Source: Halobacillus kuroshimensis DSM 18393
GTDB taxonomy: Bacteria > Bacillota > Bacilli > Bacillales > Halobacillaceae
Direction: 5' to 3'
Assembly (NCBI RefSeq): GCF_000425705.1
Contig: NZ_AUDY01000011.1
Coordinates: 124,001-188,000, forward strand
Length of the DNA: 64,000 bases
Numbering within the stretch: the stretch's first letter is position 1; each line of letters opens with the position of its first letter. Of this stretch, positions 1 to 64,000 are shown piece after piece. The position numbers and the translations under genes were made by a program. Under the pieces are notes generated by a model, which saw nothing but the letters and a program-made list of their open reading frames with translations, did no database searches and was not told where the DNA came from.

Positions 1-1010
1 ACATCAATTTCGAAGGAACAAAAGCCAAAGGATTGACGTATCAGCGGAATGGCAAAACCCATCAGGTGGAGGCCGGAGAAATTGTTTTGTCCGGTGGGGC
101 GATCAATACTCCACAGCTTCTGCAGTTATCAGGAGTAGGGGAAGAAAAACACCTGCGCTCACTCGGAATTAAGCCGGTCGTTAACCTGCCGGGAGTGGGA
201 GAGAATCTTCAGGATCACCTTGAAGTGTACGTGCAGCACGCGTGCCCTCAGCCCGTTTCCCAGCAGCCAAACTTGAACAAGGCCCGTATGCCTTGGATTG
301 GCCTTCAATGGATGATGGGTCGGACAGGCCCGGCAGCAACGAACCATTTTGAGGGCGGAGGGTTCGTCCGTTCCAATGATGAAGTGGAATATCCGAACCT
401 GATGTTCCACTTCCTGCCGCTTGCCGTCCGTTACGATGGTCAGAAAGCGCCGACAGATCACGGCTTCCAGGTACACATTGGACCAATGTATTCCGATGCC
501 CGCGGCTCACTGAAAATTCGCTCGAAAGATCCAAAAGAACACCCGAGTATGGTGTACAACTACCTTTCTACGGAGCAGGACAAGCGGGAATGGGTGGAGG
601 CGATCCGGGTTACCCGTAAGATCATGTCGCAGCCGGCAATGAAGCCTTACAATGCTGGAGAAATCTCCCCGGGCCCGACCGTTCAGACTGATGAAGAGAT
701 TCTCGAGTGGGTCAGGGAGGACGCGGAAACAGCGCTTCACCCGTCCTGTACGGCAAAAATGGGTCCTGAATCCGATCCAATGGCTGTTGTTGATCCAGAC
801 ACGATGAAAGTACATGGACTGGAGAACCTTCGGGTTGTGGATGCTTCTGCGATGCCTTATGTGACCAACGGAAATATCCACGCTCCTGTATTGATGCTCG
901 CAGAAAAAGCGGCGGATCTCATTCGTGGTCGTCAGCCTCTTGAACCGATCGATGCTGACTTTTACCGTCACGGTGTTCATGCGCCGGATGCGGGAACGGT
1001 TTCTAAATAA
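1..1010 (+). CDS. betA: Choline dehydrogenase (GMC oxidoreductase), 5' end missing
   Basis: The gene enters from the left edge; the frame is open from base 3, so the N-terminal FAD-binding GxGxxG region lies outside. The visible 335 or so residues carry the second GMC signature ([16 protein letters not shown]), then [12 protein letters not shown], and the C-terminal catalytic region HPSCTAKMG followed by [16 protein letters not shown], which holds the His and Asn active-site pair of the family. The HPSC form of that motif is typical of BetA, which oxidises choline to betaine aldehyde for the compatible solute glycine betaine. In this setting it points to osmoprotection. Other GMC alcohol oxidases are possible but fit less well. 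A strong terminator follows at 1131. Confidence 0.88.
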
Positions 1011-1130
1011 TTTGTAAGGTGCATACTATCTTCGGACCTCCGGAACCTCTTCCCGTTACTTTTCCGGAAAGTGAAGAAAAAGTTTCGACCGCCAGGCAGC
1101 AGCTCCCTTGAATGATTTTTGTTCTAAACC

Positions 1131-1170
1131 AACCCCTTCGGCACATAATGAATGCCGAAGGGGTTTTTTA
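1131..1170 (+). terminator. Rho-independent terminator of betA
   Basis: The arms CCCCTTCGGCA and TGCCGAAGGGG are separated by a short loop and followed by TTTTTTAT. It lies 120 bases after the betA stop codon. Confidence 0.9.
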
Positions 1171-1238
1171 TATGGAAGCTTTTCCTTAACTCAATATTTA
1201 CTTTCTATTTAATTTGAGTTATCATATTCTCATTAACT

Positions 1239-1256
1239 TATAAGTATATACTTATA
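1239..1256. promoter_or_regulatory. ArsR-type operator 1
   Basis: TATAAGTATATACTTATA is a perfect 18-base palindrome, of the AT-rich kind bound by ArsR/SmtB repressors. A second copy with one changed pair lies at 1482, just before arsR. This first copy is about 60 bases upstream of the 49-codon ORF at 1318, so the small gene and arsR probably answer to the same repressor (inference). Confidence 0.7.
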
Positions 1257-1317
1257 TAACTATTTCGGGGGGTATGGTTACTCAAAAATCTTGTAAGGGA
1301 TATGGTATGGAGAGGTC

Positions 1318-1467
1318 ATGATGATTCCTTTTTATTCTCTGTTGTTTTTATGGTCTATTCTGATTGGAGGTTATTGGCTGCTGCGCTTCGCAGAAAGGCC
1401 TGTACGGTCGAAGTATATGGAGGATCTGTGGCGTCCATGGAAGTATAAAGAAAAGGAAAGGGGGTAA
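1318..1467 (+). CDS. 49-aa single-pass membrane protein in the ars locus
   Basis: This is a short ORF of 49 codons (MMIPFYSLLFLWSILIGGYW...) with a GGAGAGG ribosome site 2-8 bases before the ATG pair. The first 23 residues form one hydrophobic segment with N-terminal aromatic residues. The remainder is a basic cytoplasmic-looking tail rich in Lys, Arg and Trp. It sits between two copies of the ArsR-type palindrome and directly before arsR, which suggests arsenic-inducible expression. I do not recognise the family. The membrane helix and ribosome site make chance unlikely, but no function can be given. Confidence 0.55.
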   Translation: MMIPFYSLLFLWSILIGGYWLLRFAERPVRSKYMEDLWRPWKYKEKERG

Positions 1468-1481
1468 TTTCATGTTGCAAA

Positions 1482-1499
1482 TATAAGCATATACTTATA
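1482..1499. promoter_or_regulatory. ArsR-type operator 2
   Basis: TATAAGCATATACTTATA matches operator 1 with one changed pair. It ends 22 bases before the arsR start codon, where an autoregulating ArsR would bind. Confidence 0.75.
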
Positions 1500-1521
1500 C
1501 ACTGATGGTTGAGGTGATGTT

Positions 1522-1866
1522 ATGGAAAAGACCATAATAACGTTGGAAGAAGCTGCAAAAACGCTGAAGCTTCTTGGAGATAAAACCCGTTTGACAATTG
1601 TTGGACTGTTGAAGGATGGCGAGTGCTGTGTCTGCGAATTTGTAGATGTCCTGGAAATGAGTCAGCCTTCTGTCAGTCAGCATCTAAGGAAACTCAGGGA
1701 TGCGGGCTTGGTGAAGGAGCAGCGGAAAGGTCAGTGGATCTTTTATTCCTTGAACACCCGTCATGAGACATACCCGATTATTGAGGAAGTCTTGAATCAA
1801 ATACCTGATCAAAAAGAAAAGTTAATCGCATTGGAGAAAGCCGGTAAACGCATCCAGTGTGACTAG
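1522..1866 (+). CDS. arsR: ArsR-family arsenic-responsive repressor
   Basis: A 114-residue winged-helix repressor. The N-terminal half has LKLLGDKTRLTIVGLL, then the metalloid-binding ECCVCEF motif at the start of helix 3 (two Cys plus one more at 1 residue spacing, as in ArsR of the ELCVCDL type). The recognition helix is QPSVSQHLRKLRDAGLV. It releases DNA when As(III) or Sb(III) binds the Cys residues. A palindromic operator lies 22 bases upstream and another at 1239. arsB begins 12 bases after the stop, so arsR, arsB and arsC form one operon. Confidence 0.93.
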   Translation: MEKTIITLEEAAKTLKLLGDKTRLTIVGLLKDGECCVCEFVDVLEMSQPSVSQHLRKLRDAGLVKEQRKGQWIFYSLNTRHETYPIIEEVLNQIPDQKEKLIALEKAGKRIQCD

Positions 1867-1878
1867 TAGGAGGATTGT

Positions 1879-3174
1879 TTGGATTTGGCATGGATAGCAA
1901 CGATTATATTTATACTTACCCTGATCTTTGTCATCTGGCAGCCTAAAAATCTGGGGATTGGATGGTCCGCCTGTGCGGGTGCCATACTTGCTCTAATTTT
2001 TGGTGTCGTTGATTTTCAGGATGTTCTCGCTGTGACGGATATCGTCTGGAACGCCACTCTCGCGTTCGTGGCGATTATCATCATTTCGCTGATTTTGGAT
2101 GAGATCGGATTTTTCGAATGGGCGGCGCTGCATATGGCCCGTGCTGCTAAAGGAAATGGCCGGCGCATGTTTATTTATGTCACCCTGCTTGGTGCAGTTG
2201 TGGCTGCTTTGTTTGCCAACGACGGGGCGGCGTTGATTTTGACGCCGATTGTCCTGGCGATGGTACGAAACTTGAACTTTAAGGAAGCGATGGTTCTTCC
2301 GTTTATTATGGCGAGTGGATTTATTGCAGATACGACTTCACTGCCGCTGATTGTCAGTAACCTCGTCAACATTGTTTCTGCGGACTTTTTCGATATCGGA
2401 TTTATTGAATACGCATCCCGTATGGTTGTACCGAACTTGTTTTCCTTAGCGGCCAGTATCCTCGTTTTATTCTTGTTTTTCAGAAAGAGTATCCCGGGGC
2501 AGTATGATCTGGCTCAGCTGAAGAAGCCGGTGGATGCGATCCAGGATCATAAAATGTTCCGCTTATCGTGGGCCGTTCTGGCGGTTCTGTTAGTCGGGTA
2601 CTTCGCGAGTGAACCGCTCGGTATTCCAGTATCGATAATTGCCGGCATCGTGGCCATCTTCTTCTTAATGATGGCGCGCAGAAGTGCGGCTGTAAAAACG
2701 GGAGAAGTGATCAAAGGAGCCCCGTGGGCCATCGTCTTCTTCTCGGTTGGGATGTATGTCGTTGTCTACGGTTTGCGTAACGCCGGCTTGACGGACGTAC
2801 TGGCTGATGTGATTCAGGCCACAGCAGACCAAGGGTTGTTTGTCGGTACCGTATCGATGGGATTCATTGCGGCTATCCTGTCGTCCATTATGAATAACAT
2901 GCCGACAGTCATGATTGATGCCCTGGCGATTGCCGAGACGAATACCACGGGAACCATGAGAGAAGCCTTGATTTATGCCAACGTCATCGGTTCCGACCTT
3001 GGACCGAAGATTACGCCGATCGGATCCCTGGCCACCTTATTATGGCTTCATGTCCTTTCGACAAAAGGTGTGAAAATTTCCTGGGGCTATTACTTTAAGA
3101 TAGGGATCGTCCTTACCGTTCCTACCTTATTCATTACATTAGTCGGTCTCTATGTATGGCTGCTCATCTTATAA
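1879..3174 (+). CDS. arsB: ArsB arsenite efflux transporter
   Basis: A 431-residue polytopic membrane protein with about 11 predicted segments. It starts at TTG behind a strong TAGGAGG ribosome site. The N-terminal region [20 protein letters not shown], the central [20 protein letters not shown] and the [16 protein letters not shown] stretch are the signatures of ArsB of the ArsB/NhaD permease superfamily. The protein expels As(OH)3 and antimonite in exchange for protons, or with ArsA where present; no arsA is seen here. The length matches the usual 425-435 residues. It is co-transcribed with arsR and arsC. Confidence 0.95.
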
Positions 3175-3201
3175 CAACTATTCAAAAAGGAGAAATGCTT
3201 T

Positions 3202-3624
3202 ATGTCTAACAAACCAGTCATTTACTTTCTATGCACAGGAAATTCCTGCCGCAGTCAAATGGCCGAAGGGTTCGGAAAAGAATACCTGGGAGAGGAATTT
3301 GATGTCCGTTCGGCTGGTATCGAAGCCCATGGCTTAAACCCGAACGCTGTAAAAGCGATGAATGAAGTGGGTATTGATATCAGTGGTCAAGAGTCTGAAA
3401 TCATTGATAACGATGTTCTTAATAATGCGGCTTATGCGATTACCCTCTGCGGAGATGCCAATGATAAGTGCCCGATGACGCCTCCACACGTCACACGTTT
3501 CCACTGGGGCTTCGATGATCCAGCGAAAGCGGAAGGGACAGAGGAAGAAAAATGGGCGGTATTCCAACGTGTCCGTGACGAGATTGCCGACCGCATTAAG
3601 ACATTTGCCGAAGAGAAAAAATAA
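3202..3624 (+). CDS. arsC: Thioredoxin-coupled arsenate reductase
   Basis: A 140-residue enzyme of the low-molecular-weight phosphatase fold, the Gram-positive ArsC type. The CX5R anion loop is CTGNSCR (Cys11, Arg17), and the redox relay is Cys83 and Cys90 in [10 protein letters not shown], so all three catalytic cysteines are present. It reduces arsenate to arsenite, which ArsB then exports; electrons come from thioredoxin. The start ATG has an AAAGGAG site. The gene ends the operon at a shared terminator. Confidence 0.96.
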
Positions 3625-3633
3625 GAATGAGAA

Positions 3634-3661
3634 AAGCCGGGACTTGATCAAGTCCCGGCTT
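3634..3661. terminator. Bidirectional terminator between arsC and the glycosyltransferase
   Basis: A perfect 28-base palindrome with AAGCCGGGACTTGA as left arm, followed by TCTTTTTAT on the plus strand. It serves both convergent genes. Confidence 0.9.
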
Positions 3662-3665
3662 CTTT

Positions 3666-4853
3666 TTATCCGTTTCTTTTGTTCAGATACCGATCGATAA
3701 CGGCGAGGGCTTCCTGCGGGCCGCCGCAGTGATCAAAGCTTTTCTTAATCTTTCGGATTCCCTCCAGATAGGCTTCATCGTTCACGACTTGGTCCACACC
3801 TCGATGCAGCGCTTCTTTCGACACTTCGTTCGGGAAAATCGGATAACCGGCGTGAAGCTCCGCAAGTCTCGCTGCCACCATAGGCTGATCTTTATCCCGG
3901 GGAAGGACAACCATCGGGACTTCCTTGTCAATGGCCTCATTTACGCTGTTCATGCCGCCGTGGGTTAAAAAGACATCGGTGTATTCCAGTACCTCAAGCT
4001 GAGGAACGTAGGACCGGATGATGAAGTTTTCCGGAGCCGCATTGATTTTGTTGAAGTCGGTAAACGATCCGGCCGCAATGACTACTTTCCCTTTAAAATC
4101 ACCAAAGGCGTCGATACACAGGTTGAAAAACTCCTCTACTTGATCAAGGACGGTCCCCATTGAGATGTACAGGACTTTTTCATTCTTCAATTCTTGTAGA
4201 GGGAAATCGTGGGCGCCCTTCCGCTCGGGAAAACTTGGGCCGATAAAGTAATTTTCCTCACCAAACTCCTCTAAACGGGGCTGGAAATAGGCGCTTGTGT
4301 AGACCATCGTCTGCTCTCCTTGATTATGCATGAATTGCAGCATGGACGATGGCGCCACTCCGAATTCCTGATTCATCGTTTCCATCAATTGTTTGTTCCT
4401 GTCGCTGTACTCCAGTGTATCCGTGTGGTCCGGATGAAGAGGAAGACGTTTGCGGTAATCTTCAGGAATCAGGAAAGAGGCGGATGATGAGAAGCCAGGA
4501 ATCTGCAGGTAGTCCCTGACGAGTTCGCCCGCTCCGAAAGAATCATAGTAAACAAAATCAAAGGAAATCTCTTCGGCAAGCTGCTTCGTTATCGATAAAA
4601 TATCGAGAGACGTCTGCAGCATGATGTTGATGAAGGATTGAATCCCTTCTTCTGAAGAAGGATCAACACCGCCGATGAGCAGGTGATCCTCATGTAGATA
4701 GACGTGTGCCCCTACACCTTCAAGGCGGGATTTATATTTTTCAGTAGTTATGTAGTGGACGTTGTCCCCACGATCAGCAAAGGCCTTCGCAACACCGAGG
4801 CTCGGGTTTACGTGACCTTCTGCGGGAACGTTGATCATTAGGATATCAGCCAT
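3666..4853 (-). CDS. MGT-family UDP-glycosyltransferase (GT1)
   Basis: A 395-residue GT-B fold enzyme. The acceptor half begins MADILMINVPAEGHVNPSLG. The donor half holds the nucleotide-sugar signature around residues 295-340: FLTHGGMNSVNEAI, then VVLPRDKDQPMVAARLAEL. The family (YjiC, YojK, macrolide glycosyltransferases) transfers glucose from UDP-glucose to small hydrophobic acceptors, often inactivating xenobiotics. The ribosome site is GAGGTGACG. An inverted repeat of TetR type lies upstream at 4877, so induction by a small ligand is likely. The natural acceptor cannot be read from the sequence. Confidence 0.88.
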   Translation of the reverse strand: MADILMINVPAEGHVNPSLGVAKAFADRGDNVHYITTEKYKSRLEGVGAHVYLHEDHLLIGGVDPSSEEGIQSFINIMLQTSLDILSITKQLAEEISFDFVYYDSFGAGELVRDYLQIPGFSSSASFLIPEDYRKRLPLHPDHTDTLEYSDRNKQLMETMNQEFGVAPSSMLQFMHNQGEQTMVYTSAYFQPRLEEFGEENYFIGPSFPERKGAHDFPLQELKNEKVLYISMGTVLDQVEEFFNLCIDAFGDFKGKVVIAAGSFTDFNKINAAPENFIIRSYVPQLEVLEYTDVFLTHGGMNSVNEAIDKEVPMVVLPRDKDQPMVAARLAELHAGYPIFPNEVSKEALHRGVDQVVNDEAYLEGIRKIKKSFDHCGGPQEALAVIDRYLNKRNG

Positions 4854-4876
4854 TTTTCGTCACCTCTTTATAAAAT

Positions 4877-4892
4877 GTGAGTCAACACTCAC
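4877..4892. promoter_or_regulatory. Inverted repeat upstream of the glycosyltransferase
   Basis: GTGAGT-CAAC-ACTCAC has six-base arms and a four-base centre, and lies 24 bases upstream of the minus-strand start codon. The shape is that of TetR-family operators, but no regulator gene is adjacent. Confidence 0.5.
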
Positions 4893-5002
4893 GTTTCATA
4901 ATAAAGGGGCGTAAAGCTTGAGGAAACCATCTTGTTTATAAATGGGAGAAAAGAGGGAGAGGTGGAAGAAGAGTGAAAATGATTCTTTTTATCAGTGTAG
5001 TG

Positions 5003-5029
5003 GAAAAAAGAGCAGCCGTGAAGGCCGCT
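5003..5029 (-). terminator. Terminator of the DUF1540 gene
   Basis: Read on the minus strand, AGCGGCC and GGCTGCT pair around a short loop and are followed by CTTTTTT. It lies 17 bases past the DUF1540 stop codon. Confidence 0.7.
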
Positions 5030-5045
5030 GTGAATGGAGAGACCG

Positions 5046-5204
5046 TCACACTTCTTTTGCCTCAAATGTACGGCAGTCGGTTTCTTCCTGAGAGGAAGCG
5101 GTACGTCCGGATTCGCTTACGATGGAGATAGCAGGGGCTCCGCATTTCTCTCCACCTTCATTATGGATACAGTTGTTCACTTCACATAGAACTTCTAAAG
5201 CCAT
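5046..5204 (-). CDS. DUF1540 small cysteine protein
   Basis: A 52-residue ORF with a very strong GGGAGGTG ribosome site eight bases before the ATG. Four cysteines (C7, C12, C21, C44) are placed as in DUF1540: CEVNNC near the start, KCGAPAI in the middle, and TDCRTFEAK at the end. DUF1540 proteins are short Firmicute proteins thought to bind a metal; their role is not known. The gene stands alone with its own terminator at 5003. An overlapping plus-strand ORF at about 4974 is a shadow. Confidence 0.85.
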   Translation of the reverse strand: MALEVLCEVNNCIHNEGGEKCGAPAISIVSESGRTASSQEETDCRTFEAKEV

Positions 5205-5292
5205 TCAGGTTCACCTCCCTGTATGATATCATTCTATACCTTCAGTGATTCATGACTACGCAACAGCTTGTCCATAATAGATCTATATGATA

Positions 5293-5326
5293 GAAAACGA
5301 CCTCTATGACAGATGAGGTCGTTTTC
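5293..5326 (-). terminator. Terminator of the alpha/beta hydrolase gene
   Basis: GAAAACGACCTC and GAGGTCGTTTTC pair across a ten-base loop. It lies 30 bases past the minus-strand stop codon and is nearly symmetrical, so it could work in both directions. Confidence 0.8.
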
Positions 5327-5355
5327 TCAGCATCATAATTGATAGAAGCTCTTCG

Positions 5356-6171
5356 TCAGGTTTGTTTGGCGAGGAAGGCTTCCATAAGCGTATGGAACCT
5401 TTCATGATGTTCCCAGAACATCATGTGGCCCCCAAGGACATCGACAGCTGCTTTGGGAGCGAGTTTGTTTAAGTAAGGACGGGCAGTGCTGCTCCAGTGC
5501 TCAGCCACAACATACAGCGTTGGAATCTGTTGACTTCCTGATGCTGCTTCTTCACGATAATCCGAAAAAAGACCGGATGAAAAAAGGTTGGCTGCAATGT
5601 AATAGGGTGTCGTGAGCGACTGCTCCACCAGCCATGACAGCTCCTCCTCCGTTAAATCTCTCTGAACCATCACACTGTTCGCATAGGCGGAAATGAAATC
5701 CCGCTGTCCCTTGGGATTTCGGAGATAATTCGTGTAAGCTGCTGCCATATCGTCTAGCTTTCCTTCCACCCAGTCCTGATTCTCATTGTGGGATAAGGAT
5801 TTTGGCGGCATATCAATAAGAACCTGCCCTTTCATGTCATCCGTCCCGAACTGGCGGATGTATTCCCACACTGTAAGACAACCGAATGACCATCCTATCA
5901 GAATAGGGTTTTCGATTTTCAGCGCTTGGAGAACTTTTTGTAAATCGGCTCCATGGGTGGCATAGTCGTTGCCGTGAACCGTCATGGTTGATCGTCCGTG
6001 ACTTCTTGGGTCGATGACAATGGTCCGGTGGGTTTTGCAAAAGTGATCCACCTGCCGGGAGAAAACCTCTGTCGTAAAAGTAAATCCCGGTATGAAAACG
6101 AGGACGTCTCCCGCTCCGTGATCTTCTACATACAACTCGACCCCTGGCTCCACTTCAATATACGTTTTCAT
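5356..6171 (-). CDS. Alpha/beta hydrolase
   Basis: A 271-residue alpha/beta-hydrolase with the oxyanion region VFIPGFTFTTEVF, the DPRSHGRST motif, the nucleophile elbow GWSFG (Ser about 95) and the C-terminal catalytic His in GGHMMFWEHHERF. The acid is probably in the VVAEHWS segment. There is no signal peptide, so the enzyme is cytoplasmic. The ribosome site is GGAGGTGG. It resembles the hydrolases that open lactones or esters, but the substrate is not determined. Confidence 0.85.
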   Translation of the reverse strand: MKTYIEVEPGVELYVEDHGAGDVLVFIPGFTFTTEVFSRQVDHFCKTHRTIVIDPRSHGRSTMTVHGNDYATHGADLQKVLQALKIENPILIGWSFGCLTVWEYIRQFGTDDMKGQVLIDMPPKSLSHNENQDWVEGKLDDMAAAYTNYLRNPKGQRDFISAYANSVMVQRDLTEEELSWLVEQSLTTPYYIAANLFSSGLFSDYREEAASGSQQIPTLYVVAEHWSSTARPYLNKLAPKAAVDVLGGHMMFWEHHERFHTLMEAFLAKQT

Positions 6172-6244
6172 GCTCCACCTCCGAAGGTTGTTATCTCATT
6201 CTATTCATATCCACCGATTCCCATTTCTTTAATCCGGAATACTA

Positions 6245-6275
6245 AAAAACGACAGGCAGAACGCCTGTCGTTTTT
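6245..6275 (-). terminator. Terminator of the 471-aa membrane protein gene
   Basis: AAAAACGACAGGC and GCCTGTCGTTTTT pair around AGAAC. It directly follows the minus-strand stop codon. Confidence 0.85.
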
Positions 6276-6278
6276 AGA

Positions 6279-7694
6279 TTATAGGAAGAAGAAAACAACA
6301 AGCTGTAGATACAGCTGGACCATCAAATAAAAGGCGATGGCGTATTTGTAGTTGAACATCAGTCCGTTTTTGACGATGCTTAATTTATTTACGGAGCTTA
6401 AGATGATTGACGGTAGAATGAGCGGCGATACCATGATGGAAATTACGCTTCCTGATGTGATGCCGAGAACGACAATTTCCGGCGGGTATGGAAGTTCCAC
6501 CCCTTGAAGAATCCCGGATACAAGAACGATGACCGTCAACGGTCCCAGACCGATGAATCCGAGGATGATAACAACAAATGGCAGCACCCAGAGGAAGTTC
6601 AGGAACGGTACAGCATCTGTAATATAAAACAGTCCATCGATAATGTATTCTCCATATCCTGACTGGTTGACCGCATTGATTAAAAAGCCGGCGGCCAACA
6701 GAATGGAAAACTGCTGGGCTTTATTAGGGATGCTTTCCTTCAGGTATACTTTTCCGTTTTCTACAATAGCCCCCGTCCGACCGCGGACGATGAAGTAAAG
6801 GATGACCCAGGCGGTAATGACGATCGGAATAATCAACAGCAGATCGACAGCCCATACAGCGTTCAGGATGAAAATTGATCCGAACAACGTCACAAATAAT
6901 ACAGCAAACTCGACAGCATCTTTGTTGCCGCGGGTGTCCTGTTTTTTCTGCTCGGCAATTTCAGCAAGCTGCTCCTGAATACCTGCGGTCAAATCTACTC
7001 CGTAGTGCCGCTCCTGATATTTTGAAAAGAGAACAGACAGAAGGATGCCGGCAAAGGATATAAAGAACCCCTGCAAAATTGATAAACCGAGTGATGCACC
7101 GAGAGAATCGACGGCGAAAATGAAACTTGGAATGCTGACGACCCACATCGTCGTTAAGCTGAAGGCCCGCAGCAGGGCGGTCCCTTTATAGTTTTCCCAT
7201 GCTTCGCCTTTCTGTTTGCTTAGAAAATCGTTGATCATCCCGTATACCATCGGAATCGATCCGAACAACAGGAAGTAGGAGATGATCTGGGTGATGACCA
7301 TCATTCCGAAATAAAATTTCCGGCTCGTATTCAAAAGCCTCTGGGCAAAGTTGATGACCGATTCGATGTACGGCTTTTCCTCAAGCACCCAGCTGATCGC
7401 AGGGACGATCAGAAGGAGCGCAATCAATCCACTCATCACGGTAAAGCCCTCCACCACGCCCTGAGTGAGAGAGGTGCCCGCAATGAGGTGGACAATCAGG
7501 GCAATGATTAACAGGAGTAATGAAATCCATGCCTGTTTTACCGGAAGCAGAACATACCCTATGATGAAGGCGGCCAGACCAAACAATGACATAGCGGTGG
7601 ACAAGGGCTCTCCGCCAGCAAAGGAAACGATAAAATAGATAAGGACATAAAGACTGATAAATAAAGTGTAGCCTCGTTTGGCCATTGCTTTCAT
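6279..7694 (-). CDS. Polytopic membrane protein, transporter-like
   Basis: This 471-residue protein has about eleven hydrophobic segments, interrupted at about residues 230-255 by a charged loop (AEIAEQKKQDTRGNKDAVEF). The two halves look similar in layout, and a GxGPLTVIVLVSGIL stretch near residue 390 followed by SGSVISIMVSPLILPS recalls the re-entrant loops of the ion-transporter superfamily. I cannot name the family or substrate. The ATG has a TTGGAG site. It stands alone between a terminator and the divergent nucleoside hydrolase gene. Confidence 0.7.
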   Translation of the reverse strand: MKAMAKRGYTLFISLYVLIYFIVSFAGGEPLSTAMSLFGLAAFIIGYVLLPVKQAWISLLLLIIALIVHLIAGTSLTQGVVEGFTVMSGLIALLLIVPAISWVLEEKPYIESVINFAQRLLNTSRKFYFGMMVITQIISYFLLFGSIPMVYGMINDFLSKQKGEAWENYKGTALLRAFSLTTMWVVSIPSFIFAVDSLGASLGLSILQGFFISFAGILLSVLFSKYQERHYGVDLTAGIQEQLAEIAEQKKQDTRGNKDAVEFAVLFVTLFGSIFILNAVWAVDLLLIIPIVITAWVILYFIVRGRTGAIVENGKVYLKESIPNKAQQFSILLAAGFLINAVNQSGYGEYIIDGLFYITDAVPFLNFLWVLPFVVIILGFIGLGPLTVIVLVSGILQGVELPYPPEIVVLGITSGSVISIMVSPLILPSIILSSVNKLSIVKNGLMFNYKYAIAFYLMVQLYLQLVVFFFL

Positions 7695-7848
7695 GTTGGA
7701 TGCTCCAATCTCTTGCTTTGTATTGACTCACATATCGTATCATATGGCGTCTCAATTATCTTAGGATGTGCACAGAAGCATAGGGTTCTATCTTTTTCTT
7801 TAGTATGATGAATAGGAAGGAATACGTATACATGAGGGGGAACGTAAG

Positions 7849-8796
7849 ATGAGACGCGTCATTATCGATACAGATACAGCCGGCGACGATACTATCGCTT
7901 TGTTGACCACGCTGCATCATTTCAAGGTGGAGGGGGTAACCATTACCGGGGGAAATGTGGCTTTCAATCAGGAAGTTGAAAATGCGCTTTATACGATTCA
8001 GGTCGCAGCCCTGGAGGAGAAAGTGCCGGTATACAAAGGTTTGGAGCGTCCGTTGAATGCAGTGGGGATGACGGCTCACCGTACCGTTGAAGACGTTCAT
8101 GGAAAGGATGGCATGGGCGGTGCTTTTTTTGACTCAGCCACCCAGCGTCCGGAAACGACACATGCTGTAGATTTTATTATTGAAACGATCAGGAAGAATC
8201 CTGGGGAAATTGAACTGCTGGCTATCGCTCCACTAACTAACATTGCGATGGCTTTTCAAAAAGATCCCGGCATTATTCCGTTGATTGCGCATGTGTATGT
8301 CATGGGAGGAACGAATAACTCGCTCGGCAATATTACAGCTGCGGCTGAATACAATTTCTGGGTCGATCCAGAGGCTGCTAATATTGTCCTCCAGTCTGGC
8401 GTTCCTGTCACGATGGTGGGATGGGATATGTGCGTCGCGTATTCGGTGATGGATGAGGAGGACCATCGGGAAATCGAAGATCTGAATACCACCGGTTCAC
8501 GATTTTTCACAGCGGTCAACAAGGTGGTAAGACAGTTCAATAAAGAAGTACACCGTCTGCCCGGAACCACCCATCCGGATACACTGCTTACCGCTATAGC
8601 TGCGGATGAATCCATCATGACTGAATCGCATTCCTATTACGTCGAAGTCGAGACTCAGGGGAGGCTGACCCGCGGGTACAGCATGGTGGACATCAATAAC
8701 AGGAGTGGATGTCAACCCAATGTGCGCGTCTGTGAAGCGGTGGACCGTGAAAAATACAAGCAGACGCTTATCCGCGTTTTATCTTCTATTGAATAG
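7849..8796 (+). CDS. Inosine-uridine nucleoside N-ribohydrolase family protein
   Basis: A 315-residue nucleoside hydrolase. The calcium-binding DTDTAGDD motif is at residues 7-14, in place of the common DTDPGxDD. The core LLAIAPLTNIAMA and VYVMGGTNNSLGN follow, then EYNFWVDPEAANIVL, and THPDTLLTAIAAD supplies the late His and Asp. The enzyme cleaves the N-glycosidic bond of ribonucleosides for base salvage. Its start ATG follows GAGGGGGAACG. No terminator is evident before the ROK kinase gene 154 bases downstream. Confidence 0.92.
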   Translation: MRRVIIDTDTAGDDTIALLTTLHHFKVEGVTITGGNVAFNQEVENALYTIQVAALEEKVPVYKGLERPLNAVGMTAHRTVEDVHGKDGMGGAFFDSATQRPETTHAVDFIIETIRKNPGEIELLAIAPLTNIAMAFQKDPGIIPLIAHVYVMGGTNNSLGNITAAAEYNFWVDPEAANIVLQSGVPVTMVGWDMCVAYSVMDEEDHREIEDLNTTGSRFFTAVNKVVRQFNKEVHRLPGTTHPDTLLTAIAADESIMTESHSYYVEVETQGRLTRGYSMVDINNRSGCQPNVRVCEAVDREKYKQTLIRVLSSIE

Positions 8797-8950
8797 GTGG
8801 ATTTCTATTTTTATGAAAAAGACGAGTAAAAACTTTACGTCTTGGTAATGAAACATAGAGAAGGAATTTATAGGCTGGCTTTCATTTGGTAGGTCCTCAT
8901 TCTGCATGTATAGTAGATGTATAAAGAAGAATCGTAAAGGAGTGATGGAT

Positions 8951-9850
8951 ATGAAGACCATCGGCATTGATCTTGGCGGCACCAACCTGCGCGCAGGTGT
9001 CGTAGATGAGAAAGGAAGCATCCTTGTTGAAAAAAGTATCCGCACCGAAACGGATAAAGAGCCGGCGTACGTGATTCAGCAGATGAACGATATGATCAAG
9101 GAACTGATGGACGGGCATGATATTTCTTCCATCGGGATCGGATCTCCAGGTCCTCTCAATCCTCATGAAGGGAGAATCCTCAGCCCTCCGAACCTGCCGG
9201 GATGGGAGGACGTTCCCCTTGTCGATGAGGTGCAGGCAGCGGTCGATGTTCCGGTCCACCTCGATAATGATGCCAACGCTGCTGCGCTTGCCGAAGCAGC
9301 ATTCGGTGCAGGACGGGGCCATGCGTCCAGTTTCTACATAACGATCAGCACGGGAATTGGCGGCGGCTATGTCCTCGACGGGAAAATCGTGCAAGGTGCC
9401 CAGGGGTATGCCGGAGAAATCGGCAACATGATCTTAAAGCCGGACGGCCCAAGCTGGTCCAATCTGAATGCTGGTTCCTTCGAAGCCCTTGCTTCTGGTA
9501 CGTCTATCGGGAGAGAAGGAAAAGCGCGTCTTGGTGTAGACGGCGGTGCGGAAGAGGTTTTCCGGAAGGTGAAGGAAGGGCACGAAGCAGCAGCCCTCAT
9601 CGTTGATGATACGATTACGTATTTAGCTATGGGCATTGCAAACCTCACTCACATTGTAAATCCATCTGTGTTTGTTCTGGGGGGAGGAGTAATGCAGGCG
9701 GAGGATTTGCTGCTTGTCCCTCTGAGGGAACGTTTGAATGATTACTTGTATCCGCAATTGAGAAATCAAGTGAAGCTTGAACCGGCTGAGCTCGGCACGA
9801 AAGCAGGATTGATAGGTGCAGCACTGCTCGGTCGTACAGAAGCGCTCTGA
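8951..9850 (+). CDS. ROK-family sugar kinase lacking the zinc-binding motif
   Basis: A 299-residue kinase of the ROK type. The ATP phosphate loop is IGIDLGGTNLRAG, the sugar-binding part is LDNDANAAALAEAAFGAG, and STGIGGGYVLDGKI with GYAGEIGNM follow. Normal ROK kinases carry GEIGH and CxCGxxGC zinc ligands; here the His is Asn and the Cys motif is replaced by WSNLNAGSFEALASG. The catalytic Asp in LDND is kept, so it may still act as a glucokinase. I moved the start to 8951, eight bases after AAAGGAG, because the upstream codons add an unrelated N-terminal tail. Confidence 0.88.
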   Translation: MKTIGIDLGGTNLRAGVVDEKGSILVEKSIRTETDKEPAYVIQQMNDMIKELMDGHDISSIGIGSPGPLNPHEGRILSPPNLPGWEDVPLVDEVQAAVDVPVHLDNDANAAALAEAAFGAGRGHASSFYITISTGIGGGYVLDGKIVQGAQGYAGEIGNMILKPDGPSWSNLNAGSFEALASGTSIGREGKARLGVDGGAEEVFRKVKEGHEAAALIVDDTITYLAMGIANLTHIVNPSVFVLGGGVMQAEDLLLVPLRERLNDYLYPQLRNQVKLEPAELGTKAGLIGAALLGRTEAL

Positions 9851-9978
9851 TGGGGACATCTGTGTTAGGCCCTTCTCATCATATGACGTAGATTTTTGTT
9901 GAAACACTCCTCCATTTTCTCTTGCTTTCCGCCCTGTCTCATAGTACTCTTGTGGTCTATTGAAGGGAGTGGAAGACC

Positions 9979-12132
9979 ATGGAAAAGGTGGTCATCTTAG
10001 CCGAAAAACCCTCGCAGGCAAAAGCCTATGCCGAGGCCTTTACCGTGCAAAATAAAACGAAAACCCATATACAATTAAAACCTGACCATACGTTCCCGGA
10101 TGGAGCGGTCATTACGTGGGGGGTCGGCCATTTAGTTGAGCTGAAGGAGCCCCACGATTATAAGCCCGAATGGAAAAAGTGGAAGCTGGATCAGCTGCCG
10201 ATCGTTCCGGACCGGTACCTTGAAAAAGTTTCCAAAGGGAAATGGGATCAGTTCCAAGCCGTCAAAAAACTGTTCCAAAGCGCTGATGTGATCATCAATG
10301 CTGCGGACGTCGACCGGGAAGGCTCTAACATTTTCTACAGCATCCTCCGCCTTACGGGGGTGAAAAACAAGCCTGTCAAAAGGCTTTGGATCAACTCCCT
10401 CGAGCGGGATGAAGTGCGCAAAGGATTTCAAAACCTGCAGGCCAATGATAAGGATCTACGGATGTTTGAAGAAGCCAAAGCCCGCCAGATCAGTGACTGG
10501 CTGGTCGGTATCAACGCCAGTCGTCTGTTTACTCTGCTGCTGCAGAAAAAGGGTTTTGGCAGCTACCTGTCGATTGGACGCGTCCAGTCCCCGACCGTGT
10601 ATTTGATCTACCAGCGTCATAAGGAAATTGAAAGCTTTGTCTCTGAGCCCTTTTACCAGATTGAAGGTCAGTTCCAGGCGGAGAAAGGCTCTTATAAAGG
10701 GCTGGCTAAAATCAAGGAAAAGGATAAGGCAAAAGTACAAGCCTTTATGGATGAGTACGGTTTAAAGGAGAATGAATCGCTGTCTGGTGTTGTGGAAAAT
10801 GTTGATAAAAAGACGAAGTACATCAAATCACCGAAGCTTCATTCGCTATCCACGCTGCAGAGTGTCGCGAACCGGCGTTGGAAGTATACACCATCCCATG
10901 TATTGAAAACGATGCAGAAGCTGTATGAGAAAAAACTCGTCACCTATCCACGGACGGACTGTAACTTCATAACGGAAAGTGAATTTTCCTACTTGGTGAA
11001 AAATCTGGATGGGTACCAGAAAACGCTGAACGTGTCGTTTACGCCGGTTTCCACGAAGCCGAAGAAGCGGTACGTCGACAGCAGCAAGGTGCAGGAGCAC
11101 TATGCGATCATACCGACAAAATCGGTGCCGACAGAGAAGAAACTGAGCGGGCTGAGCCGTGATGAGCAGAACATTTACAATGAGGTGCTTGCAACGACGC
11201 TTGCCATGTTCCATACCGATTACATTTATGAAGAAACGACCCTGTACACGCATGTAAAAGAGCTGCCGTTTAAGACGACCGGTAAGCGCGATGTCAGTCA
11301 AGGGTGGAAGGAACTGTTTCCGAAGCCGGCCAAAGCGAAGGAAAAGGAACCCCTCCTTCCTGAAGTTCATCAGGGAGAAGAAGTGGACGCGAAGCTTCAT
11401 ATTAAAGAAAGCATGACACAGCCTCCGAAGCCGTACACTGAAGGTCAGCTGATCAATATGATGAAGACATGCGGAAAATTGATGGATGACGAAGGGGACG
11501 TTGAAATTTTAAAAGAGGTCGAAGGTCTGGGAACCGAAGCAACGCGTTCAAGCATCATCGAAACTATCAAAGCGCAGAATTATATTGAAGTGAAGAAGAA
11601 TAACGTCTATGTAACGGAAAAAGGTAAGATGCTCTGTGAAGCCATCGAAGGCACACTGTTGTCGAGTCCATCCCTTACGGCTAAGTGGGAGACGTATTTG
11701 AAGAAAATCGGCAGCGGTGAAGGCTCCAGACAGGTGTTTCTTAAGCAGACCGGCCAATTTATAGAAAAACTCATTCAGGAGACCCCGGAGGCTCTGCAGC
11801 AGGTGGAAGTCCGCAGTACCGGGGAAAAGACATCCCGGGGCAGCAGCAAAGAACCGATTGCCAAATGTCCATCCTGTCAGACCGGTGAGATTATGGACCG
11901 CTATAAGTTTTATGGCTGTTCTAATTACAAGGAAGGCTGTAAGGTGACTTTTCCGAAGAAGCTTGCCGGCAAGACGCTGACAAGAAATATGATCAAGACG
12001 CTTTGTGAGAAGAAGAAAACGAAGGTCCTCAAAGGATTTAAGGGCAAAAAGCCGTTCAGCACAGCCTTGAAACTGGACGAGAACTTCAGTATAAAGTTTG
12101 ACTTTGAAAGCAGAAATAAGCAGACCACGTAA
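9979..12132 (+). CDS. topB: DNA topoisomerase III
   Basis: A 717-residue type IA topoisomerase. The Toprim domain starts at VVILAEKPSQAKAYAEAF, with ADVDREG supplying the acidic metal-binding residues. The catalytic Tyr is in VTYPRTDC at about residue 323. A C-terminal zinc-finger-like region (CPSCQTGEI...YGCSNYKEGC) and a basic tail follow. It relaxes and decatenates DNA during replication and recombination. The length fits Bacillus TopB. A strong terminator follows five bases after the stop. Confidence 0.96.
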   Translation: MEKVVILAEKPSQAKAYAEAFTVQNKTKTHIQLKPDHTFPDGAVITWGVGHLVELKEPHDYKPEWKKWKLDQLPIVPDRYLEKVSKGKWDQFQAVKKLFQSADVIINAADVDREGSNIFYSILRLTGVKNKPVKRLWINSLERDEVRKGFQNLQANDKDLRMFEEAKARQISDWLVGINASRLFTLLLQKKGFGSYLSIGRVQSPTVYLIYQRHKEIESFVSEPFYQIEGQFQAEKGSYKGLAKIKEKDKAKVQAFMDEYGLKENESLSGVVENVDKKTKYIKSPKLHSLSTLQSVANRRWKYTPSHVLKTMQKLYEKKLVTYPRTDCNFITESEFSYLVKNLDGYQKTLNVSFTPVSTKPKKRYVDSSKVQEHYAIIPTKSVPTEKKLSGLSRDEQNIYNEVLATTLAMFHTDYIYEETTLYTHVKELPFKTTGKRDVSQGWKELFPKPAKAKEKEPLLPEVHQGEEVDAKLHIKESMTQPPKPYTEGQLINMMKTCGKLMDDEGDVEILKEVEGLGTEATRSSIIETIKAQNYIEVKKNNVYVTEKGKMLCEAIEGTLLSSPSLTAKWETYLKKIGSGEGSRQVFLKQTGQFIEKLIQETPEALQQVEVRSTGEKTSRGSSKEPIAKCPSCQTGEIMDRYKFYGCSNYKEGCKVTFPKKLAGKTLTRNMIKTLCEKKKTKVLKGFKGKKPFSTALKLDENFSIKFDFESRNKQTT

Positions 12133-12136
12133 AGAG

Positions 12137-12160
12137 GAGTCCTGCGTCAGGACTCTTTTT
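12137..12160 (+). terminator. Terminator of topB
   Basis: GAGTCCTG-CGT-CAGGACTC is followed by TTTTT. Confidence 0.93.
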
Positions 12161-12306
12161 CATGTTATTGCGGAAGCTTCAACCCGGATATTTCCCTTCA
12201 GCATAGGTTTTAGTTTCAGTGGTTGTGGTCATGATTTAAGTATACCTTTGAGCTGGAGTGTATTTGTTGAATTTTTGTAAAAGAAACAGGAGAATAACGA
12301 GTGAGG

Positions 12307-12395
12307 AGCTCTCGACAGGGTGATGATTAAGAAAGAGAATCGGAGAGCTTAAGGACGAAACTGAGAAGCATCATACCGGCATTTGCAAGTGCCGG
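12307..12395 (+). ncRNA. Candidate structured leader RNA of the Pfk-like gene
   Basis: The 296 bases between topB and the Pfk-like gene hold pairings that cannot all form together. AGCTCTC (12307) pairs with GAGAGCT (12343). GGTGATGAT (12319) pairs, with one bulge, with ATCATACC (12370). CCGGCA (12376) pairs with TGCCGG (12390) as a hairpin ending 30 bases before the start codon. Mutually exclusive helices are what a ligand-sensing leader shows. It matches no riboswitch class I recognise, and no U-tract is present, so any control would act on translation. Confidence 0.35.
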
Positions 12396-12428
12396 GGACG
12401 GATTCATAGTGGAAAGTGAGTGGTCATG

Positions 12429-13388
12429 ATGAAAAGATTCGGTGTATTAACAAGCGGAGCAGATGCTCCGGGAATGAATGCAGCCATCCGGGCTGTTGTC
12501 CGTTCCGGTATTTATTACGGTGTAGATATGCTTGGAATCCAATATGGTTTTCAGGGTCTTATAGATGGAAAAATCGAGAAGATGGATGCTGCATCTGTCG
12601 GATCGATCATGCAGCGGGGCGGAACGATATTACAGTCCTCCCCTTCTGATGTAGTTTTTTCTGAAGAAGGTAAAGCGAAGGCACTTCAAATGATCAAGCA
12701 GCATGGAATCGATTCCCTTATCGTCATCGGTGGGAAAGAGTCGCTGCAGGCAGCGGCTGTTCTGGAAGAAGCCGGCTTACCCACTGCCGCGATTCCAGCG
12801 ACGATTGATTCTGATATTCCTGGTGTTTATGAAGTCATTGGTTTTGATACAGCTCTGAATACGGTAATGGATTACATTGACAGGATCCGGGATACGGCTT
12901 CCTCCCATGAAAAGTCTTCCATTATTGAAGTGATGGGCCGGGACACCGGTAGTCTTGCCCTTTGGTCCGGACTTGCCGGCGGGGCGGAAAACATTTTGAT
13001 TCCTGAGAAAAAAGAGGACCTGGACTCCATCGTTGAGCAGATCAAACAGGGGCCGTCGCGCAGCAAGCGCTACAGTATCGTTGTTGTTGCAGAGGGAACC
13101 GTGAGTGGGATCGATCTCAATGAACGACTGAAGCAGGAGGCAGGCATCGAGTCACGTGTAACGGTTCTCGGCCATACTCAGCGCGGAGGTGCCCCGACAG
13201 CGGCCGACCGGATTCTCGCCAGCCGCCTTGGAGCCTATGCCGTCGATCTGTTGATCAAGGATCAATCAGGTGTGATCGTCACTATAAAGGATAATCAGCC
13301 TGAAGCCCTTACCTATGGATCTGTCCATGCGAAAACGGTACAAGTGGACGAAGACGTGTACAACCTATCCTCTCGTTTATCCATATAA
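12429..13388 (+). CDS. 6-phosphofructokinase paralogue with altered ATP/Mg site
   Basis: A 319-residue protein collinear with bacterial PfkA. The fructose-6-phosphate side is kept: TIDSDIPG (Asp127 and Asp129 equivalents), VMGRDTG (Arg162), SRVTVLGHTQRGG (Arg243, His249, Arg252). The nucleotide side is not: SGGDSPG is SGADAPG, the Arg72-Cys73 region is QSSPSD, and the Mg-binding GGDGS is GGKES, so Asp103 is Lys. This suggests a pseudoenzyme or a protein that binds sugar phosphate for regulation. It is monocistronic, with a structured leader and its own terminator. The start at 12429 gives the same length and N-terminus as PfkA. Confidence 0.85.
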   Translation: MKRFGVLTSGADAPGMNAAIRAVVRSGIYYGVDMLGIQYGFQGLIDGKIEKMDAASVGSIMQRGGTILQSSPSDVVFSEEGKAKALQMIKQHGIDSLIVIGGKESLQAAAVLEEAGLPTAAIPATIDSDIPGVYEVIGFDTALNTVMDYIDRIRDTASSHEKSSIIEVMGRDTGSLALWSGLAGGAENILIPEKKEDLDSIVEQIKQGPSRSKRYSIVVVAEGTVSGIDLNERLKQEAGIESRVTVLGHTQRGGAPTAADRILASRLGAYAVDLLIKDQSGVIVTIKDNQPEALTYGSVHAKTVQVDEDVYNLSSRLSI

Positions 13389-13390
13389 AA

Positions 13391-13422
13391 AAACTTCCCA
13401 TCTTCAGGATGGGAAGTTTTTT
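13391..13422 (+). terminator. Terminator of the Pfk-like gene
   Basis: AACTTCCCATC pairs with GATGGGAAGTT around TTCAG, followed by TTTTTC. Confidence 0.92.
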
Positions 13423-13548
13423 CGTAGATGGAGAAGTCCTCGGTTTCCATATGAAATAATGGAAACGCTAGGGGTGGAAGGGATACAATAGAGGTAACCG
13501 GACTACTACAGGTATGATAATCGGTTCAATTTACTTTTTAAGGAGTTA

Positions 13549-13938
13549 ATGATGAAACAAGTTGTGAAGATTCTGCTGATCATTGTCGGAAGCGTGTCCC
13601 TTGGTCTGGGTATACTGGGCATCGTCCTGCCGTTGATTCCGACGACTCCGTTTCTACTATTAACAGCTGCATGCTATGTACGAAGTTCTGATCGTCTGTA
13701 CAACTGGCTGATGACAAATAAATGGTTTGGCAGTTATATACAAAATTATAAATCAGGCCGGGGGCTCCCCCTGAAAGCGAAAATATCAATCCTTGTAATG
13801 ATTTGGTCTTCATTTTTATTCTCGGCTTTTTATATTGCTCCAAATCTTCTTATGAAGGCCGGATTCATCTTCGGCGGGTGCTTTTTCACAGTGGTCATCT
13901 ATCTGACGAAAACATACAAGCCGGAGGATCATTCCTGA
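13549..13938 (+). CDS. YbaN-family (DUF454) membrane protein
   Basis: A 129-residue inner-membrane protein of the DUF454/YbaN family. The N-terminal GLGILGIVLPLIPTTPFLLL stretch is the family signature, followed by CYVRSSDRLYNWL and an amphipathic region with WFGSYIQNYKSGRGLPLKAK. Two further hydrophobic segments close the protein. The ribosome site is TAAGGAG. Its function is unknown in any species. The preceding 126 bases contain a GTTTCCAT/ATGGAAAC inverted repeat at about 13443. Confidence 0.88.
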   Translation: MMKQVVKILLIIVGSVSLGLGILGIVLPLIPTTPFLLLTAACYVRSSDRLYNWLMTNKWFGSYIQNYKSGRGLPLKAKISILVMIWSSFLFSAFYIAPNLLMKAGFIFGGCFFTVVIYLTKTYKPEDHS

Positions 13939-14034
13939 TTTTTTCTCTTCAGCCTTATAGAATACGGAGAAACGTGGTAGGATGAGGACTGGTGTGAAAA
14001 AGCGGAAAAAGAACGTACAACAGGAGGTTGTGTA

Positions 14035-14541
14035 ATGGATAATAACGATATATTGATTCGTCTGCGTTATGCTCTTGATTTAAGGGACAGTGAAATGAAG
14101 GAAATCTTTGAGCTCGGCGGTGAGGACCTTGCTGTGGAAGAGGTCAAGCTGGTGCTGACGAAAATAGAGGAAGACGACGAGGAAGCCGTGGACGGTATGG
14201 ATTATATCAAGTGTACGAACAGTATGTTGGAATCATTCCTTAATGGCTTCATCATTTATAAGCGCGGCCCTCAGAAAACGAAGGACGGCGACCCTGTCAA
14301 GCCGGACCGCTCCATCAAAAACCGTTCCAGTGTGAACAATGTCATGATGAAGAAGGTGAAAATCGCCCTGCAGCTGAAAAATGAGGATGTGATTGATATC
14401 CTTGATGAAGCGGGCGTTTCGATCAGCAAAGGCGAACTCAGTGCGATCCTAAGAAAAGAGGGGCATAAAAACTATAAGCCCTGCCTGGATAAGTTCGCTC
14501 GGAACTTCCTGAAAGGTCTGGCCATTAAGTATCGTACTTGA
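14035..14541 (+). CDS. DUF1456 (YehS-like) protein
   Basis: A 168-residue soluble protein made of two similar halves. Residues 1-75 (NDILIRLRYALDLRDSEMKEIF...) and 100-168 (NNVMMKKVKIALQLKNEDVIDI...) both read as the roughly 70-residue DUF1456 repeat, each ending near a CTN or CLDKFARNFL segment. The E. coli relative is YehS, of unknown function. The start ATG follows AGGAGGTTG. A strong terminator lies ten bases past the stop. Confidence 0.88.
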   Translation: MDNNDILIRLRYALDLRDSEMKEIFELGGEDLAVEEVKLVLTKIEEDDEEAVDGMDYIKCTNSMLESFLNGFIIYKRGPQKTKDGDPVKPDRSIKNRSSVNNVMMKKVKIALQLKNEDVIDILDEAGVSISKGELSAILRKEGHKNYKPCLDKFARNFLKGLAIKYRT

Positions 14542-14550
14542 ATTGAAAAA

Positions 14551-14582
14551 AAGCGTCCGGATCAAACCGGACGCTTTTTTTA
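14551..14582. terminator. Terminator of the DUF1456 gene, shared with the convergent gene
   Basis: AAGCGTCCGG and CCGGACGCTT pair around ATCAAA, followed by TTTTTTT on the plus strand. The run of A before it gives a U-tract for the minus strand as well. Confidence 0.93.
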
Positions 14583-14777
14583 TATGGAAGACACGTGGAC
14601 GGGATCAATGGTGCTTGTGAGCGGATACTTCACCCGGAACTTACGATTGATGGCATGAACCAGGGCTTGTTTGGCTTCCTCAGATTTTATGACACCTTCT
14701 TCAATATCCTCATGTTCCATCTTCACCTCAAAATCAATCTGGTGATGTTTGTAATGGATTTTTCCAGAAACGACCAT
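14580..14777 (-). CDS. 65-aa hypothetical protein
   Basis: A short gene with a strong AAGGAGGGG ribosome site 11 bases before the ATG. The product (MVVSGKIHYKHHQIDFEVKM...) begins with alternating residues suggesting beta strands and contains an acidic helix (EHEDIEEGVIKSEEAKQAL). It has no membrane segment. I do not recognise the family. The stop overlaps the shared terminator at 14551, and it may be transcribed with the minus-strand gene at 15024. Confidence 0.65.
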   Translation of the reverse strand: MVVSGKIHYKHHQIDFEVKMEHEDIEEGVIKSEEAKQALVHAINRKFRVKYPLTSTIDPVHVSSI

Positions 14778-14850
14778 AGGAAAGAACCCCTCCTTATGCA
14801 GATCTTTTTAAGGAGAAGTTCCCTCCAAGTCTATTGGTAAAACTTTCTTA

Positions 14851-15023
14851 TCAAAAGCCTGAAAATCGTTTAAGGGGAATCCGGATCATCAGGTTGACGT
14901 TCGCTTCCTTGCTTTCTGTTTTTACCGTCAACAGATAAGGAAAGGGCAGTGTTTAAGTGCTGCATGGATGGCGTCATTCTGTTTATCTGAAAAATCAAGG
15001 TGTGGAGATTTTCGATTCTTCGG
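14851..15023 (-). pseudogene. Possible frameshifted coding remnant
   Basis: Directly after the stop of the 81-aa gene, the same frame reads PKNRKSPHLDFSDKQNDAIHA and onward to a stop. The next frame, minus one, carries on as LLTVKTESKEANVNLMIRIP to a stop at 14851. Both parts look protein-like, and they could join by a minus-one shift at CCCTTTC. It could be a decayed gene, a sequence error, or chance. No start codon with a ribosome site is visible. Confidence 0.25.
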
Positions 15024-15269
15024 TCAATCTTCATACACTTCGCATTCAATCGTGTCCATGTTGGCCATTGCTCGTTTCATCCGCTCAAATTTCACTTCAT
15101 CGACCATGTCCTGCATACGCTCACCTGAACGGACGAGCAGAAACTTCATTTCATGCGATACTTTCCTCGTGGTCGGTCTGATGGTTCGTTTGATCACTGG
15201 AAAGACAGCGGATCCGGTAATGAGAACGACAGATCCTACTGCTGCTGTCTGGATAAATCGTAAGAACAT
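15024..15269 (-). CDS. 81-aa membrane-anchored hypothetical protein
   Basis: The ATG follows ACGGAGGGG at seven bases. The N-terminal 27 residues (MFLRFIQTAAVGSVVLITGS...) are a membrane anchor. The rest is a charged helical tail (KRTIRPTTRKVSHEMKFLL...VDEVKFERMKRAM) that would lie in the cytoplasm. The layout resembles small Bacillus envelope or stress proteins such as YtxH, but no motif ties it to a family. Confidence 0.6.
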   Translation of the reverse strand: MFLRFIQTAAVGSVVLITGSAVFPVIKRTIRPTTRKVSHEMKFLLVRSGERMQDMVDEVKFERMKRAMANMDTIECEVYED

Positions 15270-15443
15270 CGGTTGCCCCTCCGTAATGATCGGTCTTACC
15301 TTAAGGTTTGCCTCTGGCTGTAAGCTTTATACCAGGGGGGCTGCCCGGCTTTTTTTAAGGGCTGGAGTGTTCCTACGTTTCTTTTTCTTGAAAAAGGGAT
15401 ACATATAAAGGAGATACTTATCGATGAAAGGATGGATTTATCC

Positions 15444-16094
15444 ATGAAGGTACTTGTCGTAGGAGCCAATGGTCAGGTAGGAAAGCACCTTGTACAGAAC
15501 ATACAATACCATGATGATATAGAAGCTGTAGCTATGATCCGTAAAGAGGAGCAGGCCTCCTATTTTAAGGATCTTGGTGCAGATACCGTCATTGTTGATC
15601 TTGAGGATGAGACAGAAAAAATAGCGGAAGCCTTTGACGGAGTGGATGCTGTCGTGTTTACAGCGGGGTCAGGGCCGAACACAGGGCCGGACAAAACGGT
15701 AATGATTGACCTTGATGGAGCTGTGAAAACGATGGAGGCTGCCAAACAAAAAGGAGTCAGCCGCTATGTGATGGTCAGTTCCTTTGATACGACACGTGAG
15801 GCGATCCAGGGAGCTCCGGCGTCCTTCGCTCCGTATGTCATTGCGAAGCATTATGCCGATGACTGGCTGCGCCGTACGAACTTGAATTATACGATCGTCC
15901 ATCCAGGTATTCTGACAAATGAAGATGGTACCGGTCAGGTAGAGGCAGCAGAGACCGTTGAACGGGGAGAGATTTCCCGGGAGGATGTTGCAGGCGTTCT
16001 GCTTTCGGTGCTTGAAAACGAATCAACGATTGGAAAAGAGTTTCAAGTCGTTGGTGGATCTACATCCATCAAAGATGCTGTGAACAAACTCTAA
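15444..16094 (+). CDS. NAD(P)-binding protein of the SDR_a5 / YhfK type
   Basis: A 216-residue atypical short-chain dehydrogenase. The Rossmann motif VVGANGQVGK is at residues 5-14, followed by VVFTAGSGPN, YVMVSSFDT and YVIAKHYADDWLR, where the Tyr...Lys pair is replaced by Tyr...Ala-Lys. The C-terminus (EFQVVGGSTSIKDAV) is that of YhfK and YwnB. Such proteins sense NAD(P)H or reduce flavins and quinones; the substrate is unknown. The start at 15444 follows AAAGGATGG; the upstream in-frame ATG at 15432 has no suitably spaced site. Confidence 0.88.
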   Translation: MKVLVVGANGQVGKHLVQNIQYHDDIEAVAMIRKEEQASYFKDLGADTVIVDLEDETEKIAEAFDGVDAVVFTAGSGPNTGPDKTVMIDLDGAVKTMEAAKQKGVSRYVMVSSFDTTREAIQGAPASFAPYVIAKHYADDWLRRTNLNYTIVHPGILTNEDGTGQVEAAETVERGEISREDVAGVLLSVLENESTIGKEFQVVGGSTSIKDAVNKL

Positions 16095-16109
16095 GCTTTC
16101 GAACAGGGG

Positions 16110-16138
16110 CAGCCTGCTGATTCAGCAGGCTGTTTTTT
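16110..16138 (+). terminator. Terminator of the YhfK-like gene
   Basis: CAGCCTGCTG-ATT-CAGCAGGCTG is followed by TTTTTTT. Confidence 0.94.
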
Positions 16139-16331
16139 TATGGGCTGCGGCTTCTCTTATTACGAGGTTGTTACAGAATTAAAAGAACATAACAGATTAT
16201 TTAAAACAAGGGGTTTTTCTTTAAAATATGTTATGATCAGTTTTGTCGTAGAAAAAAACGGCACCCATGATGCAGCGAATGTGCTGTCGGTATTTTAGTT
16301 GATTTTGGTTTATTAAAACGGAGGTTATTTC

Positions 16332-18236
16332 ATGATTTCTAAATGGAAAGCTAAATTGGAAGACCCCGCCAATAAGAAAAAAGTAATGATTTATGGAGCG
16401 GTGATGGCTGTTTTCTGGCTGAAGATGTATATCATCCAGAGCTGCATCTTCAACCTTGACGTTGAAAACTTCAATGAAGCCTTAATTCTGGCCTTCAACC
16501 CACTCAGCAGTATTTTTCTTTTATTTGGTGTAGGGATTCTGCTTGCCGGCCGTAAAGGTATGCTGGCCATGTATATTGTCGGATCGCTTTTATTATATTT
16601 TAACGTCTTATTTTACAGAGAATACTCTGATTTCCTAACCATTCCTATGCTAGGGCAGGCGGCAAACCTTGCCGGGCTCGGAGGGAGTATTACAGATATT
16701 CTTTCGTGGACAGACATTTTCTTGTTTGTCGATATTTTTGCAGCGGCCTTTCTTTTGTTCTATTTGAACGGGAAGCGCCTGACTTCTTTCCAGCCGAAGC
16801 GTAAAGAAGGTTTCATTCTTGCGGCGCTGGCCATCCCTTTGTTCATCGTGAATATCGGATGGGCGCAGACGGAGCGTACAGAACTACTGCAGCGGGCCTT
16901 TGACCGCAATATGCTGGTGAAATATATCGGCGTTCTGAACTTCCACGCGTATGACATTGTGCTTCAAGGGCAGACCGAAGCGAAAAAGACGTTCGCGGAC
17001 AGCAACGAACTCGTTCCGGTTCTCAATTATTTGAACGAAACGAAGTCCGGTGCAGGTGAAGAAATGGAAGGAGCAGCGGAAGGTAAGAACGTCATCCTTC
17101 TTTCGCTGGAGAGTACGCAGACGTTTGTTGTGGATAACACATTGAACGGGGAAGAATTGACTCCTTATTTCAATGATTTGAAAGAAGAAGGAGCTTATTT
17201 CAGCAACTTTTACCACCAAGTGAAACAGGGGCGTACGTCCGATTCTGAGTTTCTGCTCGATAACTCTCTCTATGGACTGAACCGTGGAGCGGCTTTCTTT
17301 ACCCATTCAGGTAATGAGTATGAGGCCACTCCGGAAGTTCTTGATAAGGAAGGCTATACGTCATCAGTTATGCACGCCAATGATGCGACTTTCTGGAACC
17401 GGAACGTCATGTACGATTCTCTCGGGTATGATCGTTTCTATTCGAAGAAAGACTATGATGTCACCGAAGAGAAGTCCCACAGCTGGGGTTACTTGGATGA
17501 ATACTTCTTTGAGGATTCCTTAGCGAAAATGGAAGAGATGGAAGAGCCGTTCTACAACAAGATGATCACGCTCACCAACCACCATCCCTTTACTCTTCCG
17601 GAAGATAAACAGCTGATTGAAAAAGGAGAAACATCCAGTCAGACGCTGAACAACTACTTCCAGACCATCCGATACCAGGATGAGGCATTGAAGCAGTTTG
17701 TGGAGGAATTCAAGCAGTCAGACCTCTATGACGACACGGTTCTCGTCATATACGGGGACCACTTCGGAATTTCTGAAAACCACCAGCAGGCGATGGGGGA
17801 ATATCTCGATAAAGATATTAACGATTACGAGCAGTTCCAGCTTCAACGAGTGCCGCTTCTAATGATTGGAGAAGGCATTGAAGGTAAGGAATATGACACG
17901 GTAGGCGGCCAGATTGACCTGCGTCCGACCTTGATGAATATGCTCGGTGTAGAAGATGACAACCCGATCCAGTTCGGTCAGGACCTTTTCAATGAGGACC
18001 GCCAGGAGCTGATGGTCACACGTGACGGCAACTTCGCCAACGAAGAATATGTCGGCGTCAACGGCACCTGCTATGACCGGGAAACCGGTGAAGAGGTCGA
18101 AGACGCGGCCTGCGGAGAAGGCTTTGAACAGGCAGAAGAGGAACTGGCCTTGTCTGATTCCGTCGTATATGGAGACCTGCTGCGTTATCTGGATGAAACA
18201 GAGATGATTGAAGAAGAAGAGACGACTGATCAATAA
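16332..18236 (+). CDS. ltaS: Lipoteichoic acid synthase
   Basis: A 634-residue polyglycerolphosphate synthase. Five N-terminal membrane segments (residues 20-190) are followed by an extracellular sulfatase-like domain. The catalytic Thr302 is in QGRTSDSEF, metal ligands are in LLSLESTQTF, and LTNHHPF and YGDHFGIS carry the late His and Asp residues. It polymerises lipoteichoic acid from phosphatidylglycerol on the outer face of the membrane. The start follows CGGAGGTT. The C-terminal tail is very acidic (EEEETTDQ), as expected for a halophile's surface protein. Confidence 0.95.
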   Translation: MISKWKAKLEDPANKKKVMIYGAVMAVFWLKMYIIQSCIFNLDVENFNEALILAFNPLSSIFLLFGVGILLAGRKGMLAMYIVGSLLLYFNVLFYREYSDFLTIPMLGQAANLAGLGGSITDILSWTDIFLFVDIFAAAFLLFYLNGKRLTSFQPKRKEGFILAALAIPLFIVNIGWAQTERTELLQRAFDRNMLVKYIGVLNFHAYDIVLQGQTEAKKTFADSNELVPVLNYLNETKSGAGEEMEGAAEGKNVILLSLESTQTFVVDNTLNGEELTPYFNDLKEEGAYFSNFYHQVKQGRTSDSEFLLDNSLYGLNRGAAFFTHSGNEYEATPEVLDKEGYTSSVMHANDATFWNRNVMYDSLGYDRFYSKKDYDVTEEKSHSWGYLDEYFFEDSLAKMEEMEEPFYNKMITLTNHHPFTLPEDKQLIEKGETSSQTLNNYFQTIRYQDEALKQFVEEFKQSDLYDDTVLVIYGDHFGISENHQQAMGEYLDKDINDYEQFQLQRVPLLMIGEGIEGKEYDTVGGQIDLRPTLMNMLGVEDDNPIQFGQDLFNEDRQELMVTRDGNFANEEYVGVNGTCYDRETGEEVEDAACGEGFEQAEEELALSDSVVYGDLLRYLDETEMIEEEETTDQ

Positions 18237-18249
18237 AAATAGAGAAGAA

Positions 18250-18283
18250 AGAGTCTGCATACATGTATGCAGACTCTTTTTTT
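18250..18283 (+). terminator. Terminator of ltaS
   Basis: AGAGTCTGCATACA and TGTATGCAGACTCT form a perfect palindrome, followed by TTTTTT. Confidence 0.94.
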
Positions 18284-18407
18284 GTGCTGTGTTTTTCTTG
18301 ATGGACCACTTATGAATATGCCTCAGCATGCTTGAAGCTCCGCCAGACGGGTATCGTACAATAGGTTGCGTTATACAAAAGTACGTAAAAGGAAGGGGCA
18401 CAGAATC

Positions 18408-20027
18408 ATGTCTTCCGTTATTGAAACAGATGTGATCGTCATCGGTGCCGGACCTACCGGATTGATGGCGGCCAATGAACTGAAAAAGCATGGCGTCGAT
18501 TTCATCTGTCTGGAGAAGCGCGAAGCACCATCCGATCTCTCAAAAGCGCTCGGTATCCAGGCACGGACGATGGAAATGTTTGAGCTTCTTGGTGTGCACA
18601 AGGAATTTCTCGAAAAAGGCTATCCAGGTCCCGGGGCTAAGCTTCATCTTGGTGGAGAGAACGCTTCCGTTGTGGAACTGTACCATATTGAAAGCCGTTA
18701 TCCTTACCTCTTGATCCTCCCTCAGAGTGAAACAGAAAAAATCCTGGAAAGCCATCTCGCCTCGCTCGGTGGTACAGTCGATCGGGAACACGATGTCATG
18801 GATGTCCATCAGGATGAAACGGGCGTATACGTCAAGGCGTCCTGTAACGGGGAAGTGAAGGAATATAAAGCGGACTATTTAATTGCTGCGGACGGTGCAC
18901 ATAGTAAAGTGCGGGATGCGCTCAATATTGATTTTGAAGGAAAAGACGAAGGGTACACCTTTTTCCTTGGTGATGTGGACGTTCCAGGACTTGAAGAAAT
19001 TTTTATTCATATGCATTTGAATGACCGTGGAGCTGTTGCCTTCTTTCCTTACAAAGACGGGAGTTACCGGGTGGTCGGTTTTGACCGCGCCAGGCAGGGG
19101 CTTCCTCACAAAGATGAGTTGACGTTGGAAGAACTGCAGGACAGCGTCAATACGGTCCTGAAATATTCCTACCGTCTTGAAAACCCGACATGGCTTTCCT
19201 ATTTTGGTACCGCTCACCGTCAGGTCCCCGATTATCGGAAAAACCGGGTGTTTTTTGTTGGAGATGCGGCTCATATCCACAACCCGTTCGGAGGCCAGGG
19301 GATGAATCTCGGCCTGCAGGACGCTTCCAACCTGGGCTGGAAGCTGGCTTCAGTATTGAAAGGCTATGCTGCAGATTCGTTCCTGGACAGTTATCAGGAT
19401 GAACGCTTTCCTATTGGGAAGGATGTTTTGAAAGAAACGTCCCGGATGTTGAAAGTCGTGAATCTGGAGGGAACCCAGGGGAAAGTCCGCAACTGGGCTG
19501 GAAAGGCAGCGCTGACTCAGGACTGGGTGCAGCAGAGGATCGCCAATCATCTATCCAATATTTATAACGAATATGAAAAAGTGAAAAGGAATAAAAAGCT
19601 GAAGGATTCCACCCTGCCGCGTAAAGCGCTCCAAGCCGGCCGCCGTGTACCTGATCATCTTTTGTTTTTCGATGGAGCGAAGGATGAGAGGCTGTATCCG
19701 TTCATCTGCGACTATGGATTTGTCTGTCTGATTTATATTGATGCCCAGCATCAGGATGTCATAGATTATGCGTACACATTTGCGGAAAAAGTGAATGACC
19801 AGTACCAAGGGCTGATGAAGATATTCCTTGTGGCTAAAGGGGGGACTGTCCATACGGACGGTGATGATCTACCGATTATTTATGATGTCCACAGGCACAT
19901 GGAACGGAAGCTCGGCATGGAAAAAGGAAGTGTGCTTTTGATCCGGCCGGATGGACATGTCGCCTTTCATGACACATCTATGGATGAAGAGAGGACGCTT
20001 GAGAAACTGCACCAGCTTTTTCAATAA
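18408..20027 (+). CDS. FAD-dependent aromatic monooxygenase (phenol hydroxylase type)
   Basis: A 539-residue class A flavoprotein monooxygenase. The dinucleotide-binding VIGAGPTGLMAANEL is at residues 10-24, the DG region is AADGAHSKVRDAL, and FVGDAAHIHNPFGGQGMNLGLQD is the second FAD motif. Residues after 390 form the thioredoxin-like C-terminal domain found in phenol hydroxylases and PheA/TfdB enzymes (DHLLFFDGAKDERLYPF). It probably hydroxylates an aromatic compound with NADPH and O2. The start at 18408 follows AAGGAAGGGG; the upstream codons read as leader. Confidence 0.88.
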   Translation: MSSVIETDVIVIGAGPTGLMAANELKKHGVDFICLEKREAPSDLSKALGIQARTMEMFELLGVHKEFLEKGYPGPGAKLHLGGENASVVELYHIESRYPYLLILPQSETEKILESHLASLGGTVDREHDVMDVHQDETGVYVKASCNGEVKEYKADYLIAADGAHSKVRDALNIDFEGKDEGYTFFLGDVDVPGLEEIFIHMHLNDRGAVAFFPYKDGSYRVVGFDRARQGLPHKDELTLEELQDSVNTVLKYSYRLENPTWLSYFGTAHRQVPDYRKNRVFFVGDAAHIHNPFGGQGMNLGLQDASNLGWKLASVLKGYAADSFLDSYQDERFPIGKDVLKETSRMLKVVNLEGTQGKVRNWAGKAALTQDWVQQRIANHLSNIYNEYEKVKRNKKLKDSTLPRKALQAGRRVPDHLLFFDGAKDERLYPFICDYGFVCLIYIDAQHQDVIDYAYTFAEKVNDQYQGLMKIFLVAKGGTVHTDGDDLPIIYDVHRHMERKLGMEKGSVLLIRPDGHVAFHDTSMDEERTLEKLHQLFQ

Positions 20028-20035
20028 GCGAGAAA

Positions 20036-20066
20036 GGAAACCCGCTTCTATTAGAAGCGGGTTTCC
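20036..20066 (+). terminator. Terminator of the monooxygenase gene
   Basis: GGAAACCCGCTTC and GAAGCGGGTTTCC pair around TATTA. The U-tract is short (TTTCC), so its strength is less certain. Confidence 0.75.
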
Positions 20067-20263
20067 GCTCGTGGAATCACCTTTTTTCTTAATGATCGAA
20101 AATGAATTTTCGTCCTCTGCTGTGTGGATTGGTGGGGCTTACATGGAGATGCCGCCCTTTTCACTTTTGAAACATTCCTATATAATTTCTTCTCGTAGAT
20201 AAAACTAACGTGAACTCATGTACTCCCATTCAAAACCATGACGAACGTATAGGAGCATCTGAA

Positions 20264-22498
20264 ATGAAGAACATATGGAAAATATTCAGCAGAGACTGGA
20301 AAAATACCGCCACGAACTGGGTAGCGTTAATACTGATTCTTGGACTCGCTGTCCTCCCTTCCCTGTATGCCTGGTTCAACATCAAAGCATCGTGGGACCC
20401 TTACAGTCAGACGGACCAGCTGCCTGTGGCCGTGGTCAATGAAGACCAGGGGGCTGTTGTCCGGGATAAGGATATCGATGTCGGTCAGGAATTGGTGGAT
20501 AACTTAAAGGATGAAGACAGTTTCGACTGGCAGTTTACCGATCGCGGTGAGGCGATGGATAAACTGGAGTACGGAGACTACTATGCCGTCATTGTCATTC
20601 CAGAGACTTTTTCTGAACACTTAGGAACGGTCGTGGAAGGGAATCCGGAAAAGTCGGAAGTGCAGTACTATGTCAACGAAAAGATTAATGCCATTGCCCC
20701 TAAAATTACTGAAAAAGGAGCCACGGTGCTGGTCGATCAAATTACCAGTCAGTTCATCTCGGAAGTGAACGGTACCGTTGCCGATCTGTTCAACGATCTT
20801 GGGCTTGAACTGGAGAACGATCTGCCGGATATCAAGCGCTTTGAAGAATATATTTTCAAGTTGGAAGAGAATCTGCCTGAAATTTATCAATTGATTTCCG
20901 ACGCGTATGATGATTCGCAGAATGCTTCCTCCATCATCAAAGATGTGCAGGGGCTCATTCCGCAGGCTGAGCAGGCGGCAGGGGATGGATTAAGCACAAT
21001 TGATGAAACGACGGCGTTTATTGACGATGCCGAACAGCGGTTGAACGAGCTCTCTCCGCAGGTAAAGGAAGATTTAAGCGCGGCACAGCAGACGGCTGAG
21101 GACGTGAACGCCTTCTTGAAGGATGTCCAGTCGGTCGATGTGAATGTCGATTCCATTGGTGAAATCCGTAGTCAAATCAATGATCAGACAAGTCAGTCCT
21201 TGGAAGAAATTGCGGCGGTCGAGCAGCTTCTCCAACAAGTGAAGGAACAACAGCAGACTAATCAAGTGAATGAAGAAAATCAGGAAGACAATGGGGAAGA
21301 GAGCAGTGAAGAAAGCACACCGCAGCCATCCCCGCAGATTCCTGAGGAAACGATTGATCAGGCGATTGCTGATGTCCAGGCGATAGAAGAAGCTCTCACG
21401 GCCATCCAGGAGGACAGCAGTCAGATTGGTGACCGATTGTCAGAAGCTCAGCAGAACATCGATCAGACCCTTGCCTCCCTTGAAGAAAAATCAGGGGAAA
21501 CGGCGGACCAGATTGATGCGTTCTTAAAAGAATATAACGAAAACATCGAGCCGCAGGTACTGTCTGAAATCGACAAAGCTCAAAGCACGCTTGCGGACGC
21601 CCGATCAATTTTGGTGGATGTCCAATCGACGGTTCCTGAAGTCGAGCGCATCCTGAACAGTACGGAAGGCAATATTGCTGAAGGTCAGGATATCCTGGAA
21701 TATATGATGAATGAATATCCGTACGTCAATCAAAAAGTGAATGAAATGGCGGATCGGATACGTGATATCCAGGGAGAAACAGATATCAATGAAATCATCG
21801 ATCTTCTGAAAAATGACCCGGCCGCAGAAGAAAACTTTTTTGAAGAACCGGTCACCTTAAGTAAGAACGCCCTGTTCCCGATTGAAAACTACGGAACAGG
21901 TATGACGCCTTTCTATACGGTACTGTCCCTGTGGGTCGGTGCACTGCTTCTGGTGTCGTTACTGTCTACGGATCCGGTCAACCTTCAGGAATACCGGAGT
22001 TATGAGCAGTACTTCGGAAAACTTGCGACATTTGTGAGTATCGGATTCCTGCAGACGCTTGTCGTCACGCTCGGAAACGTATTCCTGCTTGATATCGGTG
22101 TGGCTGAAGTTGTTCCATTTGTCCTGTTCGGTCTGCTGATCAGCTTTGTGTTTATGACGGTTGTCTTTACTCTTGTATCCGTTCTTGGAGACGTCGGAAA
22201 AGCCGGAGCAATTGTCATGCTCGTCCTGCAGATTGCCGGGTCGGGAGGAACGTATCCCGTTGCGCTTCTTCCGGAGTTTTTCCAGACGATTCATCCATTC
22301 CTTCCGTTTTCCTACGCCATCGATCTGATGCGGGAAGCGGTCGGAGGTATTGTGCCGGCCCGAGTCGAAACAGACTTGGTGTTCCTCAGTTTATTCGGCG
22401 GGGTATTTCTTTTAATCGGCGTCTTTCTGAAAGGACCGCTGCATAAGCGGACAAGACAGGTGAAGGCTAAATCGAGGGAATCCGGACTGTTCCATTAA
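20264..22498 (+). CDS. YhgE/Pip family membrane protein
   Basis: A 744-residue protein with the YhgE/Pip layout. One N-terminal membrane segment (residues 20-40, VLPSLYAWFNIKASWDPY) is followed by a roughly 500-residue extracellular part with long helical and Gln/Glu-rich stretches, and then five or six membrane segments at the C-terminus, ABC-2-permease-like. Pip of Lactococcus is a phage receptor; YhgE relatives include type VII-associated and export proteins. The start at 20264 follows ATAGGAG. The next gene begins 18 bases after the stop. Confidence 0.9.
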   Translation: MKNIWKIFSRDWKNTATNWVALILILGLAVLPSLYAWFNIKASWDPYSQTDQLPVAVVNEDQGAVVRDKDIDVGQELVDNLKDEDSFDWQFTDRGEAMDKLEYGDYYAVIVIPETFSEHLGTVVEGNPEKSEVQYYVNEKINAIAPKITEKGATVLVDQITSQFISEVNGTVADLFNDLGLELENDLPDIKRFEEYIFKLEENLPEIYQLISDAYDDSQNASSIIKDVQGLIPQAEQAAGDGLSTIDETTAFIDDAEQRLNELSPQVKEDLSAAQQTAEDVNAFLKDVQSVDVNVDSIGEIRSQINDQTSQSLEEIAAVEQLLQQVKEQQQTNQVNEENQEDNGEESSEESTPQPSPQIPEETIDQAIADVQAIEEALTAIQEDSSQIGDRLSEAQQNIDQTLASLEEKSGETADQIDAFLKEYNENIEPQVLSEIDKAQSTLADARSILVDVQSTVPEVERILNSTEGNIAEGQDILEYMMNEYPYVNQKVNEMADRIRDIQGETDINEIIDLLKNDPAAEENFFEEPVTLSKNALFPIENYGTGMTPFYTVLSLWVGALLLVSLLSTDPVNLQEYRSYEQYFGKLATFVSIGFLQTLVVTLGNVFLLDIGVAEVVPFVLFGLLISFVFMTVVFTLVSVLGDVGKAGAIVMLVLQIAGSGGTYPVALLPEFFQTIHPFLPFSYAIDLMREAVGGIVPARVETDLVFLSLFGGVFLLIGVFLKGPLHKRTRQVKAKSRESGLFH

Positions 22499-22516
22499 CA
22501 CAAAAGGAGAGGTCGT

Positions 22517-22870
22517 ATGAAACTTGTAGATATATACCGAGTGAAAACGTATGTGATTCCTGAGTATGTTGAAAACGTCATTCAAAGTGTGCTGAGTGTG
22601 GATGATCTGCAGGTCGGTCAGTATAAGAATGTGATGTGGCAGACGAAGGATGGGATGGAGCAGTTTGTCCCCTCCGGCACAGCAGTACCTACGGAAGGGA
22701 AAAAAGGAGAAATAGAGAGGGTGACCTCGTTGCGAATTGAATTTTCCATACCGAGAGATGAAGATCTGCTGACCAAAGTGATTGAGCAGGGCATTTACGC
22801 CGCTCACCCATGGGATGAGCCGGTCGTGCAGGTAACGGAAGAACGAGAGGCCAGAAAGCATGAATCATGA
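22517..22870 (+). CDS. NIF3/YqfO C-terminal-like (CutA-fold) protein
   Basis: A 117-residue protein resembling the free-standing PII/CutA-like insertion domain of NIF3/YqfO. The sequence starts YRVKTYVIPEYVENVIQSVL, contains GQYKNVMWQTKDGMEQFVPS, and ends KVIEQGIYAAHPWDEPVVQV, whose AAHPWDEP part is a family hallmark. Its function is unknown; a metal or nucleotide sensor role is possible. The ribosome site is AAAGGAGAGG. It probably shares a transcript with the YhgE gene. Confidence 0.82.
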   Translation: MKLVDIYRVKTYVIPEYVENVIQSVLSVDDLQVGQYKNVMWQTKDGMEQFVPSGTAVPTEGKKGEIERVTSLRIEFSIPRDEDLLTKVIEQGIYAAHPWDEPVVQVTEEREARKHES

Positions 22871-22875
22871 TTGAA

Positions 22876-22909
22876 AAAGCCGCTTACGTCATCAGACGTA
22901 AGCGGCTTT
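22876..22909 (+). terminator. Terminator A of a near-identical pair
   Basis: AAAGCCGCTTACGTC and GACGTAAGCGGCTTT pair around ATCA. Nearly the same hairpin recurs at 23246, on the other side of the repeat element. Confidence 0.85.
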
Positions 22910-22929
22910 CAGTTTGTAAACAAGTCCAG

Positions 22930-23220
22930 TGTTTTTCTAGTACCTGCACCGTTGCTGGGTAGAGGGTAATCTTTTTTATCTTCTTATAATCAGCTGTCAT
23001 CAGCGTTTGTTTCGGACCATTGTCATTTCCACCCGAACGACAATTACGCCGTAAGTGCAGCTCTTTTGAATCTGCGAAGCTAAGCTCAAATCGTCCTTCT
23101 CTCATAAGATACCCATTTTCCTTCGTATGTGCTGTACTTTTGGCGCGAGGAGCGTGCGGCAAGCATCCACCGATAAGCGGAACGTGACCACTACCCGGAC
23201 ATACAGACAACTCTACTGGA
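22930..23220 (-). repeat. Dispersed convergent-junction element, copy 1 (inner hairpin deleted)
   Basis: Read on the minus strand, the element starts GTAGAGTTGTCTGTATGTCC, continues GTTCCGCTTATCGGTGGATG-CTTGCCGC, and then jumps straight to ACGCTCC. The 110-base hairpin core present in copies 2-4 is therefore missing. The tail is shared with copy 4 (CTTCGC...TTCAAAAGA and CTAGAAAAA). Two convergent genes flank it. Confidence 0.75.
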
Positions 23221-23245
23221 TGACATGTATGATTTCTACAGCGTG

Positions 23246-23282
23246 AAAGCCGCTCACGTTATGGAACGTAAGCGGCTTTTTT
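23246..23282 (-). terminator. Terminator B of the pair, after the TetR gene
   Basis: AAAGCCGCTCACGTT pairs with AACGTAAGCGGCTTT, with one C-A mismatch in the stem. The 3' arm is the same as in the hairpin at 22876. It overlaps the end of the minus-strand TetR gene by two bases. Confidence 0.8.
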
Positions 23283-23847
23283 AATCGAAATGGGAAAGGC
23301 CATGGAGGATGAAATGATTGACCATGACTGCCATTTCCTCAGGCGGCTGGTCCATGTCATTCTGGATCCAGTCTTTAATCACGTGGATGACGCCGCTGAT
23401 GACAAACGTACTGACGTACTCGGATTCCTGTTTGGAAATGACTTTATCCGATGTTAAGTTATCCAGCATGAACCCCCTTGTCAGGTTCATCATCCGTTTT
23501 TCGAAGGATGGTGCCGCTTCTCCTTTCAGCAGGGTCTGAAAAATCAGCTTATTTTCAAGCACGTACGATAGGATCTTCTCCGTCATCTGAATCGACTCTT
23601 CTTCAAGCTCATGATCATATTGACTGAGATAGGTGTTCATATCCGCTGTAATTTCCTCTTCAATCCGCCCGAGCAGGTCATACTGATCGGAATAGTGGGT
23701 GTAGAACGTGGAACGATTGATGTCCGCCCGCGCGCAGATCTCTTTTACGGTAATGTCAGCGATCGGCTTCTCATTCAGCAGATGGATCAGACTTTCCTTC
23801 AGTACATGGCGGGTATACTTTTTTCGACGGTCCATTTTTTCACTCAT
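23281..23847 (-). CDS. TetR-family regulator
   Basis: A 188-residue repressor. The N-terminal helix-turn-helix (RKKYTRHVLKESLIHLL...ITVKEICARADINRSTFYTHYSDQ) is well conserved. The C-terminal ligand domain ends HVIKDWIQNDMDQPPEEMA, as in the TetR_C type found beside YhgE and MMPL genes. The ribosome site is GGAGCC. It is divergent from the MMPL transporter gene, and inverted repeats of TGTTGGATA type lie between them, so it most likely represses that transporter and itself. Confidence 0.92.
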   Translation of the reverse strand: MSEKMDRRKKYTRHVLKESLIHLLNEKPIADITVKEICARADINRSTFYTHYSDQYDLLGRIEEEITADMNTYLSQYDHELEEESIQMTEKILSYVLENKLIFQTLLKGEAAPSFEKRMMNLTRGFMLDNLTSDKVISKQESEYVSTFVISGVIHVIKDWIQNDMDQPPEEMAVMVNHFILHGLSHFD

Positions 23848-23880
23848 AGCGGGGCTCCTTTTTTTACATTTTTATGACAA

Positions 23881-23908
23881 TCCAACATTCACATACAGGT
23901 ATGTTGGA
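23881..23908. promoter_or_regulatory. TetR operator, site 1
   Basis: TCCAACAT and ATGTTGGA are inverted around a 12-base centre. The half-site TGTTGGA recurs in site 2. Confidence 0.6.
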
Positions 23909-23934
23909 TAAATGACGAAAATTACAAAACTGTT

Positions 23935-23950
23935 TGTTGAATATCCAACA
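23935..23950. promoter_or_regulatory. TetR operator, site 2
   Basis: TGTTGAATATCCAACA is a 16-base palindrome with one mismatched pair, upstream of the MMPL gene. A -10-like AATAGTATAGT lies about 15 bases further on. Confidence 0.65.
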
Positions 23951-24008
23951 CGGTGTCAATAAAATAGTATAGTGTATGAATGGGAGATGCAAGAGAGGGT
24001 GACGTTTT

Positions 24009-26060
24009 ATCGGATGGACAGCACGAATCATAAAGCATAAAAAGAGTATTGTTCTTATCTTTGTCATACTTACGCTGTTAAGTGCGGCGGCTCAGTTCGC
24101 CGTGTCCGTCAACTACAATATGATTGACTACCTGCCTGAGGACGCTCCTTCAATTGAAGCGGTGGACATCATGGAGCAGGAATTCGATGAACCGGTGGAA
24201 AATGCCCGGGTCATGATTGAAGGTGTTTCGATCACTGAAGCACTCAGCTATAAACAGCAGCTGGAGGACGTGGATGGAGTCGGAAGTGTCACATGGCTCG
24301 ATGATATCATCGATGTGAAAGTACCGTTGGAGATGGCTTCTGCGGATACAGTTGAATCCTATTACCAGGATCAAAAAGCACTCTATTCCCTCCACATAGA
24401 AGAAGGGGAAGAAGTCGCAGCCACAGATGCGATTTATGAATTGATTGGAGAAGATAACGCGGTGGCTGGTGAAGCCGTCAACACAGCTGTGTCTCAGAAA
24501 ATGACAGGCAGTGAATCGATGTACGCAGCCGCACTGCTCGTTCCGATCATCATTTTGATTTTAATTTTATCAACGACATCATGGATGGAACCGGTCTTCT
24601 TCTTAGTCGCCATAGGTGTATCTGTCCTGATTAATTTAGGCACGAACATTTTCATTGGAGAAATATCCTTTGTCACGCAGTCGGTTGCTCCGATTTTACA
24701 GCTGGCCGTTTCGCTCGACTATGCGATATTCCTTCTCCACAGCTTTTCGGATTACCGCAGGGAAGTCGAAGATCCGAAGGAAGCGATGCAGCTGGCGATG
24801 AAGCGTTCTTTTCCGGCGATTGTCGCAAGTGCGTCCACAACTTTCTTTGGGTTTACCGCTCTAACCTTTATGGACTTTGGTATCGGGGCGGATCTCGGAT
24901 TGAACCTGCTGAAAGGAATTCTTCTCAGCTTTATCAGTGTCATGGTATTCCTGCCGGCGCTGACGATGATGTTTTATCACTGGATTGATAAGACCCAGCA
25001 CCGTCCGTTTGTTCCTGATTTCAAGGGAATCGGCCGTCACGTGATGAAGCTGCGTCTGCCGAGCTTTATCCTGCTGTTGATCATCATTGTGCCTGCTTTT
25101 CTGGCTCAAAATGAAACAAGTTTTATTTACGGAACAGGAGAACAGCCGGAAAACACAAGGGCCGGTCAGGATGTAGCCGCCATCCAGGATTCTTTTGGCA
25201 AAAATATCCCGATGGTTCTTCTCGTACCTGAAGGGGACCGGGCGAAAGAGGAAGAACTCGTGCAGGACCTGGATCAGCTTACAGATGTCTCCAGCGTCGT
25301 GTCCTATGTCAACATCGTCAGCCCCGCGATTCCGCCTGAGTACTTGGAAAAGTCGGTGACTGAAACGTTTTATTCCGAGCATTACGCTAGAATCACCTTA
25401 TATACGGAAACCGATGCAGAGGGGGAAAGAGCCTTTTCCCTTATTGAAGAGGTGAAGGAAACCGCAGATGGGTACTATGATGAGACACATCTGTTGGGGG
25501 AAAGCGTCACGTTGTATGATATGAAAAATATTGTGCAGAAGGATAACACCCTTGTGAACTGGCTGACAATCGCTGCGGTTGCTGCGGTATTGATTCTTAC
25601 GTTCCGGTCGGTTTCCATCCCGGTGGTCCTGCTCATTACGATTCAGGCCTCGGTATGGGTGAACCTCGCTTTTCCATATTTTATGGATACGCCGCTCGTC
25701 TACGTCGGGTATCTATTGATCAGCACGATTCAATTGGCGGCAACCGTGGACTATGCCATTTTATTTACGGAGAATTACAATCATCTCCGTAAAGACATGT
25801 CAGCTCTTGAGGCGATTAAGAAAACGATTGATGATAAGGTCTTCGCTATTTTTGTATCAGCTTCAATTTTGTCCAGTGTCGGCTTTATTTTATGGATGAC
25901 CTCCACGAACCCCATTGTATCGTCGATTGGTCTGCTGCTTGGGAGAGGAGCGCTGCTTGCGTTTCTGATGGTCGTGCTCGTCCTGCCTGCCCTGCTTGTG
26001 ATTTTGGACCGCGTGATTGAAAAAACGACTTGGAAAGCAAACTTTTATAAGGGGAAATGA
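24009..26060 (+). CDS. MMPL/RND-family transporter
   Basis: A roughly 683-residue RND transporter with two MMPL halves, each of one extracytoplasmic domain and five or six membrane segments. Motifs include LQLAVSLDYAIFLLHSF and its second-half copy IQLAATVDYAILFTENY. The start is odd: the first membrane helix (IVLIFVILTLLSAAAQFAV) is encoded upstream of the first in-frame GTG at 24102, yet no ATG, GTG or TTG exists between the stop at 24000 and there. An ATC nine bases after GAGAGGG is my tentative start. It is divergent from the TetR gene. Confidence 0.85.
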   Translation: MGWTARIIKHKKSIVLIFVILTLLSAAAQFAVSVNYNMIDYLPEDAPSIEAVDIMEQEFDEPVENARVMIEGVSITEALSYKQQLEDVDGVGSVTWLDDIIDVKVPLEMASADTVESYYQDQKALYSLHIEEGEEVAATDAIYELIGEDNAVAGEAVNTAVSQKMTGSESMYAAALLVPIIILILILSTTSWMEPVFFLVAIGVSVLINLGTNIFIGEISFVTQSVAPILQLAVSLDYAIFLLHSFSDYRREVEDPKEAMQLAMKRSFPAIVASASTTFFGFTALTFMDFGIGADLGLNLLKGILLSFISVMVFLPALTMMFYHWIDKTQHRPFVPDFKGIGRHVMKLRLPSFILLLIIIVPAFLAQNETSFIYGTGEQPENTRAGQDVAAIQDSFGKNIPMVLLVPEGDRAKEEELVQDLDQLTDVSSVVSYVNIVSPAIPPEYLEKSVTETFYSEHYARITLYTETDAEGERAFSLIEEVKETADGYYDETHLLGESVTLYDMKNIVQKDNTLVNWLTIAAVAAVLILTFRSVSIPVVLLITIQASVWVNLAFPYFMDTPLVYVGYLLISTIQLAATVDYAILFTENYNHLRKDMSALEAIKKTIDDKVFAIFVSASILSSVGFILWMTSTNPIVSSIGLLLGRGALLAFLMVVLVLPALLVILDRVIEKTTWKANFYKGK

Positions 26061-26062
26061 TA

Positions 26063-27859
26063 ATGATAGGGAAACGTTCATCTTTGCTGATCATGGCTTT
26101 TCTTCTTGCCCTGCCCGCCGCTCCTGCTTCTGCGGAAGAGGATGGAAAAGCGGAGAAAGGCAGTTACTCTGAAAAGCGTGAAGTCGTCTACGCCACGTTA
26201 AATGCAGATGGCAGCCAGAAGGACATGTATGTGGTCAATAACTTTGATATCGAAGAGCCGGGAACGATTGTTGATTTCGGCCCATATTCCAGTGTGGAGA
26301 ACTTAACGAATTTGAATGAAATCAAACAGAAAAATTCACGGATCGAAGTGACAGCTGAGGAAGAGGAGTTTTATTACCAGGGAAATCTAGAAGAGCAGGC
26401 TCTTCCGTGGGTAATCGATTTTTCCTATAAGCTGAGCGGAGAAAAGGTTGAACCAGAAGAACTTCTTGGAAAAGATGGACAACTGGAAATCGGGATTGAG
26501 ACCTCAGAAAAAGAAGGCGCCGATCCTGTCTTTTTCAACAACTATACCCTGCAGATTACGGTCCCTTTAGATGCAGAAATCTTCGAGAATATTGAGGCGC
26601 CTGACGGAACGGTGGCCAGTTCCGGGAAAGACAGACAGGTCACGTTCACCGTTCTTCCTGAGAAAGAGGAAAGCTTCAAAATAACGGCTGATGCAGAGAA
26701 TATTGAAATGGACAGTATTGAAATCGCCGCGGTTCCAGCCTCCATATCCATGGAAGAGCCGGATATCGATGGTGTGAAGAATGATATGAATTCACTTGCC
26801 GATGCAACAGCCGCCATCCATGACGGAGCAGCCGGACTTGCTGACGGCATCACTGAATTGAATAGCGGAACAGCTCAGGTTTATAGTGGTTCAGAACAGT
26901 ACCTGAACGGCATCCAGGAGTTGAACAGTGGTTCGGGTTCTCTAGTCGAAGGTTCCGCATCGATTAAGAGTGCACTTGCGGAAATGAGTCGTCTGGCTTC
27001 ACAGGGGCCTGGGGAATTGAACCTTGGAGATCTGTCGCAAATGCAGACGAACTTGAGAGAGCTCTCTTCCGGGCTTCAGAAAGCAGAAGATGGGCTTGTG
27101 GATTTGAGAACCAAATATGCCAATGCCCACGATCAACTGGATGAGGCGATGGCCTCCATTCCGGGGTATGAAGTGACTGAGGAGGATATCCAGGCGCTTC
27201 GTGAGTCAGGAGTCGATCAGGAAGTAGTCGATCACCTGATTGAAACGTATCACGCAGCCCAGGAGGCTAAGGCGGTCTACGGAGATGCCGAAGGCGCCTT
27301 TGATGCGGCCGGGCCTGCTCTTGATCAGGCAGTGGCTTCATTGAGTGAGATCAACGACCAGCTCGCAGCGGCGGCTGATACAATTGAAACAAATCTCGGC
27401 AGTGTGAATGTGGATGAATCCATCAAGGAACTGCAGCAGGGCATTCAGAATTTCTCCTCGCAGTATAATGATTTTCATGCCGGACTTGTTGAGTATACGG
27501 ACGGCGTCGGACAGCTGGCCGGTTCGTACGAGGAAGTGCATTCCGGGATCGGCGGGCTGACAAGCGGAACCGCTGGTTTGGAATCCGGTGCTTCTGATCT
27601 TCAGAACGGAACGGCAGAACTAGCTGCCTCCACCAGCGATCTGCCGGATGAAATGCAGTCGGAAATCGATCAATTGATGAGTGAGTATGACTATTCCGAT
27701 TTTGAACCGGTGTCCTTTGTTTCTGAAGAAAATGAGAATATTGAATCGGTTCAGTTTGTGATAAAAACAGAAAGCATCAAAAAAGCAGAACAGGAAGAAG
27801 AGCCGGAGGAGCAGGACGAGAAAAGCCTCTGGGACCGCTTTTTGGATTTGTTCCGCTAG
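26063..27859 (+). CDS. YhgE-like secreted protein with repeated helical GxxxL stretches
   Basis: A 598-residue protein with a signal peptide (residues 1-24, cleavage near PASAEE). The middle region has heptad-like X-X-X repeats (DGAAGLADGITELNSGTAQVYSG, and GGLTSGTAGLESGASDLQNG near residue 510) seen in the extracellular part of YhgE/Pip proteins. No C-terminal membrane domain follows; the tail is acidic and ends KSLWDRFLDLFR. The start codon lies two bases after the MMPL stop, with AAGGGG as ribosome site. It may be the extracytoplasmic partner of that transporter. Confidence 0.8.
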   Translation: MIGKRSSLLIMAFLLALPAAPASAEEDGKAEKGSYSEKREVVYATLNADGSQKDMYVVNNFDIEEPGTIVDFGPYSSVENLTNLNEIKQKNSRIEVTAEEEEFYYQGNLEEQALPWVIDFSYKLSGEKVEPEELLGKDGQLEIGIETSEKEGADPVFFNNYTLQITVPLDAEIFENIEAPDGTVASSGKDRQVTFTVLPEKEESFKITADAENIEMDSIEIAAVPASISMEEPDIDGVKNDMNSLADATAAIHDGAAGLADGITELNSGTAQVYSGSEQYLNGIQELNSGSGSLVEGSASIKSALAEMSRLASQGPGELNLGDLSQMQTNLRELSSGLQKAEDGLVDLRTKYANAHDQLDEAMASIPGYEVTEEDIQALRESGVDQEVVDHLIETYHAAQEAKAVYGDAEGAFDAAGPALDQAVASLSEINDQLAAAADTIETNLGSVNVDESIKELQQGIQNFSSQYNDFHAGLVEYTDGVGQLAGSYEEVHSGIGGLTSGTAGLESGASDLQNGTAELAASTSDLPDEMQSEIDQLMSEYDYSDFEPVSFVSEENENIESVQFVIKTESIKKAEQEEEPEEQDEKSLWDRFLDLFR

Positions 27860-27866
27860 GTGAATA

Positions 27867-27902
27867 AAGCCTTCTCTCCTTCATGCGGGAGAAGGCTTTT
27901 TA
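27867..27902 (+). terminator. Terminator of the MMPL operon
   Basis: AAAGCCTTCTC and GAGAAGGCTTT pair across a 12-base loop, followed by TTTAT. Confidence 0.88.
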
Positions 27903-28061
27903 TATAGAGTTAATTAGTTTCGTAACTCGAAATGGTATAGTATACTCTTTATTGGAATAACACAGTGATGTAAACTCAAAATAAAAATGGTGTAAATGTT
28001 TATTAGGATGAAAAGTAAAACATAGGCTCCATTTGAATTCTTACGTACAGGAGAGATCAAG

Positions 28062-28994
28062 ATGAGCATGAAGCTGTTTACGCTTAATTCCAACGAACCG
28101 TTGGCAGAGGAAATCTCAGAGATATTGGATGTTCCTTTAGGAGAGAGTTCTGTAGTGAGGTTCAGTGACGGTGAAATTCAAATTACGATCGAGGAAAGTG
28201 TCCGTGGTGACGACATTTATTTGATTCAATCGACGGCCCAGCCGGTCAATGAGCATATTATGGAGCTTTTGATTATGGTGGATGCTTTGAAGAGAGCTTC
28301 CGCCAAGACCATTAATGTGGTCATCCCCTATTACGGGTATGCCCGTCAGGATCGGAAAGCACGTCCGCGTGAACCGATCACGGCTAAATTGATTGCCAAC
28401 CTGTTGGAAAAAGCAGGCGTATCAAGAGTCGTCGCTCTTGACCTGCATGCGCCGCAGATTCAGGGATTCTTCAACATCCCGGTCGACCAGCTGCTCGGTA
28501 TTCCGATTATTGCTCAGTATTACAAGGAGAAAAACATCGAGGATGTTGTCGTGGTAGCTCCTGATACAAGCGGTCTGCGCCGGGCGCGCCGCATGGCCGA
28601 TATTCTGGATGTGCCTATAGCATTTGTGGATAGACGCCGCCCTGAACCCCACATGGAGGAAGATTTGAATGTGGTCGGTAATATTGAAGGAAAGAACGTC
28701 ATTATCGTGGATGATATGATTGATACAGCCGGAACGATCGATCAAGCGGCTGCTGCGCTCCTCGAAAATGGAGCCAATGAGATTTATGCATGCGGCACCC
28801 ATGCCGTATTGTCGGATCCTTCCGTGAAGATCATCGAGGATTCACCGATCAAGGAATTGGTCGTGACGAATTCTGTTTATCTTCCTGAGGAAAAGCGTAT
28901 TGATAAAATCGTATCGCTATCTGTTGCCCCGTTGTTTGCGGATGCGTTGACACGTGTGCAGAAAGAGCAGTCCGTCAGTGTCCTGTTCGATTAA
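28062..28994 (+). CDS. Ribose-phosphate pyrophosphokinase paralogue, catalytic Lys replaced
   Basis: A 310-residue PRPP-synthase-family protein. The ATP site ([20 protein letters not shown]) and the metal-binding [13 protein letters not shown] are kept, as is the PRPP loop [11 protein letters not shown]. In the flexible catalytic loop the usual IDKRRP is VDRRRP, so Lys197 (B. subtilis numbering) is Arg, and SPDHGG is APDTSG. The gene stands alone, not beside glmU as the main prs does in Bacillus. It is likely a second Prs with low or altered activity, or a regulatory subunit. Confidence 0.85.
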
Positions 28995-28998
28995 TAAG

Positions 28999-29032
28999 GA
29001 AAACCCCCGCTTTTAAAAAAGCGGGGGTTTTC
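28999..29032 (+). terminator. Terminator of the prs-like gene
   Basis: GAAAACCCCCGCTTTT pairs with AAAAGCGGGGGTTTTC. The aldolase-side hairpin at 29476 has nearly the same arms (AAAACCTCCGCT). Confidence 0.9.
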
Positions 29033-29070
29033 TACTTGCAGAGCACGTGTTCTCTTACCTCTTCGCCTGA

Positions 29071-29453
29071 ATCGTGTGGGTGGCCACGGTCCGCTTATCG
29101 GTGGGTGCTTGCCGCGGGCACGGCCTCAGCTAACTTGGTCAACAAAACCACTTGACCAAGTGGATCTTCGGCTCGTGCTGTTCCCGCAGGCGTCACCACC
29201 GAACGCTCCCCGTGTCCACACCCTGTCATGGTTGAAAAGGTGGCCGGTTTGCTAAAGAGAGCATCATTTTTTGACATTTCACTTATAGGATCGGCTGGAT
29301 GAAGGAGAGTCTTTTCCGGCACCGGAGGGAGCACAAACCATTTCACTCCTGCGGAAAAACGGGCGGGCAAGACCCCGGAGGGCGGTTTTCCCGAGGAGGC
29401 TTGGACGTTCGTCCGCGGAAAGGGAATGGTTTGTGCTCCTGAAGGCTGGTGAA
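29071..29453. repeat. Dispersed convergent-junction element, copy 2 (A and B hairpins)
   Basis: The A part (29071-29220) has GTCCGCTTATCGGTGGGTGC, CCGCGGGCACGGCCTCAGC, a perfect ACTTGGTCAA/TTGACCAAGT inner stem, then CTCGTGCTGTTCCCGCAGGC. The B part (29291-29453) has GGAGCACAAACCATT at 29328 pairing with AATGGTTTGTGCTCC at 29424, around TCCTGCGG...TCCGCGG. It is related to the CCGCGG...CCTGCGG hairpins found in many Bacillaceae genomes. It lies between convergent genes. Confidence 0.8.
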
Positions 29454-29475
29454 TAAATGGTTTCACTACACTAAG

Positions 29476-29507
29476 AAAACCTCCGCTTGAATCAGCGGAG
29501 GTTTTTG
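29476..29507 (-). terminator. Terminator of fda
   Basis: AAAACCTCCGCT and AGCGGAGGTTTT pair around TGAATC, just past the fda stop codon. Confidence 0.88.
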
Positions 29508-29512
29508 TCTGT

Positions 29513-30400
29513 TTATTTATTTACGGAAGCGTCATAAATGGAGCTTACGGAATGATTCAGGGACTGGTCGAACTCTTCCTGTGACTGATCGACATGCAGA
29601 TCGCCGACAAGGGCTCTGGAGAAGCTTGCGATCAAACCTTCATTATCCTTCAGTTTTTCGTTGGCTTCTTCGCGAGAGTATCCACCGGAAAGAGCAACAA
29701 CGCGGACGACACGAGGATGGTTGATGATTTCCTCGTAAGCATTCGGCTTCGTAGGAATCGTCAGTTTCAGCATCACGTTTTGATCTTCATGCAGCTGATT
29801 AAGCTGATTGAGGATCTCACCGCGCAGGATATCCTCACATTTTTCTTTTTCCTCACTGTTGATGTCGACTTCCGGCTCTATGATTGGGACGAGCCCGGCA
29901 GCAAGGATTTCTTTAGCGACTTCAAACTGTTGGTCTACGACAGCTTTGATGCCGTCGTAATTCGCTTCATGAATGACAGAACGCATTTTCGTACCAAAAA
30001 TGTTTCGTTCGTTGGCACGGCGCAGCATATCATCAAGGTCAGGGATCGGCTTCATCATCTGTACGCCGTTTTCCTGTTCGGCAAGTCCTTTATCAACTTT
30101 AAGAAAAGGGACGATACCTTTGGATGAAAGGTAGTCTGCTGTGAATTTGCCTTCCACTTCGCGGTCCATCGTCTGTTCAAACAAGATGGCGCCAAGAATC
30201 TGCTCAGAATTAAAGGAAGGGGAGGTGAGAATTCTCGTTCTCATCTCGTGGACCTGGTTGAACATTTCCTCTTCATTGGCATAAGCGTCTTCGTGTACGC
30301 CATAGGCGGCAAGGGCCTTAGGTGTGCTCCCACCGCTCTGGTCCAGTGCAGCAATAAATCCTTCTTCGTTTTTCATTCGTTCAAAATGACGGGTGTTCAT
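29513..30400 (-). CDS. fda: Class I fructose-1,6-bisphosphate aldolase
   Basis: A 295-residue Schiff-base aldolase of the Staphylococcus FdaB type. The N-terminus [20 protein letters not shown], the internal [26 protein letters not shown] (Schiff-base region) and [13 protein letters not shown] are strongly conserved. It interconverts fructose-1,6-bisphosphate with the two triose phosphates and needs no metal. The ATG at 30400 follows GGAGCGG; upstream in-frame codons are excluded because the family begins at [14 protein letters not shown]. It is convergent with the prs-like gene. Confidence 0.94.
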
Positions 30401-30590
30401 GAAATCCGCTCCTTTTACGAAATTTAAAAACTCCATGGATCCTTTTCCCTCTCTCACCTATTCTTTAACATCAAACAAACTCCTTCTATAATTTTTGGTT
30501 TTCCCCATTTTTCAACAGGGATAGGAGGATAGTCTTTCATATAGTTGCACATATGAGCGAGGAGTATGGTCCATAAGAGCGCAGTTTTTG

Positions 30591-30621
30591 TTGACCCTCC
30601 AGTTACTGGAGGGTTTAGCAT
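30591..30621 (+). promoter_or_regulatory. MerR-type promoter upstream of the siderophore operon
   Basis: TTGACC and TAGCAT are separated by 19 bases, the long spacing of MerR-activated promoters. The spacer and -35 hold the perfect palindrome CCCTCCAGT-T-ACTGGAGGG (30595-30613). The same TTGACCCTCCAGT is found at 35318 before the exporter gene, next to the MerR gene. Confidence 0.7.
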
Positions 30622-30662
30622 GGGAAGAAGAATAAAATGCCTGTGTAGAAATTAATCGAAAA

Positions 30663-30697
30663 ATTATATTGATAATGATAATCATTATCAATATAAT
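30663..30697. promoter_or_regulatory. Fur box and promoter of the siderophore operon
   Basis: A 35-base perfect palindrome about one central base. Its core is GATAATGATAATCATTATC, identical to the 19-base Fur consensus. A promoter is embedded in it: TTGATA (30669) and TATAAT (30692) are 17 bases apart, so bound Fur-Fe would block RNA polymerase directly. Confidence 0.93.
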
Positions 30698-30741
30698 GGG
30701 ATATAGAAGGAAGGATAGAGGGGAGGTCCAGCCTTTTTAAT

Positions 30742-30756
30742 TGAGAATGATTATCT
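30742..30756. promoter_or_regulatory. Second, weaker Fur box
   Basis: TGAGAATGATTATCT matches the 7-1-7 consensus TGATAATNATTATCA at 13 of 15 positions counting the free centre. It lies 43 bases before the yclN start. Confidence 0.65.
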
Positions 30757-30799
30757 TTGTCGTGTTGGAGATTGAGGCATTCCATTAAGAAGTACGTGT

Positions 30800-31753
30800 A
30801 TGAGAGTTCTATACTTAGTCATAACTTTAATCATTTTATCCATAGCATCTATTTTCATCGGCGTATCGGAGCTGTCCTTGATGGACATTGGCGGGCTGAC
30901 CTCCCAGCAGCAGGAAATTCTGCTTGTCAGCCGGATCCCGAGGCTGCTCAGTATTCTGATTGCCGGGATGAGCATGAGTGTCATCGGCTTTATTATGCAG
31001 CAGTTGAGCCGGAATAAATTCGTGTCGCCGACAACGGCCGGGACGATGGACTCTGCAAGACTCGGGATTCTTGCGGCGCTCATTCTTTTTCCGACAGCGA
31101 GCATGCTGATGAAGGTTTCCATCGCTTTTGTGTTCGCCCTGGCCGGGACGTTTCTATTCATGAAGATTCTCGACCGGATCAAATTCAAGGATACGATTTT
31201 CATCCCGCTTGTTGGTCTGATGTTCGGGAATATCGTTGGATCTCTGACGACGTTCATCGCCTACCGTTTTGATATGATCCAGAGCATCGGATCCTGGCTG
31301 CAGGGAGATTTCTCAATGATAGTAAAAGGAAGGTACGAGCTGTTGTATTTGAGTATTCCGGCTTTGATTCTGGCTTACTTTTATGCCAACCGCTTTACAA
31401 TCGCCGGGATGGGAAAGGACTTTGCGAGCAACCTGGGACTTCAGTACAAACAGATCGTCAACATCGGTCTGGTCATCGTCGCGTTCGTTTCGTCCATTGT
31501 CCTGTTGACGGTCGGTTCTCTGCCGTTCCTCGGCTTGATCATTCCGAATATCGTATCGATCTACCAGGGGGACCATTTGCAGAAGAATCTGCTTCATACA
31601 GCTCTTCTGGGCGCCCTGTTTGTGCTCGTATGCGACATACTCGGCCGGGTGTTGATTTTCCCGTATGAAATATCCATTGGTTTAACGGTCGGCGTTCTTG
31701 GGAGCGGCATCTTCCTGTTTCTGCTGTTAAGGAGGAATGCTTATGCTTCTTAA
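30800..31753 (+). CDS. yclN: Siderophore ABC transporter permease (FecCD, YclN type)
   Basis: A 317-residue FecCD-family permease with about nine membrane segments. The QEILLVSRIPRLLSILIAGM segment and the late GSLPFLGLIIPNIVSIYQGD match the family's conserved loop to the ATPase. The gene order permease, permease, ATPase, lipoprotein and the similarity fit B. subtilis yclNOPQ, which imports the catecholate siderophore petrobactin. The stop overlaps the next start by 11 bases. A Fur box and a MerR-type promoter lie upstream. Confidence 0.85.
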   Translation: MRVLYLVITLIILSIASIFIGVSELSLMDIGGLTSQQQEILLVSRIPRLLSILIAGMSMSVIGFIMQQLSRNKFVSPTTAGTMDSARLGILAALILFPTASMLMKVSIAFVFALAGTFLFMKILDRIKFKDTIFIPLVGLMFGNIVGSLTTFIAYRFDMIQSIGSWLQGDFSMIVKGRYELLYLSIPALILAYFYANRFTIAGMGKDFASNLGLQYKQIVNIGLVIVAFVSSIVLLTVGSLPFLGLIIPNIVSIYQGDHLQKNLLHTALLGALFVLVCDILGRVLIFPYEISIGLTVGVLGSGIFLFLLLRRNAYAS

Positions 31754-32693
31754 AAGAAAAATGCTCCTGCTCGGTCTGCTGGCCACCGCTTTTTCGGTGC
31801 TCTTTTTGTTCTGGGATATCGGCACAGCCTTTGGTTATGTGTTTCCGCGCAGGCTGGTGAAAGTCGCCGCTATTATTTTGACAGGAAGCTGTATCGCTTT
31901 CTCTACGGTCATTTTTCAGACGATCACGAACAACCGGATTTTGACGCCGAGCTTAATCGGCCTGGATTCGCTGTACATGCTGATCCAGACGGCCATCGTA
32001 TTTGTTTTCGGAGGCCGGCAGCTGGCGATGATGGAGAATCGATTCCATTTTGTGTTGTCTGTAGGTTTAATGGTGCTGTTCGCTCTGCTTCTGTTCAGGC
32101 TTGTATTTAGAATGGAGCAGCGCAATATTTACTTCCTTCTGTTGATTGGAATTATATGCGGGACCTTTTTCAGCAGCATCTCTTCCTTCATGCAGATGCT
32201 GATTGACCCGAATGAATTTTCGATTGTTCAGGATTCCATGTTTGCCAGCTTTAACAATGTTAATGATGACCTGCTTGGTATTTCCGCCATCATTATGATC
32301 CTGACCGGGGTTTACGCGTTTCCGATGTTGAAGTATTTGAATGTCATGGCCCTCGGACAGGATCAGGCAGTGAACCTCGGTATTCCTTATAACAAAATTG
32401 TCCGGCGCTGGCTGATCATTATTGCTGTCCTTGTTTCTGTATCGACAGCATTGGTGGGTCCGATCACATTTCTCGGCCTGCTCGTCGCCAATGTCGCTCA
32501 TCAGCTGTTTCAAACCTACCGCCACAGCTATTTGATTATTGGAGCCGTTTTGATCAGCATCATCACACTTGCGGGTGGACAGTTTATCGTAGAGCATCTG
32601 TTCACATTCTCAATTCCAATCAGTGTCATCGTAAACTTCGTCGGCGGTGTTTACTTTCTTTACTTATTGTTGAAGGAGAATCGTTCATGGTAG
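31743..32693 (+). CDS. yclO: Siderophore ABC transporter permease (FecCD, YclO type)
   Basis: A 316-residue second permease with the same fold as YclN, including GPITFLGLLVANVAHQL, where the family has GPIxFVGLxxPH. I set the start at 31743: AAGGAGG is seven bases upstream, whereas the earlier ATG at 31737 is one base from it. The overlap with yclN suggests translational coupling and a heterodimeric membrane channel. Confidence 0.85.
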   Translation: MLLKRKMLLLGLLATAFSVLFLFWDIGTAFGYVFPRRLVKVAAIILTGSCIAFSTVIFQTITNNRILTPSLIGLDSLYMLIQTAIVFVFGGRQLAMMENRFHFVLSVGLMVLFALLLFRLVFRMEQRNIYFLLLIGIICGTFFSSISSFMQMLIDPNEFSIVQDSMFASFNNVNDDLLGISAIIMILTGVYAFPMLKYLNVMALGQDQAVNLGIPYNKIVRRWLIIIAVLVSVSTALVGPITFLGLLVANVAHQLFQTYRHSYLIIGAVLISIITLAGGQFIVEHLFTFSIPISVIVNFVGGVYFLYLLLKENRSW

Positions 32694-33445
32694 AAGTGAA
32701 ACACGTATCAAAAACGTATGGTTCGAAAAAAGTCATAGAAAATTTATCCGTGGACATTCAGCCCGGAAAAATTACATCTTTCATAGGATCGAACGGGGCA
32801 GGGAAAAGCACCCTGCTTTCCATGCTCAGCCGGCTGATTTCCAAGGATGAGGGCCAGGTGCTTCTGCACGGCCGGGACATTCATTCGATCAAACCGAACG
32901 ATCTGGCTAAAGAGCTTTCCATTCTAAAACAGTCCAATCATATTGATCTGCGAATCCAGGTCCGTGATTTGATTAGTTTTGGACGCTTCCCATACTCACA
33001 GGGACGTTTAACAAAAGAGGACTGGGTGGAAATCAACAAAGCCATTCATTATATGGAGCTTGAGGAAATCCAGGAGCGATATATCGATGAGTTGAGTGGT
33101 GGTCAGCTGCAGCGGGCCTACATTGCCATGATCATTGCGCAGGATACAGACTATGTGATGCTCGATGAACCTTTGAACAACCTGGACATGAAGCATTCCG
33201 TACAAATTATGAAATCGTTGAGGAAAATGGTCGAGGAAATGGGGAAAACGGCGGTTATAGTGATTCACGATATCAACTTTGCCTCCTGCTACTCGGACCG
33301 GATTGTTGCCTTGAAGCATGGGGAGATTGTCCGGGAAGGCCCGACGGAGGAAATGATTAACAGTGAGATGCTAAAGGAAGTCTACGACATGGATATTCCT
33401 GTGCAGCTAATTAACGGTGAACGAATTTGTCTACATTTTAAATAA
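32687..33445 (+). CDS. yclP: Siderophore ABC transporter ATPase (YclP type)
   Basis: A 252-residue ATPase. Walker A is GSNGAGKST (residues 35-43), the Q-loop region ELSILKQSN, the signature LSGGQLQRAYIAM, Walker B YVMLDEP and the switch His VIHDINFA. It powers the YclN/YclO channel. The start overlaps the yclO stop by seven bases. All catalytic motifs are intact. Confidence 0.92.
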   Translation: MVEVKHVSKTYGSKKVIENLSVDIQPGKITSFIGSNGAGKSTLLSMLSRLISKDEGQVLLHGRDIHSIKPNDLAKELSILKQSNHIDLRIQVRDLISFGRFPYSQGRLTKEDWVEINKAIHYMELEEIQERYIDELSGGQLQRAYIAMIIAQDTDYVMLDEPLNNLDMKHSVQIMKSLRKMVEEMGKTAVIVIHDINFASCYSDRIVALKHGEIVREGPTEEMINSEMLKEVYDMDIPVQLINGERICLHFK

Positions 33446-33464
33446 TAGAAAAAAGGATGAGTCG

Positions 33465-34430
33465 ATGATGAAAAAAGTATGGTTGTTCGGTTTATTTATT
33501 GCTGCTGTTATGTTTTTGGCAGCCTGTTCCTCTCAGGGAGAAGGGAACAGTGCGGAAGCTGAAACAAATAATGAAACTGAAGAAACGAAAGAAACTCTTA
33601 CTATTGAACATGAACTAGGTACAACAGAAGTGCCGGAAAACCCTGAAAAAATAGCTGTTTTCAATTATGGTACACTGTCTGCGCTGGATCAGCTTGGAAT
33701 TGAAGCGTCAGGTGTGGCAAAATCAAGTAACATCCCTTCGTATCTTTCCAAGTATGAAGGAGAAGACTATACGAATCTTGGAAGTTTGAAAGAGCCGGAT
33801 TTTGAAACGATATATGAAATGCAGCCGGATTTGATCATTATTGCCGGACGACAGGGAGAAGCCTACGAGGAACTGAAGGACATTGCTCCAACGTTATATC
33901 TATCGGCTGATCCAGCAGATTTTATGGCATCCTATAAAGAGGGCATGGAAACACTGGGGCAGATTTTTAATAAGGAAGATGAAGTGCAGACCAAGCTTGA
34001 TGAGCTTGATGAAACGGTCGCTGCTATGAAAGAAACAGCAGAAAACAATGGACAGGATGGCCTGGTTGTCCTTTCCAACGGTGGGAAAGTGAGTGCCTAT
34101 GGACCGGGATCACGTTTCGGCATGCTTCATGATGTGTTTGGTGTCCAGCCAACGGCCGATGATATCGAAGCATCTACGCACGGGATGGATATTTCTTTTG
34201 AGTATATTGCTGAAAAAGATCCGTCCTACCTGTTCGTTGTCGACCGCGACCAAGTGGTAAATGGAGAGTCCGCCGCAGCTGAAACGTTGAATAACGATTT
34301 GGTAAATAGTACGACGGCAGCTCAAAATGACCAGATGGTTTACCTGGATCCTGAACTGTGGTATCTATCCAGTGGACTTCCTCCGATCGATCTTATGGCT
34401 GAGGAAGTGAAGCGTGCTCTGGAGGAATAA
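33465..34430 (+). CDS. yclQ: Siderophore-binding lipoprotein (YclQ type)
   Basis: A 321-residue periplasmic-binding-protein-fold lipoprotein. The signal peptide ends in the lipobox LAAC (Cys19 or 20), followed by an acidic, low-complexity linker (EAETNNETEETKETL). The mature domain has the FatB/FepB features (PEKIAVFNYGTLSALDQLG, YEMQPDLIIIAGRQ). It captures the ferri-siderophore at the membrane surface. The start follows AAAGGATGAG; I chose 33465 over the far upstream ORF start because the signal peptide begins there. Confidence 0.9.
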   Translation: MMKKVWLFGLFIAAVMFLAACSSQGEGNSAEAETNNETEETKETLTIEHELGTTEVPENPEKIAVFNYGTLSALDQLGIEASGVAKSSNIPSYLSKYEGEDYTNLGSLKEPDFETIYEMQPDLIIIAGRQGEAYEELKDIAPTLYLSADPADFMASYKEGMETLGQIFNKEDEVQTKLDELDETVAAMKETAENNGQDGLVVLSNGGKVSAYGPGSRFGMLHDVFGVQPTADDIEASTHGMDISFEYIAEKDPSYLFVVDRDQVVNGESAAAETLNNDLVNSTTAAQNDQMVYLDPELWYLSSGLPPIDLMAEEVKRALEE

Positions 34431-34456
34431 ACATCAGGTAGAAGCGAGGGGGAAAG

Positions 34457-35278
34457 ATGAAGAGAACGTTTACGATCGGCCAAATGTCCAAACTGAATAA
34501 CATTTCGGTCAAAACCCTTCGTTATTATGATGATATCGGCCTGTTCGTCCCCTATGAAGTAGACCCGCAGACAGGGTACCGGTATTATTCAATGGAACAG
34601 TTCAAGAAGTTGGACATGATCACTTTTTTGAAAAATATGGGTGTGCCGCTCCGGGAAATCAAGAGGAAAGTCGAGCACAGTACAGTCGATGAATTCATGG
34701 AAGTGCTGGCGGAGTACAAACAGAAAAACGAAGATCTGATTGATGATCTTACCCGTATGAACCGCCTGCTGCGTCAAAAAATATCGGAACTCGAATCCTC
34801 CAAGGATCATCGGATCAGAAATCAGACGAACACAGAGTTCTTTCCGGAACGTTCGATCATTGAAGTACGGGGACACTTTGGCAAGCTGGATGATGTGGAA
34901 GAAGTGCTCCGTGAATTGAAAAAGCAGGTGAGTGCGAAATCTCCGATCATGGTCGGGACGGTCGGGATGGTTGTAGAACAGGCGGATGTTTTCAAAACGG
35001 ATGCCGTTGATTACAGTGCTGTTTTCATCACCGTGGATGAAAAACAGGAAGAATCGCATGATAAGCGGAAAATTCTCGAAGAGGGCTTCTATGCGACAAC
35101 GTATGTGAAAGCGCAGGAAAGCCGTAACCCTGCTGTTTACCAGAACATTCTGGAGAACATAACGAACGCGGGCTGGCAGACAGATGGTCCGTTTCTCGTC
35201 CGTACCATCGTAGAATCGTTCATTTCTCATAAAGAAGAAGAGCACATACGCGAAATTCAAATGAAAGTGAAACAGTAA
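34457..35278 (+). CDS. MerR-family regulator (BltR/BmrR type)
   Basis: A 273-residue activator. The winged-helix domain is TIGQMSKLNNISVKTLRYYDDIGL (residues 6-29), then a coiled-coil dimer helix (residues 75-120) and a C-terminal effector domain of the GyrI-like type. BltR and BmrR use such a domain to bind amphipathic cations and drugs. The gene lies 26 bases after yclQ, so it shares the Fur-controlled transcript. Promoters with 19-base spacers and matching CCCTCCAGT half-sites occur before the operon (30591) and before the exporter (35318). Confidence 0.88.
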   Translation: MKRTFTIGQMSKLNNISVKTLRYYDDIGLFVPYEVDPQTGYRYYSMEQFKKLDMITFLKNMGVPLREIKRKVEHSTVDEFMEVLAEYKQKNEDLIDDLTRMNRLLRQKISELESSKDHRIRNQTNTEFFPERSIIEVRGHFGKLDDVEEVLRELKKQVSAKSPIMVGTVGMVVEQADVFKTDAVDYSAVFITVDEKQEESHDKRKILEEGFYATTYVKAQESRNPAVYQNILENITNAGWQTDGPFLVRTIVESFISHKEEEHIREIQMKVKQ

Positions 35279-35312
35279 AAGACGGCCGGGTAATTTCCCG
35301 GCCGTCTTTTTT
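35277..35312 (+). terminator. Terminator of the siderophore operon and merR
   Basis: AAAAGACGGCCGGG and CCCGGCCGTCTTTT pair around TAATTT, followed by TT and TC. Confidence 0.93.
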
Positions 35313-35317
35313 CGTGA

Positions 35318-35348
35318 TTGACCCTCCAGTGGGTGGACCCTGTAAACT
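35318..35348 (+). promoter_or_regulatory. MerR-type promoter of the Bcr/CflA exporter
   Basis: TTGACC and TAAACT are 19 bases apart. The spacer begins with CTCCAGT as at 30591 and has an imperfect inverted half, TGGACCC. It lies 32 bases before the exporter start codon. Confidence 0.75.
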
Positions 35349-35379
35349 GATGAAGTATGTGTAAAGGAGGAACGAACAG

Positions 35380-36600
35380 ATGAATCACACAGAGGTTTAT
35401 CAGGAAAGAGTAGATAAGCGGAGTACGGTTGCTGTATTTATATTTATTTTAGGATCATTGAGTGCTTTCGGTCCGTTAACCATAGATATGTATCTTCCAG
35501 CGCTTCCCACGATAGCGGATGAGCTTGGCACGACAACATCGATGACCCAGCTCAGTTTGACGGCCTGCTTGATCGGTCTTGCTGTCGGTCAGCTGGTGAT
35601 GGGGCCATTAAGTGATGTCAGAGGTCGTAAAAAGCCGTTGGTCATTGCTCTCGGAGTTTATATGCTGGCATCATTTTTGTGCTTGTTTACAGGTTCCATC
35701 TGGAGCTTTGTGGCATTGCGGCTCCTGCAGGGGTTGTCCGGTGCAGCCGGACTGGTGATTTCAAGGGCAACGGCCAGAGATTTGTTTTCAGGACCTGAGC
35801 TCACAAAGTTTTTTGCGCTGCTCATGCTTGTGAATGGACTTGCGCCCATTCTTGCCCCTGTAGCAGGCGGACAGCTGCTGCAGGTGATGCCGTGGCGTGG
35901 CATTTTTGGAGTACTTACGGGTCTCGGCCTTCTCATGCTTCTTGCAGTAGCCTTGTTTTTAGAAGAAACACTTCCTAAGAAGAACCGTAAAACAGGCGGA
36001 CTGAAGGAAACCGTAGCGACGTTCGGTTCATTAATCAAAAACAGAACCTTTATGGGGTATGTGTTAAGTAAAGGATTCATAATGAGTGGAATGTTCGCCT
36101 ATATTTCTGGTTCGACCTTTGTCCTTCAGGAAGTCTATGCCTTATCCGCCCAGCAGTTCAGTTTGGTATTTGCGGTGAATGGTCTCGGACTTGTGGCAGC
36201 CACCCAGGTGACCGGCTGGCTCAGCCGGAAGATCAGTGGGACAGCTTTGTTCCGTTATGGATTGATTCAGGCGTTTACCGGGGGGATACTGCTTGTTGGT
36301 GCGGCTCTGGCAGAAGCCCCTGTGGTGCTGTTATGTTTCACGCTCTTCCTTGCTGTTACGAGTGTAGGAATCGTCAACACGACCGTTTTCTCTCTGGCTA
36401 TGGAGGATCAGGCTGAGCAGGCAGGGAGCGCCTCAGCGCTGCTGGGACTGCTGCCTTTCTTACTCGGGGCCATCGTTTCACCGCTTGTCGGTCTTGGCGG
36501 CGGTGCCCTTCCGATGGCTCTCGTGATGGCTGTCTGTTCCACAATGGCAGTGGTCTTTTACATCCTTTTGAACCGTCCTGAGAAAAAAGCCGTTTCCTGA
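35380..36600 (+). CDS. Bcr/CflA-family MFS exporter
   Basis: A 406-residue major facilitator with 12 predicted segments. The N-terminus has FGPLTIDMYLPALPTIADEL, the Bcr/CflA signature. The loop 2-3 motif is GPLSDVRGRKKPL, and LRLLQGLSGAAGLVISRATARDL follows. The family exports bicyclomycin, chloramphenicol, sulphonamides and also small metabolites such as cysteine. The adjacent MerR gene and a 19-base-spacer promoter suggest ligand-induced expression. Co-control with a siderophore importer leaves open a role in siderophore or iron-chelator export. Confidence 0.9.
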   Translation: MNHTEVYQERVDKRSTVAVFIFILGSLSAFGPLTIDMYLPALPTIADELGTTTSMTQLSLTACLIGLAVGQLVMGPLSDVRGRKKPLVIALGVYMLASFLCLFTGSIWSFVALRLLQGLSGAAGLVISRATARDLFSGPELTKFFALLMLVNGLAPILAPVAGGQLLQVMPWRGIFGVLTGLGLLMLLAVALFLEETLPKKNRKTGGLKETVATFGSLIKNRTFMGYVLSKGFIMSGMFAYISGSTFVLQEVYALSAQQFSLVFAVNGLGLVAATQVTGWLSRKISGTALFRYGLIQAFTGGILLVGAALAEAPVVLLCFTLFLAVTSVGIVNTTVFSLAMEDQAEQAGSASALLGLLPFLLGAIVSPLVGLGGGALPMALVMAVCSTMAVVFYILLNRPEKKAVS

Positions 36601-36673
36601 CTACCTGCGTGGTGGTCACTGAGAATCAGGGACGGGCATGGATGGTCCTGCATAGAATGATAGAAGGCATGAA

Positions 36674-37567
36674 GTGCCGGATATCAGCGGTGCTCTACTT
36701 TCAGACAAACCGCATGGGGGTAGGAAAGAATTGAATCAGGATCATGCTGTTTTTGTTACAGATTTCACCGGAAGTGACTCGCAGAAAGTGCAGCAGGCCA
36801 TAAATCATGCAGCAATCAATGGAAATCCAAGTGTGGTGTATGTACCGGATGGAGATTATGTCATTACTGAAACGTTGATTCTTCGTGAAGGGGTAAGTCT
36901 GATCTTTGCTTATGACGCCCGCTTTGTTGTATACGGCAATCAGGATGTGCTGCATATTGAGAAGGATGCATCAATAACAGGGGCCTATATAGCGATAGAC
37001 GACAGCCGTTTTAATCGTAGGATTTTTGTTTTTGATGGGAAGTACAAGTATTACAACTCCTGGAACCGCTCCAGGTTTCAACAGATTCATATGGTGAACT
37101 GGTCGGGGTCTCATAAGGGCACAGGAATCCACCTGTCTTCCAGTCAGCCTTCTGATGAAATTTCCTTTTTGCAATTTGATGATATTAAAGCGGTGGGGCT
37201 TCACACAGCTTTAGAAATAAGGGTAACGAAACCTTCCTCTGGGTACAGCTGGGTGAATGCCAACAACTTCACGAATGTGACGATTGATGATTGTGTCAGG
37301 GGGATATGGATGAATTCTTCGAAAACCATTCCTAATGAAGCGAGCGGCAACCATTTTACAAATCTACAGATTCAACTTTCCAGTGTAAGTCAAAGGGCTG
37401 TCCGTGTGACAGGAGATTATAATTATCTACATGGAATGATCTGGGACGCTGATCTCGCTTCCCAGATGGGGGATCTAGTCCATCTGACCTCAAACAGCAG
37501 TCATACGGAGTGCAGGCTCCGTGGGAATCACAGCGTCCTTGACCAAGGGACGGACAATACCTACTAA
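36674..37567 (+). CDS. Right-handed beta-helix protein
   Basis: A 297-residue protein beginning at GTG behind AGAAGG. Residues 20-60 (DHAVFVTDFTGSDSQKVQQAINHAA...VVYVPDGDYVITETLIL) read as the start of a pectate-lyase-3-type parallel beta-helix, as in phage tail spikes and polysaccharide depolymerases. Short beta rungs run to the end (NNFTNVTIDDCVRGIWMNSS). No signal peptide or anchor is visible, and the usual acidic active-site set cannot be assigned. It may bind or cleave polysaccharide, or be a phage relic. Confidence 0.7.
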   Translation: MPDISGALLSDKPHGGRKELNQDHAVFVTDFTGSDSQKVQQAINHAAINGNPSVVYVPDGDYVITETLILREGVSLIFAYDARFVVYGNQDVLHIEKDASITGAYIAIDDSRFNRRIFVFDGKYKYYNSWNRSRFQQIHMVNWSGSHKGTGIHLSSSQPSDEISFLQFDDIKAVGLHTALEIRVTKPSSGYSWVNANNFTNVTIDDCVRGIWMNSSKTIPNEASGNHFTNLQIQLSSVSQRAVRVTGDYNYLHGMIWDADLASQMGDLVHLTSNSSHTECRLRGNHSVLDQGTDNTY

Positions 37568-37603
37568 GGCCGCGGATTATGAAGAAAGATCATCCTGAGT
37601 TAA

Positions 37604-38112
37604 CCAGTTAGAGTTGTCCGCATGTCGTGTTGAGAGGGCACGTTCCGCTTATCGGCGGATGCTTGCCGCGGGCACGGCCTCAGCTAACTTGGTCAAGAAA
37701 CCATTTGACCATGTGGATCTTCGGCCCGTGCTGTTCCCGCAGGCATCACCACCGAACGCTCCTCGTGCCGACGTTAGAATATATAGAAGAGAGATTGTGC
37801 ACTACGCAGGATCGCAGATTCAAAAGAACGGCATGGGCGGCGCTGTTGCCGCCTGCGTGGAAAAGAATAAGAAAAAGGGAAAGACCAGGCGCTGATGATG
37901 GCTGCCTTCTGGAATATGAAAAAGATTGTCCTCCATCCAGCAAAGGTGAGCTGGGTGAAGGGGAGTCTTTCCCGATTTTTAGAGAACCCCCAAGGAGCGG
38001 TGCCCCTTCCACTCCTGCGGAAGAACGAGTGATCCGAGATCGCCGAGTGTGGGTTTTGCGAGGTAGCTCGGGCGCTCGTCCGCGGAAAGGGAAGGGAGCT
38101 CGCTCCTGGCGG
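37604..38112. repeat. Dispersed convergent-junction element, copy 3 (A and B hairpins)
   Basis: The A part (37604-37775) matches copy 4 closely, from CCAGTTAGAGTTGTCCG through GCTTGCCGCGGGCACGGCC to GTTCCCGCAGGCATCACC. The B part (about 37955-38112) has GGAGCGGTGCCCCTTCC at 37994 pairing with GGAAGGGAGCTCGCTCC at 38090. The B arms differ in sequence from copy 2 but still pair. The left flank GAAAGATCATCCTGAG repeats the 5' arm of the SDR terminator at 38123. Confidence 0.78.
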
Positions 38113-38119
38113 TAAGAAA

Positions 38120-38154
38120 GAAAAAGACCATCCTGAGAGCAGGATGGTCTTTTT
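38120..38154 (-). terminator. Terminator of the SDR gene
   Basis: AAAAAGACCATCCT and AGGATGGTCTTTTT pair around GAGAGC, right after the SDR stop codon. Confidence 0.92.
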
Positions 38155-38155
38155 C

Positions 38156-39010
38156 TTATTTTCCGAGCAGGCTGGAAGTGACCATGGCGGTCTGCTTCAA
38201 ACCGGTTGGATCGGCAGAGGTTTTCAGCTTCGTGAATTCCTCAGACCATTCAGAAGTTCTCATGCGGAGAGGGAGAGTGTCTTTTTCCAGTTCCATCAGC
38301 ATGATTTCCGCGATTTCTTCAGGCGTCTGGAACACCCCTGAATCGTGATGATCTCGCTGGGACATATAGTCATTAAGCACCGGCTCATAAGCATCCTTCG
38401 GAAAGCCGCCTTTGTTTTCGATGTCTGAAAGAACAGATTTGGCAAATTCAGAGGAAATGCCGCCTGGCTCGACGATCATAAATTCCACACCGAAGTACGG
38501 GGTTACATAGGTCGCCAGACTCTCATAATATCCTTCCAGGGCAAATTTTGATGCACAGTAGATTTCATTCATCGGCTGGCCGACGAGCCCGCCGACAGAG
38601 GAGATGGATACAATGCGTCCTGCCCTCTGCTCTCTCATGTGAGGGAGTACGGCTTTTGTACAGCGGATCTGCCCGTACGTGTTGATATCAAAGATACGTT
38701 GGTAATCATGCTCGGATGATTGTTCAGTGTTCTGCACATAACCAACGCCTGCGTTGTTGATGAATAAATCTATACGGTCTTCCCTGTCTATAACCGTCTG
38801 GACAGCCTGATCAACAGATGCCTGTGACTGAACGTCCAGCTGAAGAAGTTCGATATCCAGTCCTTTCTGCTGGAGTTCCTTGACCGGCGTCCCTTTCTTA
38901 AGGTTCCGCATCGTGGCGTATACCTTCCAGCCTGCTTCTGCCAGCACTTTACTTACCCCAAGACCGAGTCCTGTGGATGTTCCTGTAATAACAGCAATGT
39001 TTTTATTCAT
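38156..39010 (-). CDS. Short-chain dehydrogenase/reductase
   Basis: A 284-residue classical SDR. The cofactor motif is TGTSTGLGLG, NNAGVGY follows, and the catalytic Ser-Tyr-Lys is SISSVGG...YCASK. The start at 39010 follows AAAGGATGGG; the codons upstream of it are 5' leader. A promoter with a 19-base spacer and a GTTAGAGT/ACTCTAAC palindrome lies 80 bases upstream, so a MerR regulator encoded elsewhere probably controls it. In Bacillus such genes answer to aldehyde or electrophile stress. The substrate is unknown. Confidence 0.9.
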   Translation of the reverse strand: MNKNIAVITGTSTGLGLGVSKVLAEAGWKVYATMRNLKKGTPVKELQQKGLDIELLQLDVQSQASVDQAVQTVIDREDRIDLFINNAGVGYVQNTEQSSEHDYQRIFDINTYGQIRCTKAVLPHMREQRAGRIVSISSVGGLVGQPMNEIYCASKFALEGYYESLATYVTPYFGVEFMIVEPGGISSEFAKSVLSDIENKGGFPKDAYEPVLNDYMSQRDHHDSGVFQTPEEIAEIMLMELEKDTLPLRMRTSEWSEEFTKLKTSADPTGLKQTAMVTSSLLGK

Positions 39011-39088
39011 CGTCATCCCATCCTTTTTGTTTTCATTATTTTTATCCATTTGGCGGTATTTCTTCATCAATCCGGATTGCTCAATGTA

Positions 39089-39119
39089 ACTATAGCGGTT
39101 AGAGTCAACTCTAACGCAA
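39089..39119 (-). promoter_or_regulatory. MerR-type promoter of the SDR gene
   Basis: On the minus strand TTGCGT and TATAGT are 19 bases apart. The palindrome GTTAGAGT-TG-ACTCTAAC (39098-39115 on the plus strand) lies between them, the classical geometry of MerR, NmlR and AdhR targets. It differs from the CCCTCCAGT sites at 30591 and 35318. Confidence 0.75.
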
Positions 39120-39233
39120 GTAGAAGATATAAAATGTTTTGGATTTATTTGCAGGTGTGGCTTGAAATGTTTTATTCCAGGGTCAAAAGGAATAATAATG
39201 AAACATGAATGTTTTATAAAAGGGGTGTTTATT

Positions 39234-39965
39234 ATGGGGAAATTCCTGATGAATCTGGCTGCGTTCCTTCTCGTCGTAGTAGTGAACGGGCTGGCGAATG
39301 CCTTGCCGTTGAATGGTCAGACAACAGGGGAAATATCGAACAGGCTGGATGTGCTGTTCACGCCAGCCGGCTATGTGTTCAGTATTTGGGGACTTATCTA
39401 CTTATTACTCGGCATCTGGGTGCTCAGCATGTTCCCTGAAAGCCGCAGAAATCTTCCTGTTTACCAGAATACGAGCGGTCTGTTTGTGTTGAGCTCGCTG
39501 TTGAACAGTTTATGGATTTTTATGTGGCATTACGAGTTCTTCGGGCTGTCCGTCCTTGTTATGCTTTTGCTTCTGCTCACGCTCATCCGCCTTTATCTTA
39601 AGCTTCAGGAATCAGGAGCTTCGTTTTGGGAGCGGCTTCCTTTTTCCGTCTACTTAGGATGGATCAGTGTCGCTACGATTGCCAATATCAGTTATTACTT
39701 AACTTACATCGGCTGGGACGGCTTTGGGATTTCTGCCTCTGCCTGGACGATCCTTCTCCTGATCGTCGGCTTCCTGCTCGCTTTAGTCTTTATGACCAGC
39801 CAGAAGGACTGGGTGTATCCACTTGTGTTTGTCTGGGCGTTTGTCGGAATCGCCGTGAAAAACGAAGGTGCAGGCGTTCCTGGTGTGGTGTATACAGCGT
39901 ATACACTCGCCGGACTACTATTGATTCTGACTGCTTTTTACGCTTTACGGCAGCGACGTTTATAA
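39234..39965 (+). CDS. TspO/MBR-related tryptophan-rich membrane protein
   Basis: A 243-residue membrane protein with about seven segments. The region LFTPAGYVFSIWGLIYLLLG resembles the TspO signature, and the spacing of Trp residues in NSLWIFMWHYEFFGL fits tryptophan-rich sensory proteins. It is longer than the usual five-helix TspO. Such proteins bind porphyrins or lipids in stress responses. I chose the ATG at 39234, seven bases after AAAAGGGG. Confidence 0.75.
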   Translation: MGKFLMNLAAFLLVVVVNGLANALPLNGQTTGEISNRLDVLFTPAGYVFSIWGLIYLLLGIWVLSMFPESRRNLPVYQNTSGLFVLSSLLNSLWIFMWHYEFFGLSVLVMLLLLLTLIRLYLKLQESGASFWERLPFSVYLGWISVATIANISYYLTYIGWDGFGISASAWTILLLIVGFLLALVFMTSQKDWVYPLVFVWAFVGIAVKNEGAGVPGVVYTAYTLAGLLLILTAFYALRQRRL

Positions 39966-40015
39966 ACAACTCGTCTCCGAACTCTTCCTGACCTTTCCGA
40001 ATAAGAGGTTAAAAA

Positions 40016-40047
40016 AAGGGGGATCTTCTGTTCAGAAGATCCCCCTT
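40016..40047 (-). terminator. Terminator of the P450 gene
   Basis: AAGGGGGATCTTCT and AGAAGATCCCCCTT pair around GTTC. On the minus strand a run of seven T follows. It also serves the convergent plus-strand gene. Confidence 0.92.
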
Positions 40048-40123
40048 ACATGCCGGAGTACAGGAAGAGCGTAACAAAGAGCAATATAAAATCAGGTCCG
40101 CTGATGCGGATCTGGTTTCTTTT

Positions 40124-41332
40124 TTATTCCTTGCAGGAAAGCTGGACAGGGAGAGACTGAAGGCCTCGGAGCAGGAAGACAGGACGCCATTCCGGATGCT
40201 CACGTTCGGGGTCCAGGTGGATATCTGGAAAGGTATGCAGCAGTTTTTCGACAGCGGCTTTTCCTTCCATACGGGCAAGTGGAGCACCAAGACAGAAGTG
40301 AATGCCGAAACCAAAAGCGACGTGGGTATTTTTCTGCCGCGTGATATCAAAACAATCGGCGCTGGTGAATTTCGCTTCATCCCGGTTCGCTGAGCTGATT
40401 GAGGCCATGATGAAATCTCCTTTTCTTATCGTCTCTCCATGAAAATCCATGTCCTCCGCGGCCCAGCGTGCTGTGGAGAAATCAACAGGACTATAGAAAC
40501 GCAGTCCTTCCTCCAGCGTTTGGGGCACGAGGGATAGGTCCTCTTTTAACTGCTCGAGCTGATCGGGATGTTCAAAGAGCGCATACATCGTATTGCCGAT
40601 CAAATTGACGGTGGTTTCATGCCCGGCAATGATGAGCAGGACGACCATGGAATACAACTCATTCTTACTCAGCTGATCGCCCTCATCTTCCGTTTGAAGC
40701 AGATAGGAAATCAAATCTTCCCTGGGATGAGCCCGGCGCTTCTCAAAAAGATCGGTTAAGTAAAGGGTGAAAGCTTCGACATCCTCTACGAAATCCCCTG
40801 CCATGTTATCAGAGGCGGCCACGATGGTGTTGGACCATTTGCGGAACTTTTCACGATCTTCCACAGGCACACCAAGCATTTCACTGATCACAATAATCGG
40901 AAGTGGAAAAGCGAAATCATCAATCAAATCGACCGGTGCTGTCTTACTTTTCATTTCAGCAAGCAGTTCATCCGTAATCTCATGAATACGTGGTTCCAGA
41001 AGTTTGATCGTTTTCGGGTTGAAATAGGGCTGTACGAGCTTTCGCAGCCTTGTATGATCGGGTGGGTCGGCATCAAGCATCATATTTTCGAAAATATTCA
41101 GCCCTTCCTCCGGGGAGGGTTTGTCTCTCGTAGCGTATAGACGACTTTGATCTTTCATGAAGCTGGAGGATTTCAAGAGTTCTTTGACGTCATCGTATTT
41201 CGTCACAAGCCAGGAAGTATACCCATTGTCCGCAGACATCGGAAAGACGGGCTGTGATGTTCGTTTATCCTCATAAAACGGATAAGCCCCTGTTTTAAAC
41301 TGTGAGGAATACAATGTTTCCATTTCTTTCAT
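40124..41332 (-). CDS. Cytochrome P450 (CYP107-like)
   Basis: A 402-residue soluble bacterial P450. The I-helix motif is AGHETT, the K-helix ExxR is EEGLR, and the haem loop is FGFGIHFCLGAPLAR with the axial Cys. It probably takes electrons from a ferredoxin or flavodoxin; none is adjacent. The start at 41332 follows AAGGAGG. In Bacilli, relatives hydroxylate fatty acids or polyketides; the substrate cannot be assigned here. It is monocistronic. Confidence 0.93.
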   Translation of the reverse strand: MKEMETLYSSQFKTGAYPFYEDKRTSQPVFPMSADNGYTSWLVTKYDDVKELLKSSSFMKDQSRLYATRDKPSPEEGLNIFENMMLDADPPDHTRLRKLVQPYFNPKTIKLLEPRIHEITDELLAEMKSKTAPVDLIDDFAFPLPIIVISEMLGVPVEDREKFRKWSNTIVAASDNMAGDFVEDVEAFTLYLTDLFEKRRAHPREDLISYLLQTEDEGDQLSKNELYSMVVLLIIAGHETTVNLIGNTMYALFEHPDQLEQLKEDLSLVPQTLEEGLRFYSPVDFSTARWAAEDMDFHGETIRKGDFIMASISSANRDEAKFTSADCFDITRQKNTHVAFGFGIHFCLGAPLARMEGKAAVEKLLHTFPDIHLDPEREHPEWRPVFLLRGLQSLPVQLSCKE

Positions 41333-41449
41333 TTCCAAATTCCTCCTTCTCATCTTTATATATGGAGTATAAAGGATGAGAAGAAGGCTCACAAACGAAC
41401 CGTTTTACGCATATCAGGAAATCAGCGGCGTACATTGTAATCAAATGCT

Positions 41450-42136
41450 GTGAGAAGAGGAGTGGGGGCACTGAAGACAGCTGTTCCGGTAAAAGATCTC
41501 ATTTGTTTGGTTGAAAAACAGCTGGACCATTTGTTCTTATATGATGGCAAAAAGGAAAGAAACCTTCTCGCATCTGCTGTAGGGAAAGCGCTTGGAAAAA
41601 CGGCCGTGAACTTTTCCCGCATTCGGAACAAGTATTACAGAAAAGGTGGCGAGGTATACTTCAATCCTTTTCATTCAGGACAGTATACGGTCTTTCTTTA
41701 TTATTTATCGAGAGTATTACGTGAGTATGAGGCGTTTTCACTGGCAGAACGAATCTATTATTTGAATAAGGTTTTGAATGCCGTCGATCTTTATTATGAG
41801 GTTGAGCTGCCGGATTTCTTTTTCCTTGATCATCCCATGGGCACTGTTCTTGGAAGGGTGGTGTATGCCGACGATTTCGTGTTTTCCCAGCACATTACGG
41901 TTGGAAATAACCATGATATTTTCCCGGTATTCGAGGAGCGGGTGTCTCTGCTTGCTGGAGCGGTCGTCATTGGAAACTGCCGGATCGGAAGGAACACGAT
42001 TATTAGTGCCGGGTCCTTTATTAAGGATGAAGATATTCCGGCTAATAGTCTTGTGTTCGGGAGGTCTCCGCAGCTGGTTATTAAAACAAAACCCCAAAGT
42101 TATTTCGATGAGTACTTCCATGCGAAATTTTCATAG
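41450..42136 (+). CDS. Hexapeptide-repeat (CysE-like) acyltransferase
   Basis: A roughly 228-residue protein. The N-terminal half is helical (VKDLICLVEKQLDHLFLYDG...YYLNKVLNAVDLYYEVELP). The C-terminal half is a left-handed beta-helix, HPMGTVLGR...AGAVVIGNCRIGRNTIISAGSFIKDEDIP, as in serine acetyltransferases. The typical catalytic His pair is not clear (QHITVGNNHD has candidates). The start codon is uncertain: GTG at 41450 or 41462, both without a well-placed ribosome site. In the same neighbourhood such enzymes decorate surface sugars. Confidence 0.75.
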   Translation: MRRGVGALKTAVPVKDLICLVEKQLDHLFLYDGKKERNLLASAVGKALGKTAVNFSRIRNKYYRKGGEVYFNPFHSGQYTVFLYYLSRVLREYEAFSLAERIYYLNKVLNAVDLYYEVELPDFFFLDHPMGTVLGRVVYADDFVFSQHITVGNNHDIFPVFEERVSLLAGAVVIGNCRIGRNTIISAGSFIKDEDIPANSLVFGRSPQLVIKTKPQSYFDEYFHAKFS

Positions 42137-42218
42137 TTTTTTTACGTAGAGGGACAAGTATAAAACAGGCGGTCATCGACGACAATGATGGTAATTGACT
42201 CATTGGAGTGGATGAACG

Positions 42219-42734
42219 ATGTATTTACTGCTTGTTATTATCGTCTGGGTTTTGTTTGCGTGGAGGTTCATTGACTGGACCCAGTGGCACCGGCAGTACC
42301 CGACGGTGTTATTCTTTATGCTTTCTAACTTTCTCTATAACTACTTTTACTACAATCATACGCTGTGGGCTTTCCGGGGGGTTACGCTGGAGTGGCTGAA
42401 CCATTCGATCATCAACGCTGCATTCACGTTCATCATCTGTCCGGCCGGTCTTGTCATTTTTCTGCAGCGGATGCCGGATTCGAAGGCCGCCCGCGTCTAT
42501 TACGTTGCAGTCTGGATCGGTTTCTACACGGCGCTGGAGTGGCTGTTTTCCATGAAAGGGATGTATGTTTATGATCATGGGTGGAACAACTGGCTTAATA
42601 TCCCGCTGAATACTCTGTTATTCCTCATCCTTGCGGTTCATTACAAACGCCCGTCTCTCGCTATGGTTCTGGCTGTTCCGATTGCTGTCCTGTTTTACGT
42701 ATGCTTCCCGTTTCCTCTGGACAGTTTAAAATAA
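42219..42734 (+). CDS. CBO0543-family membrane protein
   Basis: A 171-residue membrane protein with five hydrophobic segments. The pattern VLFAWRFIDWTQWHRQYPTVLFF...YNYFYYNHTLWAFR...WLNHSIINAAFTF is that of the CBO0543 family, common in spore-forming Firmicutes. No function is known. A 36-codon membrane ORF follows 16 bases later and is probably co-transcribed. Confidence 0.82.
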   Translation: MYLLLVIIVWVLFAWRFIDWTQWHRQYPTVLFFMLSNFLYNYFYYNHTLWAFRGVTLEWLNHSIINAAFTFIICPAGLVIFLQRMPDSKAARVYYVAVWIGFYTALEWLFSMKGMYVYDHGWNNWLNIPLNTLLFLILAVHYKRPSLAMVLAVPIAVLFYVCFPFPLDSLK

Positions 42735-42750
42735 AAAGGGGATGGGGTCT

Positions 42751-42861
42751 ATGGTCATCCGGGATCTTTTGTCCGTGCCGCTGTTTCTGATTCTTCTTTT
42801 CCTTACCTATGGATCGATGTGGATGTACATCGGCAGAAATACAATCAACAAAAGGAAATAG
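42751..42861 (+). CDS. 36-aa single-pass membrane protein
   Basis: A short ORF with AAGGGG nine bases upstream of the ATG. The product is MVIRDLLSVPLFLILLFLTY followed by GSMWMYIGRNTINKRK, a single membrane helix with a basic C-terminal tail. The spacing to the CBO0543 gene and the hydrophobic pattern suggest a real gene, but I know no relative. Confidence 0.5.
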   Translation: MVIRDLLSVPLFLILLFLTYGSMWMYIGRNTINKRK

Positions 42862-42962
42862 ACATAGGAAGGCCGTTTAGGTCAATCTCAGCAGCTTTTT
42901 TTTGTGTCCACGCATGTAACATTACTGCGGAATATAGTAAGAAAAAGGCAGAGGAGTTTCAC

Positions 42963-43349
42963 GTGTTGGACATGAAGTTGAAGGAAATCAGTTTCAGGGA
43001 AGTTCTGCCCTTGAAAGAAGCATTTGAAAAGGAGTCTCTGAAATTAAGGAAGACAAGAGCGACGATCTGGCTTGGAGCCTACTGTGAAGGAAAGCTCGCA
43101 GGCGTATGTGCGTTTCGGAGGACCAAATACGGGATCAAATGTAAAAGCGATCTCGTTCTGAAAGAGTTCCGCGGGCGTGGCGTGTACCGCCGTCTTTTTG
43201 AAGAGCGGTTGAAGCGTGTCCGCTCCATGGACGCGGAGAAACTGTATGCGTACTGCAATACAAACAGCCGGCCCATGTATGAGACGTATGGATTCAAGCG
43301 GAAAGGAAGACTCAAAAGGTACACCTATATGGAACGGAAACACCCCTGA
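42963..43349 (+). CDS. GNAT-family N-acetyltransferase
   Basis: A 128-residue acetyltransferase. The acetyl-CoA loop is RGRGVYRRLFEERL (residues 75-90), and the following SRPMYETYGFKRKGRLKRYTYME is the usual GNAT end. It starts at GTG six bases after GAGGAG; longer in-frame extension upstream lacks a good site. The target is unknown. Confidence 0.85.
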   Translation: MLDMKLKEISFREVLPLKEAFEKESLKLRKTRATIWLGAYCEGKLAGVCAFRRTKYGIKCKSDLVLKEFRGRGVYRRLFEERLKRVRSMDAEKLYAYCNTNSRPMYETYGFKRKGRLKRYTYMERKHP

Positions 43350-43367
43350 TCAAATCAGGGGTGTTTC
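43339..43367. terminator. Terminator between the GNAT and YheC/D-like genes
   Basis: ACACCCCTGAT and ATCAGGGGTGT pair around CAA. It is used by both convergent genes and overlaps their ends. Confidence 0.8.
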
Positions 43368-44461
43368 ATTTGATTGTATAAAAAACGTGCGTAACCAATC
43401 GGATTGGTATGTTTGGCCTTCCATTCCTCCAGGCGTTTTCCTTTATAGCGGACGTTTCCGTAACGGCCGCGGAAGTTGCATTCGATGAAATACACCCGCC
43501 CGGAAGTATCCAGAGCCAGATCGAAAGCGATATCTGCGATGTGTTCGGCGTACCTGTCGATGTGGCGGGCCAGCTGGACGGCCTTTTGTTCAATGCAATC
43601 TCTTGTTGGAATCAGTGGGAAGTCAGGGTGGTGGGTAAAGACATCTTCAAAGCTGAGCGACTGCCCTCCCTGACTAAGGTTCGTGATGAATTGATCCTTA
43701 CTCGGTGAAACCTTGCATAAAATACCGGCGACCACCCAGTTTCCGGTGTGATTGCGCTGGACAACGACGCGCAGGTCGAATGGCCGTCCTTTGCAGGTGG
43801 CAAGCAGGATCTTCTCCTGAATGAGATAAGGCCTGGCATCGAAGGCTTTCAAGATTACTTCAGGAATTTCCTCCTGGAACGTTTCAACTTCCCACTGCTT
43901 TCGTTTCACCTGGTATTCCAACCGCCAGCTGTTCTTCGAAATTTTCTCTATATGCATGATTCCAGCACCCAGGCTGCCGTTGACAGGCTTTAACAGGACA
44001 GAATCATAAGAGGCCATCATGGTTTTTAAAACGGCTGGATCTGCTTTTGCTGTCCGGGGCAGAGAGTGGCGGAGCTCAGGGTCTTTCATGATCATCGTAT
44101 GCATCCGGTATTTATCGTGTTTAAAGCCTTTGTGATTGTAGAAGATGATCCCTGATTCAGTTAGGAACCTCTGCTGCTTTCTGGACAAAAATCCACGGGA
44201 ATACAAAATCTGTGGAAGAGGCATCGTCCGCTGTTCATATCCATTTTCACTGCTGATCCATGCTTTTACTGCCGCCCTGCCGGGTTGGATAGCTTTCACT
44301 TTGAAAAAGGCGGCTGTCAACATGAACTGGTCTGCCGCTTCCTGATATGCGCGGACATTAATTTGACTTCCTTCCACTGCCAGCCGGTCGCAGATGCTGT
44401 CAGGCAGGATGATGCCGATGGTCTCTTTTTTCTCGATATGTCTCACCTCCCGGGTTTCCAT
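43355..44461 (-). CDS. YheC/YheD-type ATP-grasp protein 1
   Basis: A 368-residue protein of the family called endospore-coat-associated YheC/YheD in Bacillus. The ATP-grasp Lys is K158 in LLKPVNGSLGAG, the adenine-binding strand is YLIQEKI, DLRVVVQ lies at 229, and the Mg-binding residues are D314 (AFDLALD) and E327-x-N329 (FIECNF). All catalytic residues appear intact, so it should ligate a carboxylate to an amine. Substrate unknown. The N-terminal 150 residues are the family-specific part. It is divergent from ATP-grasp protein 2. A GGGAGGTG lies inside the first codons, so the start may be later. Confidence 0.88.
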   Translation of the reverse strand: METREVRHIEKKETIGIILPDSICDRLAVEGSQINVRAYQEAADQFMLTAAFFKVKAIQPGRAAVKAWISSENGYEQRTMPLPQILYSRGFLSRKQQRFLTESGIIFYNHKGFKHDKYRMHTMIMKDPELRHSLPRTAKADPAVLKTMMASYDSVLLKPVNGSLGAGIMHIEKISKNSWRLEYQVKRKQWEVETFQEEIPEVILKAFDARPYLIQEKILLATCKGRPFDLRVVVQRNHTGNWVVAGILCKVSPSKDQFITNLSQGGQSLSFEDVFTHHPDFPLIPTRDCIEQKAVQLARHIDRYAEHIADIAFDLALDTSGRVYFIECNFRGRYGNVRYKGKRLEEWKAKHTNPIGYARFLYNQMKHP

Positions 44462-44490
44462 TTATCCTATGTATACAGAAGGAAGAAAAG

Positions 44491-44516
44491 ATATGTTCTT
44501 TCCGGTTGCTCATACA
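44491..44516 (+). promoter_or_regulatory. Sigma-E-like promoter of ATP-grasp protein 2
   Basis: ATATG is separated by 15 bases from CATACA, resembling the mother-cell sigma-E pattern (ATA at -35, CATACANT at -10). It lies 38 bases before the start codon. This would place expression in the mother cell of the sporangium. Confidence 0.45.
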
Positions 44517-44553
44517 TATAAAAGAAGCCGGAAAATGAACAGGGGGGACACGT

Positions 44554-45870
44554 ATGTATCAAGTGAATAAAGGAGAGGGGACGGGAACAGCCATCACGCT
44601 TCACCCATCATCCGCCTTGAAAGAGGGGATGGAGAACGGCCGGGTATATACCTGGGAGTTTGGACTGCAGTCCTGTCAGGGCGTACTTCGGACATCCGAC
44701 CAGGTAGACGAAGATCAGATGGTTATGTCAGGGGAAGTCCTCGGGATCCTGATGCTTCCCATGGAGCCCCATTATGAAGTGAAATGTGAGAGAGATACCG
44801 TTCATATTGGACCTATTATAGGAATCGTCGCATCCAGCCGCCTGGAAGGTTTGCAGGATATGCTGCACAAGCTGCGGCGTTATGTGAAGAACTACGAATC
44901 CTTTGGTGGAGCCGTCATTGCGTTTTCCAATGAAGCTGTGGACGTGGATAAACGGCTGGTGGCTGGGTATCTCTTTGATCCTGTGAAAAGGGAATGGACC
45001 GCAGGGATTTATCCGTTTCCACAGGTCATTATCAAGCGTGTTCCACTAAAAAAGAAGTGGCAGAAACAATTTCACCAATTGATCGGAGACCGCATTTTTC
45101 ATTCCGGAACGTTTACCAAGTGGGAAATGTATACGTGGTTTCAATCTTCCTCGTTTTTGAAGCCGTACCTTCCCGAAACGAAGATTTTCCAGGGTTCAGC
45201 AGATTTTCTTGAGATGTTGGAGACTCATCATTGTGTTTATGTAAAGCCTGTAAAAGGGATGCAGGGAAAACGTGTGGCGAAGGTGCTGCGTACAGAGAAG
45301 GGGATGAGGGTGATCTATATTCATTCAGAAGATAAAAAAGAGTTTTTATTCCCTCGATCTGAAGACGGGCTGACTTTTTTGAAGGAAGTCTTTGCCGGCA
45401 GTGAGGTGATCGTTCAGCAGGGCCTCGACCTTCAATATGAGGGGAGGGTCAATGATTTCCGGGCGGTTATGGTGAAAAACGGGGAAGGAAGCTGGGAGAG
45501 CTTTGCTTTGATGGGAAGAACCAGCCAGGAAGGGCAGATTGTCAGTAACCGTCATCAAGGGGGGAAGATTGAACCTGCGGTCGTCATGCTGGAACGGATG
45601 TTTAAGGAAAAGGAAAAAGTGTCTTCTCTAATCGGGGAGATTGAGGAGCTGGCTCTCCGAGCATCGGAAGTCATTGAGAACTGCGGTTTCCACTATTGTA
45701 AATTGGGCATCGATATCGGTGTGGATCGACACGGGCGTGTGTGGTTGATCGAAATCAATCATCGGAATCCGAATGATTTTGTTGCTTCTTTTACGGGAGA
45801 CAATGAACTTGCCAACCGTATTCGTACAGCCAATATGCTGTATGCGAAACGAGTGGCGGGCTTTAAATAA
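44554..45870 (+). CDS. YheC/YheD-type ATP-grasp protein 2
   Basis: A 438-residue member with the extended N-terminus (residues 1-110, beta-rich, ending HIGPIIGIVAS) seen in YheD. The ATP-grasp domain starts near residue 150: YVKPVKGMQGKRV, QQGLDLQYEGRVNDFRAVMV, and LGIDIGVD with LIEINHRNP as the Mg site. The start ATG has a GGGGGG ribosome site and a sigma-E-like promoter. B. subtilis YheC and YheD are sporulation proteins; YheD assembles around the forespore. The enzyme's substrate is unknown. Confidence 0.88.
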   Translation: MYQVNKGEGTGTAITLHPSSALKEGMENGRVYTWEFGLQSCQGVLRTSDQVDEDQMVMSGEVLGILMLPMEPHYEVKCERDTVHIGPIIGIVASSRLEGLQDMLHKLRRYVKNYESFGGAVIAFSNEAVDVDKRLVAGYLFDPVKREWTAGIYPFPQVIIKRVPLKKKWQKQFHQLIGDRIFHSGTFTKWEMYTWFQSSSFLKPYLPETKIFQGSADFLEMLETHHCVYVKPVKGMQGKRVAKVLRTEKGMRVIYIHSEDKKEFLFPRSEDGLTFLKEVFAGSEVIVQQGLDLQYEGRVNDFRAVMVKNGEGSWESFALMGRTSQEGQIVSNRHQGGKIEPAVVMLERMFKEKEKVSSLIGEIEELALRASEVIENCGFHYCKLGIDIGVDRHGRVWLIEINHRNPNDFVASFTGDNELANRIRTANMLYAKRVAGFK

Positions 45871-45898
45871 GAGCAGCACAGGAAAAAGTTCGTTCTAT

Positions 45899-46245
45899 CC
45901 AGTTAGAGTTGTCCGTATGTCATGTTGAGAGGGCACGTTCCGCTTATCGGTGGATGCTTGCCGCGGGCACGGCCTCAGCTAACTTGGTCAAGAAAACCAT
46001 TTGACCAAGTGGATCTTCGGCTCGCGCTGTTCCCGCAGGCGTCACCACCGAACGCTACACGTGCCGATACCTGTGGGAAGACAGCTTTATCCTATGATAA
46101 AAGAGAACGTTGAGCATAGCTGCTTCGCCGTTTCAAAAGAACAGTACAAGCTGCGTTACTGCCGCTTGCGTGAGGAAAATCCTATCCATGACCAAGGATT
46201 GGTGATCGCTCCTTTGGAGTCACTAGAAAAAGGTTTCTCTACAAG
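45899..46245. repeat. Dispersed convergent-junction element, copy 4 (A hairpin)
   Basis: The A part runs from CCAGTTAGAGTTGTCCG, with TCGGTGGATGCTTGCCGCGGG pairing with CCCGCAGGCGTCACCACCGA, and the inner stem ACTTGGTCAA (45982) with TTGACCAAGT (46001). The tail (46070-46245) is shared with copy 1, not with copies 2 and 3. No B hairpin is present. The short ORFs within it are not taken as genes. It lies between convergent genes. Confidence 0.78.
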
Positions 46246-46248
46246 CTA

Positions 46249-46278
46249 AGCAGCCCTTCCATAAATGGAAGGGCTGCT
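46249..46278 (-). terminator. Terminator of the ATP-grasp / Mur ligase operon
   Basis: AGCAGCCCTTCCAT and ATGGAAGGGCTGCT pair around AA. It directly follows the MurF-like gene on the minus strand. Confidence 0.92.
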
Positions 46279-46280
46279 TT

Positions 46281-47660
46281 TTAGGTTTCGTCTTTGAGGA
46301 CGCGGATGAAATGACTATAGGAGTCCCGCATCGATGTTTTAATTAAACACACGGTCTGGTCATCTGCAAATTTTTGAATGAGCTCAAGCGCTCGTTCTGG
46401 TGTGCCGCACATATAAACATGGCGCGCTCTCATCCCGCATTTCACAGCTTCTCTGGCCATGACGGCCGCTCGCTCTCCGATAGTGATGAGCCGTCCGGGC
46501 TGGTTGTTGTAAATGAGGCGTCCGATTTTTTTATGCTCCTGAATTTCTTCAGGACCCAGCTCATTGATCTGCCCGAGCACAGCTACACTGTTTTTGCCGC
46601 GTGATTTTTCCTGTAATACGGCAAGGGCAGCTTCGATGGAACCGGAGTTGGAGTTCCAGGAGTCATCAATTAATGTGGACCCGTTCAGGCCGTTGGTGAT
46701 TTCCAAATGGCGTTTCAATGGTGGAAAGGTTCGGAGCCGCTGCAGCAGGGTTTCGATATCCACCCCGAAGGTATGGGCGGCAGCTATGGCTCCGAGGGCA
46801 TTGCGGACCATATGAAGTCCAAAGGCAGGGACGAAGGCTTCATATTTTTTTTCAGCATGGGTGAGGGTGAACGTCATCCCTTCATCCGTATATTTGATGT
46901 GGGACCCTCTGTAATCCGCCTGCTCACCGGTCCCGAACCAGATGATCTGCCCGGGAGGGAGTGATCGAGCGAAGCGCTTGGAATGGTCACATTCTGAATT
47001 CAGGAAAATAGGTTGATCCACTCCCGCACCTTTGAGTAATTTAGCTTTTTCCTCAGCATACAGGTGCTGTGATCCATAGCGTTCAATATGATCCGTTCCG
47101 ATCCCGGTTATCAACACGGAAAAGGGGCTGAAACAGCGGACACATTTCTCCAGGTGCCCTTTCTTTCCAACACCGAATTCGAAGATTCCGAAATCGGTAT
47201 TCTCGTTCATCCTTGTTAAAACCCCGGCGTTCGACCGGAAAAGATTGTAGTTGCCTTTTGTTGCTTTTACGTGGTGATTCTCAGTTAACAGATACTTGAC
47301 CATCTCTTTCGTCGTCGTTTTTCCATAACTGCCGGTGATGGCAAGGTGGGGAGTGGAAAGAAGGCGACGGTACCAGGCAAGGAAGTGATGGTAGGCTTCC
47401 CTTGTTTTTTTTACTTGAATAACCGTAATGTCACCGCGGAGGGGGGGGAGTCTTTTTGGACGGCTTGTGATCATCACACACGCCGGCAGCTGCTCTGTCT
47501 CCTGAACCGCTGGTGCTTTTACATCCAGGCAGAAGTATAAGCAGCCTGGCTTTACTTTCTTCACACGGGTGACGACACTTTTTACAACGGACAGGGATCC
47601 TTCACGTACAACCACACCATCCAATTCTTTCACAAGGTCACTGACTGATAGTTTTCTCAC
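46281..47660 (-). CDS. MurF-like Mur ligase in the spore ATP-grasp cluster
   Basis: A 459-residue Mur ligase. The N-terminal part (VTRVKKVKPGCLYFCLD) resembles the MurE/MurF UDP-substrate domain but is reduced. The central ATPase has ITGSYGKTTTKEM, GNYNLFRSNAG, FEFGVGKKGHLEK, TGIGTDHIERYGSQ and the carbamylated-Lys region AEEKAKLL. The C-terminal domain has DDSWNSNSGSIEAAL and LGQINELG. It ligates an amino acid or peptide to a carboxylate. It is not the housekeeping MurF by context: it ends a five-gene operon with ATP-grasp ligases and a coat-like protein. The start is GTG after AAAGGAG. Confidence 0.88.
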   Translation of the reverse strand: MRKLSVSDLVKELDGVVVREGSLSVVKSVVTRVKKVKPGCLYFCLDVKAPAVQETEQLPACVMITSRPKRLPPLRGDITVIQVKKTREAYHHFLAWYRRLLSTPHLAITGSYGKTTTKEMVKYLLTENHHVKATKGNYNLFRSNAGVLTRMNENTDFGIFEFGVGKKGHLEKCVRCFSPFSVLITGIGTDHIERYGSQHLYAEEKAKLLKGAGVDQPIFLNSECDHSKRFARSLPPGQIIWFGTGEQADYRGSHIKYTDEGMTFTLTHAEKKYEAFVPAFGLHMVRNALGAIAAAHTFGVDIETLLQRLRTFPPLKRHLEITNGLNGSTLIDDSWNSNSGSIEAALAVLQEKSRGKNSVAVLGQINELGPEEIQEHKKIGRLIYNNQPGRLITIGERAAVMAREAVKCGMRARHVYMCGTPERALELIQKFADDQTVCLIKTSMRDSYSHFIRVLKDET

Positions 47661-47690
47661 AGGATTCTCCTTTGCGCAGGAGCCGGAATT

Positions 47691-48128
47691 CTACCACTTC
47701 GGCTCCATGATAATGTCACGTTTCATTAAATCGATATTCAAACAGGAGAGGGAGGAAATAGAAGGAACAGGCTGGGCTATCAAACAATCCGTCCTTTTTA
47801 AGGCATAGATTTCTTCCATCCATCCCGCAGGTTCCCCGTAAATCGTAAAAGGCTGAAGAAGGGATAGAAGAACGTTTTTTTCTTGTTTATGAATGGCTTC
47901 AATGCGGAAACACCACGTTTGAAACGTTTCTCCACCAATGTCGCCCTCGGCAGAGAACGGTATGGAGGAGTGGTGTCCATAGAAGCAGAAAGGGATGGTG
48001 TCGATACGCATGAGTTTAGCGAGGAGTGGGCTGCATGGATCTGAGGGGTCTCCCTGAAGTTCCAGCTGCTGTTGATAAAGTGTTTCAATGCTTTTCAATA
48101 GACTCGCTTGATCCTTCAACCTTTCCAT
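47691..48128 (-). CDS. Diverged CotY/CotZ-like spore coat protein
   Basis: A 145-residue protein that matches the CotY/CotZ fold in order: LLAKLMRIDTIPFCFYG aligns with the TVPF strand of CotZ, ETFQTWCFRIEAIH with the FFRVERVH strand, VLLSLLQPF with LSLLIAF, and LKRTDCLIAQP near the end with LEKTNYCIEVDL. Most coat cysteines are missing; only four or five remain. CotY/CotZ build the cross-linked outer coat crust or exosporium base. Lying between two ligase genes in one operon, it could be the protein the ligases modify. The start codon is uncertain by a few residues. Confidence 0.65.
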   Translation of the reverse strand: MERLKDQASLLKSIETLYQQQLELQGDPSDPCSPLLAKLMRIDTIPFCFYGHHSSIPFSAEGDIGGETFQTWCFRIEAIHKQEKNVLLSLLQPFTIYGEPAGWMEEIYALKRTDCLIAQPVPSISSLSCLNIDLMKRDIIMEPKW

Positions 48129-48144
48129 CCCCTTTCAATCAGCT

Positions 48145-49167
48145 TCAGGACTTATACTGCTGAGCCATGTAACAAGCATAAGGAATCATATGCCGGGCAA
48201 TGGAAAACTCCCTGTGCCGGCTCCCAGGACGCCAGTTCACTTCATAAATCCACAGTTTTTGATGGCGGTCAACGGCTGCATCGATCCCGATTTCATCGAA
48301 AGAACGTCCGGGGTATAACGTTTCGAAATGCGTGGCGAACTGCACAGCAAAGTACTCAAGGAGCTGCTTGATATTGTAATATTCACGGCCGAATTCTTCC
48401 TTGAGGAAGGGCACAAGTTCTCCACGGTAGCCTCCCCGGCTGACATTGCTTGTTAATCGCTTGGTTCCACTGATTCGTGGATAGATCAAGGCCGTCTGCC
48501 ACCGGCCTTCTTCATTTTTATGGACATGGAGGCGGAAGTCATAGCTGAATCCCGCATTCGTCCGACTGTCGATATACGGCTGAATCAAATATTTTTTGTT
48601 TTGAAGAAGGTCGGTGACTTTCTTTTCCCAAACCTCCCGCGGACAGGTCTGCTTCTCTAATCCGGTCTGCCAGGTAACGGATCCATCCTCAAGCTTTGTA
48701 ATGAAGTGGATGGATTCTCCTTTCCGGCCTGAGTGAGGCTTGATGACGGCTTCCGGGTGATCTTGAAGAAACAACTGGACATCTGCCGTTGATTGAAGCG
48801 GATGGCTGGGAATCAGGTGGCCCGCAAACGTTTTTCCTCGTTTGATTTTGTTATAGACAGTCAGCTTGCTGCCAATCGATCGGCTGATAAACGGAATCTG
48901 TCTGCGGAGAGCACGGCTGACGGCTTTCTGCTTTGAGGATCTGGGCGCACTGATATTGATGATGACCTCAGGGAAGGGGAGATCCTTTTCGTGCCAGGAT
49001 CCTTCCTGATAAATCCACCCTTTGATGCGTCTGTGGTCAAAATCAATCCCTGAATAAGAGAAGTAGAAAAAATCTGATCCATGCATTTTTGCTGCAGCTG
49101 CATAAGCAAAAGCTTTCGTGACGTGATGGGGTTTTTGACGGTAATGAAGCATTCCGATCCGTGTCAT
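48145..49167 (-). CDS. YheC/YheD-type ATP-grasp protein 3
   Basis: A 340-residue member with a short N-terminal part (TRIGMLHYRQKPHHVTKAFAY). The ATP-grasp core has VIKPHSGRKGESI, YLIQPYIDSRTNAGFSYDFRLHV, IGIDAAVDRHQKLWIYEVNWRPGS, so the Lys, Asp and Glu-x-Asn residues are present. The C-terminus follows the SRHREFSIARHMIPYAC pattern. The start at 49167 follows AGGGTGTGG. The gap to the upstream gene is ten bases and to the downstream coat-like gene 16. Confidence 0.86.
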   Translation of the reverse strand: MTRIGMLHYRQKPHHVTKAFAYAAAAKMHGSDFFYFSYSGIDFDHRRIKGWIYQEGSWHEKDLPFPEVIINISAPRSSKQKAVSRALRRQIPFISRSIGSKLTVYNKIKRGKTFAGHLIPSHPLQSTADVQLFLQDHPEAVIKPHSGRKGESIHFITKLEDGSVTWQTGLEKQTCPREVWEKKVTDLLQNKKYLIQPYIDSRTNAGFSYDFRLHVHKNEEGRWQTALIYPRISGTKRLTSNVSRGGYRGELVPFLKEEFGREYYNIKQLLEYFAVQFATHFETLYPGRSFDEIGIDAAVDRHQKLWIYEVNWRPGSRHREFSIARHMIPYACYMAQQYKS

Positions 49168-49177
49168 ATTCCACACC

Positions 49178-50401
49178 CTATATCGGTTCTAAATGAAATT
49201 TGATTTTCTCCGCTGCTGACTTTGCTGCGTTGACAGCTTCGTCTTTATCCGGTGAAGAAGCGATGACATACGCATAACGGTGTCCCATGGATACAGGAGC
49301 GGACAAAATCGATCCTCTGCGTGGCTTTACGTAGACTTTTTTTATAGACGCCACAGTTTTGGCTTTCTGTTTTCCTGTTACTTTAATCAACTTCCCCCTG
49401 CCTTGGATGGTGATGAAGTGAGCATAGGCGGAGAGCTGTTTCTTCGGGATGCAGTCAATCCTGTCTCCCAGGTTCAACTTCAACGTTTCCTTTACTAACG
49501 AAATGCCGGTGGATTCATAAATCAGCTGGTTGACAGCACTCCCGGATATCCGGGGGTTGATTTCAATCAGTTTCCACCCGGAGTCCGTCTTCCTCATTTC
49601 CGCGTGGCATGTGCCATGTGTGAGGCCAAGATGGTGAACGATATTTTCGATGGTCGTCTGCAGTTCTTCGGTACTGGAATCAGAGAGCGGCGCCGGCATA
49701 AGATAACCGGTGATGATGAAGCGGGCTTCTTTAGAGATGATTTGTTCAATGACAGCGGCCAGCTGAACCGTTCCATGTTCGACAATGATCTCAATCAGAT
49801 ACTGGGGACCTTCCACATATTCTTCTAGTAGGAGGGAGGACAGACCAGACTGCCTTTTGAAATAGGTGCAGGCATCCAGGAAAGCCTCCTTGTCTTTGAT
49901 TAAGAGAACGTCTTTGGAGCCATTGGAAACAGGGGACTTCAAAATAAAGGGCAGTTGATCGGCGTAAGTATGAAACAACGTATCAGCATCTTTCTCCAAT
50001 GATAGAACCGCATGCTTAGGAGCTGCGGGGTGTCCGTTCAATATTTCCCTGAACCTTGTTTTATCTTCCATATGATACAAAGCGGGGACAGACAGAGAAA
50101 TTAAACCCAGTTCAGCTGCCATTTCTGCAGCCAGACGAACAAAAGGGTCCACGAAACTAATAAAGGCTTTGATTTGTTTTTCTTGTTTATTTATAATCGC
50201 CAGCTGCTCGTAAATGACGTCTTTATCCTGTAAATCTTTGACGAAAATCATTTGATGCACATCGGGATACTCTTCGCGCTGGTTCATCTTCTTCATCTGC
50301 TGGGTGAGGAGGATGGTGAAATAGCCCATCTGCACGGCTGCCTCAATGGCATCTCTACTGGATCCGGATTTGTGTGTTTCTAAAAAGACGATGCAGTCCA
50401 T
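49178..50401 (-). CDS. L-amino-acid-ligase-like ATP-grasp enzyme
   Basis: A 407-residue carboxylate-amine ligase. The N-terminal domain begins VFLETHKSGSSRDAIEAAVQMG and the linker has VPALYHMEDKTRFREIL. The ATP-grasp core has FILKSPVSNGSKDVLLI, LLEEYVEGPQYLIEIIVEHG and the Mg site LIEINPRISGSAVNQL. After residue 320 a C-terminal domain like that of L-amino-acid ligases (LAL_C2, BacD group) follows. Such enzymes make dipeptides from free amino acids. Within this operon it may supply a dipeptide to the MurF-like or YheC/D enzymes (inference). Confidence 0.85.
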   Translation of the reverse strand: MDCIVFLETHKSGSSRDAIEAAVQMGYFTILLTQQMKKMNQREEYPDVHQMIFVKDLQDKDVIYEQLAIINKQEKQIKAFISFVDPFVRLAAEMAAELGLISLSVPALYHMEDKTRFREILNGHPAAPKHAVLSLEKDADTLFHTYADQLPFILKSPVSNGSKDVLLIKDKEAFLDACTYFKRQSGLSSLLLEEYVEGPQYLIEIIVEHGTVQLAAVIEQIISKEARFIITGYLMPAPLSDSSTEELQTTIENIVHHLGLTHGTCHAEMRKTDSGWKLIEINPRISGSAVNQLIYESTGISLVKETLKLNLGDRIDCIPKKQLSAYAHFITIQGRGKLIKVTGKQKAKTVASIKKVYVKPRRGSILSAPVSMGHRYAYVIASSPDKDEAVNAAKSAAEKIKFHLEPI

Positions 50402-50419
50402 AACCTCATGTCCCTTTCT

Positions 50420-51769
50420 TTACCGGGGGTCCGGGATATGTTCCTGTGGAAAACCACACATACCTTTCAATGCATCTACGTAGGATTTTTGTATGTGCCA
50501 ATATAACTCATTTTCTCCTGCATAAAGGGGAAGCCGGTCATCCACATACCGGTGATTCATTTCAATCAGCCAGATCTTTCTTTTTTGGTCCAAAGCAATG
50601 TCCACACCAAAGTAGCCAAAAACGGTTCCGGACTCCTGCTCTAAGCGTTCAGCTGCCCGGCAGCAAACAGAAAAAACCTCTTCACGGAGATGGTCGATCT
50701 CTTCTTTGGAAAGGGAAAAACATGACCTCACCACATCCTCTGCGGAAGAGGCATGACCACCGCCGGCGAGATTGCTGATGATACTTTGTGGAGCACCTGT
50801 CTTAGCGACCCATCCAGCAGCTTTCCACTCAGCCTGCCTATCCTTATGCAGATAGATCCGGTAATCGATTACTTGGTGATTGAACGCAATGTCCAGACAT
50901 TTCTGTGCAAGGTATGGTTTTCGACCGATGGATTTATTCAGGTGGATGGCTGCTTCTTCCGGAGTCAGGCATTTCTCCATGTTCGTTCCATCTTCTCTCG
51001 TCCGTACATGCCACGTCCGGCTTCCGGCAGAAGGTGAAATTTGAATCGTTTTACGTCCGAATGACCCTTTGACAGGTTTTAAAAATAACGATCCCCACTG
51101 GTTCACCCAATCGACGGCTTCTGAACCTCCTGTAAAAAGAGCGGTAGGAGGCAGGTGCGGGAGAAGGGACGGATCCTTCTTTAAGTACTGAAAGACCTGC
51201 CATTTTGAATAAACAGCTTGATTAAAGACGGCACCGTTTACGTGACGTTCGAAACTCAACTTCAGCTCTTTCTTTAACGACATACGCTTATACACAACAT
51301 CGGGGTAGGGGAGAAGTCTTTTCTCCCAGCTTTCATCAAGAGGGTTATACATGTATCCGCTCAACTGCGTGTGTCTGGATTGAATGCCGTCCAGAGAAAA
51401 AATGGTGAGAATGCCGCTTTGGAGCGGATCATTCTGCAGCACACGGTTGAATCGTTTTCTTTTTCCCGGCAGGTATTTTTCCCTGCCTGCCGCTAATATT
51501 CCTAAATGAGGACCAATCCTGAGATGGCCTTCATCATTACGCAGTTGAAAGCTTCCCTGGTCAGGGAAAAGCAGTTCATCGGCGGTCCGTGAGGAAAGGC
51601 GTGCGTGTCGTTCCTTCGTTCCTTTTATTGTGACAGCCGCAGCTTTTGAACCGAATTCGACGATCATCGGAGTTTCCTCCTGAATAGACAGCTGTTGAAG
51701 GATGTGATGTGGAAGGTGGAAATCCCGCCCTTCCCCATTTTCTTTTTGAATGTGAATGGCGCCGTGCAT
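50420..51769 (-). CDS. YheC/YheD-type ATP-grasp protein 4, first gene of the operon
   Basis: A 449-residue member with the long N-terminal domain (HIQKENGEGRDFHLPHH...LRIGPHLGILAAG). The core has LFLKPVKGSFGRKTIQI, LAQKCLDIAFNHQVIDYRIYL, FGVDIALDQKRKIWLIEMNHRYVDD, so it is probably active. The ribosome site is AGAGGGG. It leads the operon of five genes: YheC/D 4, LAL-like, YheC/D 3, CotY-like and MurF-like, with gaps of 10 to 30 bases. It is divergent from protein 5, with 108 bases between. Confidence 0.88.
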   Translation of the reverse strand: MHGAIHIQKENGEGRDFHLPHHILQQLSIQEETPMIVEFGSKAAAVTIKGTKERHARLSSRTADELLFPDQGSFQLRNDEGHLRIGPHLGILAAGREKYLPGKRKRFNRVLQNDPLQSGILTIFSLDGIQSRHTQLSGYMYNPLDESWEKRLLPYPDVVYKRMSLKKELKLSFERHVNGAVFNQAVYSKWQVFQYLKKDPSLLPHLPPTALFTGGSEAVDWVNQWGSLFLKPVKGSFGRKTIQISPSAGSRTWHVRTREDGTNMEKCLTPEEAAIHLNKSIGRKPYLAQKCLDIAFNHQVIDYRIYLHKDRQAEWKAAGWVAKTGAPQSIISNLAGGGHASSAEDVVRSCFSLSKEEIDHLREEVFSVCCRAAERLEQESGTVFGYFGVDIALDQKRKIWLIEMNHRYVDDRLPLYAGENELYWHIQKSYVDALKGMCGFPQEHIPDPR

Positions 51770-51877
51770 CCTGTATCCCCTCTCATTGGTTTGAGGTACA
51801 GCATATGGTATTCGTGGACAATAGAAGCGTGTGACTAACTTTTACTACGATGTTTTTTACAGGTTGGAGGGAGCCCT

Positions 51878-53209
51878 TTGTTTATAAAAAAGAATGCAGA
51901 GCTGAGCCAGGCATCCGTTGCTTTCCACCCTTCTATGAAAGACGTTCTGGGACAGGAGGGGGGGACTTCTTTGGATGTGCACCTTGGTCTTTGGAAGCGG
52001 AGTACCTCTGTCTTTTACCACAATCATGTGAATGAAGGTGTGGTGGAATTTTCCTATGACCTGCTTCATGATCTCACCATTCCTGAGGATATTGACTTTG
52101 AATGGATGTCTGAAAAAGATGGCTTTCATCTTGGTCCGGTCCTTGGGATTTTGAGGGGGACTTCTCTGGAAAACATCCGCCCGAATGTCTTAAGCATTAT
52201 GCGCCGCTGGGTGGTGGATTACAAGAATTTAAAAGGACTTGTCATTGTTTTTCCTAGGAATGGTGTCCAATCGGAAGGGGAATCGGTGACGGGGTATGGC
52301 TTTGTCGGTTTGGAAAAGGGCTTCTGTATGGGGACTTTTCCTTTTCCAAGTGCTGTGTTCAGCCGTCCGAGTGCCGGTGGAGAGCGGACCTATCGATTGT
52401 TGGATGACTTGACCTCCGGACGTTTTTTTAATCGAAGAGGAGCTGGGAAGTGGGGGTTTTACTGTGCGCTCAGACAGGACCCGGCGACAGAAAAGCTTGT
52501 ACCTCATACAGAAAAATATTCCACAGACGAACGGCTGATGGCGTTGATTGATCAATATACCATCGTTTATTGGAAACGGAAGTTTGGTGCCAAAGGGTAT
52601 GGCATGATTCAAATGAAGAAAGAAGCCGACCGCTATATCGTCACGAGGGTGCTGAAAGGAGAGCAGAAGCAGGATGTATTTTCCAGCGAGGGGCAGTTGA
52701 AAGCGTATCTCTCGGATATTCCCGACAGGAAAAGAGGGCTGATTCAACAAGGAGTTCCTTATGCGGCGGATGGAAAACAAGTGGACTTCAGAGCCTACGT
52801 TCAAAAAGATCCTGATTCTTCGTGGAAGATGCGCGGATTTGTCGGACGAATCGCCCGGACGGGGAGCGTCATCACCAATTTGAGGTATACCGAAAAGGTA
52901 ATGAAAGGGACGGACGCCCTCCAACAGTTTTACGGGATCGGAAAAAAAGAGCGCGCGCGACTGGAGAGGAAAGTGGAGGCCGCCTGTCTGCTGGCTGCCG
53001 CCCGTCTGGATGAGGACGTGGGTCACTTTGGGGATATCGCCCTCGATTTCATCATTAGTGACAAGGGGGATCTTTATTTTCTCGAAGTGAATGCCAACTA
53101 CGGCCACGCAAGCCTTGTGAGGATCGGGGATGAATCTTTGAAGCACAGTGTCTACCGTTCCCCGCTCGCCTACGCCAAATCGTTGACCGGATTTTCAGGT
53201 AAAGCTTAA
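51878..53209 (+). CDS. YheC/YheD-type ATP-grasp protein 5
   Basis: A 443-residue member starting at TTG after TGGAGGGAG. The N-terminal domain ends LGPVLGILRGTSLENIR. The ATP-binding strand reads VYWKRKFGAKGYG, where the usual Lys-Pro is Lys-Arg, so nucleotide handling may differ. QQGVPYAADGKQVDFRAYV and IALDFIISDKGDLYFLEVNANYG keep the Mg residues. The stop overlaps the convergent stop of protein 6 by four bases. Confidence 0.86.
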   Translation: MFIKKNAELSQASVAFHPSMKDVLGQEGGTSLDVHLGLWKRSTSVFYHNHVNEGVVEFSYDLLHDLTIPEDIDFEWMSEKDGFHLGPVLGILRGTSLENIRPNVLSIMRRWVVDYKNLKGLVIVFPRNGVQSEGESVTGYGFVGLEKGFCMGTFPFPSAVFSRPSAGGERTYRLLDDLTSGRFFNRRGAGKWGFYCALRQDPATEKLVPHTEKYSTDERLMALIDQYTIVYWKRKFGAKGYGMIQMKKEADRYIVTRVLKGEQKQDVFSSEGQLKAYLSDIPDRKRGLIQQGVPYAADGKQVDFRAYVQKDPDSSWKMRGFVGRIARTGSVITNLRYTEKVMKGTDALQQFYGIGKKERARLERKVEAACLLAAARLDEDVGHFGDIALDFIISDKGDLYFLEVNANYGHASLVRIGDESLKHSVYRSPLAYAKSLTGFSGKA

Positions 53210-53949
53210 CCCTTTTTGTAGGAGCGGATCGTCTTATAGGCAGTAAGGTCCGGTAAATTTCTGAACATCCCAATATCCGGTTTCGTATTCACTTCAATGA
53301 TCCATAAATGACCGTCCTTATCTATGGCTATATCGAGGCCGAACAGGCGGTGCTCCACATAATAAGGAGCGATATGGTGGGCAGCATGTAAACCGAGCTC
53401 ATCCATCTGCTTCATAAGATCCACGGCCGCTGTTTCTCCAAAGGCCCCAGATGCGGCTTGTTCCGCAGGCAGCATCTGTTTTGTATAGTTGGTGGCGATA
53501 AAAGGGGCGGCGGCGACCCTGGCGAGCTTTCCTGTCACGTGCCAGGCAGTCTGCGTTGATTTCCTCTGGACCATAACCCGGAAATCGAACGGACATCCGT
53601 CGAATTCAGCGAGGGAGATTTTCTGTTGGATCAGGTAACGTCCGGTGCTATACGTGTTGGTAAAATGCTCATAAAGTCCGGATAAACGGGAGGACCGGAT
53701 TTTTTTATGATTCACGTGCCATTCAAAGGAATCGTTCCCTAGATCGGACAGCTGGATGACCCCTCGGCCTTTATATCCGCGCGCAGGCTTTAAAATGACC
53801 TGCTTATGTCTTTGAATCATATCCAGCATCGTATCAGGGGTCAGCCGTTTTGTTTCCGGAAGAAAAGGGCGGATGACGGGAGACCGCTTCATCCATACAT
53901 GTTTTCTCCATTTGCTCGTTATCACGTTTTTCATTCCTTTCTTGGACAT
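53206..53949 (-). CDS. YheC/YheD-type ATP-grasp protein 6, short form
   Basis: A 247-residue member lacking the family N-terminal domain: it begins near SKWRKHVWMKRSPVIRPFLP and runs straight into LKPARGYKGRGVIQL, YLIQQKISLAEFDGCPFDFRV and FGLDIAIDKDGHLWIIEVNT. The ATP-grasp core is complete. A longer frame extends to 54027, but it would run back through the terminator of the upstream gene (53993), so I take the ATG at 53949. The ribosome site there is weak. It overlaps protein 5 tail to tail. Confidence 0.85.
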   Translation of the reverse strand: MSKKGMKNVITSKWRKHVWMKRSPVIRPFLPETKRLTPDTMLDMIQRHKQVILKPARGYKGRGVIQLSDLGNDSFEWHVNHKKIRSSRLSGLYEHFTNTYSTGRYLIQQKISLAEFDGCPFDFRVMVQRKSTQTAWHVTGKLARVAAAPFIATNYTKQMLPAEQAASGAFGETAAVDLMKQMDELGLHAAHHIAPYYVEHRLFGLDIAIDKDGHLWIIEVNTKPDIGMFRNLPDLTAYKTIRSYKKG

Positions 53950-53992
53950 GGGATCCGTGATCTCAGCTGGTCCCGTGCGTATGTCACCGGAT

Positions 53993-54019
53993 AAAAAAAT
54001 CCCCTGAATATCAGGGGAT
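53993..54019 (-). terminator. Terminator of the 117-aa gene
   Basis: On the minus strand ATCCCCTGA-TAT-TCAGGGGAT is followed by seven T. Confidence 0.92.
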
Positions 54020-54038
54020 GGGCCCATACTGCTATCAT

Positions 54039-54392
54039 TTACAGCGGACAGAAGAGGTTGTTGTAGGCAGCGAACAGGCTTATGGCATCTTCATAATTTT
54101 CTGTTTCAACAGCTTCCTGGAAAATGGCAATGACTTCATCTTCCGTAAGTGGATAGTTCACAAGTGAATGCGCTGCATTGAGAAGAGCGGCCGTTCCTTC
54201 CAGGGCCAGCTCCTGTGTCGGGGTGGAAGGGATGGGAAGATTGAGAGCGAATAGAAGATTGAGGTTATCTTTGTAAATGCAGACATCGAAAACAGTATTG
54301 ACGCGGTCGCATATGGAATAAGCTTCCGGCCACTGAGGGATATTTTGAAGGGCCCCCCAGAATTCTGCGCTGCATCCTGTATTGACCCCCAT
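54039..54392 (-). CDS. 117-aa hypothetical protein, possible spore protein
   Basis: The ATG at 54392 lies six bases after AAGGAGGTG. The protein begins MGVNTGCSAEFWGALQNIPQ and ends with AAYNNLFCPL, with a third and fourth Cys at residues 28 and 38 (SICDRV, DVCIYK). The helical body contains LALEGTAALLNAAHSLVNYP. It has no membrane segment. A sigma-K-like promoter upstream and the neighbouring coat cluster suggest a late sporulation role; I do not know the family. Confidence 0.6.
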   Translation of the reverse strand: MGVNTGCSAEFWGALQNIPQWPEAYSICDRVNTVFDVCIYKDNLNLLFALNLPIPSTPTQELALEGTAALLNAAHSLVNYPLTEDEVIAIFQEAVETENYEDAISLFAAYNNLFCPL

Positions 54393-54414
54393 GATCAACA
54401 CCTCCTTACTTATT

Positions 54415-54442
54415 CACTATATGTAAGGGGGATGGAAGTGTC
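54415..54442 (-). promoter_or_regulatory. Sigma-K-like promoter of the 117-aa gene
   Basis: On the minus strand GAC is separated by 16 bases from CATATAGTG, near the sigma-K pattern AC-N16-CATANNNTA. It lies 23 bases before the start codon. Confidence 0.4.
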
Positions 54443-54499
54443 TGTATGGGGGAGGGGATTTATGAAGAAAGCTAGAAAACTCTTCTTTTTTATGAGCAC

Positions 54500-54545
54500 A
54501 TTCCATCGACCTGTGCTTTTCCCACAGGCGTTGCCGGCCGCTTCT
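54500..54545. repeat. Possible decayed fragment of the dispersed element
   Basis: The stretch TGTGCTTTTCCCACAGGCGT with GCCGGCCGCTT resembles the 3' half of the A hairpin (CGTGCTGTTCCCGCAGGCGT with ACCGAACGCT). Nothing else of the element is seen nearby. Confidence 0.3.
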
Positions 54546-54569
54546 TACAACCTCCCTGTTGGAAGATTT

Positions 54570-54610
54570 AAAAAAGAGGAGATTTTCTGTACAGCAGAAA
54601 ATCTCCTCTT
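54570..54610 (-). terminator. Terminator of the 171-aa gene
   Basis: AAGAGGAGATTTTCTG and CAGAAAATCTCCTCTT pair around TACAG. On the minus strand a run of T follows. Confidence 0.9.
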
Positions 54611-54682
54611 ATATGCTTCCTTTCCAGCTGAAAACGAGTCGTATCGCTGGCCCTTCAGGCTTTTATCTTTTCTCACGATCTT

Positions 54683-55198
54683 TTAAAAGCGCTGGTAGCT
54701 TTTTTCCTGATCGTTGTATTCAGGTAAAGGTTCACGGAATGCGGCTGCATCCTCAGGGCGTGCGAATTCTGAAGGGGCTTTAGGAGCGGATGATTTATAC
54801 CGGATATGAAACTCCTCTTCATACTCTGCAGCGGATATTCCTGCTTTCGGCTGCCTCATTCCGATGATCCATGTTTCGAAATTGTACATTCCGCGGTCGA
54901 TGATGACACCGAGATCTTCCAGAGACTGGGTCAATTCATTCAGACAGTCCAGGCCGTTTCTTAAGATAATCCCGCGTTCTTTAGCTTTGTCCACCGAATG
55001 TTCCAGTCTGTACACTTCTCCTTGGTAGGAAAACTCAATAAAACAGCTGTTCCGATCCCAGTTGAAATGAAAATCTTCAATTTTCAAGCGCTTGATCGCC
55101 TTGACGAGTTTACGCTCGCAAACACTCTGTTCCTTATGCGGCATCCATTGGAATAGAATATTCTTGAATATACGATTCTTGAACAAACCATCCACCAT
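54683..55198 (-). CDS. 171-aa hypothetical protein
   Basis: A soluble protein. It begins MVDGLFKNRIFKNILFQWMP, continues with strands such as FNWDRNSCFIEFSYQGEVYRLEHS, and has a disordered C-terminal tail (SSAPKAPSEFARPEDAAAF). No catalytic motif is visible. The middle part (RGMYNFETWIIGMRQ) looks like a small alpha-beta domain. The start could be the ATG at 55198 or a nearby GTG, because AAAAGG is very close. It has its own terminator. Confidence 0.65.
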   Translation of the reverse strand: MVDGLFKNRIFKNILFQWMPHKEQSVCERKLVKAIKRLKIEDFHFNWDRNSCFIEFSYQGEVYRLEHSVDKAKERGIILRNGLDCLNELTQSLEDLGVIIDRGMYNFETWIIGMRQPKAGISAAEYEEEFHIRYKSSAPKAPSEFARPEDAAAFREPLPEYNDQEKSYQRF

Positions 55199-55383
55199 CC
55201 TTTTTATAAGCCTAATCAATGAGAGCAGTGACAGTCAAAGTATTATAGTTTACTATTTCTCCAAAAAAAGTAAAAATCCTCTAAAAAGATGAGAAAAGTA
55301 GGAAAAGAACTTTATTCCGACACGATGATTTTATTATAATCCTTAAAAAGGGCTGAAAGAATAGTTCCAATGGACGGATTCAA

Positions 55384-55806
55384 TCAAAGCCCCCGCAGGA
55401 GCTGTTCGTTCTGCCGGCGGAGCTGATCGTACGCCTCCTTCAATGGCTCAGGCACGAGCGTCCGTCCGTAAACCCAGGCGTTCGTTTCAATCGTCGCTTT
55501 CAATGTGGCAACCTCTTCGTCTTCCCCGTACATGAGTGTACGGAGGTCGTGCTTATGCTTTTTGAACGTAAGGTAATACCCTAGTTCATGACAGATCATC
55601 AGCTGTACATAAGCTTCCTTTGCGATGCCCAGATGGGCTTTACTCATGAAGCCGTTCACCTCAAGGTAATTAAAGGTCAGTGTATTGTTGGAGACGTTAA
55701 AGCTCATCGGAGCCTTCAATTGATTGTCTGCTGCCCAGCTGATATCCAGTTGATGGTCGCTGATCGTCTGCTGGATGATTTCTTCGATTTTCCATATGTA
55801 TAACAT
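55384..55806 (-). CDS. 140-aa protein with a degenerate HELG metallopeptidase-like motif
   Basis: The protein contains ICHELGYYLTFKKHKHDLRTL at residues 74-94. ImmA/IrrE-type zinc peptidases have HEIGH followed by a distant His or Glu; here HELGY lacks the second His. A later ETNAWVYGRTLVPEP recalls the EANxFAAxLLMPE helix of the same family. It may be an inactive relative. The start at 55806 follows AAAGGATAGG; the longer upstream frame would code a membrane-like stretch without a ribosome site. No neighbour gives a clue. Confidence 0.6.
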   Translation of the reverse strand: MLYIWKIEEIIQQTISDHQLDISWAADNQLKAPMSFNVSNNTLTFNYLEVNGFMSKAHLGIAKEAYVQLMICHELGYYLTFKKHKHDLRTLMYGEDEEVATLKATIETNAWVYGRTLVPEPLKEAYDQLRRQNEQLLRGL

Positions 55807-55907
55807 CAATAGTTTCCTATCCTTTCTTTCTGTACTTCCTCTAAGTATAAAAGAAAAGATCAGGAGGTTTGAAGCTAAAACTACATTCTTCTCCTTAAAA
55901 AGAGGCA

Positions 55908-55933
55908 AAGTCCGCCGGAAGACGGACTTTTTG
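55908..55933 (-). terminator. Terminator of the M28 aminopeptidase gene
   Basis: On the minus strand AAGTCCG and CGGACTT pair around a short GC-rich loop, just past the stop codon. Confidence 0.75.
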
Positions 55934-55935
55934 AC

Positions 55936-57309
55936 TTATAGTGGCCGGTCGTCAAATTCATAATGAACCGGTCCGGGAGCTACTCTTGCATTTTCCAGGG
56001 CCGGTGTATCCGGACGGGCGATTTGGTAAACGGCGGCTCCTACAATTTCAGTCGTTTCCTTCAGCTTCTCACGGCTGATTTTGTCCAAAGTATCCTGTGG
56101 GGAGTGATACCATGGCTCAAGAGGTGCATGGATGAATAAGGCAGAGGGGATGCCTCGTTCAAAGAAAGGAACGTGGTCGCTTCGGCCGAGCTGTCCATAC
56201 TCTACGACTTCCGCTACGCGTGCACCGGCGGATGCTCCTAAATCTGTCACAAGGTTTTTGTTCCCGTCAGGAGTGAACATGATCAAATCCCCCGAGTCCC
56301 TGCTGCCTACCATATCCATTTGAAAGTGGGCGCTGATGCGGCTGGCTTCTTCCTCACTCAAAGAGTCCGCATAATGATAGGACCCGACGAGCCCTTTTTC
56401 CTCAGCTCCGAAGGTCATAAAGCGCAATTCCGTGTCTGTAGGGGTTTTGGCCATGATTTTGGCAAGCTCCAATACACCGGATACTCCTGAAGCGTCGTCA
56501 TTGGCCCCCGGTCCATCTGCGACAGAATCGTGGTGAGCTCCGACGGTAACGATTTGTCCGGTATCTTTATTTTTGTGTGGTTTCATGGAAGCGATCACAT
56601 TATAAGAGGTTTTGTCGACCGTGCCCGCTCCTTGAATCGTCAAGTTCGTTGAGAGTGTTTCTTTTTTCAGTTTCTCTGCGAGTTTCAGACCATCTTCCCG
56701 ACTGATGGCAGCGGCGGGGATATCCTGATTTTCGTATGTATAACCGAATGTCTGTCCTGACGATCCTTCGCGGTTGTACATGATCACCCCAACGGCTCCA
56801 TGTTCAATGGCATTCTGTATTTTTTCATAGAAACTGTATTCGCCCCGCTCGATCAAGGCAATTTTTCCTTCGGCTTCATCCGTCACATCTTCTGGTTCAG
56901 CGAGTCCAGCATCATAAAGAGGCGCATCAACGGTCCGGTTGATGGATCCGTAAAACGTGTGGATGCCTCCGGTAAAAGGGGTGCCATTCACGGTAATGGA
57001 TGGCTGACCTGACTCCCACTCCTGAAAAGTAAAGGGCTGGATCTCAGTCTCGTATCCATAGCTTTCGAATTCCTGTTTAATGTACTGAACAGCGCTCCAT
57101 TCCCCTTGTGTTCCCGCTTCCCGAGGGGCTTGAGAAAGGTCACGCACCCGTTCGAAAAGGCGGTCTGCATTGATTTTCTTGATGACTTTGTTATCAAAGG
57201 CGTGGTCGGCCTGGCTCCCCGCAGGTGGTGGATCTGCCAGGACGGCAGAAGGCAGGCTGCTGAAAACTAATCCGGCAGACAATAAAAGAGTCACAGTTTT
57301 TTTTGACAT
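55936..57309 (-). CDS. Secreted M28 aminopeptidase with PA domain
   Basis: A 457-residue zinc aminopeptidase. The signal peptide is residues 1-25 (cleavage after AVLA). A protease-associated domain follows at about 125-230 (GKIALIERGEYSFYEKIQNA). The M28 zinc site is GAHHDSVADGPGANDDASG, FGAEEKGLVGS, QMDMVGSRDSG and SDHVPFFERGIPSALFIHA. The tail is short. It releases amino acids from peptides outside the cell. The ribosome site is AGGGAGG. It is monocistronic. Confidence 0.94.
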   Translation of the reverse strand: MSKKTVTLLLSAGLVFSSLPSAVLADPPPAGSQADHAFDNKVIKKINADRLFERVRDLSQAPREAGTQGEWSAVQYIKQEFESYGYETEIQPFTFQEWESGQPSITVNGTPFTGGIHTFYGSINRTVDAPLYDAGLAEPEDVTDEAEGKIALIERGEYSFYEKIQNAIEHGAVGVIMYNREGSSGQTFGYTYENQDIPAAAISREDGLKLAEKLKKETLSTNLTIQGAGTVDKTSYNVIASMKPHKNKDTGQIVTVGAHHDSVADGPGANDDASGVSGVLELAKIMAKTPTDTELRFMTFGAEEKGLVGSYHYADSLSEEEASRISAHFQMDMVGSRDSGDLIMFTPDGNKNLVTDLGASAGARVAEVVEYGQLGRSDHVPFFERGIPSALFIHAPLEPWYHSPQDTLDKISREKLKETTEIVGAAVYQIARPDTPALENARVAPGPVHYEFDDRPL

Positions 57310-57618
57310 AAGAATCCTCCCTGAGCATAATGGAATGCCTTCTCATTCTAGCAAATATTGTAAAAAGGGGTCTCGAGTGCAGGTAGAGGAAAAAGGGAAA
57401 GAGGCTCGACTTTATACAGGGGGCCACCTGAAAAGTCTGGCGTTCGTTGTCGAAGGTGTCCATCCATATTCCTAAAGAGTCTTTCAATACATAGGAAAGA
57501 CAGGACAGTCCGCGACGTTCGGCTCATTTTTAAAAGAACAGTCATGACCCGCCCGGTTTCTTCAAGGAAATGTTCATGATAATCAGTGGAAAGTGGGGGA
57601 TGCGGTGAAGCGGTGAAT

Positions 57619-57664
57619 GTAAAACCTGTCCACGGATGAAATTTCAACACCGGACAGGTTTTAC
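57619..57664 (-). terminator. Terminator of the methylcitrate operon
   Basis: GTAAAACCTGTCC and GGACAGGTTTTAC pair across a 20-base interior. It lies about 40 bases past the prpB stop. The rest of the 393-base gap up to the M28 gene holds nothing else that I can recognise. Confidence 0.75.
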
Positions 57665-57702
57665 ATGATTATATGGAACACTTGTTTAAGTCTATGGACG
57701 AG

Positions 57703-58623
57703 TTATCTGTTCCTGCTGTCGATTTCCGGGAGGATGGTTTTCGCTACTTTTTCATCTAAGGCTTCGTAGTCATAATAATCAATGGTTTCATAGAGTTCCT
57801 GTCTCGTCTGCATATCCTGAAGCTTCTCCTCCTGCGTACCTTTTTCTAGAATTTCAGAAAAGACCCGTTCATAGGCTTTCGCTGCCGCACGCAGGGAAGT
57901 AACTGGATAAATGACCATGTCCGCACCGAACGAGGCAAACTGCTGATCTGTGTAGTAGGGTGTCCGTCCGAACTCCGTCATATTGGCGAGAATCGGAGCA
58001 TTCAGATTAGAAGAGGCTCGTCTGAAATCCTCCTCGCTTATGAAAGCTTCCGGGAAGATGGCGTCGGCACCGGCTTCTATATAAGCCTGGCCACGGTTGA
58101 TTGCTTGATCGATTCCTTCGACCGCTTTGGCATCCGTCCTGGCCACGACAATTAAGTCGGGAGCCGCTTCTTTGATGGCTTGGATTTTCTGCATCATTTC
58201 TTCCTGGGGAATCAATTGCTTTCCGTTTAGGTGGCCGCACTTTTTAGGCATCAGCTGATCTTCAATCTGTACAGCGGCGGCTCCGGCTTCCACCATCTCC
58301 TTCGCTGCTCTTGCCGCGTTCAGCACGCCTCCATACCCCGTATCGATATCAACGAGAAGGGGAAGGTCGGAAGCCCGGACGATTTCCCGGGCTTTCCCAG
58401 CCATTTCATTGGAATAAATCAGGCCGAGATCAGGAAGGGCCTGACTGGCCGTATAAGCGGCTCCTGATAAGTAGAGGGCCTGGAAGCCAAGGTCCTTCGC
58501 GATTTTGGCACTCATCCCGTCATGGGCACCGGGGATTTTCAACAGGTTCCCGCTTTTCATTAAACGTTGAAATTCCTGAGCACGTTTTGTCTGTGTTGAG
58601 GCGGCCTGCACGAGCCATGTCAT
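57703..58623 (-). CDS. prpB: 2-methylisocitrate lyase
   Basis: A 306-residue isocitrate-lyase-superfamily enzyme. LVDIDTGYGG binds the metal, the catalytic loop is PKKCGHLNGK, and the following VVARTDAKAVEGIDQAINR matches PrpB/YqiQ. It splits 2-methylisocitrate to pyruvate and succinate, the last step of the methylcitrate cycle of propionate breakdown. The start follows GGAGG. It is last in the operon, 17 bases after prpD. Confidence 0.94.
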   Translation of the reverse strand: MTWLVQAASTQTKRAQEFQRLMKSGNLLKIPGAHDGMSAKIAKDLGFQALYLSGAAYTASQALPDLGLIYSNEMAGKAREIVRASDLPLLVDIDTGYGGVLNAARAAKEMVEAGAAAVQIEDQLMPKKCGHLNGKQLIPQEEMMQKIQAIKEAAPDLIVVARTDAKAVEGIDQAINRGQAYIEAGADAIFPEAFISEEDFRRASSNLNAPILANMTEFGRTPYYTDQQFASFGADMVIYPVTSLRAAAKAYERVFSEILEKGTQEEKLQDMQTRQELYETIDYYDYEALDEKVAKTILPEIDSRNR

Positions 58624-58640
58624 CGGTCATTCCTCCTTCA

Positions 58641-60080
58641 TCATAATTGTAATTCGTTCATAAACTGCGGGACCGTCGTCCGGGTTAGAGCTTCGTAATC
58701 TTCGCACAGGTTCAATAGTTTATTCGTCTGTTTGAATGAAAACCGGGTTTTTACATTGTTTTGAAACTTGTTCAATAATAACGGGAGGCCTTCGTCCCGG
58801 CGTCTGCGGTGACCAATTGGATATTCCACAGCAACCGGATCTGTGGAAGTCCCATCTGAGAAAAATACTTGGACGGCATTGGCGATGGAACGCTTGTCAG
58901 GATCCAGGTAGTCCCGGGTATAGGTCTCCTCCTCGATGGTTTCCATCAAATCTCTCAGTTTATCGATCGCCGGGTTCCGGGCGGTTTCATCTTCGTAATG
59001 ATCGGCGTTCAATTCGCCGTACAGGAGGCCTATGGCGGTAATGTACTGAAGGCAGTGATCCCGGTCCGCCGGGTTGTGGAGCGGCCCTTTTTTATCAATG
59101 ATCCGGATGGCTGACTCATGGGTGGTAATTGTAATTTTTTCTATTTCGTCCAGTTTATCCTTCACCTGACTGTGCAGATGGATCGCGGCTTCCGCTGCTG
59201 TCTGAGCGTGAAATTCAGCAGGGAAGGAGATTTTAAATAAAATATTCTCCATAACGTAAGAACCGAAAGAACGTGAAAGGGTCAGTTCTTTTCCGCTGAA
59301 CAGGACATCTTGAAATCCCCATCCGTCAGCAGAAAGGGCGGTAGGATAGCCCATTTCACCTTTCATCGTCATCAATGCCAGACGCACCCCGCGGCTTGTG
59401 GCGTCCCCGGCGGCCCATGATTTTCTTGACCCGGTGTTCGGAGCATGCCGGTAAGTACGTAAGCTTGAGTTATCAATCCACGCCTGGGATACAGCGTTTG
59501 TAACGTCTTCCGTTTTCCCGCCAAACATAGCAGTCACGACAGCTGTCGTCGCTACTTTTACGAAGAGCACATGGTCAAGTCCCTCCCGGTTCAGGCTGTT
59601 ATCAAGGGCAAGAATCCCCTGAATTTCGTGAGCCTTCACGATGTATTCGAGGACTTCATGCATCGTCATCGGTTCCTGACCCGAACGGAGGCGTGTCCGG
59701 CTGATGTAATCGGCTGCAGCAAGGATGCCTCCGATGTTATCGGAAGGGTGGCCCCATTCAGCAGCAAGCCATGTGTCGTTGTAGTCGAGCCACCGGATCA
59801 TGCACCCGATGTTAAACGCGGCATGGACAGGATCGAGGACATAGGATGTCCCCGGAACCCGCGCCCCGTCCGGCACAACCGTTCCAGGGACAATCGGCCC
59901 CAGATGTTTCGTGCATTCCGGATAACGGAGCGCTAAAAATCCGCATCCGAGCGTATCCATTAAGACGTATTGAGCCGTTTCCATCGCCTCTTCGCTTGTA
60001 ATTTCCCCGTGCACCGCATAGGAAGCAATTTCTCTTAGAACTGGATCGACTCCGGTCTGCTGCACTTGCGTTTCATTCAT
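58641..60080 (-). CDS. prpD: 2-methylcitrate dehydratase
   Basis: A 479-residue MmgE/PrpD-family enzyme. It begins [19 protein letters not shown] and contains [20 protein letters not shown] and [21 protein letters not shown], typical of PrpD. It dehydrates 2-methylcitrate to 2-methyl-cis-aconitate. It lies 48 bases downstream of mmgD and 17 bases before prpB, in the same transcript. Confidence 0.95.
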
Positions 60081-60128
60081 CTTCCATCTCCACCTTTGCG
60101 TGAATATTTGATGAGAGAAGGCAGCCCT

Positions 60129-61238
60129 TTAAGGGTGCAGTCCCCGTGGTCCTGTGTAATGAACCCGAGGGCGGAACAATTTGTTATCCGTATATTGTTC
60201 GGCCACATGAGCACAGATGCCGAGCGTGCGTGCGGAAAAGAAAATCGGTGTATACAAATCAATCGGGATGCCGAGCAGATAATAGACAGGAGCGGCATAA
60301 TAATCCAGATTCGGATACAATCCTTTTTCTTCCTTCATCAACTCTTCTCCTGCTTCACAGCACTCAAGCAGGTCTTCTCTGTTTTTTACAGCTGCCAGAT
60401 TCCGCAGGGCTTCCTTCATTAAAGAGGCGCGGGGATCCATTTTCCTCATATACACCCGGTGGCCGAAGCCCATCACTTTCTCCTTGCGGGCGAGCTTTTC
60501 CAACAGAAGTTGTTGAAAACCTTCGACAGATCTGCCTTCAAGCAGCATGTGCATGACGGCTTCATTGGCCCCTCCGTGAAGGTTCCCCTTAAGAGAAGCG
60601 ACAGCTCCCGTGAGGGCTCCATATAAATCCGAATTGGTGGAAGCAATGACACGGGCGGTAAACGTGGAATTCGGCATTTCATGTTCGCTGTACACCATTA
60701 AAGATTGGTCGAAAATCGACGCTTCCTGCTCATCTGGAACGCGTCCAGTCAGCATATACAAAAAGTTCGCACTGTAGGATAGGTCTGGATCAGGCTCCAG
60801 AATACTTTTCTCCTGCAGAAGGTGATAGCTGCCGGTGGTAATTACTGGAATTTTCGCCAGTAGACGCAGGATCGTCTGTTCCAGATTTTTTCGCTCACCG
60901 AGGTTTTTATCGTACCCGGCGAGGGCTGAGATTCCGGTCCGTAAGGCGTCCATAGGATGAGTATCTTTAGGGAGCTTAGCTAATAGTTGAACCAAACTGT
61001 CGGAAAGAGGAGCTTCTAATTTTAAGGTTTCCTCAAGTTCCTTCTGCTCCGCTCCGTCAGGGAGGCGGCCTTTCAGAAGAAGTTGAATCAAGTCGATGTA
61101 CTGCCGTTTTTCAGCCAGCTCAATCAGATCATAGCCGCGGATGACGATTTCTTCAGCTTCTACATCCAGGTAGGAAAGTTTCGTTTCCGCAGCAATCACA
61201 CCGTTCAACCCGGGTTGAAACATCGTCGTTTTATCCAT
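60129..61238 (-). CDS. mmgD: 2-methylcitrate synthase / citrate synthase
   Basis: A 369-residue citrate-synthase-family enzyme. The catalytic His residues are in LHGGANEAVMHML and GFGHRVYMRKMDPRA, and PNLDYYAAPVYYLLGIP carries the Asp segment. Its position in front of prpD and prpB identifies it as methylcitrate synthase, condensing propionyl-CoA with oxaloacetate. The start follows AAAGGAGG. A cre box lies 20 bases before the start codon. Confidence 0.94.
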   Translation of the reverse strand: MDKTTMFQPGLNGVIAAETKLSYLDVEAEEIVIRGYDLIELAEKRQYIDLIQLLLKGRLPDGAEQKELEETLKLEAPLSDSLVQLLAKLPKDTHPMDALRTGISALAGYDKNLGERKNLEQTILRLLAKIPVITTGSYHLLQEKSILEPDPDLSYSANFLYMLTGRVPDEQEASIFDQSLMVYSEHEMPNSTFTARVIASTNSDLYGALTGAVASLKGNLHGGANEAVMHMLLEGRSVEGFQQLLLEKLARKEKVMGFGHRVYMRKMDPRASLMKEALRNLAAVKNREDLLECCEAGEELMKEEKGLYPNLDYYAAPVYYLLGIPIDLYTPIFFSARTLGICAHVAEQYTDNKLFRPRVHYTGPRGLHP

Positions 61239-61257
61239 GTGGTTCCTCCTTTGGTTA

Positions 61258-61271
61258 GGTAAACGCTTACA
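61258..61271. promoter_or_regulatory. cre box (CcpA site) before mmgD
   Basis: On the minus strand TGTAAGCGTTTACC fits the cre consensus TGWAANCGNTNWCA at nearly all positions. It lies between the 62-aa ORF and mmgD, so CcpA would act as a road block when sugars are plentiful. Confidence 0.8.
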
Positions 61272-61283
61272 AAAAATGAGAGG

Positions 61284-61472
61284 TCAGCCGATCATTTCCC
61301 GACGTACCTGTTGGTAAGCTTCCTTCAAATGCGCAAGATCGCTGTCCTTATCCGTCAGTCCCTCCTGAAGAGTTTCATACATATCCTCCAGTGTGTGAGG
61401 CGCTCCACTACAAACATAAAGCATGATGCCGGATCTCAAATGGTTCAAAAATTCTTCTTTTAGCGACGCCAA
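61284..61472 (-). CDS. 62-aa first ORF of the methylcitrate operon
   Basis: A small soluble protein, starting at TTG behind GAGGTGAAG. The sequence is MASLKEEFLNHLRSGIMLYV, then CSGAPHTLEDMYETLQEGL, and a helical tail. It lies between the cobalamin riboswitch's terminator and mmgD, so it is expressed only when the terminator is read through. I know no family; it may be a small regulator or an accessory subunit. The coding assignment is plausible rather than certain. Confidence 0.55.
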   Translation of the reverse strand: MASLKEEFLNHLRSGIMLYVCSGAPHTLEDMYETLQEGLTDKDSDLAHLKEAYQQVRREMIG

Positions 61473-61508
61473 CAGGACTTCACCTCATCCCTTACAAAAT
61501 ATCGACCA

Positions 61509-61538
61509 TAAAAAAACAACTTCCTTTTAGAAGTTGTT
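61509..61538 (-). terminator. Terminator controlled by the cobalamin riboswitch
   Basis: On the minus strand AACAACTTC and GAAGTTGTT pair around TAAAAG and are followed by TTTTTTAT. It sits 103 bases after the riboswitch and 37 bases before the first ORF, the place of a riboswitch-controlled attenuator. Confidence 0.88.
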
Positions 61539-61542
61539 AAGT

Positions 61543-61605
61543 TTACGTATTGAAAAGCAAACAAACAGGCAGAAAACTGCCTATATGGAAACCATCCGAC
61601 CGCAC
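61543..61605 (-). other. Possible 20-codon leader ORF after the riboswitch
   Basis: A GTG lies four bases after AGGAGGTG and opens a 20-codon frame (VRSDGFHIGSFLPVCLLFNT) ending just before the terminator. It might be a leader peptide, or the site may take part in the folding of the expression platform. Length alone cannot decide. Confidence 0.25.
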
Positions 61606-61640
61606 TTAACACCTCCTATCCTCGTAGGTTTTGATGTCTG

Positions 61641-61815
61641 CTGATACAGGCAGGTCTCCTGGCTTATGATCATGGCGTTCCGGAACCTTCCCATCTTCGT
61701 TTGTGAAGACAGTGGTATGTACGGAACACTCCCAATTACAGTTGCGGGACAGCACCGGATTTTAACCGGTTTCCCTATTAGTCCTTTTCTTTGAAAGAAA
61801 AGGAACCTGTATCTA
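61641..61815 (-). ncRNA. Cobalamin (adenosylcobalamin-type) riboswitch
   Basis: On the minus strand the order of conserved parts is GATACAGGTTCC, AATAGGGAA, CCGGTTAAAATCCGGTGC, TGTCCCGCAACTGTAA (the B12 box region), then AAGCCAGGAGACCTGCCTGT, which closes the P1 stem. These are the hallmarks of the class-I cobalamin aptamer. It lies about 170 bases upstream of a 62-aa ORF and the methylcitrate cycle genes, with a terminator between. Confidence 0.95.
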
Positions 61816-61839
61816 CAACGCTATTCAATTTTCTCTTTC

Positions 61840-61868
61840 AATATAGCAAACATTCGGAAAATAAACAA
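61840..61868 (-). promoter_or_regulatory. Promoter of the methylcitrate operon
   Basis: On the minus strand TTGTTT and TATATT are 17 bases apart, a sigma-A promoter. Transcription would begin about 20 bases before the riboswitch aptamer. Confidence 0.7.
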
Positions 61869-61923
61869 TTTTATTTGAAATTCCGGAAAAAGTTATTCAT
61901 GCCCGCATGGGCGCACACATCAA

Positions 61924-61950
61924 ACAGAATGAGATGTGCGGCGTATACTA
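61924..61950 (+). promoter_or_regulatory. Sigma-K-like promoter of the CotY/CotZ gene
   Basis: AAC is 16 bases upstream of CGTATACTA, one base off the sigma-K pattern AC-N16-CATANNNTA. It lies 31 bases before the start codon, which fits late mother-cell expression of a coat gene. Confidence 0.5.
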
Positions 61951-61980
61951 TCAGGACTGAATGAATAAGGAGTGAAAAAG

Positions 61981-62520
61981 ATGAGTTATGATTATGAAAG
62001 CTCAAGTTACGGTTACGACCATAAACATAAAGACCACTGTGGAAAATCCAAAAAAGTGAAGCATTATAAAAACTGCGTGGAAGATGTACTGGAGGCCATT
62101 GTTTATGCTCAGGACAGAGTGGAAGATGACAGCTGTCACACGTCATGCCAGCAATCCATTGATTCTCTGCTCGGGGATCATAAAGTAAAGAAGAACACCG
62201 TTCCGGTCATTCTTTACTGTGGCTGTGATCCCTTCAAGGGAACAGGCGTGACAACGTATTCGTGCCATGCGAAAAAAGAAACCTTCAAGTGTGTCCACAC
62301 GTACCTTTTCAAAGTGAAGGATGTCCATGATGGGTGTGCGGTCCTTGAACTGCTAGTATTTAAGTCGGATTGGAAGGATGACTCGAAACAGAAGCACTCC
62401 GCATGCAGCCAGATTGATGGAAAAGCCGTTCGTGACCTGGCAGGTACGGGCATCTGCATCACCGTAGATTTATCCTGCTTCTGTGCGGTTACCTGTCTCC
62501 CGGCTGTCCGACTCCATTAA
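61981..62520 (+). CDS. cotZ: Spore coat protein CotY/CotZ
   Basis: A 179-residue cysteine-rich protein. VEDVLEAIVYAQDRVEDD, the CHTSCQQSIDSLLG cysteine pair, NTVPVILYCGCDPFKGTGV, FKCVHTYLFKVKDVHDGCAVLELLVF and the C-terminal TGICITVDLSCFCAVTCLP are diagnostic of CotY/CotZ, the disulphide-linked proteins of the spore crust and exosporium base. The start at 61981 follows AAGGAGTG. A diverged relative lies at 47691. It is monocistronic. Confidence 0.95.
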   Translation: MSYDYESSSYGYDHKHKDHCGKSKKVKHYKNCVEDVLEAIVYAQDRVEDDSCHTSCQQSIDSLLGDHKVKKNTVPVILYCGCDPFKGTGVTTYSCHAKKETFKCVHTYLFKVKDVHDGCAVLELLVFKSDWKDDSKQKHSACSQIDGKAVRDLAGTGICITVDLSCFCAVTCLPAVRLH

Positions 62521-62570
62521 GCTGAAAAAAATTCAAACAAAGTGTCGCTTTGAATCGACTCCATCAAAAA

Positions 62571-62592
62571 AGCCGGCCGCAGCCGGCTTTTC
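62571..62592. terminator. Bidirectional terminator between cotZ and the ParM-partner gene
   Basis: AGCCGGC-CGCA-GCCGGCT has A-runs before it and TTTT after it, so it serves both convergent genes. Confidence 0.88.
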
Positions 62593-62596
62593 TGAT

Positions 62597-62968
62597 TCAG
62601 CCTCCGAAAGCTTCCAACATGTCTTCGATTTCTTTTTGATCAATGAAAGCAGAAGCAGCCAGGGGCGGGACGCTATTCCTGCTTGAAGGGCCGGATGAAA
62701 AGGCGCCTCTGGTGAGCATTTCTTTGATGGTGCGGAGTTCGTCGAGTACAGGGTCTCCTCCAGAGGTGCCTCCTGCTGCCGGTGCGGATAAGTACTGGTG
62801 CAGGGCAGAAAGAAGGAAGTGCTGGAGCGTATTATTTTCCGCGTGGTAGGCCAGTTCTTTTATCACATCCGCTTCGACGGTCTGCGCGTGTCCGGTCCTG
62901 ACGTCTATATATTTCTCAGGAATGGTGACAACGGTTTCGTTGAAGTAATCACGGTAGGTGTGTGACAT
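62597..62968 (-). CDS. Small partner protein of the ParM-like actin
   Basis: A 123-residue protein directly downstream of the ParM-like gene (18-base gap). The N-terminal half (SHTYRDYFNETVVTIPEKYIDVR...ENNTLQHFLLSALHQYL) is helical. The middle is Gly/Ala/Ser-rich linker, and the end is IDQKEIEDMLEAFGG, a conserved-looking acidic tail. ParR, AlfB and Alp7R partners likewise couple DNA to the filament. The DNA-binding part is not recognisable. Function is inferred from position. Confidence 0.6.
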   Translation of the reverse strand: MSHTYRDYFNETVVTIPEKYIDVRTGHAQTVEADVIKELAYHAENNTLQHFLLSALHQYLSAPAAGGTSGGDPVLDELRTIKEMLTRGAFSSGPSSRNSVPPLAASAFIDQKEIEDMLEAFGG

Positions 62969-62986
62969 CGTTTCACCTTCTCACCC

Positions 62987-64000
62987 TTATGACCTGTCAG
63001 CGGTCTGTTTTTTACTGAAGAGCTGCATTTTAGCAAGAATCATCAACCCTCGTACGTTCAATTTGGCCATTTCCTCAGGGAATGTCAATTCAATCGGGCG
63101 TCCTTTTTCACTCCAGGACACAGCAGCTTCACGAATCTGACGCTCGGCAATCTGGGCTGCGCCTCCGACGGCGATATAGCGGGCTGCCCCCTTGATTTCG
63201 TGTGAACTTGAACGGACGCGGTCGAAGTGCTCCAAATATTTTCCAGCCATCAATCGCAGCTGCGGGAGAATGTAGCGGCTGATATCCTTTTTTACGCCTG
63301 CAAAAGGTTCTACATACCATTCCGACTGGCCGCGTGCCAGTTTTTCTTCCAGTTCCGATCTGGAGTTGAAGCTGTACAGCTCATTCTGGCTTACTTTTTG
63401 TATGATGGTATCGAGAAAAGGGTTGATGCCGAACGGCTCACCTTCCACAGAAGCCACCGGTTTATTGTGTTTGATACCGACAAAGTCGACGGAATCTCCT
63501 CCGAGGTCTCCAATGATGACTCCACGCTCCGATTCTTTCACCAGCGATTCATCAGAGACGGCGAGCGTTTCGGGATCGCGGGTGAGGGCCAGATAGGCGA
63601 GGGCGCCTTCTGCCCCGACGATCACATCCTCAATATGGAGAGTTACCACTGCTTCTTTCGGTTCCCGGATCCCGGGCACTTTATGGAAAATGATTGTATG
63701 CGTACCGGTGAGCCGGTTTTTCAACGTATCCTTCCGGCGCTTGTACTGGGTGGTCGGCAGGGAAACCGCCAGTTGATCGATCGTGTACTCGACATCCTTT
63801 TCTGAACCACTGCCGAGCAGGGCGTGGTAAGCAGCAGCGGCAAAAAGAAGAATATACGTCCGTTCTTCATCAACCTTTTGATTGTTAAAGGAAGTCAGGC
63901 TGACATTTCTCTGTTTGACCGCTGACTTGCCGATGTAGTAAATGTTCCGTCGGTCCTGGATGGCCGGGCTTTTGATTTCCACAATCATGTTTTCTTCATA
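62987..64000 (-). CDS. ParM/AlfA-like actin, N-terminus outside the window
   Basis: The frame is open through the right edge, so the visible 333 residues plus four codons lack the first phosphate-binding loop. MIVEIKSPAIQDRRNIYYIG is the strand region about 40 residues into ParM-family actins. IIGDLGGDSVDFVGI is the second phosphate motif and YIAVGGAAQIAERQI the adenosine motif. The protein would form ATP-driven filaments that segregate DNA. In a chromosome it may belong to an integrated plasmid or phage, or serve a host role. A small partner gene follows. Confidence 0.85.
   Translation of the reverse strand, partial: YEENMIVEIKSPAIQDRRNIYYIGKSAVKQRNVSLTSFNNQKVDEERTYILLFAAAAYHALLGSGSEKDVEYTIDQLAVSLPTTQYKRRKDTLKNRLTGTHTIIFHKVPGIREPKEAVVTLHIEDVIVGAEGALAYLALTRDPETLAVSDESLVKESERGVIIGDLGGDSVDFVGIKHNKPVASVEGEPFGINPFLDTIIQKVSQNELYSFNSRSELEEKLARGQSEWYVEPFAGVKKDISRYILPQLRLMAGKYLEHFDRVRSSSHEIKGAARYIAVGGAAQIAERQIREAAVSWSEKGRPIELTFPEEMAKLNVRGLMILAKMQLFSKKQTADRS

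What the first reader, a model, noticed from the sequence alone, without database searches (positions are those of the whole stretch)
12429..13388. Phosphofructokinase paralogue that has lost its ATP/Mg site but kept its sugar-phosphate site
The Mg-binding Asp103 (GGDGS) is Lys (GGKES), the G11 loop is changed to SGADAPG, and the Arg72-Cys73 region is gone. The F6P residues Arg162, Arg243, His249 and Arg252, and the catalytic Asp127 region, are all present. This selective pattern suggests a sugar-phosphate-binding sensor or a regulator that assembles with the true PfkA, not a decaying gene.
Basis: partly seen in the sequence, partly recalled or inferred. Interest (0 to 1): 0.68.

Follow-up and report, generated by a model that had tools for sequence, protein, structure and literature searches.

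The report
Donor-site-dead phosphofructokinase twin in Halobacillus
Halobacillus bacteria carry, beside their normal glycolytic enzyme phosphofructokinase, a well-conserved twin that has lost the residues for holding ATP but still looks built to assemble and perhaps to bind sugar phosphate, so it is probably a regulatory subunit like the one animals and yeast evolved separately.

Summary
The gene is real and intact: 12429-13388, 319 aa, in a Halobacillus genome. A normal accA-pfkA-pyk locus and a third, PPi-type PFK gene lie elsewhere in it.

The paralogue ('PfkX', my label) is not decaying. It is in 21 of 22 genus genomes and 24 of 44 family genomes searched, always beside canonical PfkA. It forms one clade (100/100) under purifying selection (dN/dS 0.06-0.22). 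Its donor site is erased (Asp103, Gly104, Gly108, Gly124: 0/24 each; mean retention 0.02 against 0.655 over PfkA-invariant sites). A set of active-site-interface residues is kept (0.97).

Four of 24 have also lost their own His249 and Asp127, yet keep Lys162 and Arg243, which serve a neighbour's site. I therefore favour a non-catalytic subunit that co-assembles with PfkA (0.45) over a self-contained sugar-phosphate sensor (0.28). Assembly, ligand and regulation are untested.

Closest precedent: the C-terminal half of eukaryotic PFK, whose ATP pocket was lost while its sugar pocket became an effector site. Eight searches of one open-access library listed no free-standing bacterial counterpart.

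The parts
12429..13388 (+). pfkX (provisional name): donor-site-dead phosphofructokinase paralogue, 319 aa
   Evidence: Open frame; PF00365 333.8 bits; passes NF002872 but misses the ATP-PFK equivalog TIGR02482 (356.1 against cut-off 371.35 bits)
12459..12461 (+). codon 11, Gly to Ala (donor site)
   Evidence: Gly 22/22 in PfkA, 2/24 in PfkX
12735..12740 (+). codons 103-104, Asp-Gly to Lys-Glu (Mg/ATP motif GGDG to GGKE)
   Evidence: PfkX: R13 K9 I1 L1 at 103; E19 D5 at 104
12912..12914 (+). codon 162, Arg to Lys (residue that reaches into the neighbouring subunit's F6P site)
   Evidence: Lys 24/24 in PfkX, Arg 22/22 in PfkA; role of Arg162 from a passage of PMC12203962
13155..13184 (+). codons 243-252: Arg243, His249, Arg252 (F6P site) kept in this protein
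   Evidence: Arg243 24/24, His249 20/24, Arg252 22/24 in PfkX
12132..12160 (+). terminator-like hairpin after topB, upstream of pfkX
   Evidence: 13-pair stem and T tail (2 such sites found in the stretch, 1.2 expected by shuffling), so not proof of function
13388..13422 (+). hairpin just after pfkX, with A- and T-tracts paired in the stem (likely terminator)
   Evidence: read by eye from the sequence; not flagged by the scan

Best explanation
PfkX arose by duplication of pfkA in or near the family that holds Halobacillus. Its phosphoryl-donor pocket was filled in, so it is unlikely to work as an ATP- or typical PPi-dependent PFK. It most likely persists as a non-catalytic subunit that co-assembles with PfkA: it offers Lys162 and Arg243 to a PfkA neighbour's fructose-6-phosphate site, and its own pocket and the effector-site arginines let it tune the affinity or allosteric response of the mixed tetramer. 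Shown: intact frame, donor-site loss, one origin, purifying selection, constant company of PfkA, retention of a set of interface residues. Inferred: loss of activity, co-assembly, ligand, and the direction of regulation.
For: Donor site: 8 PfkA-invariant sites keep the PfkA residue at a mean of 0.02, against 0.655 over all 224 such sites; 0 of 20,000 random sets as low. Glycines 104, 108 and 124 are replaced in 24 of 24 and Gly11 in 22 of 24, while Gly101/102 are kept 24 of 24. Seven residues named in passages of PMC12889660 (E. coli PFK), six as interface contacts and Gln251 as a fructose contact, are kept at 0.97 (89 of 20,000 random sets as high). In the subclade G001, G010, G019 and in G012 the cis residues are gone (His249 to Asp 4/4; Asp127 to Glu or Asn 4/4; Asp129 to Asn or Thr 4/4), but Glu161, Lys162, Arg243 and Thr156 stay, each 4/4. 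All 24 genomes with PfkX also have PfkA. dN/dS 0.057-0.215 in the 15 of 17 pairs with a finite value. [quoted passage not shown]
Against: No direct evidence of any interaction. In the 21 of 24 loci whose surroundings I examined, pfkX is not next to pfkA; it is a single gene in shifting neighbourhoods. All 44 family genomes have PfkA, so co-occurrence has no power. The kept interface residues would equally serve a PfkX homotetramer, and that set was chosen after the fact from an E. coli paper. Other sets are not above random: Glu161/Arg162/Arg243 by exact identity 0.67 (10,038 of 20,000 as high), effector-site residues 0.80 (3,822 of 20,000); the residues reaching the neighbour's effector site changed (His215 to Tyr/Phe 24/24, Lys214 to Arg 23/24). 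Arg162 is Lys, which may weaken the neighbour's site, and PMC12889660 (passage) says 161 and 162 were later shown not to be essential for allosteric coupling. 20 of 44 family genomes do without PfkX.
Confidence: 0.45

Rival explanations
1. PfkX is a self-contained homotetramer that binds a sugar phosphate (F6P, FBP or another) and acts as a sensor or buffer, with a protein partner other than PfkA.
For: Own F6P residues largely kept: Glu222 24/24, Arg252 22/24, His249 20/24, Met169 19/24, with a basic residue at 171 in 21/24. In three genomes pfkX lies divergently beside genes for a PEP-utilising PPDK-type enzyme and a kinase/pyrophosphorylase, found by sequence cluster and named by Pfam in one of the three.
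Against: 4 of 24 orthologues have Asp at 249, which should repel the 6-phosphate, yet keep Lys162 and Arg243. No conserved partner gene next door in 21 loci. Retention at the catalytic and own-F6P residues (0.79) is not above random sets of invariant sites (3,606 of 20,000 as high).
Confidence: 0.28
2. PfkX is still an enzyme with another phosphoryl donor, for example PPi, with Lys/Arg103 replacing the PPi-binding lysine.
For: PPi-PFKs also have an acidic residue at 104 and a residue larger than Gly at 108 (PMC12203962 section 9; mapping of its numbering to 108 is mine); PfkX has Glu/Asp104 24/24 and a bulkier residue at 108 24/24. Asp127 is kept in 16/24.
Against: PPi-PFKs keep Asp103 (GGDD) and have Lys124; PfkX has Asp103 0/24 and Ala/Ser124 24/24. 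The base at 127 is Glu, Tyr or Asn in 8/24 and Thr125 is Ala in 4/24. The genome already has a PPi-type PFK gene (L003).
Confidence: 0.12
3. PfkX has moved to an unrelated role (scaffold, RNA or protein binding) that only needs the PFK fold.
For: Functional residues differ between subclades while the fold is kept.
Against: The seven interface-region residues are kept more than random invariant sites, and Arg21 24/24, Arg25 23/24, Arg154 22/24 and Glu187 24/24 of the effector site persist (that site as a set is not above random).
Confidence: 0.12
4. A decaying duplicate.
For: PfkX evolves faster than PfkA (stem branch 0.64 changes per column; higher dN/dS).
Against: 24 of 24 frames without an internal stop; dN/dS 0.057-0.215; present in 21 of 22 genus genomes.
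Confidence: 0.03

Closest known systems
C-terminal (regulatory) half of eukaryotic PFK-1, e.g. human PFKM (PDB 4omt)
   Same: A duplicated PFK unit whose ATP pocket is lost while a sugar pocket is kept; shares Ala11 (10/24), Phe41 (21/24), Glu104 (19/24), Ala105 (17/24) and Ala124 (22/24) with the human C half
   Different: Separate gene, not fused; no sign of common origin, since all 24 score higher against the human N half than the C half; keeps Asp127 in 16/24, where the human C half has Ser. Of 12 columns where PfkX and the human C half both leave the catalytic residue, only 3 show the same new residue
Canonical bacterial PfkA (Geobacillus stearothermophilus PFK, PDB 6pfk/3u39)
   Same: Same length and fold (Foldseek TM 0.77, 53% identity, on a model of mean pLDDT 74)
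   Different: Donor site erased, Arg162 Lys, Asp59 Ser
Alpha/beta hetero-oligomeric yeast PFK (PMC12203962, section 5 read); plant PPi-PFK alpha (regulatory) and beta (catalytic) subunits (recalled, no call)
   Same: Homologous PFK subunits in one complex
   Different: Yeast subunits are fused doubles; the plant enzyme uses PPi; neither is bacterial
Prozyme-type dead paralogues, e.g. T. brucei AdoMetDC prozyme (PMC5201418, start of abstract in a search listing)
   Same: A catalytically dead paralogue in a functional complex with its live partner
   Different: Unrelated enzyme; partnership shown there, not here

Membership tests
Phosphofructokinase superfamily (PF00365) | Match over the curated score | tested here: met
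   333.8 bits against 30.9
ATP-dependent 6-phosphofructokinase (PfkA) | NCBIfam equivalog TIGR02482 cut-off | tested here: not met
   356.1 against 371.35 bits; the window genome's own PfkA scores 453.7. The broader subfamily NF002872 is met (372.1 against 253)
ATP-dependent 6-phosphofructokinase (PfkA) | GGDG donor motif with Asp103 and Gly104 | tested here: not met
   GGKE in the window; Asp103 0/24, Gly104 0/24
ATP-dependent 6-phosphofructokinase (PfkA) | Catalytic base Asp127 | tested here: met
   Present in the window protein; only 16/24 across orthologues
ATP-dependent 6-phosphofructokinase (PfkA) | F6P-site residues Arg162, Arg243, His249, Arg252 | tested here: not met
   Three of four in the window protein; Arg162 is Lys
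ATP-dependent 6-phosphofructokinase (PfkA) | Enzyme activity | not testable with these tools
   needs an assay
PPi-dependent PFK | GGDD with Lys124 (PKTIDXD) and a residue larger than Gly at 108 | tested here: not met
   GGKE, Ala124; the acidic 104 and the larger residue at 108 fit, Asp103 and Lys124 do not
Eukaryotic PFK-1 C-terminal regulatory half | ATP pocket lost, sugar pocket kept | tested here: met
   At residue level in the window protein, with Lys for Arg162; in 4 of 24 orthologues the sugar pocket is further altered
Eukaryotic PFK-1 C-terminal regulatory half | Tandem fusion to a catalytic half; common origin | tested here: not met
   Free-standing 319 aa; groups at 100/99 with the family's PfkA plus one PfkA of a neighbouring family in the tree (which held no eukaryotic rows); nearer the human N half
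Eukaryotic PFK-1 C-terminal regulatory half | Sugar-bisphosphate binding that regulates a catalytic partner | not testable with these tools
   needs binding and kinetics
Pseudogene | Broken frame or neutral evolution | tested here: not met
   No stops in 24 frames; dN/dS 0.057-0.215

The most novel reading that the evidence does not exclude
Bacteria independently invented, as a separate gene, what eukaryotes obtained by fusing two PFK units: a dead-donor-site regulatory subunit that forms mixed tetramers with PfkA and turns the old active site into a sugar-phosphate effector site. In one subclade even that sugar site is gone, leaving a pure in-trans modulator.
Probability: 0.35. Interest if true: 0.75.

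Novelty: new variant of a known kind. Interest (0 to 1): 0.55.

Why it matters
PFK is the textbook allosteric enzyme, and the step from a simple bacterial tetramer to the double-size, heavily regulated eukaryotic enzyme is explained by duplication, fusion and loss of one active site. A bacterial lineage that carries the duplicate unfused, with the donor site erased in all 24 relatives found, would be a living analogue of the intermediate in which mixed assembly and the first regulatory use of a dead site could be measured directly. It also warns that annotation may call these genes 6-phosphofructokinase: the protein passes the NCBI subfamily model for the ATP enzyme.

Tried and rejected
Kinship to the eukaryotic C half: phmmer placed the best stretch of PfkX on the C half in 7 of 11 two-half eukaryotic rows (muscle and platelet types and one yeast subunit; not liver or three other yeast subunits), but that of PfkA on the N half in 11 of 11, which looked like kinship. 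Pairwise scoring of all 24 against both human PFKM halves showed N above C every time, so I read the phmmer result as an effect of the N-half match being split by its insertion. Exact-residue convergence is modest too: 3 of 12 columns.

Origin from another paralogue class: L098-L105 and L107 (Lys162 + Phe249, donor site intact) share Lys162 with PfkX, so I tested them in a tree; PfkX groups with PfkA of its own family and of one neighbouring family (100/99), not with them. Two long-branch rows (L037, L041) were left out of that tree; both are in the tree, which warns that long branches meet at L037.

Operon or conserved-neighbour evidence: none consistent in the 21 of 24 PfkX loci examined (G008, G013 and G021 were not). 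Rfam: only two sub-threshold hits near the gene. CcpA-type operator (recalled consensus): 4 matches in the window, none at the gene; 24 of 100 shuffles had as many. The sigma-70 scan finds 3 promoter-like sites against 1.8 (sd 1.5) expected. The AlphaFold model is moderate (mean pLDDT 74.4, pTM 0.67, 20 sequences) and supports only the fold. L031 and L038-L041 were dropped from the PfkA reference set before the counts (22 rows left), as they are from other families or are second copies. Which positions make up the donor site is partly recalled. In the order-wide search the list of matches was cut by the tool, but it is ranked by score. The second-copy survey covers 20 of the 23 copies under 60% identity to PfkA; two more (L040, L041) were fetched earlier, one (G261) not at all. 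The effect of an Asp103 mutation on PFK activity is known to me only by recall.

Full report
What is there. Window 12429-13388 encodes a 319-residue protein of the phosphofructokinase family. The genome is a Halobacillus: the 91% orthologue in genome G014, of the same genus, lies on a contig of the same length (280,302 bases) as the Halobacillus litoralis contig found by name. The genome holds three PFK-family genes: this one; a canonical pfkA in an accA-pfkA-pyk cluster (neighbours named by eye); and a 388-residue PPi-type gene (over the cut-off of NCBIfam NF010675) beside a gene with a fucose-isomerase C-terminal domain. I call the window protein PfkX; the name is mine.

Lys103, Glu104, Ala11 and the lost Arg72-Cys73 are correct. 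Asp127, Asp129, Arg243, His249 and Arg252 are present. Arg162 is not: it is Lys.

Distribution. A profile of 20 PfkX proteins separates two score groups in the 44 genomes of the family: 24 matches at 494-601 bits (PfkX) and 44 at 439-472 bits (PfkA). The gap is partly built in, since 20 of the 24 made the profile. PfkX is in 21 of 22 genus members, 2 of 11 in genus g4, 1 of 1 in g5, and none of 10 in three other genera; every one of the 44 has PfkA. Of 299 genomes sampled across the order (12 in this family), 8 have a match of 494 bits or more, all in this family; no match elsewhere passes 468 bits. PfkX is one clade with 100/100 support. With other PFK paralogues of the order added, it groups at 100/99 with the family's PfkA plus the PfkA of one neighbouring family; its exact place among those is weak (93/35). 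The g4 copies nest among genus copies (93/97 for the enclosing fork) while their PfkA groups with g4, which suggests horizontal transfer.

It is kept by selection. No frame among the 24 has an internal stop. Nei-Gojobori dN/dS is 0.057-0.215 in the 15 of 17 PfkX pairs with finite values, and 0.000-0.034 in the 6 PfkA pairs available; the pairs share branches, and some dS values are near saturation.

The donor site is erased. Across 24 PfkX and 22 PfkA, Asp103 is kept 0/24 (R13 K9 I1 L1), Gly104 0/24 (E19 D5), Gly108 0/24, Gly124 0/24 (A22 S2), Lys77 0/24, Lys111 0/24, Arg72 1/24, Gly11 2/24; Cys73, itself not invariant in PfkA, 12/24. The eight PfkA-invariant donor sites keep the PfkA residue at 0.02 on average; 224 PfkA-invariant sites average 0.655; none of 20,000 random draws was as low. 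Acidic 104 and a residue larger than Gly at the position I map to 108 are features by which PPi-PFKs exclude ATP, according to the review PMC12203962 (section 9 read). But PfkX also lacks Asp103 and Lys124, so it does not fit the PPi type either.

The sugar side and the interfaces. Glu222 24/24, Arg243 24/24, Arg252 22/24, His249 20/24, Met169 19/24, Asp127 16/24; Arg162 is Lys 24/24; position 171 is Lys 11, Arg 10, acidic 3. Overall retention of the catalytic and own-F6P residues (0.79) is not above random (3,606 of 20,000 as high). What is above random is a set that passages of PMC12889660 place at the active-site interface, with the fructose contact Gln251: Asp12, Asp155, Thr156, Gln251 and Gly254 at 24/24, position 250 at 23/24, position 246 at 20/24 (mean 0.97; 89 of 20,000 as high). 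That set was chosen after the fact. The set Glu161/Arg162/Arg243 scores 0.67 by exact identity, because of Lys162, and is not above random. At the effector site Arg21 24/24, Arg25 23/24, Arg154 22/24 and Glu187 24/24 are kept, but Asp59 is lost in 24/24, and the neighbour-reaching His215 has become Tyr or Phe and Lys214 mostly Arg; the site as a set (0.80) is not above random. A phosphate ligand such as PEP is therefore more plausible than ADP; that is inference.

In cis against in trans. Genomes G001, G010, G019 and G012 carry PfkX with Asp249, Glu or Asn at 127, and Asn or Thr at 129. Their own site is unlikely to bind F6P in the usual way or to catalyse. Yet Glu161, Lys162, Thr156 and Arg243 are unchanged in all four. 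Residue 162 acts on the neighbouring subunit's F6P (PMC12203962, passage); that Arg243 also does so is recalled. This is the best clue that PfkX serves another subunit's active site, and PfkA is the obvious chain with the same geometry. A purely structural reason for keeping them is not excluded, and PMC12889660 (passage) notes that 161 and 162 proved not essential for allosteric coupling.

Context. pfkX is a single gene with a terminator-like hairpin before it and a hairpin after it (read). In the 21 of 24 loci examined the neighbours change between species (topB, DUF454 and DUF1456 genes, named by Pfam in the window, and others named by eye). In three genomes it lies divergently beside a PPDK-type gene and a kinase/pyrophosphorylase gene (sequence clusters; Pfam names for one of the three).

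Structure. The AlphaFold2 model (mean pLDDT 74.4) matches Geobacillus PFK best (6pfk chain A, TM 0.77, 53% identity). It supports the fold only.

Comparison with the known. [quoted passage not shown] PfkX parallels this in a separate bacterial gene and in part by the same residues (Ala11, Phe41, Glu104, Ala105, Ala124). It shows no kinship to that half: all 24 score higher with the human N half, and exact convergence is 3 of 12 columns. Eight answered paper searches of an open-access library listed no paper that by title or abstract start treats a bacterial non-catalytic PFK paralogue; of the hits I opened passages or sections of three (PMC12203962, PMC12889660, PMC2990764). Subscription journals are mostly missing from that library.

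Verdict. A genuine, conserved PFK paralogue with an erased donor site: sure. A regulatory subunit of PfkA: the most likely reading at 0.45, unproven.

Noticed in passing
L098-L105, L107 (other families of the order): Second-copy PFKs with an intact donor site but Arg162 to Lys and His249 to Phe; perhaps a kinase for another sugar phosphate.
   Followed up: partly
L113-L116, L041: PFK paralogues with GGEGS (Asp103 to Glu) and an altered effector site; L113-L116 form one clade at 100/100 (L041 not in that tree).
   Followed up: partly
L003:1492-2658: The genome's third PFK gene has GGNGT (Asn103) with PKTVDND (Lys124), beside a gene with a fucose-isomerase C-terminal domain and, by eye, a GntR-like regulator.
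   Followed up: no
L093, L094, L095: pfkX divergent to PPDK-type and kinase/pyrophosphorylase genes in the three genomes whose PfkX has Asp249 and an acidic residue at 171 (Pfam for L094 only).
   Followed up: partly
L088 (G031), L086 (G034): Genus g4 PfkX nests among Halobacillus PfkX; in G031 the upstream neighbour looks like a transposase by eye, not tested by a family search.
   Followed up: no
G006: The one genus member without PfkX also lacks a match to the neighbouring DUF454 gene.
   Followed up: no
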